A DNA stretch of 35,950 bases, taken from contig JASJBX010000008.1 of the NCBI GenBank assembly GCA_030066295.1, positions 1-35,950 of the forward strand. Direction: 5' to 3'. Position numbers and translations under genes: made by a program. This DNA is from Crocosphaera sp. Its GTDB lineage: Bacteria; Cyanobacteriota; Cyanobacteriia; Cyanobacteriales; Microcystaceae. The notes beneath the pieces were generated by a model. The model was given only the letters and a program-made list of their open reading frames with translations, searched no databases and was not told the origin of the DNA. Each line of letters starts with the position of its first letter. Positions within the stretch are counted from its first letter, which is position 1. Below, one piece after another: positions 1-35,950 of the stretch.

Positions 1-169
1 ATAGCACTACGCATTTTGGTGTTTGACATTGGCAAACTCTGAAACTCTTTTCTGGCCTACTTTTGTTCGCTAGAGCCGGAACTTCGTTAAGGAACTTTTG
101 ACTTTTGCCTTTTAACTTTCGCGTAGCGGTATAGTTTTCATCATGCTAATAATTGTCCTATTTACATGA

Positions 170-979
170 TCATTGTTTAAAATTGTTTCTCGCTTCTGAG
201 AGATTCTCTTTAAAAGTTGGGTCTTCTATATATGGAGACTGAGATAATCCTTCAACCTCTTCAATAAGATTGCTACTTTCTCGCCATCCCCCTTCAACCT
301 TTCCTAGAGCATCGAGAACACCTAGTGTTATTCGATAACTGTCGAAATTTTCTTTGATAGCTTTTGCTAAACTGTCACCAACTATTTCAGGATTTTTCGG
401 ATATAACTGAGCTAGATTTTTACGACTTTCTCTACGTCGATCTCCTTTCAAGCCTTCGATTAAACTCTCAGCTTGTATTTTAATTTGTTCATCAAGTTTT
501 TTTTGAATTTCATCAGCAGATTCTCTAGCTTTTTTAGCCTCTTCTTGCCTCCCTACTTCTTCATTTCTAGTTGCTAAATCTTGCTGTTTTTTTTCGAGAC
601 TTTTCCAGTCTTCTAGTAGAGCAATTTCTTGCTGCTCCACTTCCTTTTTCCTTTCCTCGACTGCATTTATCTGTATTTGTAAATCTTCGATATCGTCCGT
701 TAATTTTTGGGTTAATTTTGCTTCGTATTCCTTTAGCGTATTATTTAAGTCTTTATTGAAAACCTTAAATTTAAAAGCGTTATCAAGAATAAAAACCACT
801 ATCACACTTGCCACTACTATTCCTCCTATGAGGGCTTGAAGTAGTGCTGAAAAGCTCAAATGCCACCAAGGAAGGTTAAGTCGTTTATTGATTTCCTCTG
901 TTTCTGCTTTAATTCTTGCTAACTCAGCAGCCTTTAACTCTCCATCGGTGGGTACATAATCCGAATTTTCCCCGTTCAT
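170..979 (-). CDS. Membrane-anchored coiled-coil protein, function unknown
   Basis: I do not recognise a named family. The 269-residue protein has a short charged N-terminus, one hydrophobic segment at about residues 44-66, then a long Lys/Glu/Gln-rich stretch (about 75-185) with heptad-like spacing typical of a coiled coil. A smaller, less charged C-terminal part follows, ending near NNFKQ. The likely topology is a single membrane anchor with a long cytoplasmic or periplasmic rod. The start is well supported by a GGAGG ribosome-binding site 7-8 bases upstream of the ATG. It is transcribed alone, with 169 bp separating its start from the end of hisZ. Compositionally it resembles membrane-tethered structural or sensor proteins, but nothing assigns a function. 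Confidence 0.6.
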   Translation of the reverse strand: MNGENSDYVPTDGELKAAELARIKAETEEINKRLNLPWWHLSFSALLQALIGGIVVASVIVVFILDNAFKFKVFNKDLNNTLKEYEAKLTQKLTDDIEDLQIQINAVEERKKEVEQQEIALLEDWKSLEKKQQDLATRNEEVGRQEEAKKARESADEIQKKLDEQIKIQAESLIEGLKGDRRRESRKNLAQLYPKNPEIVGDSLAKAIKENFDSYRITLGVLDALGKVEGGWRESSNLIEEVEGLSQSPYIEDPTFKENLSEARNNFKQ

Positions 980-1148
980 TAGTCAACCTCCATCCAATTC
1001 CATGACGGTATATTGTTCTGGTTCCATGTTTATTATAACCTCTTCAAGAAAATCAATAACTAATTTTTTTGTTAAATAAATAGCACCATGATTTTGAAGG
1101 AGGCAAGAGATAAAAGGAAAGTAGATGAAGTTTCTAGTAGCTCCTAAC

Positions 1149-2360
1149 TCAGTTAATAATAGGTCCTTTTCCTTTTTCTATCCAAACAATGGTTTTAATT
1201 CCATTTTCTTGAGCATATTTTGTTATTTGTTCCTCATTTCGATTTTCTAAGTCAATAGTTACTCGGAGTGACTTGTCATCATCTCTGAGTTTTTGAGCAT
1301 ATTTCAAAGCTTGTATTTGGGATTCAGGGGTTTTTGCTACCACTAAGTAGTCGATTGAATTAGGCTTTTGAGGTAAAACATCGGTTGATAATAAACAACG
1401 ATGTAACGCTCCTACATTGAGGGAAAAACCAATGCCTGGAGCGGATTTATTTTGAGGATGATAGACCCCTAATAATTGATCGTAACGTCCCCCTTGTCCC
1501 AAATTTTGTAGTTGATTATTGGTCTGTCCAACGGCTTTAAAAATAATGCCTGTATAATAATCAAAGGTTTGAATTAAGCTTAAATCTAGGATTAGAGGTA
1601 GGCTTTTAACTTCGTTATAATTGACTAATTCTATTAAGGATTTTAAATTATTGAGGCAAGATTTTCCTGTTTCATCTAAGGGTAAATCTTGCACTTTTGA
1701 GAGAACGTCTTCTGGCTTTCCGCGTAAATTAAACAGTAAGGTGGCTCGTTGTTTTAATTCTTCATTAGGATAAGAAAGGTTTTCTAATTTAACAAAGTCT
1801 AAGGTGGCTAAACAATGACGGACTTCTTGTTTTAAATCATCAGGAAAGGGGGATAAAAGAGATCGCGTTAACCCGGCATCCCCTAAAATAAGATACCAGT
1901 TGGGAATCTGTAATTTTTCTAGGCAGTCAGCCACTAAAAGGAGTATTTCTGCATCCGCTAAGGTTCCCCCAGAAAAGAGTAATTCTACGCCGGCTTGATA
2001 AAATTCTAATTGTCGACCATGATGAGAGCTAGGAGGGTTACGAAAGACATTAGCCCGATAACAGAGTCGTTGCGGGTAACTGGTATCTGTCATCCGTGTT
2101 ACTGCTGCACGAGCAACGGAAGCGGTTAATTCGGGGCGCAACCCCAATGGTTCACTACTGCTATTATGAAGTTGAATCACTGTGCCATCTTCAATGGCCC
2201 CCCCGGCTTTAAGGGTGTCTAATCTTTCGATGGTGGAGGTGACAATGCGCTGATAACCCCATTGTCCGAACACTTGTTGGAGAGTATCGTTAATCCAAGC
2301 TTTCTGAACGACTTCTAAGGGAAGTAAGTCTCTTGCGCCGGCGGGTGGTTGATGAATCAT
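1149..2360 (-). CDS. hisZ: ATP phosphoribosyltransferase regulatory subunit HisZ
   Basis: HisZ is a catalytically inactive paralogue of histidyl-tRNA synthetase that pairs with short-form HisG to form the allosteric enzyme of the first step of histidine biosynthesis. The 403-residue protein begins with the class II synthetase-like motif PPAGARDLLP. It carries the motif-2-like stretch around LCYRANVFRNPP (about residues 99-110) and a GRYDQLLG segment (about 292-299) typical of HisS/HisZ. Its length fits HisZ, and it lacks a complete anticodon-binding domain. It lies only 34 bp downstream of the J-domain gene on the same strand, so the two are probably cotranscribed. A true HisS is the main alternative but is less likely from the length and the N-terminus. 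Confidence 0.88.
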   Translation of the reverse strand: MIHQPPAGARDLLPLEVVQKAWINDTLQQVFGQWGYQRIVTSTIERLDTLKAGGAIEDGTVIQLHNSSSEPLGLRPELTASVARAAVTRMTDTSYPQRLCYRANVFRNPPSSHHGRQLEFYQAGVELLFSGGTLADAEILLLVADCLEKLQIPNWYLILGDAGLTRSLLSPFPDDLKQEVRHCLATLDFVKLENLSYPNEELKQRATLLFNLRGKPEDVLSKVQDLPLDETGKSCLNNLKSLIELVNYNEVKSLPLILDLSLIQTFDYYTGIIFKAVGQTNNQLQNLGQGGRYDQLLGVYHPQNKSAPGIGFSLNVGALHRCLLSTDVLPQKPNSIDYLVVAKTPESQIQALKYAQKLRDDDKSLRVTIDLENRNEEQITKYAQENGIKTIVWIEKGKGPIIN

Positions 2361-2394
2361 AGAATTATTATTTAATTACCCCTGGATAATTTTA

Positions 2395-3324
2395 TTATTT
2401 TTTCTTGCCAAATAAACCAAAGAAACCGCCTCCCTGTGATTTGTCAGAGGATTTTGACTTATCTTCATCAGGAAGGGCTTCATCGAGTGCTTGTTTCCCT
2501 TGGATAACGATGGGATCTTGGGGATTCACTTTTCGGGCTTTATTAATGTGAATTTTCGCCATTGTGAATTGTTTTTCTTTGAGATAAGCTATTCCTAATA
2601 AACCGTGGCAGGTACTATTATTGGGATTGTCCTTCAAAGTTTCTCGTAATTCCAGAATGGCTTGAGAGAGGTTATTGCGTTCGATGTATTCTTGAGCGCG
2701 TTTTAGGGAAGTAGCAACGGCTGATTTTGTATCTTCTTTTTTCGTTTCTTTTTCCTTAGATGAAGGGGTTTTTGTGGACTGAGGTGCGGGTTTTGGTTCA
2801 GGTTTTGGCTTGGGTTTGGCTCTTGCTTTTTCTTTAACTTGTTCTCCTTGATTCAGCATTAAATAAATTAAGTTTAATTCACTAATTTGAGCAATAACCG
2901 TACAAACATTCTCTAAATGATCGTACTGATGACTGACTAAAGGGGTTAACAGTCGATGGTAAGTTAATTCCCGATCTTGACTGGTTTGTAGCAATTTTTG
3001 TGCCTCATCCGTGGCAATGGTGATGCTGCTTAATTCATCGGCTAAATTTTGGCCCATTTGAGATAAGACTAATTTATATTCGTTTCGAGAACGATCTTTG
3101 GATAAGGTTTCGTAAGCGGGGTTAACTAATTTTGATAAAATTCTGGTAGCTAGTTGTTGCGCTTCCTCGGTTTTACCATGAAAGGTGTCCGGATGGAGAA
3201 GATAAGCTATTTTTAGGTATCGTTTGCGAATTTGCCGACTATCAGCGTTGATGGGAACTCCCAAAATAGCATAGTGATCGGCTATCTCATATTTAAAAAG
3301 TCCTTGTTCTATGGGAAAAGACAT
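2395..3324 (-). CDS. J-domain protein with C-terminal TPR repeats
   Basis: The N-terminal domain (about residues 15-75) is a DnaJ J-domain with the HPD tripeptide at 44-46, needed to stimulate Hsp70 ATPase. The middle is a charged linker with a Lys-Pro repeat (about 170-185). The C-terminal third (about 205-280) reads as TPR-like helices, and the protein ends in a Gly/Phe/Lys tail (GGGFFGLFGKKK). The zinc-finger and substrate-binding domains of type I/II DnaJ are absent, so this is a class III co-chaperone that probably recruits DnaK to partners held by the TPRs. It is transcribed with hisZ (34 bp gap). Overlap with histidine metabolism is not implied. Confidence 0.8.
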   Translation of the reverse strand: MSFPIEQGLFKYEIADHYAILGVPINADSRQIRKRYLKIAYLLHPDTFHGKTEEAQQLATRILSKLVNPAYETLSKDRSRNEYKLVLSQMGQNLADELSSITIATDEAQKLLQTSQDRELTYHRLLTPLVSHQYDHLENVCTVIAQISELNLIYLMLNQGEQVKEKARAKPKPKPEPKPAPQSTKTPSSKEKETKKEDTKSAVATSLKRAQEYIERNNLSQAILELRETLKDNPNNSTCHGLLGIAYLKEKQFTMAKIHINKARKVNPQDPIVIQGKQALDEALPDEDKSKSSDKSQGGGFFGLFGKKK

Positions 3325-3608
3325 AAAATCAATCGCTTATCTCTAATATTTTAAACCTTATTTTCGGAATATTCTTCTGAAAGACAAGGGGGTAAATTAA
3401 CCATTTATTTGTGAGGATACGACAATATTTCTGTCGCGGTTTACCTAGTTTACTTTTACTTAACTTGATAGGTGTATTGTTTAATTACAATCTAGATCAA
3501 GTGGATGAAAGATTGGTTATACAGGGTCACTGCCTAGGGCTTCTTTCAGTCTATCATACCATTTTTTCTAGGGGTTTGCTAGATTTTACTCTTTGATTTG
3601 CCCATATT

Positions 3609-4439
3609 TTAAGCATAAAAAGCTTTTAGCCAAGGTAATGCTTCTGTTAAAGCTTGACTCAAGCTTTGATGAATCTTTCCATTAGTGGCTAATAAACGCC
3701 CTGTTTCTAATTTTAGGGGACTTTGATCATAAGCGGTCACTTTTCCCCCTGCTTCCTCTAGAATAATGATACCTGCTGCGATATCCCAAGGACTCAAACC
3801 CCTTTCCCAATAACCGTCTAAGCGTCCACAAGCAACGCTAACCATATCAAGGGAAGCTGATCCCCCTCGACGCACTCCTTGGGTAAGATGGGTTAAGTAA
3901 CAAAATTCGGGATAGTTAGTGTCTTTGGTTTCACGGCGATCGTAAGCAAATCCGGTTACTAATAAACTGTTACTTAAGTCACTGGTTTGTGAGACTCGGA
4001 TGGGGCGATAATTGAGGGTAGCACCCAGTCCTTTGGCCGCTCTAAATAACTCTTTATTAAAGGGATTATACACTGCACCGACGATGGGTTTGCCTTGCCA
4101 TAATAAGCCCACAGAAACGGCTGACGCGGGGTATCCGTGAGCATAATTAGTGGTTCCATCTAAAGGGTCAATTGCCCATAAATAATCACTATTATTTTCT
4201 CCTATCTTACCGGATTCCTCGGCTAAAATTTGATGATGGGGAACTCGACGTTTAAGAATATTTAAGACAGTTATTTCTGCTTTTTTATCTGCTTCTGTGA
4301 CCAAATCCCCTGGACGGCCTTTTTCTTCTATTTTCTCTAATTTATCCACCAAATTTTCTAAAATAACGCCGGCTGTCATCACGGCTTCGGTGGCTACATC
4401 TAGAAAGATTTCTAGTTCTTTTTGATTAGGAAATTCCAT
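3609..4439 (-). CDS. Inositol monophosphatase family protein (SuhB-like)
   Basis: This is a Mg2+-dependent phosphomonoesterase of the inositol monophosphatase/FBPase superfamily. The 276-residue protein shows the metal-binding signatures: Glu-Glu at about residues 74-75 (ILAEESG), the DPLDGT motif at 91-96, and the C-terminal WDIAAG motif followed by EEAGG. Family members dephosphorylate inositol-1-phosphate, histidinol phosphate, PAP or sugar phosphates, and the sequence alone does not say which. The proximity of hisZ makes a histidinol-phosphatase role conceivable, but the two are not in one tight operon. The ATG start gives a normal family N-terminus. Confidence 0.85.
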   Translation of the reverse strand: MEFPNQKELEIFLDVATEAVMTAGVILENLVDKLEKIEEKGRPGDLVTEADKKAEITVLNILKRRVPHHQILAEESGKIGENNSDYLWAIDPLDGTTNYAHGYPASAVSVGLLWQGKPIVGAVYNPFNKELFRAAKGLGATLNYRPIRVSQTSDLSNSLLVTGFAYDRRETKDTNYPEFCYLTHLTQGVRRGGSASLDMVSVACGRLDGYWERGLSPWDIAAGIIILEEAGGKVTAYDQSPLKLETGRLLATNGKIHQSLSQALTEALPWLKAFYA

Positions 4440-4525
4440 GTATATTTTTGGGATTACAGGTGCTATCTCTATTATTCCTTATAATTGAAAAATTGAAAAT
4501 AGTTTCTATAATTTTACTGATTTTC

Positions 4526-4551
4526 TAGGGGCTAATAATACTAAGCCCCTA
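4526..4551. repeat. Palindromic element, copy 1 of a dispersed pair
   Basis: An 8-bp perfect stem (TAGGGGCT at 4526-4533, AGCCCCTA at 4544-4551) surrounds a 10-base loop between the ferredoxin and the phosphatase gene. Read on the minus strand it closely matches the hairpin at 10234-10264, including loop bases (TATTATTA). That suggests a dispersed palindromic repeat rather than a simple terminator. It has no clear T-tract on either side. Confidence 0.6.
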
Positions 4552-4580
4552 CTCCATTTTTATTAATCACTTCTTAATGT

Positions 4581-4949
4581 TTAATCGTCCTCTACAGGAA
4601 AGCCAAACTTAACTTTGCCTTTGCCAAAATAGCGACCAAATTGTAGTTCATACACTTCGTCTTCGTCTTGGGTTTCTACTTCTAAGTCTGATTTAGCATA
4701 ACTTACACATAATAGGGCGTAACCTTTGTCTTTAAGTTCAGGAGACAATCCTACCGCTTCAGGTTGATCAACTTCTCCGGATAAAATACGAACGGCACAA
4801 CTGGTACAAGCCCCATTACGACAGGAAAAAGGGAGTTGATAACCTTGATCTTCAGCACTGTGGAGAATATAGCGATCATCAGGGACTTGTAGGGTATATT
4901 CTTTATTAACTTGACGATGATGGATGCGAATGGTGTGATAACGACTCAT
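4581..4949 (-). CDS. Plant-type [2Fe-2S] ferredoxin with C-terminal extension
   Basis: The cluster ligands are visible as Cys43, Cys48, Cys51 (CRNGACTSC) and Cys81 (LLCVSY), the C-x4-C-x2-C-x29-C spacing of photosynthetic-type ferredoxins. The protein is 122 residues, about 25 longer than PetF, with a C-terminal tail (about 95-122) of alternating acidic and aromatic/basic residues. This belongs to the accessory ferredoxins of cyanobacteria rather than the main PSI acceptor, and it likely serves a specialised redox partner. It is divergent from the HTH gene at 5208 across a 258-bp AT-rich intergenic region. Confidence 0.9.
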   Translation of the reverse strand: MSRYHTIRIHHRQVNKEYTLQVPDDRYILHSAEDQGYQLPFSCRNGACTSCAVRILSGEVDQPEAVGLSPELKDKGYALLCVSYAKSDLEVETQDEDEVYELQFGRYFGKGKVKFGFPVEDD

Positions 4950-5207
4950 GGGGAAATTCTGGAGTAATCAACTCTTATTATAAACTTTTTTCAAAGTTTA
5001 AGGGAAAATTATTCTAAGTTTAAAACAAAAATTTTTTTGCTCTTGATTAAGCAATTTCTAGGATATTTTTTTAAGATTTTCTTAAGCTCCGTTAATTAGA
5101 ACTTAAGTTTTTTCCTTAAAACCTTAAACTTGGGTTGTATCATTGATTTTTTTGAGTATAGTTTTCATCAGAGTCTATTTGGAGTGTGAATAAGGAGTGC
5201 AAATTCT

Positions 5208-5732
5208 GTGACCTTCAAGGCAACTGAGATAAAAATAAATCACTTAACCTCATTCCAGAGGAAACTACTAGAAGAGAATCTTGAAAAAGAACAAGATCAC
5301 AAGTATCGTCAACGAATTGAAATTATGCTTTTGTTTGATGAAGGAAAAAGTCAAACGGAAATTTGTCAATTATTAGGCTGTTGTCAGGCCACTGCACGGC
5401 ATTGGATCATGATGGCAAAAAGTGGTCAGGCTCATCGTTGGAATGATAGAAAAATTGGTCGTCCTAAAAGAGTTAATGATGCCTATTTAGGACGATTAAA
5501 AGAATTAGTTAATCATAGTCCCCGTGACTATGGCTATGCTTTTAGACGATGGACAGCAGAATGGTTAAGCCGTCATTTAGCCAAAGAATTTAATATCAAA
5601 GTAAGCGATCGCTATATTAATCAGCTTCTCAAACAAATGGGTTTATCCACCAAATCTAAAACCCAGAAAACTGAAAACAATTACTCGGTTGTTTCCCATC
5701 AGAGAAGCATCTGTATTCAAGATTTATCTTGA
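5208..5732 (+). CDS. HTH protein resembling an IS630 transposase N-terminus
   Basis: The 174-residue protein has two helix-turn-helix-like regions. One lies around residues 45-70 (GKSQTEICQLLGCCQATARHW) and a winged-helix-like segment at about 95-150 ends at YINQLLKQMGLSTKS. This arrangement resembles the DNA-binding N-terminus of IS630-type transposases, but the DDE catalytic part is absent. The start is GTG at 5208 with AAGGAG 10 bases upstream. It lies 62 bp ahead of the C39 exporter on the same strand, so a role as a regulator of that operon, derived from a transposase, is plausible. A truncated transposase is the alternative. There are no terminal repeats nearby, which favours a domesticated gene. 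Confidence 0.65.
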   Translation: MTFKATEIKINHLTSFQRKLLEENLEKEQDHKYRQRIEIMLLFDEGKSQTEICQLLGCCQATARHWIMMAKSGQAHRWNDRKIGRPKRVNDAYLGRLKELVNHSPRDYGYAFRRWTAEWLSRHLAKEFNIKVSDRYINQLLKQMGLSTKSKTQKTENNYSVVSHQRSICIQDLS

Positions 5733-5794
5733 AAACGACCCAATCAATCAGAACAATTATTATCCTTTAAGTTACCGAAAGCTGAATAAAAATC

Positions 5795-8506
5795 ATGGTA
5801 CAGATTAATAACACTGTTATCTCCCGTAACCAAATTAATGAAGTATTAGGCGTTACTTTATCTGAAAAAGAATTTTCTCATTTACAACAACAAATTAAAT
5901 TCATTAAACCATCGGTGGGCTTATTCTGGGAAACCACAAATGCAGAAGCAGGGATTTATATTGTGGTTAAAGGGAAGTCTAGGTTAGTAAACCAAGACAA
6001 TGAGAAAATCTGCACCTTAGAAGTAGGCGATACCTTTGGAGAATGTCGATTTTTTCCCGATAAAACCTTTGAATTCTATGGCGTAAGGGCTGCTTTAAAA
6101 ACTCAATTGTGTTATCTTTCTCCTGAGTTATTATTTCCTTTAATTCGCCAATATCCTCAAATTAGAGAACATTTTTATCAACAAGCTCAAAAACGGAATA
6201 ATCAATTAAATCCTACCACTTCGGTACAAAAAACCATTGATCTTGCTCTAAATTTACCCCCAGAAAAATCCACACCTAAATCAGAAAAAATAGTCAAGAA
6301 AGCTTATTTCCCCAGTCCCACTCAAAGAGTCGGTCATTTGTTACAAAAGGTGTGGCGACGCTATCCTTTTTATCTTCAACAAAGTGCGTCAGATTGTGGG
6401 GCTGCTTGTTTAGCTATGATCGCCCGTTATTGGGGCAAAAAACTAAGTATTAATCGTCTGAGAGATATGGCTAATGTTGATAGAAATGGAGCATCTTTAA
6501 GAGGACTTTGTCATAGTGCAGAAAGCATCGGTTTTACCACTCGTCCGGTTAAAGCGAGTTTAGACAAACTAGCAGAACAACAATTACCGGCCATTGCTCA
6601 TTGGGAAGGTAAACATTACATTGTTGTTTATGAAATTACCAAGAAACAGGTGGTTATTGCTGATCCGGGTATTGGACAAAAAACCATCACTCACCAGGAA
6701 TTTAAAGAAAAATGGACGGGTTACACCCTGTTATTAAAACCGACAGTTACTTTAAAAGATACCAAAGAAAGTACAACTCCTTTTTGGCAATTTTTTGAAT
6801 TGATGAAACCTCACGGTTTAGTCATTTTTGAAATCTTTATTGCTTCTTTATTTATCCAAATTTTCGGACTCATTACCCCTATTTTTACTCAATTAATTTT
6901 AGACCGAGTGGTCGTACAACGGTCAGGGGTTACCCTACTGGCGGTAGGATTGGGATTGATTATTTTTGGCTTATTTAGAGTGGCAATGATGGGGTTACGT
7001 CAGTATTTATTGGATCATACGGCTAATAAAATTGACATCACTTTAATTGTGGCATTTATTAACCATACATTGCGCTTACCTTTGGGCTTTTTTGAGTCTC
7101 GTTATGTGGGAGATATTATCTCTCGTGTCCAAGAAAATCGGAAAATACGACAATTTTTAACAGGGGAAGCTTTATCAATTCTTCTCGATTTAATCACCGT
7201 TTTTATCTATGTAGGGTTGATGTGGTGGTATAGCTGGAAAATGGCACTGCTTTGTTTAGCCATTGTTCCGCCTTTTGCCATTCTTGCTTTAGTTGCCACC
7301 CCTTTTTTAAAGCGAATCTCTCGGGAAATTTTCGGGGAAATGGTCAAAGAACAAAGCTATTTAATCGAAACTTTAAGTGGTATTCGTACGGTTAAATCCA
7401 GCGCGGTTGAAAGAAGTGTTCGTTGGCATTGGGAAGAACTATTATATAAGGAAATTACCACACAATTTTCTGGTCAAATTATTGGCAACCGGCTACAAAT
7501 TTTTAGTAATACCATTGAAGCTTTGGCAACCACTGGATTACTTTGGTATGGGGCTTGGTTAGTGATTCAAAATGAGTTAACCATTGGTCAATTGGTTGCT
7601 TTTAATATGTTGTTTGGTAATGTGATTCGCCCGTTTCAAAGATTAACAGTCTTGTGGGAACAACTACAAGAAGTGGTGATTGCTGTAGAAAGACTTAATG
7701 ATGTACTTGACTACGAACCCGAAGAAGATTTACAACAACAATCGCGACAAATATTACCTAGAATTGAAGGCAATATTCGCTTTGATAATGTTACCTTTCG
7801 TTATCATCCAGAAAGTGATATCAATGTGCTGGAAAACCTTAACTTTGAGATAAAACCGGGTCAAACAGTTGCCTTAGTGGGACGGAGTGGTTCAGGAAAG
7901 ACCACTATTTCTAAACTAGTTTTAGGGTTGTATCCTGCTACTGATGGAAAAGTCTTAATTGATGGACAAGATATTAACAGTTTATCTCTGAGTTCTTTGC
8001 GACAACAAATAGGAGTGGTAGACCAAGATACCTTTCTTTTTGGGGGAACAATTCGAGATAATATTGCCTTAGCCCATCCTGATTCTACCCTAGCAGAAGT
8101 CATGGAAGCGGCTAAATTAGCAGGGGCCCATGAATTCATTGAAAAATTACCCATGGGATACGAAACCCAAATCGGAGAAGGGGGAGGAATGTTATCAGGA
8201 GGACAACGGCAAAGGTTAGCCATTGCCCGTGGTTTATTAGGCAATCCTCGTCTCTTAATTTTAGATGAAGCGACATCTCATTTAGATGCAGAATCTGAGC
8301 GAATTATTCAGACTAATTTAAACTCAATTCTCCATCATCAAACCACTTTAGTGATTGCCCATCGTCTTTCTACTGTACGCAAAGCCGACTTAATTTTAGT
8401 GTTGGATAGGGGGGTTTTAATTGAGAGTGGAACCCATGAAGAATTAATGGCCAAACGAGGACATTATTATTACCTAAATCAACAGCAATTAGATGTAACT
8501 CCTTAG
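5795..8506 (+). CDS. Peptidase-containing ABC exporter with CRP-like N-terminal domain
   Basis: A 903-residue fused exporter. Residues about 1-135 resemble a cyclic-nucleotide-binding (CRP-like) beta-roll (VGDTFGECRFF). Residues about 190-315 are a C39 cysteine peptidase with Cys201 (SDCGAACLAMI), His274 (KHYIVVYE) and Asp290 (ADPGIG). Transmembrane helices follow at about 335-620. The ATPase has Walker A GRSGSGKTT, signature LSGGQRQRLAIARG and Walker B LLILDEATSHLD. C39 exporters cut leader peptides after a Gly-Gly pair and export the remainder through the inner membrane with an HlyD-type adaptor. The peptidase triad looks intact, so processing is expected. Downstream hlyD and the two GG peptides (12183-12679) fit as partners. 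Confidence 0.92.
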   Translation: MVQINNTVISRNQINEVLGVTLSEKEFSHLQQQIKFIKPSVGLFWETTNAEAGIYIVVKGKSRLVNQDNEKICTLEVGDTFGECRFFPDKTFEFYGVRAALKTQLCYLSPELLFPLIRQYPQIREHFYQQAQKRNNQLNPTTSVQKTIDLALNLPPEKSTPKSEKIVKKAYFPSPTQRVGHLLQKVWRRYPFYLQQSASDCGAACLAMIARYWGKKLSINRLRDMANVDRNGASLRGLCHSAESIGFTTRPVKASLDKLAEQQLPAIAHWEGKHYIVVYEITKKQVVIADPGIGQKTITHQEFKEKWTGYTLLLKPTVTLKDTKESTTPFWQFFELMKPHGLVIFEIFIASLFIQIFGLITPIFTQLILDRVVVQRSGVTLLAVGLGLIIFGLFRVAMMGLRQYLLDHTANKIDITLIVAFINHTLRLPLGFFESRYVGDIISRVQENRKIRQFLTGEALSILLDLITVFIYVGLMWWYSWKMALLCLAIVPPFAILALVATPFLKRISREIFGEMVKEQSYLIETLSGIRTVKSSAVERSVRWHWEELLYKEITTQFSGQIIGNRLQIFSNTIEALATTGLLWYGAWLVIQNELTIGQLVAFNMLFGNVIRPFQRLTVLWEQLQEVVIAVERLNDVLDYEPEEDLQQQSRQILPRIEGNIRFDNVTFRYHPESDINVLENLNFEIKPGQTVALVGRSGSGKTTISKLVLGLYPATDGKVLIDGQDINSLSLSSLRQQIGVVDQDTFLFGGTIRDNIALAHPDSTLAEVMEAAKLAGAHEFIEKLPMGYETQIGEGGGMLSGGQRQRLAIARGLLGNPRLLILDEATSHLDAESERIIQTNLNSILHHQTTLVIAHRLSTVRKADLILVLDRGVLIESGTHEELMAKRGHYYYLNQQQLDVTP

Positions 8507-8677
8507 AAAAATCTGACTAAGGGGCGTTTAGAAGGATATTAAACAATGGTAAGGTGGACAAAGTAAACTTAATCTAAACTAAATCATAAAATTGAGAATT
8601 TTTACCCACCCTACAACGACAACTCAAACAACTTAATCTTAATCGTTGACAATTTATCAATTTTTTGGACTAAAACT

Positions 8678-10207
8678 ATGACTAACGCAGCTAATAACGG
8701 AAATCTTCCTTATCCCACTCAAGATGACTCTATCGCTAAAATTGAAGAACCTAAAATAGAAACAGTAACGCATCAGTCTGATGATTGGGCGAACTCAACC
8801 AAAGAAATTCTTGATACTTTGCCCCGTGTTTGGACAAGGGGACTCCTTTACTTTTTAGTCATTTTTGTTGGTGTTGTGTTGCCTTGGGCGATGTTAGCAA
8901 AAGTGGATGAAACGGGGACAGCAAAAGGCAAGTTAGAACCTCAAGGCAAAACAATTAAATTAGATGCACCGGTGGAGGGAAAGGTATCTTTAATTAATAT
9001 TCAAGAAGGCGATAGAATAAAAGCTGGTGACAGATTAATGGAGATTGAATCTGACTTAGTTAAATCTGATTTAAAGCAACAGCAAAATAAATTAGAAGGC
9101 CAAGAACAACGGTTAAACCAATTAAAAATTTTAGCCAATCAATTACAGTTAGTTTTTCAAACTCAACAACAACAAAATCAAGCTCAAAAATTAGAAAAGT
9201 TAGCACAAGTTAATCAAGCAAAGGCCAATCTTGAGATGCTGAGAAATGCTTATAACTTACAAAAAGAGGAAAAACAAGCACAAGTTAATCAAGCTAAACA
9301 GGATTTAGAACATAGTCAAAAAGCGATTAAATTAGCGGAAATTCAGTTAGAAAATGCTCAAGGTATCAAGGATCGTTATGATTCTGCTATTGAAGAAGGA
9401 ATTGTTTCACAGATTCAGGTGGTAGAAAAAGAAGATGCTTTACAAGAAAGAAGAAAAGCTTACGAACAAACCATGTCAGATATTGAGCAAGCTAAACACC
9501 GTTTAGCAGAGCAAAAAAGTAGTTATGAGCGTACTATTAGACAAGCAAAAGCTGATATTACTGAAGCAGAATTACGTCTGAAAGAACAAGAAAATAGCTA
9601 TGATAGTTTAATGAGAACTGCTGAACTATCATTACTGGATAATAAAGAGCAAATTAAAAATTTAGAAACGGAAATAACCACACTCAAATCCGATATTAAA
9701 CAAACAAAAAGTCAAATAGAAAGTTTACAATATCAGTTAAGTCAACGGGTAATTAAAGCACCCATAGAAGGCACTATTTTTGATTTACCCATTGATACAG
9801 AAGGGGCAGTTGTACAACCGGGAACTCGCATTTTAGAAATTGCACCTCAAGGAACTGCGTTAATTTTGCAAGCAGAAATGGGGACAACTGAAAGTGGTTC
9901 AGTCACTAAAGGAATGCCTGTAAAAATGAAATTTGATGCTTTTCCTTTTCAGGATTACGGGATAATTGAAGGAAAATTAATAGAAGTTTCCCCAACAACA
10001 AAAGAGATAGAAACCCCTGAAGGAAAAAGCTTAGTTTATGACCTAAGAATTGAGCTTAATCAAACTTGTATGCCGACTCCTGATGAGTGTATTAAGTTAC
10101 GTCCAGGAGACACAGCAACAGCAGAAGTGGTTATTCGTCAACGTCGTTTAATTGATTTTGTGCTTGATCCCTTTAAGAAGTTACAAAACGGAGGATTTAA
10201 GCTTTAG
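8678..10207 (+). CDS. HlyD-family periplasmic adaptor subunit
   Basis: Membrane fusion protein of a type I secretion system. The 509-residue protein has a cytoplasmic N-terminus, one transmembrane helix (about residues 55-75), a split lipoyl/barrel region (first half ending near DAPVEGKV, second near VIKAPIEGTIFDLP) and a long coiled-coil hairpin (about 120-370) rich in Gln, Lys and Glu. A C-terminal beta-barrel ends in RRLIDFVLDPFKKL. It links the C39 exporter 171 bp upstream to an outer-membrane TolC-like channel, which is not in this window. The last 60 bp are repeated at 11095-11157. Confidence 0.9.
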   Translation: MTNAANNGNLPYPTQDDSIAKIEEPKIETVTHQSDDWANSTKEILDTLPRVWTRGLLYFLVIFVGVVLPWAMLAKVDETGTAKGKLEPQGKTIKLDAPVEGKVSLINIQEGDRIKAGDRLMEIESDLVKSDLKQQQNKLEGQEQRLNQLKILANQLQLVFQTQQQQNQAQKLEKLAQVNQAKANLEMLRNAYNLQKEEKQAQVNQAKQDLEHSQKAIKLAEIQLENAQGIKDRYDSAIEEGIVSQIQVVEKEDALQERRKAYEQTMSDIEQAKHRLAEQKSSYERTIRQAKADITEAELRLKEQENSYDSLMRTAELSLLDNKEQIKNLETEITTLKSDIKQTKSQIESLQYQLSQRVIKAPIEGTIFDLPIDTEGAVVQPGTRILEIAPQGTALILQAEMGTTESGSVTKGMPVKMKFDAFPFQDYGIIEGKLIEVSPTTKEIETPEGKSLVYDLRIELNQTCMPTPDECIKLRPGDTATAEVVIRQRRLIDFVLDPFKKLQNGGFKL

Positions 10208-10233
10208 AAAGGATAGTTAAGAAGTCTGTCGTC

Positions 10234-10264
10234 AGTAGGAGTTTAATAATATTAAACCCCTACT
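10234..10264. repeat. Palindromic element, copy 2 of a dispersed pair
   Basis: A 14-bp stem with one mismatch (AGTAGGAGTTTAAT, 3-base loop, ATTAAACCCCTACT) sits just after hlyD. No T-tract follows, so it is not a clear rho-independent terminator, although it could act as an mRNA 3' end. On the minus strand it is nearly the same sequence as the palindrome at 4526-4551. Confidence 0.6.
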
Positions 10265-10358
10265 TAAGCTATTTTGTCACCAAAAATTTAACTTAAAATT
10301 CTGTTCAAACAGTTAAAATTTGTTATAAAATTCCTTTTAGAAACCCGAAAAGAAAAGT

Positions 10359-10775
10359 ATGGCAGCTAAAGACAGATTTCATGCTATAGTTAGAATTGCC
10401 CTAGAAAAAGAGCATTGGACGATTACCGATGATCCATTAAGACTTGATGTAGGTGGAACTAAATTTGAAATTGATTTAGGTGCAGAACAACTTTTAGGTG
10501 CAGAACGGGATGAAGAGAAAATTGCTGTTGAAATTAAAAGCTTTTTGAGCGATTCACCGTTAACTGATTACCATGCTGCGTTAGGACAGTTTTTGAATTA
10601 TCGTCTTGCTTTAGAAATTAGTGAACCTAATCGTGTTCTTTATTTAGCTGTTCCTGTAGTAGCTTATGAATCTTTTTTTAGGCGAGAATTTTCTCAAATT
10701 TCCTTAAAAAGATATGAAATTAAACAAATTATTTATGACCCAATTCGGGAGATAATTATACAATGGATAACTTAG
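10359..10775 (+). CDS. xisH: XisH family protein (PD-(D/E)XK-like nuclease)
   Basis: The 138-residue protein reads as XisH, first named as a factor controlling excision of the fdxN element in heterocyst-forming Anabaena, but now seen in many cyanobacteria with no such element. It carries a candidate PD-(D/E)XK nuclease core, with Asp39 in FEIDLG and Glu58-x-Lys60 in VEIKSF. It overlaps xisI by 13 bp, so the two are translationally coupled, as is usual for this pair. Its true cellular role is unclear. The paired arrangement resembles a toxin-antitoxin or small nuclease module. It sits between two copies of the hlyD 3' end, which marks it as inserted DNA. Confidence 0.85.
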   Translation: MAAKDRFHAIVRIALEKEHWTITDDPLRLDVGGTKFEIDLGAEQLLGAERDEEKIAVEIKSFLSDSPLTDYHAALGQFLNYRLALEISEPNRVLYLAVPVVAYESFFRREFSQISLKRYEIKQIIYDPIREIIIQWIT

Positions 10776-11098
10776 AATTTTATCGTTATATCATCCAGTC
10801 ATTGTTAACGTCTTATGCTGCTGTTCCTATTGCTAATGGAACGATTGATTGTTATACAGTTTTTGACACGAAACAAGACCATTACCAAGTTATGAATGTG
10901 GGATGGGATGGTTATCGACGGGTTTATGGTTGTATTTTGCATTTAGATATTAAGCAGGGAAAGATTTGGATTGAGCAAAATATGACAGAAATGAGAATTG
11001 CTGAAGAACTTGTTAAACAAGGTGTTCCTAAAGAAGATATTGTCTTAGGATTTCAAGCTCCTGAAATGCGTCAATATACAGATTACGCTGTTGTTTAA
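10763..11098 (+). CDS. xisI: XisI family protein
   Basis: A 111-residue partner of XisH with the family's typical core (NVGWDGYRRVYGCILHLDI) and C-terminal segment (GFQAPEMRQYTDYAVV). XisI is nearly always encoded right after XisH and is presumed to act with it. Here the start lies inside the xisH end (13-bp overlap). Its stop codon is formed at the edge of the duplicated hlyD tail (GTTTAAT), so the insertion junction falls at or just before the xisI stop. Confidence 0.87.
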   Translation: MDNLEFYRYIIQSLLTSYAAVPIANGTIDCYTVFDTKQDHYQVMNVGWDGYRRVYGCILHLDIKQGKIWIEQNMTEMRIAEELVKQGVPKEDIVLGFQAPEMRQYTDYAVV

Positions 11099-11157
11099 TC
11101 GATTTTGTACTTGATTTCTTTAAGAAGTTACAAAATCAGGATTTTAAACTTGAGTAG
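11095..11157 (+). pseudogene. Duplicated 3' end of hlyD
   Basis: Read in the hlyD frame this stretch encodes LIDFVLDFFKKLQNQDFKLE then TAG. The real hlyD end at 10148-10207 encodes LIDFVLDPFKKLQNGGFKL then TAG. The nucleotide sequences match across about 55-60 bp with only scattered differences. It has no start codon and is not expected to be translated. It is a direct repeat bracketing xisH/xisI. Confidence 0.85.
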
Positions 11158-11213
11158 GAAGATTTTTATCGTTTTTGTTAGAATAGAAAAAAGGTCTAAG
11201 GAAGTAGATAAAT

Positions 11214-11906
11214 ATGGGAACACCAGTAAAAACTCCAGCAGAACCTCAAACGGAATTTCCACTAGAACCTGATGTTAGTAACTTGATTACAGAGGATGAC
11301 ACACCTGTGGACAATTTTGGGTCAGAAAAACAACAGCGATTTTTAACTAATATTCTTTATGATGCTCAAAAAGAGCGCATTTTTTCAGCTTGTGCTAACG
11401 TAGGGATTTATCATCATATCAAAGAACCCCCCATTGTCCCTGACTTTTTCTTAAGTTTAGATGTGCAAATACCCACTGATTTCTGGGCAAAAAATCATCG
11501 TTGTTACATGGTATGGGAATTTGGTAAAGTACCCGAAGTGGTCATCGAAATTGTTTCTAATAAAGTTGGGGAAGAATTAGATGAGAAACTGAAAATCTAC
11601 CAACGAATGAGAGTGCTTTATTATATAGTTTATGATCCTCAACAACATTTAGGGGAAAAGGTTTTACGAATCTTTAAACTAACAGGACTTAATTATGAGG
11701 AAACTAACGAAACTTGGTTAAAAGAAGTAGATTTAGGGTTAACTTTTTGGGAAGGAGAATTTGAAGGGATAAGCAATACATGGTTACGTTGGTGTGATCA
11801 AGCTGAACATCTTCTCTTAACAGGTAAGGAAAGGGCAGAAAATGCTGAAAATGAATTAGAAAAATTAAGGGAGAAGTTACGTCAGCAAGGCATTAATCTT
11901 GATTAA
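11214..11906 (+). CDS. Uma2 family protein (DUF820, restriction-endonuclease-like)
   Basis: The 230-residue protein matches the Uma2/DUF820 family, which is greatly expanded in cyanobacteria and has a PD-(D/E)XK-like fold. Typical segments are PDFFLSLDVQIP (about residues 80-91), VPEVVIEIVSNKVGEELDEK (about 107-126) with the acidic/Lys residues of the nuclease-like core, and YYIVYDP. The C-terminus (about 200-228) is a short charged coiled coil common in the family. Substrate and role are unknown, and many members are thought to be mobile or selfish. It starts 56 bp after the duplicated hlyD tail, so it belongs to the same accessory patch as xisHI. Confidence 0.85.
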   Translation: MGTPVKTPAEPQTEFPLEPDVSNLITEDDTPVDNFGSEKQQRFLTNILYDAQKERIFSACANVGIYHHIKEPPIVPDFFLSLDVQIPTDFWAKNHRCYMVWEFGKVPEVVIEIVSNKVGEELDEKLKIYQRMRVLYYIVYDPQQHLGEKVLRIFKLTGLNYEETNETWLKEVDLGLTFWEGEFEGISNTWLRWCDQAEHLLLTGKERAENAENELEKLREKLRQQGINLD

Positions 11907-11948
11907 TGAATCGTATAATCATGTAAAAGGAGGGAAAATAAACAATAA

Positions 11949-12056
11949 ATGACAGTAGGCGTTAAAATCATGAGTCAAACACCCGTAACAGTAACCTATT
12001 CCTTAGAAGAAGTTTTAGGAGAATTGAAGGAAAGTATAAAAAATACACCTCATTGA
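11949..12056 (+). pseudogene. Truncated small coiled-coil gene
   Basis: From ATG at 11949 (or in-frame ATG at 11970) the frame reads MSQTPVTVTYSLEEVLGELK and stops at 12054-12056. The start resembles that of short cyanobacterial coiled-coil proteins with a VTYSLEEVL beginning. After the stop, shifted frames still give coiled-coil-like residues (QEISKKLD near 12064-12087), which suggests a decayed longer gene. AAGGAGGG lies about 14 bases ahead of the 11949 start. Confidence 0.35.
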
Positions 12057-12115
12057 TTCTAACAGGAAATTTCTAAAAAACTGGATTAAATTACATCCTA
12101 AAACTAATAAAAATT

Positions 12116-12146
12116 AGGCTGAGTTAGACAATATTGAACTCAACCT
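12116..12146 (-). terminator. Candidate terminator of the GG-peptide gene
   Basis: A 10-bp stem with one mismatch (AGGCTGAGTT at 12116-12125, AACTCAACCT at 12137-12146) lies 37 bp past the stop of the minus-strand peptide gene. On the minus strand it is followed by AATTTTTATT, as in a rho-independent terminator. Confidence 0.5.
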
Positions 12147-12182
12147 ATTATCAAAACGTCGTATTTCATTGCCCCAGGTAAA

Positions 12183-12410
12183 TTAAGGAGTGGGAATTTT
12201 GAGAATATCTTTTAAAGGATCATCGCATCCCACCATACCACAAGTATGAAATCCACCCTTAAGAATCCTAGCATTGTCGTTAGAAACTTCTAAAAGGTCA
12301 TCTTCTAAGTCTAAACCTTGTTGTCTTCTCGATAAAGCATTTTCGACTGATTCTTCGATCAGATCAGTAATATCAATCTGACTGAGATGCTGTGATAGTT
12401 TTTCATTCAT
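12183..12410 (-). CDS. Candidate double-glycine leader peptide precursor 1
   Basis: The 75-residue product has an acidic, helix-prone N-terminal part (residues 1-51) ending in RILKGG at 48-53. It is followed by a 22-residue remainder that begins FHTCGMVGC and ends LKIPTP. That is the layout of a C39-exporter substrate: leader, Gly-Gly, small core. The core has two Cys five residues apart, which could form a disulfide or be modified. A GAGGA ribosome-binding site lies about 8 bases before the ATG and a terminator-like hairpin follows the gene. The C39 exporter and HlyD lie upstream (5795-10207), on the other strand. No modification enzyme is visible, so an unmodified secreted peptide is the simplest reading. 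Confidence 0.65.
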   Translation of the reverse strand: MNEKLSQHLSQIDITDLIEESVENALSRRQQGLDLEDDLLEVSNDNARILKGGFHTCGMVGCDDPLKDILKIPTP

Positions 12411-12451
12411 ATTTGAATCCTCACTTCAGGTATGTTGTTACTCCAAAATTG

Positions 12452-12480
12452 GGGTATATTAAAATTTATTCAATATACCC
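12452..12480. terminator. Intergenic hairpin between the two GG-peptide genes
   Basis: A perfect 9-bp stem (GGGTATATT at 12452-12460, AATATACCC at 12472-12480) with an 11-base AT-rich loop follows the stop of the minus-strand gene at 12515-12679. It lacks a good T-tract, so it may be an inefficient terminator or an mRNA-stabilising stem between two cotranscribed peptide genes. Confidence 0.4.
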
Positions 12481-12514
12481 TTTAAGTATTAAAATCGGTT
12501 AAGGCTATTATTTT

Positions 12515-12679
12515 TTAATCTCTTATAATTCTCCAACCTACTCTTACTATTTTACCATCAATCTCTTCATATACTGGTTCAAAGTGATCACCTCCGAAAA
12601 TCATATCAAGATCATTCTCAACCAGATCAACTAATTGTACATCAGCAGGATTTAACTCATTAATTTCAATACGAAACAT
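12515..12679 (-). CDS. Candidate double-glycine leader peptide precursor 2 (54 aa)
   Basis: A 54-codon gene, easily missed by length filters. It begins MFRIEINELNPADVQLVDLV and reaches a Gly-Gly pair at residues 29-30 (DLDMIFGG). A 24-residue remainder follows, starting DHFEPVYEEI and ending GWRIIRD. A hydrophobic residue at -4 and -7 relative to the cut, before Gly-Gly, is the usual C39 recognition pattern. An AGGAG ribosome-binding site lies about 11 bases ahead of the ATG. It is on the same strand as the other GG peptide, 104 bp upstream of it, so the two are probably one transcript. The remainder has no Cys and is rich in charged residues. I am less sure of this one than of precursor 1. 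Confidence 0.55.
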   Translation of the reverse strand: MFRIEINELNPADVQLVDLVENDLDMIFGGDHFEPVYEEIDGKIVRVGWRIIRD

Positions 12680-13329
12680 GACGGAATTTTCTCCTAAATT
12701 AATTGTGATTTTCCAAGAAAAGACTTAACTTTACTTTTCTTACTCAAAAGATAGCAATTGTTAGTTGTTAGCGTCAATAGTAAAAATCACTCCAATTAAT
12801 AATAATGAAAACAATTATTTCTCTAAAATTTAACCTTTCAATAAACTATTTGACTATAAATATCATATGAAAAGGTAAAACCGTATAATTAAACACATTC
12901 TATCTTCAGAGTTTATAAAAATTAATGGTAATTTAAAAGAATAAATTGCACTAATTATTTCTTTTTAAAAGAAAAATATATAAAAAAGTAAAAATATAGT
13001 TAAAAAAAAGCAAAGCTAAGTTATTGTCTCAGTTGACTCTGCTTCCGAATCAATCTCTAAAACACCTAACCAAAAAACAAAGATTGCTTCCGGTGGATAA
13101 TGACAAAAAATAAAACGATAGTAGTTATTCACTACCCTCGTAATGACAATCAAAAAATAAGGATTCACTGTTTAGGTAAATTTGAGTCTAAAAAACCATC
13201 CCTAATATTCAAGCAGCCCCTTTTCAGGTAAAATGTAGAATGGCAAAAATGCTCAGAATAAATTGCCATTGCTCTTATCAGCAATTCCAGACAATAACGG
13301 TTTAATAGTATATTTGGGAAGGTCGCTCC
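12680..13329. other. Long AT-rich intergenic region
   Basis: I see no convincing gene, RNA gene or repeat array in these 650 bases. The two flanking genes diverge from it, so it should contain the promoters of the minus-strand GG-peptide genes and the plus-strand pyruvate dehydrogenase E2 gene. A stretch around 12900-13020 is almost purely A/T. Confidence 0.5.
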
Positions 13330-14625
13330 ATGATTCACGATATCTTCATGCCTGCATTAAGTTCTACCATGACCGAAGGGAAAATTGTCTCTTGGGTTAA
13401 GTCTCCAGGGGATAAAGTGGCGAAAGGCGAAACGGTAGTGGTTGTAGAATCGGATAAAGCAGATATGGATGTGGAATCTTTCTACGATGGCTATCTCGCT
13501 ACGATTTTAGTCGAAGCGGGCCAAGAGGCCCCAGTGGGAAACGCGATCGCTTTAATCGCAGAAACTCAAGAAGAAATTGCTCAAGCCCAACAAAAAGCCC
13601 CTTCTAGTTCACCAAAATCCCCTGAGCCGTCCCCCCCTCAAAAAGAGGAAGCACCCGCCTCTAGCGCACCAGCAGCCACGGCTACCGCTACGATTACCGC
13701 TCCCCCTTCAACCAACGGAAAAAGTAGCCGCATTGTGGCTTCCCCTAGAGCGAAAAAATTGGCCAAACAATTAGGCATTGCTCTGAACAGCATCGAAGGC
13801 AGTGGTCCTTACGGCAGAATCGTCGCGGAAGATATCGAAAAGGCCGCCGGAAAAACCCCCACACCCCCGGCTATTCCCTCTCAACCCACTGCCCCCACTC
13901 CTACCCCAACCGTTGCACCTGCTGCCCCTCCTACCCCCGCCCCTGTCACCGCAGGAGAAACCGTTCCCCTCAATACGTTGCAAAAAGCGGTGGTACAAAA
14001 CATGGTGGCTACCCTACAGGTTCCTACTTTCCATGTGGGTTATACCATCACCACCGATGAGTTAGATAAACTGTATAAGAAATTGAAGCCTAAAGGGGTA
14101 ACCATGACGGCGTTATTAGCCAAAGCGGTGGCTGTCACTCTCCAAAAACATCCTATCGTTAACGCTAACTACAGCGAGCAAGGCATTCGTTATCCCCAGT
14201 CCATTAACATTGCGATCGCGGTTGCTATGCCAGACGGTGGTTTAATTACCCCTGTGTTACGAAATGCCGATAACATCGATATTTATTCCCTGTCCCGTAC
14301 CTGGAAAGATTTAGTGGACAGGGCGCGGTCGAAACAGTTAAAACCAGAAGAATACAATAGTGGCACCTTTACCCTATCCAATTTAGGAATGTTTGGGGTG
14401 GATCGTTTTGATGCGATTTTACCCCCCGGACAAGGCTCAATTTTAGCGATCGGTGCATCCAGTCCCCAAGTGGTGGCTACTGCTGACGGGTTATTTGGGG
14501 TTAAACGTCAAATGGCGGTTAATATTACTTGTGATCATCGTGTCATTTATGGTTCCCATGCTGCTGCTTTCTTACAAGAATTCGCTAACTTGTTAGAAAC
14601 GGATGTTCAGTCTTTAACTATGTAA
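13330..14625 (+). CDS. pdhC: Dihydrolipoamide acetyltransferase, pyruvate dehydrogenase E2
   Basis: The E2 core enzyme transfers acetyl from lipoamide to CoA in the pyruvate dehydrogenase complex. The 431-residue protein has one lipoyl domain (about residues 1-78) with the lipoylated Lys43 in ESDKADMD. It then has an Ala/Pro-rich linker, an E3/E1-binding domain (about 134-173, ASPRAKKLAKQLG), a second Pro/Ala/Thr-rich linker and the catalytic acyltransferase domain (about 205-431) with active His403 in CDHRVIYG. A 2-oxoglutarate dehydrogenase E2 is unlikely because cyanobacteria generally lack that complex. It is a single gene here, with a hairpin after its end. Confidence 0.93.
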   Translation: MIHDIFMPALSSTMTEGKIVSWVKSPGDKVAKGETVVVVESDKADMDVESFYDGYLATILVEAGQEAPVGNAIALIAETQEEIAQAQQKAPSSSPKSPEPSPPQKEEAPASSAPAATATATITAPPSTNGKSSRIVASPRAKKLAKQLGIALNSIEGSGPYGRIVAEDIEKAAGKTPTPPAIPSQPTAPTPTPTVAPAAPPTPAPVTAGETVPLNTLQKAVVQNMVATLQVPTFHVGYTITTDELDKLYKKLKPKGVTMTALLAKAVAVTLQKHPIVNANYSEQGIRYPQSINIAIAVAMPDGGLITPVLRNADNIDIYSLSRTWKDLVDRARSKQLKPEEYNSGTFTLSNLGMFGVDRFDAILPPGQGSILAIGASSPQVVATADGLFGVKRQMAVNITCDHRVIYGSHAAAFLQEFANLLETDVQSLTM

Positions 14626-14642
14626 ATATAGTGCTAGTTTTT

Positions 14643-14685
14643 GGAGAATGGGGAAAAGCATAAATAGCGGGATTTTCCCCACTCC
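14643..14685 (+). terminator. Hairpin downstream of pdhC
   Basis: An interrupted inverted repeat (GGAG, two unpaired bases, TGGGGAAAA; then TTTTCCCCA, CTCC) begins 18 bases after the pdhC stop. The T-run lies inside the stem, so this is only a probable transcription terminator. Confidence 0.5.
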
Positions 14686-14722
14686 TTAACTTGATTACTT
14701 CAGCCATTAAATAAAAAATATT

Positions 14723-16045
14723 ATGAAATTAAGCCGTAGTTTAACCCTAATATTTTTAGTTCTTCTCTTTTTATTAGTTTCTATTAATTCTGCTAGTGCT
14801 TTTTGTGGTTTTTATGTAGCAAAAGCGGATAGTAATCTCTATAACCAAGCGTCTCAAGTGGTCATTGCTAGGGATGGAAACCGCACCGTTTTAACTATGG
14901 CCAATGATTACCAAGGGGATGTGAATGATTTTGCTATGGTGGTTCCGGTTCCAGTTATTTTAAAAGAAGAACAGGTTAAAGTCGGAGAACCAGAAATTAT
15001 TGAAAGATTGGATGGGTTTAGTGCGCCGAGATTGGTAGAATATTTTGATGAAGACCCTTGTCGTCGTGCTTATCTTCAGGAGGAATCTTTTAGAATGCCG
15101 GCTGCACCTCAAGCAGACGCAGAAATGAAAACGAGTCGCCAGAATGCGTTAGGGGTAACGGTTGAAGAAGAGTTTACGGTAGGAGAATATGATATTGTTA
15201 TCCTCAGTGCAAAAGAGTCCAATGGGTTAGAAATTTGGTTACAAGAAAATGGTTATAAAATACCCGATGGTGCGAGGGAAATTTTACGACCTTATATCCA
15301 ACAAAATCTTAAATTTTTTGTCGCTAAAGTTAACTTAACAGAATACGAAAATACCGGCTTTAAATCCCTTCGTCCGTTGATGATGGCCTATGAATCTCCT
15401 AAATTTATGTTACCCATTCGTTTAGGAATGTTAAATGCTCAAGGAGAACAAGATTTAATTGTTTACTTATTATCTCCTAAAGGACAAATCGAGTTAACTA
15501 ATTATCGAACGGTAAAAGTGCCTTCTGATGTAGAAATTCCTGAGTTTGTACAAGAAGAATTTGCTCCCTTTTATAAAGCGATGTTTACCAAAAGCTATGA
15601 ACGAAATGGGAAGAAAGTCGCATTTATAGAATACGCTTGGAATATGGCTAATTGTGACCCTTGTTCAGCGCAACCGTTAAACCGAGAAGAGTTAAGAAAA
15701 GCGGGGGTATTTTGGTTAGATAATAGTAGAGGACGTGGTGGGTTTAATGATGTGTTTATTACCCGTCTTCATGTTCGCTATCAACGCAACAATTTTCCTG
15801 AAGATTTGAAGTTTCAAGAAACAGCTAATAATCAGCTTTTCCAAGGACGATATGTTATTCGTCATCCCTTTCCAGAAAAACGGGATTGTGATGCAGCCGA
15901 TAGTTATTATAAATCAGTTAGAGAAAGACAAGATAGAGAAGCTATCACGTTATCTCGTTTAACCGGATGGAACATTTATGATATTCGTAAAAAGATTAAT
16001 TTTGTCGAGTTTAAAGATGTTCCTTGGTGGCGATCAATTTTCTAA
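14723..16045 (+). CDS. Secreted DUF2330 family protein
   Basis: The 440-residue protein begins with a classical signal peptide (about residues 1-26, hydrophobic core then SASA before FCGFYVAK). After this comes the DUF2330 pattern: FCGFYVAKAD, then a segment on testing activity (VVIARDGNRTVLTMANDYQGD) and VPVPVIL. The family's biochemical role is unknown. Paired Cys residues (CDPCSAQP at about 313-320) suggest an oxidised extracytoplasmic fold. It lies 97 bp downstream of pdhC past a hairpin, and 44 bp before the flavoprotein gene, with which it could be cotranscribed. Confidence 0.82.
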   Translation: MKLSRSLTLIFLVLLFLLVSINSASAFCGFYVAKADSNLYNQASQVVIARDGNRTVLTMANDYQGDVNDFAMVVPVPVILKEEQVKVGEPEIIERLDGFSAPRLVEYFDEDPCRRAYLQEESFRMPAAPQADAEMKTSRQNALGVTVEEEFTVGEYDIVILSAKESNGLEIWLQENGYKIPDGAREILRPYIQQNLKFFVAKVNLTEYENTGFKSLRPLMMAYESPKFMLPIRLGMLNAQGEQDLIVYLLSPKGQIELTNYRTVKVPSDVEIPEFVQEEFAPFYKAMFTKSYERNGKKVAFIEYAWNMANCDPCSAQPLNREELRKAGVFWLDNSRGRGGFNDVFITRLHVRYQRNNFPEDLKFQETANNQLFQGRYVIRHPFPEKRDCDAADSYYKSVRERQDREAITLSRLTGWNIYDIRKKINFVEFKDVPWWRSIF

Positions 16046-16089
16046 TTTCAATCGTTATTTTTTGTTAACACTATTCAACAGGTAAGAAA

Positions 16090-17589
16090 ATGTCAAGACA
16101 AAATAAAGTTGTGGTTGTCGGTGCCGGTTGGGCCGGTTTAGGGGCAACTTATCACTTAGCAAAACAAGGTTATGATGTTACTTTATTAGAAGCATCTCCT
16201 TATCCTGGGGGTTTAGTTGCGGGTTGGAAAACGGAGGATGGAAAATCCATAGAAGCAGGAATTCATGGCTTTTGGTATCCTTATAAAAATATCTTTCAAT
16301 TAGTAGAAGAACTAGGATTAAACCCGTTTACAAATTGGACTCGTTCCTCCCAATATTCTCCAGCCGGTTTAGAGGTAGAATCACCGATTTTTCAAGATGA
16401 ACCGCTTTTGCCAACGCCATTAGGAACCTTTTTATATACTAAGTTTCAACGCCTTCCTTTAATTGATCGTTTATCGGCTTTACCCCTCCTTTATAGTTTA
16501 ATCGATTTTGATAATTCCCCGGAAGCTTGGCAACGATACGATAAGGTAACAGCTAGGGAATTATTTAAACAGTTTGGGGTGTCTTCTCGTCTCTATAAGG
16601 ATGCGTTTGAACCTATGTTATTAGTGGGTTTATTTGCCCCAGGAGAACAGTGTAGTGCAGCAGCGACATTAGGAATGCTCTATTATTTTATCTTAGCCCA
16701 TCAGGCCAATTTTGATGTGGTTTGGTGTCGGGGAACCGTAGGAGAAATGATTTTTAAACCTTGGGTGGATAAGATAGAAAGTTTAGGGGGTAAAATTTTA
16801 ACCAATAAGCGAGTTACTGATATCATTGTTAATAACCAAGGGGTGGCTAAAGGGGTTATTTGTGATCAAGAAATTTTTGCAGCCGATGCCGTTATTTTAG
16901 GGGTTAGTATTAGTGGAATCAAAAAAATAGTTAGCGGAAGTGAGGTGTTAAATCAATATCCAGAATTTTCTAATTTGTCCAACTTAGGGGGAATTGATGT
17001 TTTAGCCACTCGCTTATGGTTTGAGCAAAAAGTTGATATTCCTTTACCGTCTAACGCTTGTTTTGGTTTCGATAAAACCACAGGATGGACATTTTTTGAC
17101 CTTAATAATCTTCATGACGAATATAAAGAGTTATCAGGGAGTGTTATCGAAGCAGATTTTTACCATGCTAATCAATTATTAACCATGAATGATGAACAAA
17201 TTGTTAAAAAAGTTCATCAAGATTTAACTACTTGTGTCCCAGGCTTTGCTAATGCTAATATTGTGGATAGTCGTGTGATTAAAGTCCGTCAAGGAGTCAC
17301 CCATTTTGCCCCCGGTAGCTATCAATATTTACTCTCGGCACAATCTCCTATTACTAATTTATACTTAAGTGGAGATTGGATCACGACCCGTCATGGTTCT
17401 TGGTCACAGGAAAAAGCCTATGTTACTGGATTAGAAGCAGCTAATTTAGTCATAGAAACATTGGGAGGAAATCCTGCTAATATTATTCCTGTAGAACCGG
17501 ATGAACCTCATATTCAGTTAGGACGAATCCTTAACCAAAATTTGCGTAACATAATCAATGACTTAATCCCGCAATTTTGGCTACCCTAG
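16090..17589 (+). CDS. FAD-dependent desaturase/amine-oxidase-like protein
   Basis: The 499-residue flavoprotein opens with an FAD-binding dinucleotide fold (VVVVGAGWAGLGATYHLAKQG, about residues 7-27, with Glu at the end of the second strand, LLEASPYPGG). It ends with the C-terminal FAD motif LYLSGDWITTRHGSWSQEKAYVTGLEAA. This matches the carotenoid desaturase/amine oxidase superfamily, closest in style to phytoene and zeta-carotene desaturase-like proteins. It is not identifiable as the housekeeping CrtP or CrtQ by sight, so the substrate is left open. It starts 44 bp after the DUF2330 gene and is 22 bp before the small membrane protein. Confidence 0.8.
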   Translation: MSRQNKVVVVGAGWAGLGATYHLAKQGYDVTLLEASPYPGGLVAGWKTEDGKSIEAGIHGFWYPYKNIFQLVEELGLNPFTNWTRSSQYSPAGLEVESPIFQDEPLLPTPLGTFLYTKFQRLPLIDRLSALPLLYSLIDFDNSPEAWQRYDKVTARELFKQFGVSSRLYKDAFEPMLLVGLFAPGEQCSAAATLGMLYYFILAHQANFDVVWCRGTVGEMIFKPWVDKIESLGGKILTNKRVTDIIVNNQGVAKGVICDQEIFAADAVILGVSISGIKKIVSGSEVLNQYPEFSNLSNLGGIDVLATRLWFEQKVDIPLPSNACFGFDKTTGWTFFDLNNLHDEYKELSGSVIEADFYHANQLLTMNDEQIVKKVHQDLTTCVPGFANANIVDSRVIKVRQGVTHFAPGSYQYLLSAQSPITNLYLSGDWITTRHGSWSQEKAYVTGLEAANLVIETLGGNPANIIPVEPDEPHIQLGRILNQNLRNIINDLIPQFWLP

Positions 17590-17611
17590 ATCAAAAAATT
17601 AGAGGTTAATT

Positions 17612-17977
17612 ATGTTTGGAAGACAACCCAAAGAAGAGAAATCTCCAGAAAATATAGAGATTCCAGAGATTATGTTTCCCTCAGAATCTGAACTTGAAGA
17701 TAGTTCCCAAGACGACACAGAATTAAGCAAAATCAGTAAGAAAGAACAAGCATCAAGTATTGAAGAAAATCCCGAAATTGTCACGATTGTTGAAAAAATT
17801 AGTGGGGTTGTTTCTCCTTATTTCATCGTGGTGGTAGGACTGATTTTATCCGACCATAACTTCTTGTTAGGACTTCTACTCATTATCGTGGGAATATTGG
17901 CTTTGTTGAAAATTTCTTTAACCGATATTATCGGGTTATTTATAGAAATTAAAGATGGATTAACTTCAGATGATTGA
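17612..17977 (+). CDS. Small membrane protein with acidic N-terminus, unknown
   Basis: The 121-residue product has a Glu/Ser-rich soluble N-terminus (about residues 1-60) and two hydrophobic segments at about 68-85 and 87-105. The second continues into an amphipathic tail (TDIIGLFIEIKDGLTSDD). The overall plan of an acidic N-terminus with two short helices resembles small thylakoid-associated membrane proteins, but no specific motif is visible. It is 22 bp downstream of the flavoprotein gene, so it is probably the last gene of that operon, and it converges with the pentapeptide-repeat gene across a 13-bp gap. Confidence 0.65.
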   Translation: MFGRQPKEEKSPENIEIPEIMFPSESELEDSSQDDTELSKISKKEQASSIEENPEIVTIVEKISGVVSPYFIVVVGLILSDHNFLLGLLLIIVGILALLKISLTDIIGLFIEIKDGLTSDD

Positions 17978-17990
17978 TGGTCATTGTTTC

Positions 17991-19097
17991 TCATTTTTCA
18001 GGAAAAACTGCGCCCCTTGCTAATAAGTTAGCCTTGATTTCTGGTGTCATCCCCTCATTATTACCGAATTGAGTCCCTGTAACTAAAGCCCCACTCAAAT
18101 TAGTCTGACTTAAGTTAACATCTTGTAAATTAGCCCCTCTTAAATCAGCCCCGATTAAATTAGCTAACGCAAGACTACTACGATAGAAATCCGCTTGCTG
18201 CAGGTTAGCGTTGCCTAAATAAGCCCCACTCAAATCTGCACCACTAAACCTAGTGTAGCTTAAAATAGCTTCGCTCAGATCAGCATCGGTTAGGTTAGCC
18301 CCCCGAAAATTACTATGGGTTAAATTAGCCCCACTTAACTCAATACTACTTAATTCGGTGGCTAAAAAGTTACCTCCTGTCAATTCAATTTGGGGGTCTA
18401 ATTCGGCAAGTTTAGCTAATTCTAGTAAATTATTTGTTTTAACATCATAAAGGCTATCAATCAACTGATGTAATTGGGCCAAGTGTTCAGGTTGAATCTT
18501 CGTGGTTGGACTATCTATTCTTTGGGTTTTTCCTGATAGATTAGAAACGATTTTAATCAGAGAAATTTCAGGAGAAAGTCTTTCTTTCCACAAAAATTGA
18601 GCCAGTTTTCTTTCTAAAATACTATGTTTATTGGGATGGATATCGTGTCGCCATAATCCTGTTACGTCGGTGATGGAAATATCGGCTAAATCCATTTGAT
18701 AAGAGACAGTCACTTCCATTGATTCCCCGGTAGGTTTTATGGTGGCTAAGGGGGATAAATGCTCTATTTTAATGATAGATTGTCCTGTTTCAGCAATTAA
18801 ATGCCATACCAAACTATTCTCATAAGATTCTATTAATTTAAACGGAAGACTACCCTTTAATTTCGGTTCGACAATCTTCCCTTGTTGCACCATTAGGTTA
18901 AGTTTTCCCCCCTTAATGCCAAACTTGATTTGACCGTTGAGTAAGGATTTTTCTTGTTCATTGAAGCGAACATTTAAGTCTAGAATCAACGCTTCTTGAG
19001 ACGTTACTGATGATTTGGGGGTTACTTGCAAAAAAACGCACTTTGGATAAGGATTATAAGCGGTGTGGAGGTGGAGAGATGGGTAGGATTCTGACAT
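17991..19097 (-). CDS. Pentapeptide-repeat protein
   Basis: The 368-residue protein has an all-beta, uncharacterised N-terminal two-thirds and a C-terminal run of pentapeptide repeats (A(D/N)LXX, about residues 250-345; LSGANLTHSNFRGANLTDAD and similar) that fold as a right-handed quadrilateral beta-helix. A short tail (EIKANLLARGAVFPEK) caps the helix. Pentapeptide repeats are abundant in cyanobacteria and usually act as structural or protein-binding scaffolds. Topoisomerase-blocking members are a minority and nothing here points to one. Confidence 0.85.
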   Translation of the reverse strand: MSESYPSLHLHTAYNPYPKCVFLQVTPKSSVTSQEALILDLNVRFNEQEKSLLNGQIKFGIKGGKLNLMVQQGKIVEPKLKGSLPFKLIESYENSLVWHLIAETGQSIIKIEHLSPLATIKPTGESMEVTVSYQMDLADISITDVTGLWRHDIHPNKHSILERKLAQFLWKERLSPEISLIKIVSNLSGKTQRIDSPTTKIQPEHLAQLHQLIDSLYDVKTNNLLELAKLAELDPQIELTGGNFLATELSSIELSGANLTHSNFRGANLTDADLSEAILSYTRFSGADLSGAYLGNANLQQADFYRSSLALANLIGADLRGANLQDVNLSQTNLSGALVTGTQFGNNEGMTPEIKANLLARGAVFPEK

Positions 19098-19186
19098 GGT
19101 TGGATAGTAATCAATTCCTACTTAAAAGCATAACATTAAACATAACCAAAATCATGATTAATTATCAATTGTTAACTATTTTTTAG

Positions 19187-20347
19187 TTATAGTCTTTTCC
19201 AATGGATTTGATTACGTTCTTTATCAAAATTCCATCGCAATAAATGGGCGGGCTGTCCGGAAGAAATTATCGGCAAATTAATCGCTTTTCTCGGAGATTC
19301 TGTGGCTAAAGCAATCGCATTTCCCAAGGGACATAATTGCCATTCAACTAAGTTTTTAACCCCCATCAATAAAGGTAGGGTTGTCCCTGCTAAAATACCG
19401 TTAGCTAATCTTGCAGTTCCTTTTTTGACTTCAATTTGTCGATCATCCCAGGGATAAACCCCATCCCCTAAGCCAATGGGGGCTAAAGCATCACTGACTA
19501 GGAAAACACCCCTTTCATAGAGACTACCTCTTAATAATAATTCTATCATGGTCGGACAGACATGATTTCCATCCGCAATTAAGCCACAATAAACATCAGG
19601 ATTAATCATCGCTTCTCCCAATAAACCCGGTTGACGATGATGTAAAGAAGGCATGGCATTAAAAGCATGAGTGACCATTGAAGCTCCCATTTCAAATGCT
19701 TTTTTTGCCTGTTTTGTATTGGCTTGGGAATGACCTAAGCTAGTAATAATTCCCCGAGAAGATAGATAAGGAATAACCTCATCAGTAATGTCTAGTTCCG
19801 GTGCCAAAGTGATAATTTTAACAATAGATTCATAACCATCCAGTAACCATTCGATGGCTTCAACAGAGGGGGTTAAAAGGTATTGAGACGGATGTGCGCC
19901 TCTTTTTTCATGGTTTAAAAAAGGTCCTTCTAAATGGACTCCTAAAACTTTGGCAGTTTCTAGTTCTTCTTCTTTTTGGATCTTCATAAATCGCTCAAAA
20001 ATAGAGAGCGATCGCTGTATATTTTCAACAGAAGTAGTAACCAAGGTGGGCAAAAATCCATCAATTCCTTCCTGCCATAAAAACTCACAAATTTGGTGCA
20101 ATTTGGGTATGTGTTTTTCTTGTATTTCTGGAAAGGCTAATCCTAACCCTCCATTAATTTGTAAATCTACCCCTCCCAAGGAAATCCAATCCCCTTGAGC
20201 ATCGTATATTTTTTCTCCTTTTTGAGTTAAATTATTTACGCCCATTGAGCGAATATCTTTAATGAATCCTTGCTCATCTATCAAGATTTTTTGCTGTTCT
20301 TGATATCCGTGTAATTTAGCATTGATAATGGTAATATTTTTTAACAT
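19187..20347 (-). CDS. nagA: N-acetylglucosamine-6-phosphate deacetylase
   Basis: Metal-dependent amidohydrolase that removes acetate from GlcNAc-6-P during amino-sugar or cell-wall recycling. The 386-residue protein shows the metal ligand motif HLEGPF (about residues 140-146), GHSQAN with His (about 206-211), THAFNAM (about 225-231), DGNHV and the catalytic Asp region VSDALAPIG. Length and motif order fit NagA. No nagB is next to it. It diverges from purE across a 172-bp region that contains a Fur-like palindrome. Confidence 0.92.
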   Translation of the reverse strand: MLKNITIINAKLHGYQEQQKILIDEQGFIKDIRSMGVNNLTQKGEKIYDAQGDWISLGGVDLQINGGLGLAFPEIQEKHIPKLHQICEFLWQEGIDGFLPTLVTTSVENIQRSLSIFERFMKIQKEEELETAKVLGVHLEGPFLNHEKRGAHPSQYLLTPSVEAIEWLLDGYESIVKIITLAPELDITDEVIPYLSSRGIITSLGHSQANTKQAKKAFEMGASMVTHAFNAMPSLHHRQPGLLGEAMINPDVYCGLIADGNHVCPTMIELLLRGSLYERGVFLVSDALAPIGLGDGVYPWDDRQIEVKKGTARLANGILAGTTLPLLMGVKNLVEWQLCPLGNAIALATESPRKAINLPIISSGQPAHLLRWNFDKERNQIHWKRL

Positions 20348-20398
20348 TTTTTACTGAAAATAATGGTTATTTTTCTTGACACTTAATCAAAACAGTGA

Positions 20399-20417
20399 GA
20401 CAATGATTATCATAATG
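20399..20417. promoter_or_regulatory. Candidate Fur/Zur-type operator
   Basis: The 19-base stretch from GACAATGATTATCATAATG matches about 15 of 19 positions of the classic Fur box and contains the perfect core palindrome ATGAT-T-ATCAT. It sits between divergent nagA and purE, about 100 bp before purE and 50 bp before nagA. This is a sequence match only, and neither gene is a typical iron-regulated gene. Confidence 0.4.
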
Positions 20418-20519
20418 GGAGTGCTGACTTTTAGAGAGGGAAGGTTACATTTCCATTATGAATTAATTTCTATTGAAATGATATCATAAAATAGCTGTTT
20501 ATTCTACTATTTAATCCTC

Positions 20520-21050
20520 ATGACCTTTCCTGCTCCTGTTATCGGTGTTATCATGGGTAGCGATTCGGACTTGCCCACCATGGAGAAAGCGATCGCTGTT
20601 TGTCAACAGTTTGACGTGGGATGGGAAGTAGCCATTGTGTCAGCCCATCGCACCCCCCAAAGGATGGTTAACTACGCTCAAACTGCCCATGAAAGGGGTT
20701 TGAAGGTAATTATTGCCGGTGCAGGGGGAGCGGCCCATCTTCCGGGGATGGTAGCTTCTTTGACCCCTTTACCCGTCATTGGGGTTCCCGTTGCCACTCG
20801 TCACTTACAAGGGGTAGATTCTCTTTATTCCATTGTACAGATGCCCAGAGGGATTCCTGTGGCGACGGTAGCCATTGGTAACGCGCAAAATGCGGGACTG
20901 TTAGCGATTCAAATCTTAGGGTCTCACGATGAAACGTTACTGAAAAAAGTCCAAAGCTATCGACAAGAATTAGAACAAATGGTGTTAAATAAACAAGAAA
21001 ACTTAGACAAATTGGGTTATGAAGCTTATTTACAGGGGATGAAAGGGTAG
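20520..21050 (+). CDS. purE: 5-(carboxyamino)imidazole ribonucleotide mutase
   Basis: Class I PurE converts N5-CAIR to CAIR in purine biosynthesis. The 176-residue protein carries the family signatures [10 protein letters not shown] (about 12-21), the active His in SAHRTPQRM (about 41-49), [12 protein letters not shown] (about 66-77) and [27 protein letters not shown]. Length and motifs are normal. Its 3' end lies 43 bp before the IS element, which has not damaged it. Its partner purK is not nearby. Confidence 0.95.
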
Positions 21051-21093
21051 CTATCATAACATTTAGCACAAATCTAGTCATATATTGAACACA

Positions 21094-21123
21094 CCCCATC
21101 TAAATCACAGATTATAGATGGGG
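21094..21123. repeat. IS605-type end hairpin next to the tnpB stop
   Basis: CCCCATCTA pairs with TAGATGGGG around a 12-base loop. The tnpB stop (TGA) lies inside it at 21105-21107, so this is the right-end hairpin and the probable 3' part of the guide (omega) RNA. Confidence 0.8.
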
Positions 21124-22541
21124 TACAGCTTGCACCCAGAAAGTTTTAGACTTCTGAGTGTCTCCAGGGTTACTGGTGTCCGCAGTGTATTTGTAGAACT
21201 TTGGCTAACAAATACCCTAGAGAAATACTTATCACCAATTAAGACAGAATACCAATATCTTGCTCCGATATTATATGAGGCTCCTAAATCAGCATTATAT
21301 TGTTTACCAGACGGAAAAGTACACAAAGAATAATTGTTTTTACTGCGTTTTACTTTCCCACTGCCATCAAAAGCATAAGCACTGGTATATTTAGGGTTAA
21401 TTGTTTGCACATCTCCCCCTAATTCTGCCCATCGGTCACTTAAAATCTCTACAATTTTTTGATGACACCATAAATGAAACTTTTGTCTCATTAAAGTGCC
21501 TTTTTTTCCTGCCTTAGCTTTCCATCCTGCTAAGTTTTCGATGACGATTACTTTGACATTATGAAGTTTAGCAAACTCAATAATTTCTCTCGAAATATAC
21601 CGAGAAATTTCTAAATTAATGTTACTTGATTTCCGATAAAGTCCTCGACAAAAGCCTTTAACAAACTTTTCTCCTGTCTTTCTATGAGTCTGTTTTGACT
21701 TTTTAGTAATCATCATCTTACGTTTATTTCGACGGTCTATGTCTCTAGCCGGATTGATAAATTTCCGAGCCTTTACAGTACCGTTCCGTCCGACAATCGA
21801 ACAGGTAGCAGCATTATTAATGCCTAAATCTACGGAACAAACATAATCTGAATCCTCCTTTTTTATCGGTTTAATTTTCACTGGCATTGAAAGCTGACAA
21901 GTCTTAGAATTAACCACTAAAGCTGGTGATTTCATTTGGTTCCCTATCACTTTATGTCGATTAAGTCCATGACCTTTAACTGTAATTTCTTCTAACCAAA
22001 CCCAATCAAAACCATTCCAAACTTTGAGAGAAACTTTTTGATAATCATCATTATATTTTACTTGTTGACCTTTATATAAGGCGGGATAAGATTGACACAT
22101 AGCTGTTAAGCGAGGCGGTCTAACTTTTCTATTTTTTCTTATCCCTGATTGCCACTCTCTGTAACGAGTTTGAAAACTAGAAACAATACCAATAGCATCG
22201 GCGATAGCTGCTCTTCTTAAATAACTAGGAAACTTGCGAAACGATGGATATTTATTAATAACTTTTTGACAATATGAATATTTAGGAATTGTATTTTTGC
22301 TAGTTGCATGAATAGATTTTTCTAGATAATTGACTTTCTCTTTATCGGTTAAATTCCCAATTAACTTCCATTCAGCATTAACAATAAAAACTAAAGGTTT
22401 TAGGAATCTTCTATATTCTTTTACTGTCAACAATAATAACGTTTTCTCTATAGATGTTACCTGGAGTTTCCAGACATCCGTACGGATCATGGAGTCCGAT
22501 TTTCTCTTTTTAGTTTTACGTTTGGTTTTAGACCTACCCAT
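21105..22541 (-). CDS. tnpB: TnpB, RNA-guided nuclease/transposon-associated protein
   Basis: A 478-residue OrfB/TnpB protein. It has the three RuvC acids: Asp in SVDLGINNAAT (about residue 240), Glu in VIVIENLAGWK (about 332-342) and Asp in YNADLGASYNIGARY (about 425). TnpB is a programmable DNA nuclease guided by a noncoding RNA from the element's right end and helps the element persist. The usual C-terminal zinc ribbon (CxxC...CxxC) is not formed here: after NPKYTSAYAF the first Cys pair is absent and only one Cys (SLCTF) remains. The gene overlaps the end hairpin. Confidence 0.88.
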   Translation of the reverse strand: MGRSKTKRKTKKRKSDSMIRTDVWKLQVTSIEKTLLLLTVKEYRRFLKPLVFIVNAEWKLIGNLTDKEKVNYLEKSIHATSKNTIPKYSYCQKVINKYPSFRKFPSYLRRAAIADAIGIVSSFQTRYREWQSGIRKNRKVRPPRLTAMCQSYPALYKGQQVKYNDDYQKVSLKVWNGFDWVWLEEITVKGHGLNRHKVIGNQMKSPALVVNSKTCQLSMPVKIKPIKKEDSDYVCSVDLGINNAATCSIVGRNGTVKARKFINPARDIDRRNKRKMMITKKSKQTHRKTGEKFVKGFCRGLYRKSSNINLEISRYISREIIEFAKLHNVKVIVIENLAGWKAKAGKKGTLMRQKFHLWCHQKIVEILSDRWAELGGDVQTINPKYTSAYAFDGSGKVKRSKNNYSLCTFPSGKQYNADLGASYNIGARYWYSVLIGDKYFSRVFVSQSSTNTLRTPVTLETLRSLKLSGCKLYPIYNL

Positions 22542-22668
22542 AACAACTAAAAATCTTGTTAACCTTTAAAGACACTAACATATATCCTGAAAATAGTCAA
22601 TTGGTTACTGGTTTAGTTATCAAAATAAAACTTCCCCTCAAAACTCTTAGTAATAGTGCTTTTCGCCT

Positions 22669-22833
22669 ACTTCTCGTCGTTTACGTTCTGAATATAAAGA
22701 ACATTTATCTCAATTTTATTGGGGGTCTAAACCTCAATTTTGGTCAGGTAGTTATGCTATCATCAGTGTTGGCGCACAAGCTCCTTTAGAACGACTTATA
22801 GAATATCTACAAAACCAAGAAACCCCAGAATAA
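22669..22833 (+). pseudogene. Decayed tnpA (Y1 transposase) C-terminus
   Basis: From 22669 the plus strand encodes TSRRLRSEYKEHLSQFYWGS, then KPQFWSGSYAIISVG and LERLIEYLQNQ, and stops at 22833. This is the C-terminal part of an IS200-type TnpA: the LRSEY, WG..FWSGSY and IEYLQNQ landmarks are characteristic. Just upstream there are in-frame stops, and the HUH and catalytic Tyr regions are missing, so the gene is a remnant. It is divergent to tnpB, as in IS605. Confidence 0.8.
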
Positions 22834-22866
22834 GGATGCTTCGCTTTTATTTATTGGTTTCGCTAA

Positions 22867-22896
22867 CCCCATCTAAATTAAAAATTTTAGATGGGG
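22867..22896. repeat. IS605-type end hairpin, distal end
   Basis: CCCCATCTAAA pairs with TTTAGATGGGG around a short A/T loop. It shares the stem of the hairpin at 21094-21123. A start codon here is possible in the dehydrogenase frame (22891) but is part of the hairpin and unlikely to be used. Confidence 0.8.
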
Positions 22897-22986
22897 ACTG
22901 CGCGAAACGATTTTGTTCAATCAAAAAATCTACAACACCACCATCAAACGAATGGTAAAATTGAGGCAGTTAGTCATGAATTTCTA

Positions 22987-23865
22987 ATGAATATTGAAAA
23001 AGTATTAATTCTTGGTTTAAATGGTGGATTTGGTCAATTATTCTCAAATTTGCTTTCAGAAGAAGCCATGACGATCTATGGTATTGACTTAGCCTCACAA
23101 CCAGATAGCTTAACTAGCTGTTCAAATTATCTGTGCTGCGATCTTAATCAACCTAACAAGCAGGCATTTGCCTTAGCTAGAGAGGTTGATTTATTGCTTA
23201 TCTGTCTTCCTGAAAGTGTAGCCTTTAGTGCATTAGAACATTTTGTTCCAGTCATACCTACGAATGGACTTGTGGTGGACACTTTATCAGTCAAAACTCC
23301 AATAGAAGAAAAAATGGCAAATTTTAGGCTAGATGTACAAATACTGAGTATTAATCCTATGTTTGCTCCAGACCTGGGATTTTGTCAAAATAACGTTACT
23401 GCTATAGACTTACAGCCTGGTTTGCGCTCTGCTAATTTTATTAATCTGATGAGAAAATGGGGGGCTAATGTGACGATCATGACTGCAAGTGAACATGATC
23501 GCTACACTGCTATAACCCAAGTTTTGACCCACGCGGCTATTATTGCTTTTGGACTTTGTTTAACAAAGCTTGATGTTGAAACCGACAAATTATTATCGGT
23601 TTCAACACCAGTGCATCGAACAATGCTTAAACTCTTAGCTCGTATTACGAGCCAACACCCTGACATTTACTGGAGAATTCAGTTAGATAATCCATACGGG
23701 AAACAGATGCGAGAAGCATTACTCAACAGTTTGAAGCAATTAGACTTACTAGCTGATGTCAAGGCTCAACAAGAATTTTGTCGCATACTATCTACTAATC
23801 AAGAAACGCTTTCACCATTTTTAGATGAATTAGTGACTGATTTCTCAGATTTATTCAAATCTTGA
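22987..23865 (+). CDS. Prephenate dehydrogenase homologue, likely PapC-type
   Basis: The protein (292 residues from the ATG at 22987) has a Rossmann fold (VLILGLNGGFGQLFSNLL), an NAD-binding acidic end (IYGIDLA), and TyrA-like motifs such as VVDTLSVKTP and the His-containing SINPMFAPDLG. An ITQVLTHA segment replaces the usual ITH.L helix. In the 4-aminophenylalanine route, PapC oxidatively decarboxylates 4-amino-4-deoxyprephenate. In primary metabolism TyrA acts on prephenate. I favour PapC because of its neighbours, while similarity alone cannot exclude TyrA. I reject a longer start at 22891 because it lies in the IS hairpin. The gene converges with the mutase, and their 3' ends overlap by 67 bp. 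Confidence 0.75.
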   Translation: MNIEKVLILGLNGGFGQLFSNLLSEEAMTIYGIDLASQPDSLTSCSNYLCCDLNQPNKQAFALAREVDLLLICLPESVAFSALEHFVPVIPTNGLVVDTLSVKTPIEEKMANFRLDVQILSINPMFAPDLGFCQNNVTAIDLQPGLRSANFINLMRKWGANVTIMTASEHDRYTAITQVLTHAAIIAFGLCLTKLDVETDKLLSVSTPVHRTMLKLLARITSQHPDIYWRIQLDNPYGKQMREALLNSLKQLDLLADVKAQQEFCRILSTNQETLSPFLDELVTDFSDLFKS

Positions 23866-24131
23866 AATAGCTGGTCTTCAATCTGACAAGTTTCAAAAAT
23901 GATGCGCTCATAAAGTTCATAGAAGAAGTTTGGATTAATTCCATATTTTTCTCCAAGCCTTGCACATCTTTCTTGTACGGCTTTGACTCGCGCTGGTTGC
24001 ATTACTGGTATTCCCATCTTTTTTTTATATATTGCTACTTGTTTACAAATAGCGAAACGTCGAACTAATACTTGAACGAGTGTTTCGTCAAGACGATCAA
24101 TCTCCTGTCTATAATCTTTGAGATCCTTCAT
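23799..24131 (-). CDS. Chorismate-mutase-family protein, likely PapB-type
   Basis: A 110-residue AroQ-type helical protein with Arg8, Arg25 and Lys36 of the usual active site (E. coli Arg11, Arg28, Lys39). At the positions of E. coli Asp48 and Glu52 it has Gln45 and Val49, in MQPARV, where ordinary chorismate mutases read D-x-x-R-E. Such changes suit a substrate other than chorismate. In the 4-aminophenylalanine pathway PapB rearranges 4-amino-4-deoxychorismate. ATG start with GGAG nine bases upstream. It is the last gene of the minus-strand operon and overlaps papC at its end. An isochorismate-pyruvate lyase is a less likely alternative. Confidence 0.75.
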   Translation of the reverse strand: MKDLKDYRQEIDRLDETLVQVLVRRFAICKQVAIYKKKMGIPVMQPARVKAVQERCARLGEKYGINPNFFYELYERIIFETCQIEDQLFQDLNKSEKSVTNSSKNGESVS

Positions 24132-24165
24132 GAGCTTTTATCTCCAGTATCAATGAATATTATTA

Positions 24166-25272
24166 CTAAATTGACGGTATTTTAGTTGTGTGTTTTGAGT
24201 ACATTCTTTGAAGAGTTGCTGTTAAGTTTGGTTTTTGTAACTCTCGTCCAAAAAAGTTGGAAATCGTAGACATTTCCTCTACTAATCGTTTAAACCGCTC
24301 CAAGGTTAGTGATTGAGGTCCGTCAGATAAAGCTTTAGCTGGATTAGGATGAACCTCAATCATTAAGGAATCTACTCCAGCTGCGATCGCAGCCATAGCC
24401 ATAGCAGGAACATACTCAGCCTTACCAGTCCCATGACTAGGATCGACCATAATTGGTAAATGAGTTAAAGAGCGCAATACTGGCACAGCACTTAGATCTA
24501 GTGTATTTCTTGTATATTGTCTGTCAAAGGTGCGAATTCCTCGCTCACATAGAATCACGTTAGGATTTCCTGCTGCCAAAACATACTCAGCAGCCATAAG
24601 TAAATCTTCTATGGTTGCGGACATACCTCGTTTTAGCAACACTGCTTTTTTTTGAGATCCTACTCGTTTTAGAAGAGAAAAGTTTTGCATATTGCGAGCA
24701 CCGATTTGAAGAATATCAGCGACTTCAACAACTTTCTCAACATCTTCTGTATCCATCACTTCAGTCACAATACCTAAACCGGTAGCCTGACGAGCAGACG
24801 CTAACCAATCTAAAGCACTCTCCCCATATCCTTGGAAGCTATAAGGAGAAGTACGAGGCTTATAGGCACCACCTCGTAAAAACTGGACTCCCATGTTCTT
24901 AAGATGTTTTGCTGTTTCGACAATCATTTCCTCGCTTTCGACCGAACACGGTCCAGCGATTAGATGTAAAGGACAATGATGACCAAAAACAGCAACTCCA
25001 TTTCCTGTCGATACTATTACTTCACTCGATTTTCCATTGCGGAATTCTATGCTAGCCCGTTTAAAAGGATGAGTGATTCGCTTAACCCTTTCAATAAAAG
25101 GACTAATTTGGTAAATTTGTGAAGGTTCAACCAATGCCGTATCACCAATCAGGCCAAAGACGACTTTAGAGGAGCCTACACTTTTTTCTGGTCTTAAATT
25201 TCGCTTGTGAAATTCTTCGTTTATTCGCTGAATTTCTTGCTCTGGTGTTCCAGATTTTAAAACGATAATCAT
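24166..25272 (-). CDS. 3-deoxy-7-phosphoheptulonate (DAHP) synthase, class I-beta
   Basis: Condenses PEP and erythrose-4-phosphate as the entry step of the shikimate pathway. The 368-residue protein has an N-terminal ferredoxin-like (FL) domain (about residues 1-70) and a TIM-barrel with LIAGPCSVESEEM (about 106-118), GGAYKPRTSPYSFQG (about 136-150), ARNMQNF, LLKRGM and VDPSHGTGKAEYV. The FL domain is the allosteric module of I-beta enzymes, so feedback by an aromatic end product is possible. A pathway-local copy increases precursor supply for the cluster. It lies 34 bp before the mutase gene on the same strand and 80 bp after the methyltransferase. Confidence 0.92.
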   Translation of the reverse strand: MIIVLKSGTPEQEIQRINEEFHKRNLRPEKSVGSSKVVFGLIGDTALVEPSQIYQISPFIERVKRITHPFKRASIEFRNGKSSEVIVSTGNGVAVFGHHCPLHLIAGPCSVESEEMIVETAKHLKNMGVQFLRGGAYKPRTSPYSFQGYGESALDWLASARQATGLGIVTEVMDTEDVEKVVEVADILQIGARNMQNFSLLKRVGSQKKAVLLKRGMSATIEDLLMAAEYVLAAGNPNVILCERGIRTFDRQYTRNTLDLSAVPVLRSLTHLPIMVDPSHGTGKAEYVPAMAMAAIAAGVDSLMIEVHPNPAKALSDGPQSLTLERFKRLVEEMSTISNFFGRELQKPNLTATLQRMYSKHTTKIPSI

Positions 25273-25352
25273 GGTTCAGTTCCTTGTTCTATTGAAATTA
25301 AAAAGAAAGATGTATTGACTATGGTCAAATATTTGATGTCGGTTATGCTTAT

Positions 25353-26177
25353 TTAAGGTTTTTCCCCATAAGCCATTAGCCATAGTAACAAGACCAAAGA
25401 GTCTGGCATCGACAAAAACTCATGGTTAGCACGGAGATAGTTTTGCATTTCTTCTTCCGTTGCCCAACCTTTTTTGACAACTGATGAAAAAAGTTCAGGA
25501 TCGATTACTTGTGTAAATATTTCCATTCCTTGATCGTCACTATGAGAAACAATAATCTCCAACTCGGGATTTTGGAAACCAGCATCTCTAAGAATGCGCC
25601 ATAATTGTCTTCCTATACGTCGGTTACCGTTGCGCGTAGCCATCCCTCGGCGCATTTTTTCTGACATCATCTGGTACTCTGGGAGTGGAGGTTCATGAAT
25701 AAAAAAGATTTCATCATCATGATCAGTAATGACAAGTTTGCCACCAGGTTTGAGAACTCGTCGAATTTCCTTAGCAGCATCAACTGGATTAGGAATATGT
25801 TGAAAAATTAAGCGTGCAATCGCAAAATCAAAGCTGTTATCAGGCAAACCGGTATCAAAGATAGAGGCTGTCGATACTGTCAGTCTGTTACCTAGATAAT
25901 TATCTAGACGTTGTTGGCAATAATTAATCAAAACTGGATCAATATCCAGAGCCGTTATCGAACTGTTAGGGAATAAAGACAGAAGCTTCTCGGTAATAAA
26001 TCCAGGTCCGCTTCCTAATTCAAGAACAGACATTCCATCTTGTAAACCAAACCAACGTAGGTTCCGTGACTCCTGTTTCCACATGATTTCCGCTTGCAAA
26101 TATAAACGCTTAATTTCACGCTCTAAGTTACTATTAAAATCATTGGCCTCATAAGAAACTGTACTGGTGATAGTCAT
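25353..26177 (-). CDS. SAM-dependent methyltransferase, class I
   Basis: The protein (274 residues from the ATG at 26177, with AGGAG six bases upstream) has the SAM motif VLELGSGPGFITEKLL (about residues 52-67), an acidic end to strand 2 (ALDIDP), motif-III-like SFDFAIARLIFQHI and the post-motif VLKPGGKLVITD. An upstream TTG gives two more residues and is unlikely. The substrate is not evident. In this cluster an N-methyl (as PapM on 4-aminophenylalanine), O-methyl (hydroxylamine or carboxylate) or ring methyl are all possible. The gene is separated from the N-oxygenase by 116 bp containing a strong hairpin. Confidence 0.85.
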   Translation of the reverse strand: MTITSTVSYEANDFNSNLEREIKRLYLQAEIMWKQESRNLRWFGLQDGMSVLELGSGPGFITEKLLSLFPNSSITALDIDPVLINYCQQRLDNYLGNRLTVSTASIFDTGLPDNSFDFAIARLIFQHIPNPVDAAKEIRRVLKPGGKLVITDHDDEIFFIHEPPLPEYQMMSEKMRRGMATRNGNRRIGRQLWRILRDAGFQNPELEIIVSHSDDQGMEIFTQVIDPELFSSVVKKGWATEEEMQNYLRANHEFLSMPDSLVLLLWLMAYGEKP

Positions 26178-26256
26178 GATCAACTCCTGAATTTTTAAAC
26201 TAAACTAAACTGGAAAATTTTTTCCTTAATGTCACCTATTCATTAACTAATTATCT

Positions 26257-26287
26257 GGCTGAAACGCATTTAAAATGCGTTTCAGCC
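26257..26287. terminator. Strong intergenic palindrome after the N-oxygenase gene
   Basis: A perfect 13-bp stem (GGCTGAAACGCAT at 26257-26269 and its complement at 26275-26287) with a 5-base loop starts 7 bp past the stop of the minus-strand N-oxygenase gene. It has no T-tract, so it is more likely an mRNA 3' stabiliser/attenuator than a simple terminator. Confidence 0.55.
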
Positions 26288-26293
26288 TATCCC

Positions 26294-27244
26294 TTATACA
26301 AGAAATCCGTAATCTTCAAAAGCTTTCTTGACAGAAGAAATTGAAAACAAACCAGACTCTTTAAACATTTTCAGTGCAGGTTGAGCTGCCCGTTTTGTAG
26401 TCTGTGTAATTTTTTCGGGAACATAAATTTCTTGTAAAATACCCTCAGAATTGACCGCCGAAAAACCTAAATTCTGAAGAACATTACGAGCAGCAATCTG
26501 ATTAGGTTCAAGAAAAGTTCGCATCAATCTTGGCAAAAATTGACCCATTTTTTCTTGTTCTAGATTGCTGAGACTATTCCAAAGTAAAGGAAATAGACTG
26601 AAAAAGTAAGTATAATGTTTAGCCTCATCAGCAATATGATCCCCAATAACAGTACGGACAGCTGGTGCTATTCTTTGATCTTGAGGAATTGAGCTATAAG
26701 CTCTTACGTACAATGTTTCAATGACATTAGTTAGAAACAGCTTAATCAAGTTAGGTGAAAGAGAATCTTCAGCATCAAGAAGTTTTTGGAAATTTAACTC
26801 AAACTGGGGCTGTCCCAAGACGCTATGACTTAGTCCACAATAGTTTTCTACTTGTTGTAAAAACCATTTCATAAAAAGAGAATGGCCTCCTTCATCGCAA
26901 TAAATTTTTAGAAGATCAAATCTTTGTTCTTCGGTTAACTTAATAATTGTTTTTCCTTGAAATAAATCGCTACAAACAGGATTAACATAATTGAGTTCAA
27001 CCAAAGAGGTAAACTGAAGATGTTCGAGAAGTCTATAGGCTAGGGCAGCCTCATAAAGGGCGGGATCTTTCGAGATTTCTGGGTGTGAAGCTAGTGGAGT
27101 TAACTCGGGACTAAAAAGTAATCCAGAAAAAGATAACTCCCGTAGTGGTTTACTTCGAATCCAACTTGATTTATCCCAGTTTTTAAAAGGACTGTCATAG
27201 GTTTTCTGAGATGTAGAAGTCACTGAGTTAGCCATGAAATTCAT
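26294..27244 (-). CDS. AurF-family diiron N-oxygenase
   Basis: Predicted to oxidise an arylamine to hydroxylamine, nitroso and nitro forms, as AurF does for 4-aminobenzoate and CmlI does in chloramphenicol. The 316-residue protein has all seven metal ligands at positions that track AurF with constant offsets: Glu83, Glu118 and His121 (DEGGH), Glu176 (NVIETLYV), His203, Glu207 and His210 (HIADEAKH). The spacing is the same as in AurF (Glu101, Glu136, His139, Glu196, His223, Glu227, His230). ATG start with AAGGAG seven bases upstream. The substrate is unknown, but the neighbouring 4-amino-aromatic pathway makes a para-amino compound the natural candidate. Confidence 0.87.
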   Translation of the reverse strand: MNFMANSVTSTSQKTYDSPFKNWDKSSWIRSKPLRELSFSGLLFSPELTPLASHPEISKDPALYEAALAYRLLEHLQFTSLVELNYVNPVCSDLFQGKTIIKLTEEQRFDLLKIYCDEGGHSLFMKWFLQQVENYCGLSHSVLGQPQFELNFQKLLDAEDSLSPNLIKLFLTNVIETLYVRAYSSIPQDQRIAPAVRTVIGDHIADEAKHYTYFFSLFPLLWNSLSNLEQEKMGQFLPRLMRTFLEPNQIAARNVLQNLGFSAVNSEGILQEIYVPEKITQTTKRAAQPALKMFKESGLFSISSVKKAFEDYGFLV

Positions 27245-27360
27245 GTTAAGTCTCCTTATTAACTATCAAGATACTAAGTAGATAAATCGAAATTATCTAA
27301 ACAAAAATTGAGAGATTTTACAGAGAATCCTAAGGCTTCAAACCTTATTTGTATTGCTAT

Positions 27361-27430
27361 TAGACATCTCCAAGAACGAAACTAAAATTCTTGTAAAATA
27401 AGAACTAAATTTAATTTTTAGAGATGTCTA
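27361..27430. repeat. 70-bp element with perfect 10-bp terminal inverted repeats (MITE-like)
   Basis: TAGACATCTC at 27361-27370 is mirrored by GAGATGTCTA at 27421-27430, and the outermost bases are TA on both sides. Inside is an AT-rich core with a small CAAGAA/TTCTTG stem. It lies between the N-oxygenase and the ADC synthase, both minus strand. The TA at both ends fits a Tc1/IS630-type insertion, but an attenuator is also possible. Confidence 0.45.
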
Positions 27431-27453
27431 TTTGTGATATTTATTGTTGACAA

Positions 27454-29610
27454 CTATTTAACTTTCTCTTTAACTTTAACGGCAGGTTTAACTTGTAGAG
27501 CGTCAACAATATGATAGAGATCAGGGTTAACCTCTCCATGAACTGTGAGTAAAATAGCGCGAATTAAAGCCTGTGCCTTCAGCAGTATTTCATCAAATTC
27601 CATCTGAGGATCAGATAGAGCAACAATGGCTCCTCCTACGCCGATAGTCGTTTCAGTTGGAGTCATTACAATTGTGCGGATTACAATGTTCAAATCGGCT
27701 GCACCATTGAGTCCTAGAAACCCAATTGCCCCCGAGTAAATACCCCGTGCCTCTCCTTCAAGTTTGTCAATAATTTCCATCGTTCTCAGTTTGGGAGCAC
27801 CTGTCATTGAGCCACCAGGGAACGCCATGCGGATACAGTCAATCGCTCTCATATCTTGACGAAGGCGACCGCAAATAGTGCTGACTAATTGATGTACGGT
27901 GGCATACGTTTCGACATTCATTAATTTCGGGACATCAACGCTACCTATTTCACAGACTGGTCCTAAATCATTTCGCAGCAGATCAACAATCATTAAGTTC
28001 TCAGCGCGATCTTTCTCTCCATTTTTTAAGCTTTCTTGAATTTCTCTATCTGCTTGAGCATTTACTCCTCGTGCTTTTGTTCCTTTAATTGGTTTGGATT
28101 CAACATAATTATGGCGATCAATTTTGAGAAAACGCTCTGGAGAGGAACTAAGCACCACGAAATCTTTAAATCGGAAAAATGCTGAGTAAGGTGCTGGATT
28201 AGTTTGGCGTAATGTTCGATAAAGTGTTACAGGATCGGGTTGACTATCGGTAGAAATCTTATTCGTTAAACAGACTTCATAACTTTCTCCTTGAGAAATT
28301 TCGTAGAGACAATTTTGGATATCATCTAAGTATGTTTCATAGGAGCGACTAAAGCGAAAAGTGACAGGTTTCTGACTCTTTTTCGGAGTAGGTGGTTGTA
28401 AAGGAGGTAATGTAGACAGTTGTTTTTCTACTGTTTGGAACCAAGCCTCAGCCTCCCCTTTTTGCCCCTTTTTCGTTAGACACAACAAATAAGTTGTCTG
28501 TTCTTGGTGATCGAATACAATTAAGCGATCGGCTAAAATAAAGCTAGCATCAGGCAACGATGAAGGATTCTTCAATGTGCTTCCACATTCTGCCTTGAGT
28601 TCATAACCGAAGTAACCAGCAAAACCACAATTAAAGTCAAAAGGGAGATCATCACAACGATAGTTAAGCAGCTCAATTTCTCGCTTGAGATAGTCAAATA
28701 TACTCTCCTTGTACACATTCAACTGGTTCCCTTGGGTCACAGATACCTCTTGAGTCCGAACATCATATTGAACTAAGCGACTGTTTACACCGCTACCGTC
28801 TCCCATAAAAGAGAAACGGGAAAGACTTGGATCAGCCAAACTGCTGTCGAGCCAGAAAGCAAGGGACTCGTCTTTAAATAGATGAACAAATACTTGTTCC
28901 GTATCTGGATAAATATTTAGTTGACGACTATGAACTTCATAACTTTGATTATGGAATTGATGAAGATGACCGCTGGGAACAATAGATAATTTTTGACCTA
29001 TCGTATTTTGACCTCTCTTTTTTTGGGGAGAATATTGTTTAGTAATATCCCTGAAGTTTTCTAGCAACGTATATCCATACTCGGTACTAATCGATTCAGG
29101 GTGGAACTGCACACCCCAAATCGGTCTGGAGCGATGACGTAATCCCATAATAATTCCATTTTGTGTCCAAGCAGTTGCTTCTAGACTTTCAGGTAGTGCG
29201 GGAGAAACCACCAACGAATGATACCGAACAACAGAGAAGTCTTGAGGAATCCCTGCAAATAGTTTGGATTCGTTATGATAAACTCTACTTAAGCGTCCAT
29301 GCATGACTTCAGGAGCATAGCTAACCTTGCCTCCAAAGATATGACCAATTCCTTGATGACCTAGGCAGACACCTAGCAAGGGAACATCTATTTCTTCAAT
29401 AACTTTTTGACAAATTCCAAAATCTTTTGGATTTTCCGGACGACCTGGACCTGGGGAAATTACGACATTATCAAATGATAAAGCTTGTAGTTCAGACCAG
29501 GTTAATTGATCATTGCGTATGACAATTGGAGGTTCTCCATTCACCTGTGCAATCATTTGATACAGATTGAAAGTGTAAGAATCGTAGTTATCGATTAGTA
29601 AAGTTTTCAT
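27454..29610 (-). CDS. Aminodeoxychorismate synthase, PabA-PabB fusion (PapA-type)
   Basis: The amidotransferase half (about residues 1-190) has Cys82 in GVCLGHQ, then His170 and Glu172 in QFHPES. The chorismate-binding half (about 215-690) contains PIKGT at 507-511, where Lys509 marks PabB-type aminodeoxychorismate synthases; anthranilate synthases have PIAGT. The product is 4-amino-4-deoxychorismate. A lyase would take this to 4-aminobenzoate, but the cluster instead has a mutase and dehydrogenase. I chose the ATG giving MKTLLIDNYDSYTFN, the normal PabA beginning, over a TTG 24 bp upstream. No pabC-like lyase is visible, so diversion to 4-aminophenylalanine is expected. 54 bp separate it from the ammonia-lyase. 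Confidence 0.92.
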   Translation of the reverse strand: MKTLLIDNYDSYTFNLYQMIAQVNGEPPIVIRNDQLTWSELQALSFDNVVISPGPGRPENPKDFGICQKVIEEIDVPLLGVCLGHQGIGHIFGGKVSYAPEVMHGRLSRVYHNESKLFAGIPQDFSVVRYHSLVVSPALPESLEATAWTQNGIIMGLRHRSRPIWGVQFHPESISTEYGYTLLENFRDITKQYSPQKKRGQNTIGQKLSIVPSGHLHQFHNQSYEVHSRQLNIYPDTEQVFVHLFKDESLAFWLDSSLADPSLSRFSFMGDGSGVNSRLVQYDVRTQEVSVTQGNQLNVYKESIFDYLKREIELLNYRCDDLPFDFNCGFAGYFGYELKAECGSTLKNPSSLPDASFILADRLIVFDHQEQTTYLLCLTKKGQKGEAEAWFQTVEKQLSTLPPLQPPTPKKSQKPVTFRFSRSYETYLDDIQNCLYEISQGESYEVCLTNKISTDSQPDPVTLYRTLRQTNPAPYSAFFRFKDFVVLSSSPERFLKIDRHNYVESKPIKGTKARGVNAQADREIQESLKNGEKDRAENLMIVDLLRNDLGPVCEIGSVDVPKLMNVETYATVHQLVSTICGRLRQDMRAIDCIRMAFPGGSMTGAPKLRTMEIIDKLEGEARGIYSGAIGFLGLNGAADLNIVIRTIVMTPTETTIGVGGAIVALSDPQMEFDEILLKAQALIRAILLTVHGEVNPDLYHIVDALQVKPAVKVKEKVK

Positions 29611-29664
29611 CGTTAATACCATCTCAAAAATCAACGGATAATTAAATTCAGTCAGTTTCAGTGA

Positions 29665-31359
29665 TTAATAAAGATTGCTAACTGCTTGCCAGAGGCGATT
29701 ACTACTCTTTAAGTCAGTTGCAATTTGAGCTATGTGTTCATCAATAGCTTGCTCATCATCATTCCAAATATAGGGACGTTCTGAAGAAGGCTCCTTGCCA
29801 ATGACCTCGTGGATCTCTAGATATAGCTTTAACGTTTCTGGGGAAAGGCTTTGACGAGCGTCATAATGACCCATTAAGGCATAAGTACGTAGGTCAACCG
29901 CTTGTACACCAAAGAGTAACGCGATCGCTATGTACTGCTGAAAAATTTCTATTGAGCGGTTGGCTAAAAGAGCAGAAATACACCCTTGACTGTTGATATT
30001 TTGATTAAATTGTTCAGCATGGGTAGGAAAGCGATCAGCCAGGCTATTTCCATAAAAAGTTAGCAATGGCATGATTGAGTTTCCAGTCAATTGCAATGAC
30101 TTTAATCCTAAATTGACCAAACGTTTAGGATTCCCAACCAATGATGCCGGAAGTCCCTCGTTAAATTCTGGGGTGACTAGAAGTGCAATTTGTGTATCTA
30201 AATGTTTAGCTAAAAGACCGAGATAGTACCTTAGTTGATCCATCCCTAGAGCAACATATTGTCCAAGAAAATTCCCTCCGTGATAAGAAGCTTGATTTTC
30301 AACATCAATTAAAGGGTTATCAGTTGCAGAGTTCATCTCAATCTCAATTTGTTTTGCAATCTGCAAAATTCCGTCAAAAATAGGCCCTATATACTGTGGT
30401 AAACAACGCAGAGAATAGCGATCTTGAATTAAGTTATTACTTCGATAGTCATGAGAACCATTCAATTCATCACGAATTAATTGTGATCCTCTGAGTAACT
30501 TTAACATCTGGTTAGCTGCCCATTTTTGTCCATCATGGGGTTTTAACTGATGAATGAAAGGATGAAATGATTGATTGGTCCCACTCAAACCTTGAATCAT
30601 TAAGGCGTGTGCTGCCATGGTTAAAGTTAATAAAATTTTAGCGTCGTACACACAATTCGCAGCAACGCCAGTCATGATCGAAGTCCCGTTCATCATGGCT
30701 AAGCCTTCTTTCGGTAACAATGTCACTGGCTCTAAACCAAGATATTTTAAAGCCTGCGGAGCTTCCATTGCTTCTCCGTTGAAGTCAACCATATAACAAG
30801 GCTCTGTCATCCCAATTAATGCGCCTGTTATATAAGACAATGGAACTAAATCACCGCTAGCACCAATAGAGCCAAATTCATAGACATAGGGTGTAACCCC
30901 TGCATTCAGAAAAGTCAAAAGGCGTTGAATAATTTCAACTCGTATGCCAGATGCTCCGTGCATATGTGAATTGGCACGCAACAGCATTGCTGCTCTTATA
31001 CAAGCATTGGGTAAGCGTTGTCCTGCGGCAACCCTATGGTATCTAATCAGATTATTCTGTAAAGCAGTAGCCTCTTCAGGTGGAATGATAACATCAGCCA
31101 TACCCCCAAAGGCGGTCGTGACTCCATAAATTGGCTGGCCTAATTTTACACAATCAGCAATAAAGTCACTGGATGCTTGAATACTTTGCAAAATCTCTTC
31201 TTGTTCAGTTAAGCGGACTTTTGTCCCATAACGTGCAACACTAATAACTTCGTCAATTGTTAAATTACAGTTTCCTACAATTAGCTGTTTATGATGATTT
31301 TTGACAGATTGTTGCCAATCGTTTTCCTGTGATTTGTCAATGTTAGTAACTTGTACCAT
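29665..31359 (-). CDS. MIO-type aromatic amino acid ammonia-lyase, substrate altered
   Basis: The 564-residue protein aligns gaplessly by sight with Anabaena variabilis PAL, including the MIO-forming Ala-Ser-Gly at 167-169 (SIGASGDLVPLSY) and the catalytic Tyr78 (PIYGVTTAFGG). The two residues that set substrate choice in PAL, Phe107-Leu108, are Tyr107-His108 here (NLIRYHRV). Standard PAL would make cinnamate, but the swap suggests a different ring, probably 4-aminophenylalanine given the neighbours. An aminomutase is possible, because the same family includes those. It is the first gene of the minus-strand operon, next to the A-tract repeats. Confidence 0.88.
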   Translation of the reverse strand: MVQVTNIDKSQENDWQQSVKNHHKQLIVGNCNLTIDEVISVARYGTKVRLTEQEEILQSIQASSDFIADCVKLGQPIYGVTTAFGGMADVIIPPEEATALQNNLIRYHRVAAGQRLPNACIRAAMLLRANSHMHGASGIRVEIIQRLLTFLNAGVTPYVYEFGSIGASGDLVPLSYITGALIGMTEPCYMVDFNGEAMEAPQALKYLGLEPVTLLPKEGLAMMNGTSIMTGVAANCVYDAKILLTLTMAAHALMIQGLSGTNQSFHPFIHQLKPHDGQKWAANQMLKLLRGSQLIRDELNGSHDYRSNNLIQDRYSLRCLPQYIGPIFDGILQIAKQIEIEMNSATDNPLIDVENQASYHGGNFLGQYVALGMDQLRYYLGLLAKHLDTQIALLVTPEFNEGLPASLVGNPKRLVNLGLKSLQLTGNSIMPLLTFYGNSLADRFPTHAEQFNQNINSQGCISALLANRSIEIFQQYIAIALLFGVQAVDLRTYALMGHYDARQSLSPETLKLYLEIHEVIGKEPSSERPYIWNDDEQAIDEHIAQIATDLKSSNRLWQAVSNLY

Positions 31360-31881
31360 GATGTTAATCTTTTTATTTTCAGATTGAGCATTGCACTCAA
31401 TTTCGTTAATGAGTGTTAACTGATAACAATCTAATATTTTTAATTCTTATTGGGTAGTGAAATTAAGGAAGTTTTAAAAAAAGTTTTAAAAAAAAGTTTA
31501 AAAAAAGTTTAAAAAAAAGTTTAAAAAAAGTTAAATGAATTTCAGTTCGATTCAGAAACTTTTCCTACGGATGAGCATCAATTTAGTAACAGTCTCTTCT
31601 TTAAATTAACTATACATTTTCACATTCTACACAATCTAAATTTAGGAATTTAAGGATTAACTTAAGAAATAAAGGGAAACTGATATTACAATTTTTTCTA
31701 AAACCTAAACCACGTCCAATTAGTAATTATGAACTACCCCTATTATCACTGATTGATTATTTTGTTTGGGTTTGATTTTTTAGTTAATTTTACCCATTTT
31801 CTTAGCAATTTTTGATGATCTAATGCTAAGTTTCAAGGTTTACTGAGGAATACTAAGAGTAAGACTAATTGAGTTTACAAC
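31360..31881. promoter_or_regulatory. Divergent promoter region with A-tract repeats
   Basis: No gene is visible in these 522 bases. They must hold the promoters of the cluster (minus strand) and of the sugar transferase (plus strand). The most notable content is the run of A-tract repeats at 31471-31529. Confidence 0.5.
31471..31529. repeat. Five tandem A-tract units, 11-13 bp
   Basis: The stretch reads as five units of GTTT(T) plus seven or eight A residues. The unit lengths are 12, 13, 11, 12 and 11 bp, near the helical repeat. Such phased A-tracts normally bend DNA, and simple A runs of this kind also vary in length by slippage. It lies 112 bp upstream of the ammonia-lyase start. Confidence 0.8.
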
Positions 31882-32577
31882 ATGGTGAGTAGCACTGTTC
31901 AACGCCTTACTCTCAAAGGTTCTCAAGATTCTCTAATCTCTGATTCTCTTACCCATAAGAGTTCTCTTTCTCACTGTTCTGTTCATAGTAAAATTAAGCG
32001 TTTCATTGATATTTTCGGAGCCATTATAGGCTTATTACTGACGGTTATCCTGGCTATTCCTATTTTTATTCTTATGCAATGGGATGATCCCGGTCCCATT
32101 TTATATAGTCAAATGCGTTGTGGTTTGCAAGGAAAACCGTTTCGTATTTGGAAATTTCGTTCTATGGTTATTAATGCAGATCAACAACAACATCTAGTTA
32201 AAAATGAAGCCAAGGGTCATTTTTTTAAGAATAATAAAGATCCCAGAGTGACTAATCTTGGCTACTTTCTCCGCCGTAGTAGTTTAGATGAATTTCCCCA
32301 GTTTTGGAATGTATTAAGGGGAGAAATGAGTTTGGTGGGGACTCGTCCCCCTACCCTTGATGAAGTGGCGAAATATAATAGTTATCATTGGCAAAGATTA
32401 GCCGTTAAACCCGGGTTGACAGGGGAATGGCAGGTGAACGGACGGTCTACTATTACTGATTTTGAACAGGTGGTTAAACTGGATCTGAACTATCAAGAAA
32501 AATGGTCAATTTTATACGATTTACAACTTATTTTTAAGACGATTTTTGTTGTTCTCAGCCGTAAAGGTGCTTATTAA
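31882..32577 (+). CDS. Sugar-phosphate (undecaprenyl-phosphate) transferase
   Basis: A 231-residue monotopic phosphoglycosyl transferase (bacterial sugar transferase family). It has a membrane-inserting helix at about residues 42-66 (IGLLLTVILAIPIFILM) and the catalytic segment IWKFRSMVINAD. The later motifs RRSSLDEFPQFWNVLRGEMSLVGTRPP and VKPGLTGEWQVNGR are also present. It attaches a sugar phosphate to the lipid carrier in extracellular polysaccharide or capsule synthesis. It is the short form lacking the N-terminal four-helix part of WcaJ. It diverges from the ammonia-lyase cluster and is unlikely to belong to it. Confidence 0.88.
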   Translation: MVSSTVQRLTLKGSQDSLISDSLTHKSSLSHCSVHSKIKRFIDIFGAIIGLLLTVILAIPIFILMQWDDPGPILYSQMRCGLQGKPFRIWKFRSMVINADQQQHLVKNEAKGHFFKNNKDPRVTNLGYFLRRSSLDEFPQFWNVLRGEMSLVGTRPPTLDEVAKYNSYHWQRLAVKPGLTGEWQVNGRSTITDFEQVVKLDLNYQEKWSILYDLQLIFKTIFVVLSRKGAY

Positions 32578-32665
32578 TAATTAGTCAGATATATACAGCA
32601 TTTTGGGAGTTAATGAACTACCCCCTGATCTCAACTGTAACGTTTATTTTTATCCAGGTACTTGA

Positions 32666-32977
32666 TTAGCGATCGCTTTCCTGTTTAACCCAATACCAAG
32701 CAGTTAAACAACCGATAAATAAACCAATACATAACAACATTAAAGTCCAAGAATAGGGACTAGGAATATGGGTATCTATCCACACACCAATAGCAATACC
32801 AATAAGAGTAGGAATGACCACTGACCAACCGACCATACCGAACATTCCGATGACAAACCAGATGCTTTTTTTCTTTCGTCTAGCTTCAATTTTACGGGAT
32901 GCTTTCCGATTGACTTGGGTATAAAATTGATTATGATGTTTCTTTTTTTGTTGTTCGGTCACTTTAGATTCATTCAT
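32666..32977 (-). CDS. AtpZ/AtpQ-like small membrane subunit, orphan
   Basis: The 103-residue product has a basic N-terminus (about residues 1-40, KKKHHNQFYTQ) and two hydrophobic helices (about 43-68 and 78-97) containing GWSVVIPTLIGIAIGVWID. The GVWID turn and GLFIGCLTAWYWV end match the AtpZ/AtpQ family, a small subunit encoded in N-ATPase and related F0F1 operons, involved in Mg2+ uptake or assembly. No other ATPase gene is in the window. It starts 115 bp past the end of thiD on the same strand. Confidence 0.6.
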   Translation of the reverse strand: MNESKVTEQQKKKHHNQFYTQVNRKASRKIEARRKKKSIWFVIGMFGMVGWSVVIPTLIGIAIGVWIDTHIPSPYSWTLMLLCIGLFIGCLTAWYWVKQESDR

Positions 32978-33091
32978 CGTCTTTTCCTCCCTATTATCTC
33001 TATTATTACTTTGCTAGTCAGAATCAGGTTAAAAATGCAACTAAAGTTTACGTTTTTATACCTTAATTTATATTAAGTTTTCTTAAAAAAT

Positions 33092-33895
33092 TTACGATTG
33101 TAATAAGGGGAAAAAATGACCCACTGGACCAGTTCCTTTGCCAATTTCTAACCCATATTTTAAAGCAGTAGTGACGTATTCTTTCCCTTGTTTTACTGCC
33201 ATCAACGGCTCTTTTCCTAACGCTAAATTAGCAGTAATGGCTGCGGATAGGGTGCAACCTGTCCCATGAGTATGCGGTGTTTTGATGCTTTCTGTAGTTA
33301 AAACTTCCCAGTTTTGGCCGTCGAACCAAACGTCAACCCCTTGTAAATCATCTTTCATTCCTCCCCCTTTTACTAAGACAAATTTTGACCCTAAATTATA
33401 AATAATTTCTGCCGCTTGTTTCATATTTTCTAGGGAATTAATTGATAAATTGCTCAAAATTTGTGCTTCATAGCGATTGGGTGTTACAATCAAGGATAGG
33501 GGAATTAAGTTGTTTTTTAAACAAGCGATCGCCTGATCATCAATTAACTTAACCCCTGTACGAGAAACCATCACTGGATCAACCACAACTTGCTGTAATT
33601 TCCATTGTTTAAGTTGTTGAGAAACGGCCAAAATAATAGCTTCACTGAATAACATTCCTGTCTTAACTGCTTGCACATTAATATCGCTCATAATGGCTTC
33701 AATTTGAGCGTTTATCATATCTGAATTAATCTTTTGAACTTGATTAACCCCCAAGGTATTTTGAGCCGTAAGACAGGTAATCACACTGGTTCCATGAACA
33801 CAATGAAAAGCAAAGGTTTTTAAGTCAGCTTGAATGCCGGCTGCACCTCCACTATCTGAACCAGCGATGGTTAAAGCAATGTTAGAAAAACTCAT
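33092..33895 (-). CDS. thiD: Hydroxymethylpyrimidine/phosphomethylpyrimidine kinase
   Basis: ThiD phosphorylates HMP and HMP-P in the pyrimidine branch of thiamine biosynthesis. The 267-residue protein opens with ALTIAGSDSGGAAGIQADLK (about residues 7-26), the HMP-binding segment. It carries VVVDPVMVSRTG (about 104-115) and the ribokinase-like anion-hole THGTGCTLSAAI with catalytic Cys (about 214-225). No thiamine riboswitch is apparent upstream. It is 49 bp past the end of the MacB-type gene on the same strand. Confidence 0.93.
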   Translation of the reverse strand: MSFSNIALTIAGSDSGGAAGIQADLKTFAFHCVHGTSVITCLTAQNTLGVNQVQKINSDMINAQIEAIMSDINVQAVKTGMLFSEAIILAVSQQLKQWKLQQVVVDPVMVSRTGVKLIDDQAIACLKNNLIPLSLIVTPNRYEAQILSNLSINSLENMKQAAEIIYNLGSKFVLVKGGGMKDDLQGVDVWFDGQNWEVLTTESIKTPHTHGTGCTLSAAITANLALGKEPLMAVKQGKEYVTTALKYGLEIGKGTGPVGHFFPLLQS

Positions 33896-33943
33896 TATTT
33901 ATTAACAATAATTCCCTTAATTATTATAGCAGTTTTCACTGAA

Positions 33944-35161
33944 TTAATAATTTTTGAGAGCAATGATGGGATCTAGTTTTGCTGCTTGTTGAGCAGGAAA
34001 AACACCAAAAAATAAGCCCACACTTCCCGAAACACCAACAGAAATTATTATATATGGAAGAGAGAAACTTGTGGACAAAGAGAAGAAAATATCAGCAATA
34101 ATTACTCCTCCTAAACCAACCCCAATACCGACAATACTGCCGCAAGTTGCTAATAAAATAGATTCTAAAATGAATTGTCCTAAAATATCTTTTGGGGTGG
34201 CTCCTAGGGATTTTTTAAGTCCAATTTCTTCCGTTCTTTCTTTCACAGAAACTAACATGATATTCATAATACCTATACCACCGACCAATAAAGAAATAAT
34301 AGCGATCGCTCCCAACATTTGCTTTAATCCTGTGTTGGTTTTTTCTGCCATATTGAGTAAGGAATTTTGGGAAAAAATCTTAATATCGTTTTCTCGAGTC
34401 GTTCCATGACGTAATAACATTAAATTTTGAACTTGAAACTTCACCGTATCTACACTTTTTTGATCTTTTGCTAGTAAAGCAATCGTGTTTAATGGGATAC
34501 CATAAGGGGATTTCCAGCCTCTTAATTGATGTTGAGCAGTGGTAATAGGAACAACCACTTTGTTATCTTGATTCGAGTCAAATAGAGAGCCTTTTTTAGC
34601 TAATGTACCAATCACTTCAAAGCTATTATTTTTAATTCTAATTTGCTGACCAATGGGATTTTTATTCTTAAATAATTTTTTAGTAATTTCTGCTCCTAAA
34701 ACCACAACCCGCTTATTCCGTTGGACATCAATATTATTAATAAAACGTCCTTGTTCTATTTCATGATATCTGACGGTAAGATAGTCAGGGGTTGTGCCAA
34801 CAATAGAATTATTGAGAACTTTATCTTGATAACTAATTAATTGATTGACATGGATTTCTGGAGAAATATGAGTTAAATCAGGGATTAATTTACCCATTGC
34901 TTCTGCGTCTTCGAGGAGAAGAGGTTTAGCTTCTGATGATAATGTTCGTCTCACACGAGTAGATGATAAACCCACGAATAAAACATTGGGTCCTAATGCT
35001 TGAAATTGTTCTGCGGTTGCTTGTCTGGCCCCTTCTCCCACTGCAACCATGCTAATAACAGAAGCATTACCAATCATAATCCCTAACATGGTTAAACCAC
35101 TCCGCAGTTTATGGGATAAAAGGGAAGATGTCGCCATTTTAAGATGATCGGAAAGTTTCAT
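33944..35161 (-). CDS. MacB-type ABC transporter permease
   Basis: The 405-residue protein has an N-terminal transmembrane helix (about residues 20-45, SGLTMLGIMIGNASVISMV). A periplasmic MacB-PCD domain follows (about 50-270). The C-terminal FtsX domain has three helices, beginning GAIAIISLLVGGIGIMNIMLVSV with ERTEEIGLKKSLGAT. It belongs to the MacB/LolC group of tripartite export permeases and needs a separate ATPase, not seen in this window. The downstream neighbour thiD is unrelated in function. The DUF4139 fragment is 54 bp upstream on the same strand. Confidence 0.88.
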   Translation of the reverse strand: MKLSDHLKMATSSLLSHKLRSGLTMLGIMIGNASVISMVAVGEGARQATAEQFQALGPNVLFVGLSSTRVRRTLSSEAKPLLLEDAEAMGKLIPDLTHISPEIHVNQLISYQDKVLNNSIVGTTPDYLTVRYHEIEQGRFINNIDVQRNKRVVVLGAEITKKLFKNKNPIGQQIRIKNNSFEVIGTLAKKGSLFDSNQDNKVVVPITTAQHQLRGWKSPYGIPLNTIALLAKDQKSVDTVKFQVQNLMLLRHGTTRENDIKIFSQNSLLNMAEKTNTGLKQMLGAIAIISLLVGGIGIMNIMLVSVKERTEEIGLKKSLGATPKDILGQFILESILLATCGSIVGIGVGLGGVIIADIFFSLSTSFSLPYIIISVGVSGSVGLFFGVFPAQQAAKLDPIIALKNY

Positions 35162-35215
35162 AATCTTTAGTATCTGATTCTGATTTCATTTAGTATAGAT
35201 GACGGTGCCTCAATT

Positions 35216-35849
35216 TTAAGACTGATAACGCACGGTATAGGTTACATTAATTTTACCATTTGTCTCAATGGCTACTGGAAATTCTAGGGTCATAGCGTCG
35301 ATTTTCTGATACTGATGACTATTTTTTCTGATTTGCCAATTACCGGACAATCTTTCGATAATCTGAACGGTTACGGGTTCTTTTTTGCGATTACGGATAG
35401 AGATTTCATAACTTTTTTCTTGAATGCGATCGGATATTTTTTTAACATCTGTTACTTTGCGATCGCCGACGACATCAAACGAGTCTCCAATATACAAAGG
35501 AACCACTTCATTTTGGGGAGTATGATCTAATAAATCTTCCCCTAAAAACTGCAAATTCTCTCGTTTATCTGCTTTATAAAATTTGACTTTTCCTTTGGGT
35601 AAAGGAATACCCATGTTATTGTCTTTTGTATTGGCAATTTCTAAAATGACGTTAATCTTTCCTTTCTCTGTATTACTTCCTTGGCCTGGATAAACCTGAC
35701 GACCATATAATCTCCACCATTGACCACTATTATCAAAAATAAGTTTACGATTAACCGATACATCAGTAGCATTTAATAACGTAATTTGTTTCGTTTCTTT
35801 ATCTTTAACGGTGGTGTTTCCGTCGAGGGTATAAAGATGATATTGAACG
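35216..35849 (-). pseudogene. DUF4139 domain protein, 5' end cut by an IS605-type end
   Basis: The open frame runs unbroken from about 35849 to the stop at 35216 without a start codon at its beginning. The first homologous residues (YHLYTLDGNTTVKDKETKQI) match the DUF4139 domain, which continues through DNSGQWWRLYGRQVYPGQ and the C-terminal beta segment ending KINVTYTVRYQS. An in-frame Met at 35614 lies inside the domain and is not a plausible start. Upstream of about 35849 the homology stops at a hairpin like those of the IS at 21094. DUF4139 proteins are mostly periplasmic or secreted and of unknown function. Confidence 0.7.
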
Positions 35850-35852
35850 GAA

Positions 35853-35950
35853 CCCCAACTAAATAAAATTATAGTTGGGGATTCTCCCCTGCTGTTACCA
35901 CGAAGAGCCGCCGTTCTCGGTGAATACTAGGAACTTTTGCCATAGTATTC
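35853..35950 (-). mobile_element. End of a second IS605-type element (edge of window)
   Basis: CCCCAACTA and TAGTTGGGG form a 28-bp terminal palindrome at 35853-35880, the same plan as the ends at 21094 and 22867. On the minus strand a frame from 35942 (MAKVPSIHRERRLFVVTAGE, then NPQL) ends at TAA inside the hairpin, just as tnpB of the first element ends inside its hairpin. The rest of the element, and tnpB, would lie beyond the window. Confidence 0.6.

Follow-up and report, generated by a model that had tools for sequence, protein, structure and literature searches.

The window, a stretch of 35,950 nucleotides from a Crocosphaera sp. genome, carries a compact block of seven genes (Table 1). 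All seven open reading frames listed in a preliminary description are present in their places, and each product matches the expected Pfam family above the cut-off, namely PDH_N/PDH_C, CM_2, DAHP_synth_1, a SAM methyltransferase, AurF, GATase with Anth_synt_I_N and Chorismate_bind, and Lyase_aromatic. The longest frame of the dehydrogenase gene starts at 22891, and its second in-frame methionine (MNIEK), at position 22987, is the likely start. At its 3′ end this gene runs convergently into the mutase gene with an overlap of 67 bases, which is also present in the Symploca locus described below. No carrier protein, ligase or transporter is encoded among the seven genes, and the block is a new combination of known enzyme families.

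Table 1. Genes of the block, with positions in the window and principal database matches or motifs
Product	Position	Strand	Matches and motifs
PapC-type dehydrogenase	22891..23865	+	PDH_N + PDH_C; INPMF replaces LHPMF
PapB-type mutase	23799..24131	-	TIGR01803 CM-like 74.4 (cut-off 73.35); Q48/V52/T84/E88
DAHP synthase with ferredoxin-like domain	24166..25272	-	PRK13396 622.9 bits
Class I SAM-dependent methyltransferase	25353..26183	-	Pfam Methyltransf_31/11; best PDB 3mgg 'Methyltransferase' E 2e-19
AurF/CmlI-type ferritin-like diiron N-oxygenase (predicted)	26294..27244	-	PF11583 E 4e-20
PIKGT synthase, GATase-fused	27454..29634	-	best PDB 8hx6 '4-amino-4-deoxychorismate synthase'
MIO aromatic ammonia-lyase, AvPAL-like	29665..31359	-	PF00221 500.8 bits; best PDB 2nyn 837 bits

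An identical block, with the same gene order and strands and with protein identities of about 72–85 %, is found in Symploca sp. SIO3C6. Between the two copies, the dN/dS values of all seven genes lie at 0.13–0.33, indicating purifying selection, and it is this conserved and selected arrangement that argues for the set being more than a chance assembly. The synonymous difference (pS) is 0.33–0.44 for the cluster genes as against 0.76 and 0.80 for the two housekeeping genes compared; since the cluster values are so much lower and order and strands are shared, the block appears to have moved as a unit, and we regard the cluster as mobile on these comparisons, its seven genes travelling together. 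Its distribution is patchy: the lyase occurs in one of nine genomes of the window's genus, namely the window's own, the dehydrogenase in one of 20 genomes of the Symploca family, namely Symploca, and neither a mutase of this kind nor the lyase was found in the eight congeners searched. In searches that were samples of 388 cyanobacterial genomes, no more than two genomes showed the block, and at least one of these is metagenome-assembled. When contigs were scanned with the diiron protein, the 56 pattern matches included no relative. Since Symploca encodes one at 72 % identity, such scans must miss members.

The synthase, mutase and dehydrogenase had been proposed to form a PapA–PapB–PapC set. 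The synthase contains the PIKGT motif reported for it as well as GVCLGHQ and FHPES, has a fused GATase domain, and matches 8hx6 in the PDB with 677 bits versus 221 bits for the next best entry. It shares 51 % identity with the Rhodococcus protein and equally with that of S. angustmyceticus; however, identity alone does not separate PapA from a PABA-type synthase, and the PIKGT lysine and the fused GATase domain, being common to PABA-type synthases too, are not decisive on their own. The mutase has Gln48 and Val52 (Escherichia coli numbering), as do nine other mutases adjoining a PabA–PabB-type synthase. Among the mutases compared (seven plasmid records out of 20 that gave a match, plus all 14 matches of a search covering congeners), Q48 with V/I52 occurs in all 13 of the PapB group, 11 of which have the synthase in the stretch read, whereas the PchB-like rows have A48 (9/9) and the ordinary mutases D or V48 with E52 (3/3). 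A function as a PchB-like isochorismate lyase was ruled out on the basis of Gln48 versus Ala48. In the mutase tree a group of 12 is supported with 96/92, with the caveat that the ordinary mutases in it are long branches that join one another. In the dehydrogenase, an asparagine replaces the catalytic histidine, as in all six PapC-type proteins aligned (those of the window and Symploca and four plasmid-encoded ones, from Rhodococcus, S. xanthii, S. albogriseolus and S. meliloti; two neighbours from Bradyrhizobium and Agrobacterium, which failed to align, and one genome frame were set aside as not being dehydrogenases), while E. coli TyrA and the other dehydrogenase of the same genome keep the histidine. 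Both signatures were derived in this analysis, and for mutase positions 48 and 52 and the catalytic histidine we assume the roles generally ascribed to them.

These signatures agree with the proposed PapA–PapB–PapC assignment, as does the context of the homologues in a cluster on Rhodococcus qingshengii pCP209 of the chloramphenicol type, to which the cml/pap genes of Streptomyces venezuelae also belong; there synthase, mutase, dehydrogenase, DAHP synthase and a diiron oxygenase likewise occur together. Because of Gln48/Val52 in the mutase, the asparagine in the dehydrogenase and PIKGT in the synthase, 4-aminophenylpyruvate/4-aminophenylalanine is a well-supported predicted intermediate, and these residues make it unlikely that chorismate and prephenate are the sole substrates of the mutase and the dehydrogenase. 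No aminotransferase is found among the annotated neighbours in the Rhodococcus cluster. The suggestion that a housekeeping aminotransferase completes the amino acid is in agreement with the accessible text of PMC7570522, according to which a dedicated aminotransferase is not needed for 4-aminophenylalanine.

The lyase gives a full-length match and contains the Ala-Ser-Gly MIO motif (ASGDL). An altered selectivity pair had been noted in it, and Tyr107-His108 does stand where phenylalanine ammonia-lyase proper, such as the Anabaena enzyme 2nyn, has Phe-Leu; the special status given to the pair, however, does not hold, as 29 of the 81 lyases compared have Tyr-His (those of the window and Symploca counted; one row, L081, lacks the pair region), and Tyr-His by itself was therefore ruled out as a mark of new activity. 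Both AvPAL-like Herpetosiphon aurantiacus lyases in the set (L054 and L058) carry it, and a lyase of this organism has been reported to be tyrosine-specific, the gene not being specified in the available part of that source (PMC6390333). The pair is thus compatible with a substrate bearing either a 4-amino or a 4-hydroxy group, and is proof of neither. In a tree built from 59 of the 81 rows, the window and Symploca lyases form a clade of their own (support 100/100, stem 0.46). It is plausible from its sequence that the lyase deaminates 4-aminophenylalanine or an N-oxidised form of it.

The diiron protein matches Pfam AurF with 72.6 bits (cut-off 29.6) and has no match in NCBIfam. The full set of seven AurF-type metal ligands described for it is present, with three histidines and four carboxylates (E83, E118, H121, E176, H203, E207 and H210); in an alignment of nine proteins, placed in register with AurF, these residues and the second-sphere aspartates D117 and D206 are invariant. 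This ligand set with two second-sphere aspartates is described, in the text available from PMC12101540, as a mode largely unique to N-oxygenases, and its retention bears out the earlier choice of N-oxygenase over halogenase. A CylC-type dimetal halogenase was rejected, as according to the same text a glutamine (QExxH) would be expected at the first second-sphere aspartate, where the window protein reads DEGGH. A single-sequence PDB search found neither CmlI nor AurF; a five-row cyanobacterial profile, from which a sixth cyanobacterial row (G340) and three actinobacterial rows had been dropped, gave weak matches (5hyg, E 1.8e-4; AurF, 0.006), and the strong CmlI match of the nine-row profile is probably due to the Rhodococcus homologue included in it. 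Judged by sequence, the protein is a remote relative of AurF of the aureothin pathway, with which it shares the diiron ligand set. Two-row structure models had a mean pLDDT of 38.2 for the diiron protein and 39.3 for the methyltransferase.

The nearest relatives of the diiron protein (51–52 % and 41 % identity) adjoin a glutamine amidotransferase and have no PapABC genes in the stretches read, and for this reason it may act on something other than an aryl amine. If it acted like these cyanobacterial relatives rather than as an arylamine oxygenase, the product of the cluster would be a methylated 4-aminocinnamate derivative lacking N–O bonds at the ring amine. Between window and Symploca, its identity (71.5 %) is the lowest and its dN (0.160) the highest in the block, which would be consistent with this; nevertheless we consider it rather unlikely, in view of the conserved ligands and second-sphere aspartates (PMC12101540, as accessible) and of the diiron oxygenase in the parallel Rhodococcus cluster.

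We therefore favour, with a probability of roughly 0.6, an arylamine N-oxygenase within a mobile cluster whose products would make 4-aminophenylalanine through PapABC and then carry out lyase, N-oxidation and methylation steps. The DAHP synthase would raise the shikimate flux to chorismate, which the PIKGT synthase would convert to 4-amino-4-deoxychorismate, the mutase to 4-amino-4-deoxyprephenate and the dehydrogenase to 4-aminophenylpyruvate; a housekeeping aminotransferase would then give 4-amino-L-phenylalanine. The lyase may remove ammonia to form 4-aminocinnamate, the AurF-type enzyme may oxidise the aryl amine to the hydroxylamine, nitroso or nitro level either before or after the lyase step, and the methyltransferase would cap the product as an ester, N-methyl or O-methyl derivative. 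As the order of the steps is set neither by gene order nor by a carrier protein, the diiron enzyme could act first and produce 4-nitro-L-phenylalanine, which the lyase would turn into 4-nitrocinnamate prior to methylation. MIO lyases generally benefit from electron-poor rings, which would suit this order. It is somewhat improbable all the same, as the Tyr-His pair shared with the Herpetosiphon lyases (tyrosine use; PMC6390333, in part) points to a group at position 4 that can form hydrogen bonds, for example NH2 or OH.

The genomic company of related lyases leads to a further alternative, in which the lyase acts on tyrosine or phenylalanine, PapABC feeds a separate branch with N-oxidised 4-aminophenylalanine or 4-aminophenylpyruvate as its end point, and enzymes outside the block join the two branches. 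A DAHP synthase adjoining an AvPAL-like lyase, often with Tyr-His, is also seen in the furanolide clusters for cyanobacterin (cyb), nostoclide (ncl) and maculalactone (mac); the gene content of mac and cyb is given in the accessible text of PMC13288894, which also states that the furanolide lyase CybB uses tyrosine. Of 18 furanolide-like loci, recognised by a thiamine enzyme and a ketosynthase, nine have Tyr-His, seven Phe-Leu and one His-Leu, one being unreadable; the ten that also have a DAHP synthase divide into eight Tyr-His and two Phe-Leu. However, the window block has PapABC and a diiron oxygenase in place of the CoA ligase, thiamine enzyme and ketosynthase of these clusters, and at E 1e-5 neither the window nor the Symploca locus gave a match to a CoA ligase, a thiamine enzyme or a furanolide synthase/ketosynthase. 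Together with the long stem of the window–Symploca lyase clade, as a changed substrate would give, this makes two separate branches distinctly unlikely.

That the block is mainly housekeeping, with the synthase serving folate and the mutase and dehydrogenase ordinary tyrosine synthesis, is highly improbable: although the window's genome, which is 91 % complete, yielded no second PabB-type synthase (its two further chorismate-binding proteins match TrpE and isochorismate synthase) and no CM_2 match besides the mutase, that genome has another PDH_C protein and another DAHP synthase (G000:C93, 68 % identical to the cluster copy, whose position in the DAHP synthase tree is left unsettled by weak support), the eight congeners searched show neither this mutase nor the lyase, and the residue signatures are unlike those of the ordinary enzymes compared. 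On the same two additional proteins and the signatures an ordinary tyrosine pathway was ruled out; since no other PabB-type synthase was found, the cluster synthase may also serve folate.

Returning to the favoured route, the Rhodococcus cluster has AMP-binding and MBL-fold proteins where the window block has the MIO lyase and the methyltransferase, and the DAHP synthases of the two show no significant match to each other. We take these Rhodococcus proteins to be CmlP- and CmlA-like. A scan of window proteins flanking the block on either side found no NRPS-like AMP-binding or CmlA-like protein, nor was one found by sight in the Symploca frames. In the aureothin and azoxymycin pathways we know of no lyase. 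AzoC of azoxymycin biosynthesis makes nitroso compounds that couple to azoxy products, as described in the available portion of PMC6783550; should the cluster be a natural and horizontally mobile source of a free N-oxidised aminocinnamate and its enzyme also halt at the nitroso stage, coupling could give a methylated 4,4′-azoxy-dicinnamate, a light-responsive cyanobacterial azoxyarene made without carrier proteins, but we consider this outcome doubtful.

Among the matches listed, the open-access literature contained no described cluster of this kind, the combination being known in pieces or from engineered bacteria. In the latter, PapABC followed by phenylalanine ammonia-lyase yields 4-aminocinnamate, which is termed non-natural in the accessible text of PMC4863162; the core logic is the same, although that route is man-made and, as far as that text goes, is without N-oxygenase or methyltransferase. 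If correct, our reading would provide a natural counterpart, extended by an N-oxygenase, of this hand-built route to bio-based 4-aminocinnamic acid. It would also place aryl amine or nitroarene natural products in cyanobacteria through a carrier-free route of seven genes, small enough to be rebuilt on one or two plasmids. The residue signatures, in addition, tell amino-analogue shikimate enzymes from ordinary ones.

In this analysis, we revisited the seven-gene block for which the preliminary description had proposed an amino- or nitrocinnamate-type product derived from 4-aminophenylalanine, and the most likely reading is a whole route from chorismate to an N-oxidised, methylated product. The extra DAHP synthase would raise the chorismate supply, PapABC and a housekeeping aminotransferase would convert chorismate to 4-aminophenylalanine, the lyase would turn this into 4-aminocinnamate, the diiron enzyme would oxidise its amine and the methyltransferase would cap the molecule. 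The PapABC steps are predicted from individual residues, the substrates of the lyase and the N-oxygenase by analogy and from co-transfer of the genes, and the putative methylation site from the enzyme family. All seven frames described earlier are intact, and each scores above the curated cut-off of its family. The minus strand carries, in order, the lyase, the fused aminodeoxychorismate synthase, the AurF-like protein, the methyltransferase, the DAHP synthase and the mutase; the dehydrogenase lies convergently on the plus strand, its 3' end overlapping the mutase gene by 67 bases. The dehydrogenase start in the preliminary description, 22987, is the second in-frame methionine, and the longest frame opens at 22891. 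Beyond the dehydrogenase, 349 bases from its frame, there is a TnpB-like frame, which scores 81 bits against a cut-off of 100. The remaining scanned window proteins on both sides (pentapeptide-repeat protein, AIR carboxylase, sugar transferase, ThiD-like kinase and MacB-like permease) are unrelated in kind.

A named-genome scan with the lyase gave an 85% identity match in Symploca sp. SIO3C6 (contig JAAHHJ010000006.1), where all seven genes occur in the order and orientations of the window at 72-85% protein identity. In the other 79 scan loci, read over at most 10 kb on either side and over less where the contig was short, the lyase is joined by no block genes but DAHP synthases and a few weak matches to the dehydrogenase or methyltransferase (24-32% identity). 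Between the two genomes dN/dS is 0.13-0.33 for each of the seven genes; synonymous difference is 0.33-0.44 in the cluster, and 0.76 and 0.80, which is saturation, in the two housekeeping genes compared (UbiB-like and RecN). The Symploca block has a G+C content of 37.8%, lower than the 43.7% measured over the first 9 kb of left flank. We infer that the block was transferred whole between lineages. Its distribution is patchy, as judged from genome samples rather than a census: the lyase was found in one of nine genomes of the window's genus (its own), the dehydrogenase in one of 20 of Symploca's family (Symploca), and, own genome included, mutase matches in 14/388 genomes of the order, the lyase in 7/388 of the class (E 1e-80) and the AurF-like protein in 6/388 (E 1e-5). 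Besides the window's own, the PapB-like mutases among these 14 matches are those of sampled genome G583 (73%) and four others (43-47%).

The synthase has the lysine of PIKGT together with the motifs of a glutamine amidotransferase. Among solved structures its closest match by a wide margin is 8hx6, a protein named 4-amino-4-deoxychorismate synthase (677 bits, the next reaching 221). It is 51% identical both to a Rhodococcus synthase and to that of a PABA-like cluster of Streptomyces angustmyceticus, which looks like a 4-aminobenzoate-primed polyketide cluster, so that identity cannot separate the two uses. The mutase alignment comprised seven of 20 matching plasmid records and all 14 order-search matches. 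Thirteen mutases, window and Symploca among them, have Gln48 and Val or Ile52 (E. coli numbering), three ordinary mutases combine Glu52 with Asp or Val at 48, and nine PchB-like proteins have Ala48; we take both positions to contact the C4 substituent of the substrate. A synthase of the window type lies in the stretch read for 11 of the 13 Gln48 mutases, the exceptions being a Variovorax protein and one on a short contig of genome G681. In the tree 12 of the 13 are grouped (support 96/92), with the S. meliloti protein outside. The PchB-like proteins of eight cyanobacteria in the order sample are small and mutase-fold with a KAPER-like motif, and no synthase match occurs in L136 or L138, the two neighbourhoods that were read. 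In the dehydrogenase, Asn replaces the His of the E. coli TyrA LHPMF motif, the catalytic residue. The same Asn occurs in the dehydrogenases of Symploca, Rhodococcus, S. xanthii, S. albogriseolus and S. meliloti, all beside a PapB-type mutase, and His is kept in the window genome's other dehydrogenase. The changes in the two enzymes point to a 4-amino rather than a 4-hydroxy substrate.

The lyase pair is Tyr-His, versus Phe-Leu in 2nyn, the Anabaena lyase structure; among 81 aligned lyases, 29 (window and Symploca counted) have Tyr-His and 32 Phe-Leu. Relatives in the scan other than Symploca are 51-73% identical, and many occur with a ketosynthase, a thiamine enzyme and a CoA ligase. This is the gene content of furanolide clusters, in which the lyase CybB converts tyrosine to coumarate according to PMC13288894. 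Ten loci with a DAHP synthase, thiamine enzyme and ketosynthase have eight Tyr-His and two Phe-Leu pairs; all 18 loci with the latter two enzymes have nine Tyr-His, seven Phe-Leu, one His-Leu and one unreadable pair. Tyr-His is also the pair of the two AvPAL-like Herpetosiphon aurantiacus lyases in the set (L054, L058), and a lyase of this species is reported as tyrosine-specific in PMC6390333, which does not state which gene. Tyr-His thus fits a ring with a hydrogen-bonding para substituent, be it that of 4-aminophenylalanine or that of tyrosine. The window and Symploca lyases are a clade of their own (100/100, stem 0.46) within a 32-row group (98/90) that includes the DAHP synthase-linked lyases, and their separation from the other 30 rows is weak (84/47). 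Such a long stem would fit a change of substrate, though it is no proof.

The diiron protein is a Pfam AurF member in which the metal ligands E83, E118, H121, E176, H203, E207 and H210, aligned in register with AurF, are invariant across nine relatives, including a CmlI-like protein of Rhodococcus, and so are D117 and D206. According to PMC12101540, ligand sets of three His and four carboxylates are largely confined to N-oxygenases, and related cyanobacterial halogenases have Gln in place of the first of two Asp, whereas the window protein keeps D117. Its nearest relatives (G225, 51%; Nostoc sp. C057 plasmid, 52%; G235, 41%) each adjoin a class I glutamine amidotransferase, these being 59-77% alike, and the stretches read around them hold no PapABC genes. 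Such neighbours, together with weak PDB matches, count against an easy N-oxygenase assignment. In the boldest reading, an AzoC-like enzyme here could give a nitroso product that forms an azoxy dimer without further enzymes, by analogy with AzoC as presented in the accessible part of PMC6783550.

The block is not mainly a housekeeping one. The genome (91% complete) has a second DAHP synthase, 68% identical to the block copy, and another PDH_C protein outside the block; the block mutase is its sole CM_2 match. Of the two other chorismate-binding proteins (L124, L126), one matches TrpE above cut-off and the other isochorismate synthase. This genome thus showed no further synthase of the PabB type, and folate may also be supplied by the cluster synthase. 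The block has no aminotransferase, which is no objection since E. coli's own aminotransferases and TyrB completed 4-aminophenylalanine in the dnacin work (PMC7570522, available text), E. coli's aminotransferases being likewise credited in the accessible text of PMC4863162. The latter also describes the core in engineered form and refers to 4-aminocinnamic acid as non-natural. Each enzyme family is already known, and the seven-gene combination is not described among the matches listed in the open-access literature. The cluster of Rhodococcus qingshengii pCP209 resembles the block in having synthase, dehydrogenase, mutase, DAHP synthase and diiron oxygenase together. Its neighbours are an AMP-binding protein, an MBL-fold protein and the chloramphenicol exporter CmrA, and by gene content it is of the chloramphenicol type.

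Coordinates of features in the window and in the loci read around matches
Locus	Positions	Feature	Source
Window	21105-22541	TnpB-like frame, IS200/IS605 kind	Crocosphaera sp.
L008	8088-10256	AurF-like oxygenase and class I glutamine amidotransferase pair, conserved in three cyanobacteria	
L009	2716-4520	Same pair	
L099	9974-11866	Same pair	Nostoc sp. C057 plasmid p057_A
L100	1-13202	Cluster resembling the window block	R. qingshengii pCP209
L104	5084-7501	As L100	R. qingshengii pCP209
L098	3388-32063	AurF-like oxygenase, methyltransferase, AsnB, aminodeoxychorismate synthase, class IV aminotransferase, DAHP synthase, type I PKS	S. angustmyceticus plasmid p1
L136	8354-8659	PchB-like protein, Ala48	
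L138	7312-7605	PchB-like protein, Ala48	
L118-L123		PchB-like proteins, Ala48	
L134	6044-11676	NRPS, then PIKGT-type synthase	G178
L135	8060-13381	NRPS, then PIKGT-type synthase	G289
L132	8185-12413	PIKGT-type synthase, PapB-type mutase, methyltransferase, PhyH-type oxygenase, consecutive	G546

The synthases of L134 and L135 are 62-63% identical to that of the window, and both loci also encode a cupin, a mutase of the PapB type and a class IV aminotransferase that carries a fused acetyltransferase domain; neither has a PapC-like match. A 198-aa protein beside the L134 synthase matches no Pfam or NCBIfam family. We take the two loci to resemble the bacilysin/Choi-like branch, of which they are possibly an amino version. 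L132, in which no dehydrogenase match was found, has a synthase 64% identical to the window's.

Follow-up and report, generated by a model that had tools for sequence, protein, structure and literature searches.

Gene content of the locus

The DNA that we analyzed (the window; 35,950 nucleotides of a Crocosphaera contig) contains a cluster of seven genes. One of these encodes a 564-amino acid MIO-dependent aromatic amino acid ammonia-lyase (29665..31359, minus strand; PF00221, 500.8 bits). On the same strand, 3' of the lyase gene, are, in order, genes for a fused aminodeoxychorismate (ADC) synthase of the PabAB/PapA type (27454..29634; TIGR00553 pabB plus a GATase domain), an AurF-family diiron oxygenase that is a probable arylamine N-oxygenase (26294..27244; PF11583, 72.6 bits), a SAM-dependent methyltransferase (25353..26183; PF13847/PF08241), a dedicated DAHP synthase (24166..25272; NF009933, 622.9 bits) and a chorismate-mutase-like protein of 110 amino acids that resembles the aminodeoxychorismate mutase PapB (23799..24131; PF01817 and TIGR01803). 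A TyrA-family gene on the plus strand (22891..23865), whose product resembles the aminodeoxyprephenate dehydrogenase PapC, converges on the papB-like gene, and the 3' ends of the two overlap by 67 bp (23799-23865).

A metagenome-assembled genome (MAG) of Symploca sp. SIO3C6 also contains these seven genes, with their order and orientation conserved. The proteins are 72-85% identical, the flanking regions are unrelated to those in the window, and the two genomes belong to different families. Values of dN/dS between the two clusters are 0.13-0.33, showing that purifying selection acts on each of the seven genes. Among the genomes sampled, the seven-gene unit was seen only in these two. Neighbors of PabAB, AurF-like or PapB-like type were found at none of the 79 other named lyase loci (in a set consisting of the best 80 of 142), and a search of 389 genomes gave one close relative of the PapC-like protein. 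Because the Crocosphaera genome has a second DAHP synthase elsewhere (69% identical), as well as other chorismate-binding enzymes, the copies in the cluster look dedicated. The methyltransferase has only generic matches, with no informative close relative; compared with a methyltransferase beside a Streptomyces diiron oxygenase, it is 26% identical over 129 residues, which is not convincing kinship.

Most cyanobacterial relatives of the lyase, 60-73% identical to it, are encoded in clusters of the furanolide type, like those of the tyrosine lyase CybB and the cinnamate-forming MacB (PMC13288894). Like the window, furanolide clusters include a DAHP synthase, but they also include a CoA ligase, a TPP enzyme and a KASIII-like gene, none of which was found among the window's open reading frames or in the Symploca cluster locus. 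The DAHP synthase tree has too little resolution to trace this gene, along with the lyase gene, to a furanolide cluster.

Several other features of the locus were observed. A-rich direct repeats (gtttaaaaaaa units; 31474-31535) precede the lyase gene, where its promoter presumably lies. In the Symploca cluster, the papB-like and papC-like genes also overlap, by about 100 bp. A TnpB-type transposon-like protein is encoded next to the papC-like gene (21105-22541, minus strand) and is a possible sign of mobility. The segment 5795-10207 resembles a peptide export system, with genes for a peptidase-like ABC transporter and, next, an HlyD-like protein.

Genes for a para-amino precursor

The original prediction placed the lyase in a cluster that makes para-amino aromatics. 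This assignment is upheld, and the gene set is more complete than could be seen at that stage. The ADC synthase scores 368.1 bits with TIGR00553 (cut-off, 328.4), and the mutase narrowly passes the cut-off of TIGR01803 (74.4 versus 73.35 bits), a family that we take to include PapB. The mutase is 34-40% identical to mutases from two actinobacterial plasmids, whose genes adjoin homologues of pabB and papC, and close PapC relatives on plasmids adjoin pabB and a chorismate mutase gene. In the window's dehydrogenase, Asn replaces the otherwise invariant catalytic His197 of TyrA; the same Asn is present in two plasmid PapC homologues, whereas a cyanobacterial prephenate-dehydrogenase-like protein has His. 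PapC proteins are reported to be characterized by the loss of this histidine (PMC1173090). Judged by these sequence features, the proposal is supported that the cluster encodes all dedicated steps from chorismate to 4-aminophenylpyruvate, plus a DAHP synthase for supply.

The cluster has no aminotransferase gene, so we assume that a housekeeping enzyme makes 4-aminophenylalanine; in engineered E. coli, a housekeeping aminotransferase served for this step (PMC4863162). The combination of ADC synthase, PapB, PapC and an AurF-fold N-oxygenase for para-amino aromatics is also found in the papABC/cmlI (chloramphenicol) and azoC (azoxymycin) pathways (PMC4863162, PMC6783550). Unlike these pathways, the window's cluster has no adjoining PKS or NRPS gene. 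Moreover, neither pathway is known to include an MIO lyase. With a lyase that takes a para-amino substrate, the cluster would represent a novel variation on known papABC/AurF-type pathways.

A probable arylamine N-oxygenase

A phmmer comparison of the AurF-like protein with PDB sequences gave no real match, and its kinship is visible in the fold alone. In a fold comparison of its AlphaFold2 model (pLDDT 89.8) with the PDB, CmlI and AurF were the sole matches at E<0.001. The seven diiron ligands (E83, E118, H121, E176, H203, E207 and H210) are invariant in 11 aligned proteins. Their spacing is close to that reported for DnfA/AurF, and DnfA is described as having the same ligand motif as AurF and CmlI (PMC9478400). 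Judged by its family, ligands and modeled fold, the protein is probably an arylamine N-oxygenase.

The gene neighborhoods of its homologues are divided. The closest ones outside the cluster are cyanobacterial and 42-52% identical, and where examined, their genes adjoin one for a glutamine amidotransferase. Such pairs recall dnfA/dnfC of direct ammonia oxidation, in which DnfA oxidizes hydroxylamine, and not an arylamine cluster. One Streptomyces homologue is encoded beside pabB and DAHP synthase genes, near a PKS, and this neighborhood speaks for arylamines as substrates in some members of the family. On a plasmid of Nostoc sp. C057 (L214, 14974-16866), as at three other cyanobacterial loci (L215, L217 and L220), an AurF-family gene is directly beside a gene for a PRK07053-type glutamine amidotransferase; these arrangements are like dnfA/dnfC, but without an adjacent dnfB.

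Active-site residues of the lyase

The lyase has the PF00221 domain, the Ala167-Ser168-Gly169 triad that forms MIO (30853..30861, minus strand, by alignment with AvPAL) and Tyr78, all of which characterize the MIO lyase class. Among solved structures, AvPAL (2nyn) and the PAL of Nostoc punctiforme are nearest to it, and it is the sole lyase detected in its genome. The original prediction described a gap-free alignment with AvPAL as far as the MIO triad, with Tyr78, residues 107-108 and residues 167-169 numbered identically. Our phmmer alignment agrees from residue 20 onward; the first indel, of one residue, lies past MIO at about residue 185. The difference at the selectivity pair was also correctly described: the minus-strand codons at 31036..31041, which fall inside the predicted segment 31026-31051, specify Tyr107 (31041-31039) and His108 (31038-31036) in place of Phe107-Leu108 of AvPAL. 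This pair is not a sequencing accident, because it is also present in the nearest relative (the Symploca MAG, 85% identical) and in about half of 80 named relatives.

Although catalytic residues and numbering are alike in the two enzymes, the pockets differ. Of the residues that we take to form the AvPAL pocket, the window's lyase keeps all except the 107-108 pair and Ile423, which presumably lines the para side of the substrate ring. The latter is replaced by Leu424 (30088..30090, minus strand), a position at which nearly all relatives have Ile. Of 178 near-invariant sites, just four are altered in both the window's and the Symploca lyase (K109R, G111A, R467N and L539I), and the first two of these, encoded within 31027..31035 (codons of Arg109 to Ala111, minus strand), adjoin the selectivity pair. 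From these comparisons, K109R and G111A are candidate specializing changes, as is, less exclusively, I424L. Among 47 cyanobacterial lyases, I424L is exclusive to the para-amino cluster. Exclusivity was rejected in a wider set, in which one Herpetosiphon aurantiacus lyase also has Leu.

Distribution and meaning of the Tyr-His pair

A lyase was detectable in 59 of the 389 genomes from the order to which the window belongs. Among 53 aligned proteins, the pair at 107-108 is Tyr-His in 27 and Phe-Leu in 22, and Phe-His, His-Leu, Leu-Met and Ser-Asp each occur once. We also compared 80 AvPAL-like bacterial loci from named genomes. In this set, Tyr-His occurs 40 times, Phe-Leu 29 times, Phe-His five times, Pro-His twice and other pairs once each, although Tyr-His is possibly over-represented, because a Tyr-His query was used to rank 142 candidates by similarity and the 80 top-scoring ones make up the set. 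Tyr-His is thus the commonest pair in the AvPAL-like bacterial lyases sampled, both in the best 80 of 142 and in the 53-protein sample. The earlier view that Tyr-His fits no known class does not survive these counts, nor the presence of the pair in both AvPAL-like lyases of H. aurantiacus. In the 53-protein sample, no further position distinguishes Tyr-His from Phe-Leu proteins at a threshold of 80%.

The neighborhoods of cyanobacterial lyases include a CoA ligase in 45 of 52 cases, a KASIII-like enzyme in 31 and a TPP enzyme in 20, and the genes of most relatives are in furanolide (cyanobacterin/maculalactone-type) clusters that lack para-amino genes. A phylogeny of Tyr-His lyases had been suggested as a check. 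In our tree, well-supported branches carry at least five changes of the Tyr-His label. For example, among Okeania lyases that are 92-93% identical, one has Tyr-His (L171) and two have Phe-Leu (L175 and L177), with both residues swapped together. Two Moorena lyases that are 98.7% identical have Phe-His (L155) and Tyr-His (L156). AvPAL-like lyases from Chloroflexota, Desulfobacteraceae and Acidobacteriales (L157, L181, L183 and L189) have Leu-His, Pro-His or Ala-His, along with changes at position 83.

The H. aurantiacus genome encodes three MIO lyases. Two are AvPAL-like, have Tyr-His and are about 65-66% identical to the window's lyase; the third (L193) is histidase-like, with Ser-His and with Glu at the position of AvPAL Gln452. 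HaTAL1 from this organism is a specific tyrosine ammonia-lyase that formed 4-coumarate, with cinnamate below 0.002 mM (PMC10360455). HaTAL1 must be one of the two Tyr-His lyases, unless the histidase-like, Glu-bearing protein is meant. At positions 107-108, the window's lyase fits this Tyr-His type of tyrosine ammonia-lyase, and one of the two H. aurantiacus enzymes also shares Leu at 424. However, the H. aurantiacus genes are near a CoA-ligase homologue, whereas the window's gene is among para-amino genes.

Since Tyr-His is found in H. aurantiacus lyases that include a specific tyrosine ammonia-lyase, the pocket appears to be set for a polar para substituent. The pair is a tyrosine-type setting, not a para-amino signature: it gives no evidence of para-amino specificity, because it is the commonest pair, occurs in the H. 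aurantiacus lyases and is found mostly in furanolide clusters without para-amino genes. The idea that Tyr-His is unique to, or diagnostic of, a para-amino substrate was rejected in light of this wide occurrence.

Furanolide clusters themselves bear on the meaning of the pair. CybB deaminates tyrosine, and the maculalactone cluster prefers cinnamoyl-CoA (PMC13288894). Phe-Leu is found at a locus with a maculalactone-type gene set that includes a tyrosinase (L065), and Tyr-His at a furanolide-type locus (L124) that, like cyb, encodes a flavin-dependent halogenase. By analogy with the substrates of CybB and MacB, the two loci provide consistent support, short of proof, for a Tyr/Phe rule. Tyr-His/Phe-Leu is therefore likely to be a natural switch between tyrosine and phenylalanine that has flipped repeatedly in furanolide-cluster lyases, and the pair offers a usable rule for forecasting the products of these enzymes.

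Possible function of the cluster lyase

We believe, with a probability of somewhat less than 0.6, that a lyase of the AvPAL/bacterial tyrosine ammonia-lyase family with a tyrosine-type pair was recruited into a para-amino pathway, in which it deaminates 4-aminophenylalanine to 4-aminocinnamate, which is then N-oxidized. A housekeeping aminotransferase would convert 4-aminophenylpyruvate into 4-aminophenylalanine; the lyase would eliminate ammonia, with His108 holding the para-amino group as tyrosine ammonia-lyases hold the para-hydroxyl; the diiron enzyme would then turn the amine on the ring into a nitroso or nitro group; and the methyltransferase may cap the product. The simplest account is that a tyrosine-type lyase was adopted with little retuning, because an amine is similar to a phenol hydroxyl in size and hydrogen bonding. 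The seven-gene unit, the PabB and PapB scores, the Asn of PapC, the AurF fold, Tyr-His, the lack of furanolide genes and K109R/G111A support this reading. Against it, the most suggestive pocket change (I424L) also occurs in an H. aurantiacus lyase, the closest outside relatives of the AurF-like protein adjoin glutamine amidotransferase genes and not an arylamine cluster, and the cluster was found in two instances only among the genomes sampled. Set against those of relatives, the pair at 107-108 is unremarkable; the interesting part of the locus is the surrounding cluster.

A tyrosine ammonia-lyase pocket may simply still use tyrosine. The enzyme would then make 4-coumarate, and the para-amino product of the cluster would be a separate compound to which 4-coumarate is attached or alongside which it is used. 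The Tyr-His pair in lyases of the genome that encodes HaTAL1 (PMC10360455) favors this alternative, as do pocket residues that match the family except at 107-108 and 423. We nevertheless consider it rather unlikely, since the cluster lacks a CoA ligase or other coumarate-using gene, which most Tyr-His relatives have, a full PapABC set alongside supplies another amino acid, and the changes beside the pair are common to both cluster enzymes. The presence of an AurF/CmlI-fold enzyme also means that the lyase could act after N-oxidation, converting 4-nitro- or 4-hydroxylaminophenylalanine into nitro- or hydroxylaminocinnamate, and MIO lyases generally tolerate electron-poor rings. This order of steps is improbable in our estimation: a nitro group would suit a hydrophobic Phe-Leu pair and would not need a polar one, and Tyr-His seems better matched to an amine or hydroxyl, so action before N-oxidation is more likely.

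The original prediction allowed for either a 4-aminophenylalanine ammonia-lyase or an aminomutase. The former is still the best reading, but the latter has gained no positive support. An aminomutase would give beta-4-aminophenylalanine or beta-tyrosine, and the lyase does share its fold and cofactor with MIO aminomutases. However, NCBIfam aminomutase models match it below threshold (268-313 bits versus cut-offs of 501-1250), and the proteins nearest to it are AvPAL and lyases from clusters with a CoA ligase, which makes this activity very unlikely. We regard as equally far-fetched a phenylalanine lyase or histidase located beside para-amino genes by chance. AvPAL is the closest solved relative, and His108 aligns with the His of the histidase Ser-His pair; yet the pair is not the hydrophobic Phe-Leu, and the enzyme has Gln453 at the position of AvPAL Gln452, which is Glu in histidases (PMC3992019), together with Tyr-His instead of Ser-His. 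Co-location in two genomes with unrelated flanks also argues against chance.

Recruitment of a tyrosine-type lyase to deaminate 4-aminophenylalanine has a parallel in metabolic engineering. 4-Aminocinnamate is a polyimide monomer that has been called non-natural and was made by combining PapABC with a PAL (PMC4863162), the same reaction sequence as proposed here. That combination is artificial, whereas the genes in the window are clustered in nature. A bolder statement, to which we give even odds, is that the enzyme is a dedicated natural 4-aminophenylalanine ammonia-lyase derived from a cyanobacterial tyrosine-type lyase, within a stand-alone path to 4-aminocinnamate and its N-oxidized (nitro or azoxy) and methylated derivatives in two unrelated cyanobacteria. 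If so, 4-aminocinnamate already has a natural enzyme and a compact natural route, and an N-oxidized cinnamate not described so far is predicted from the cluster.
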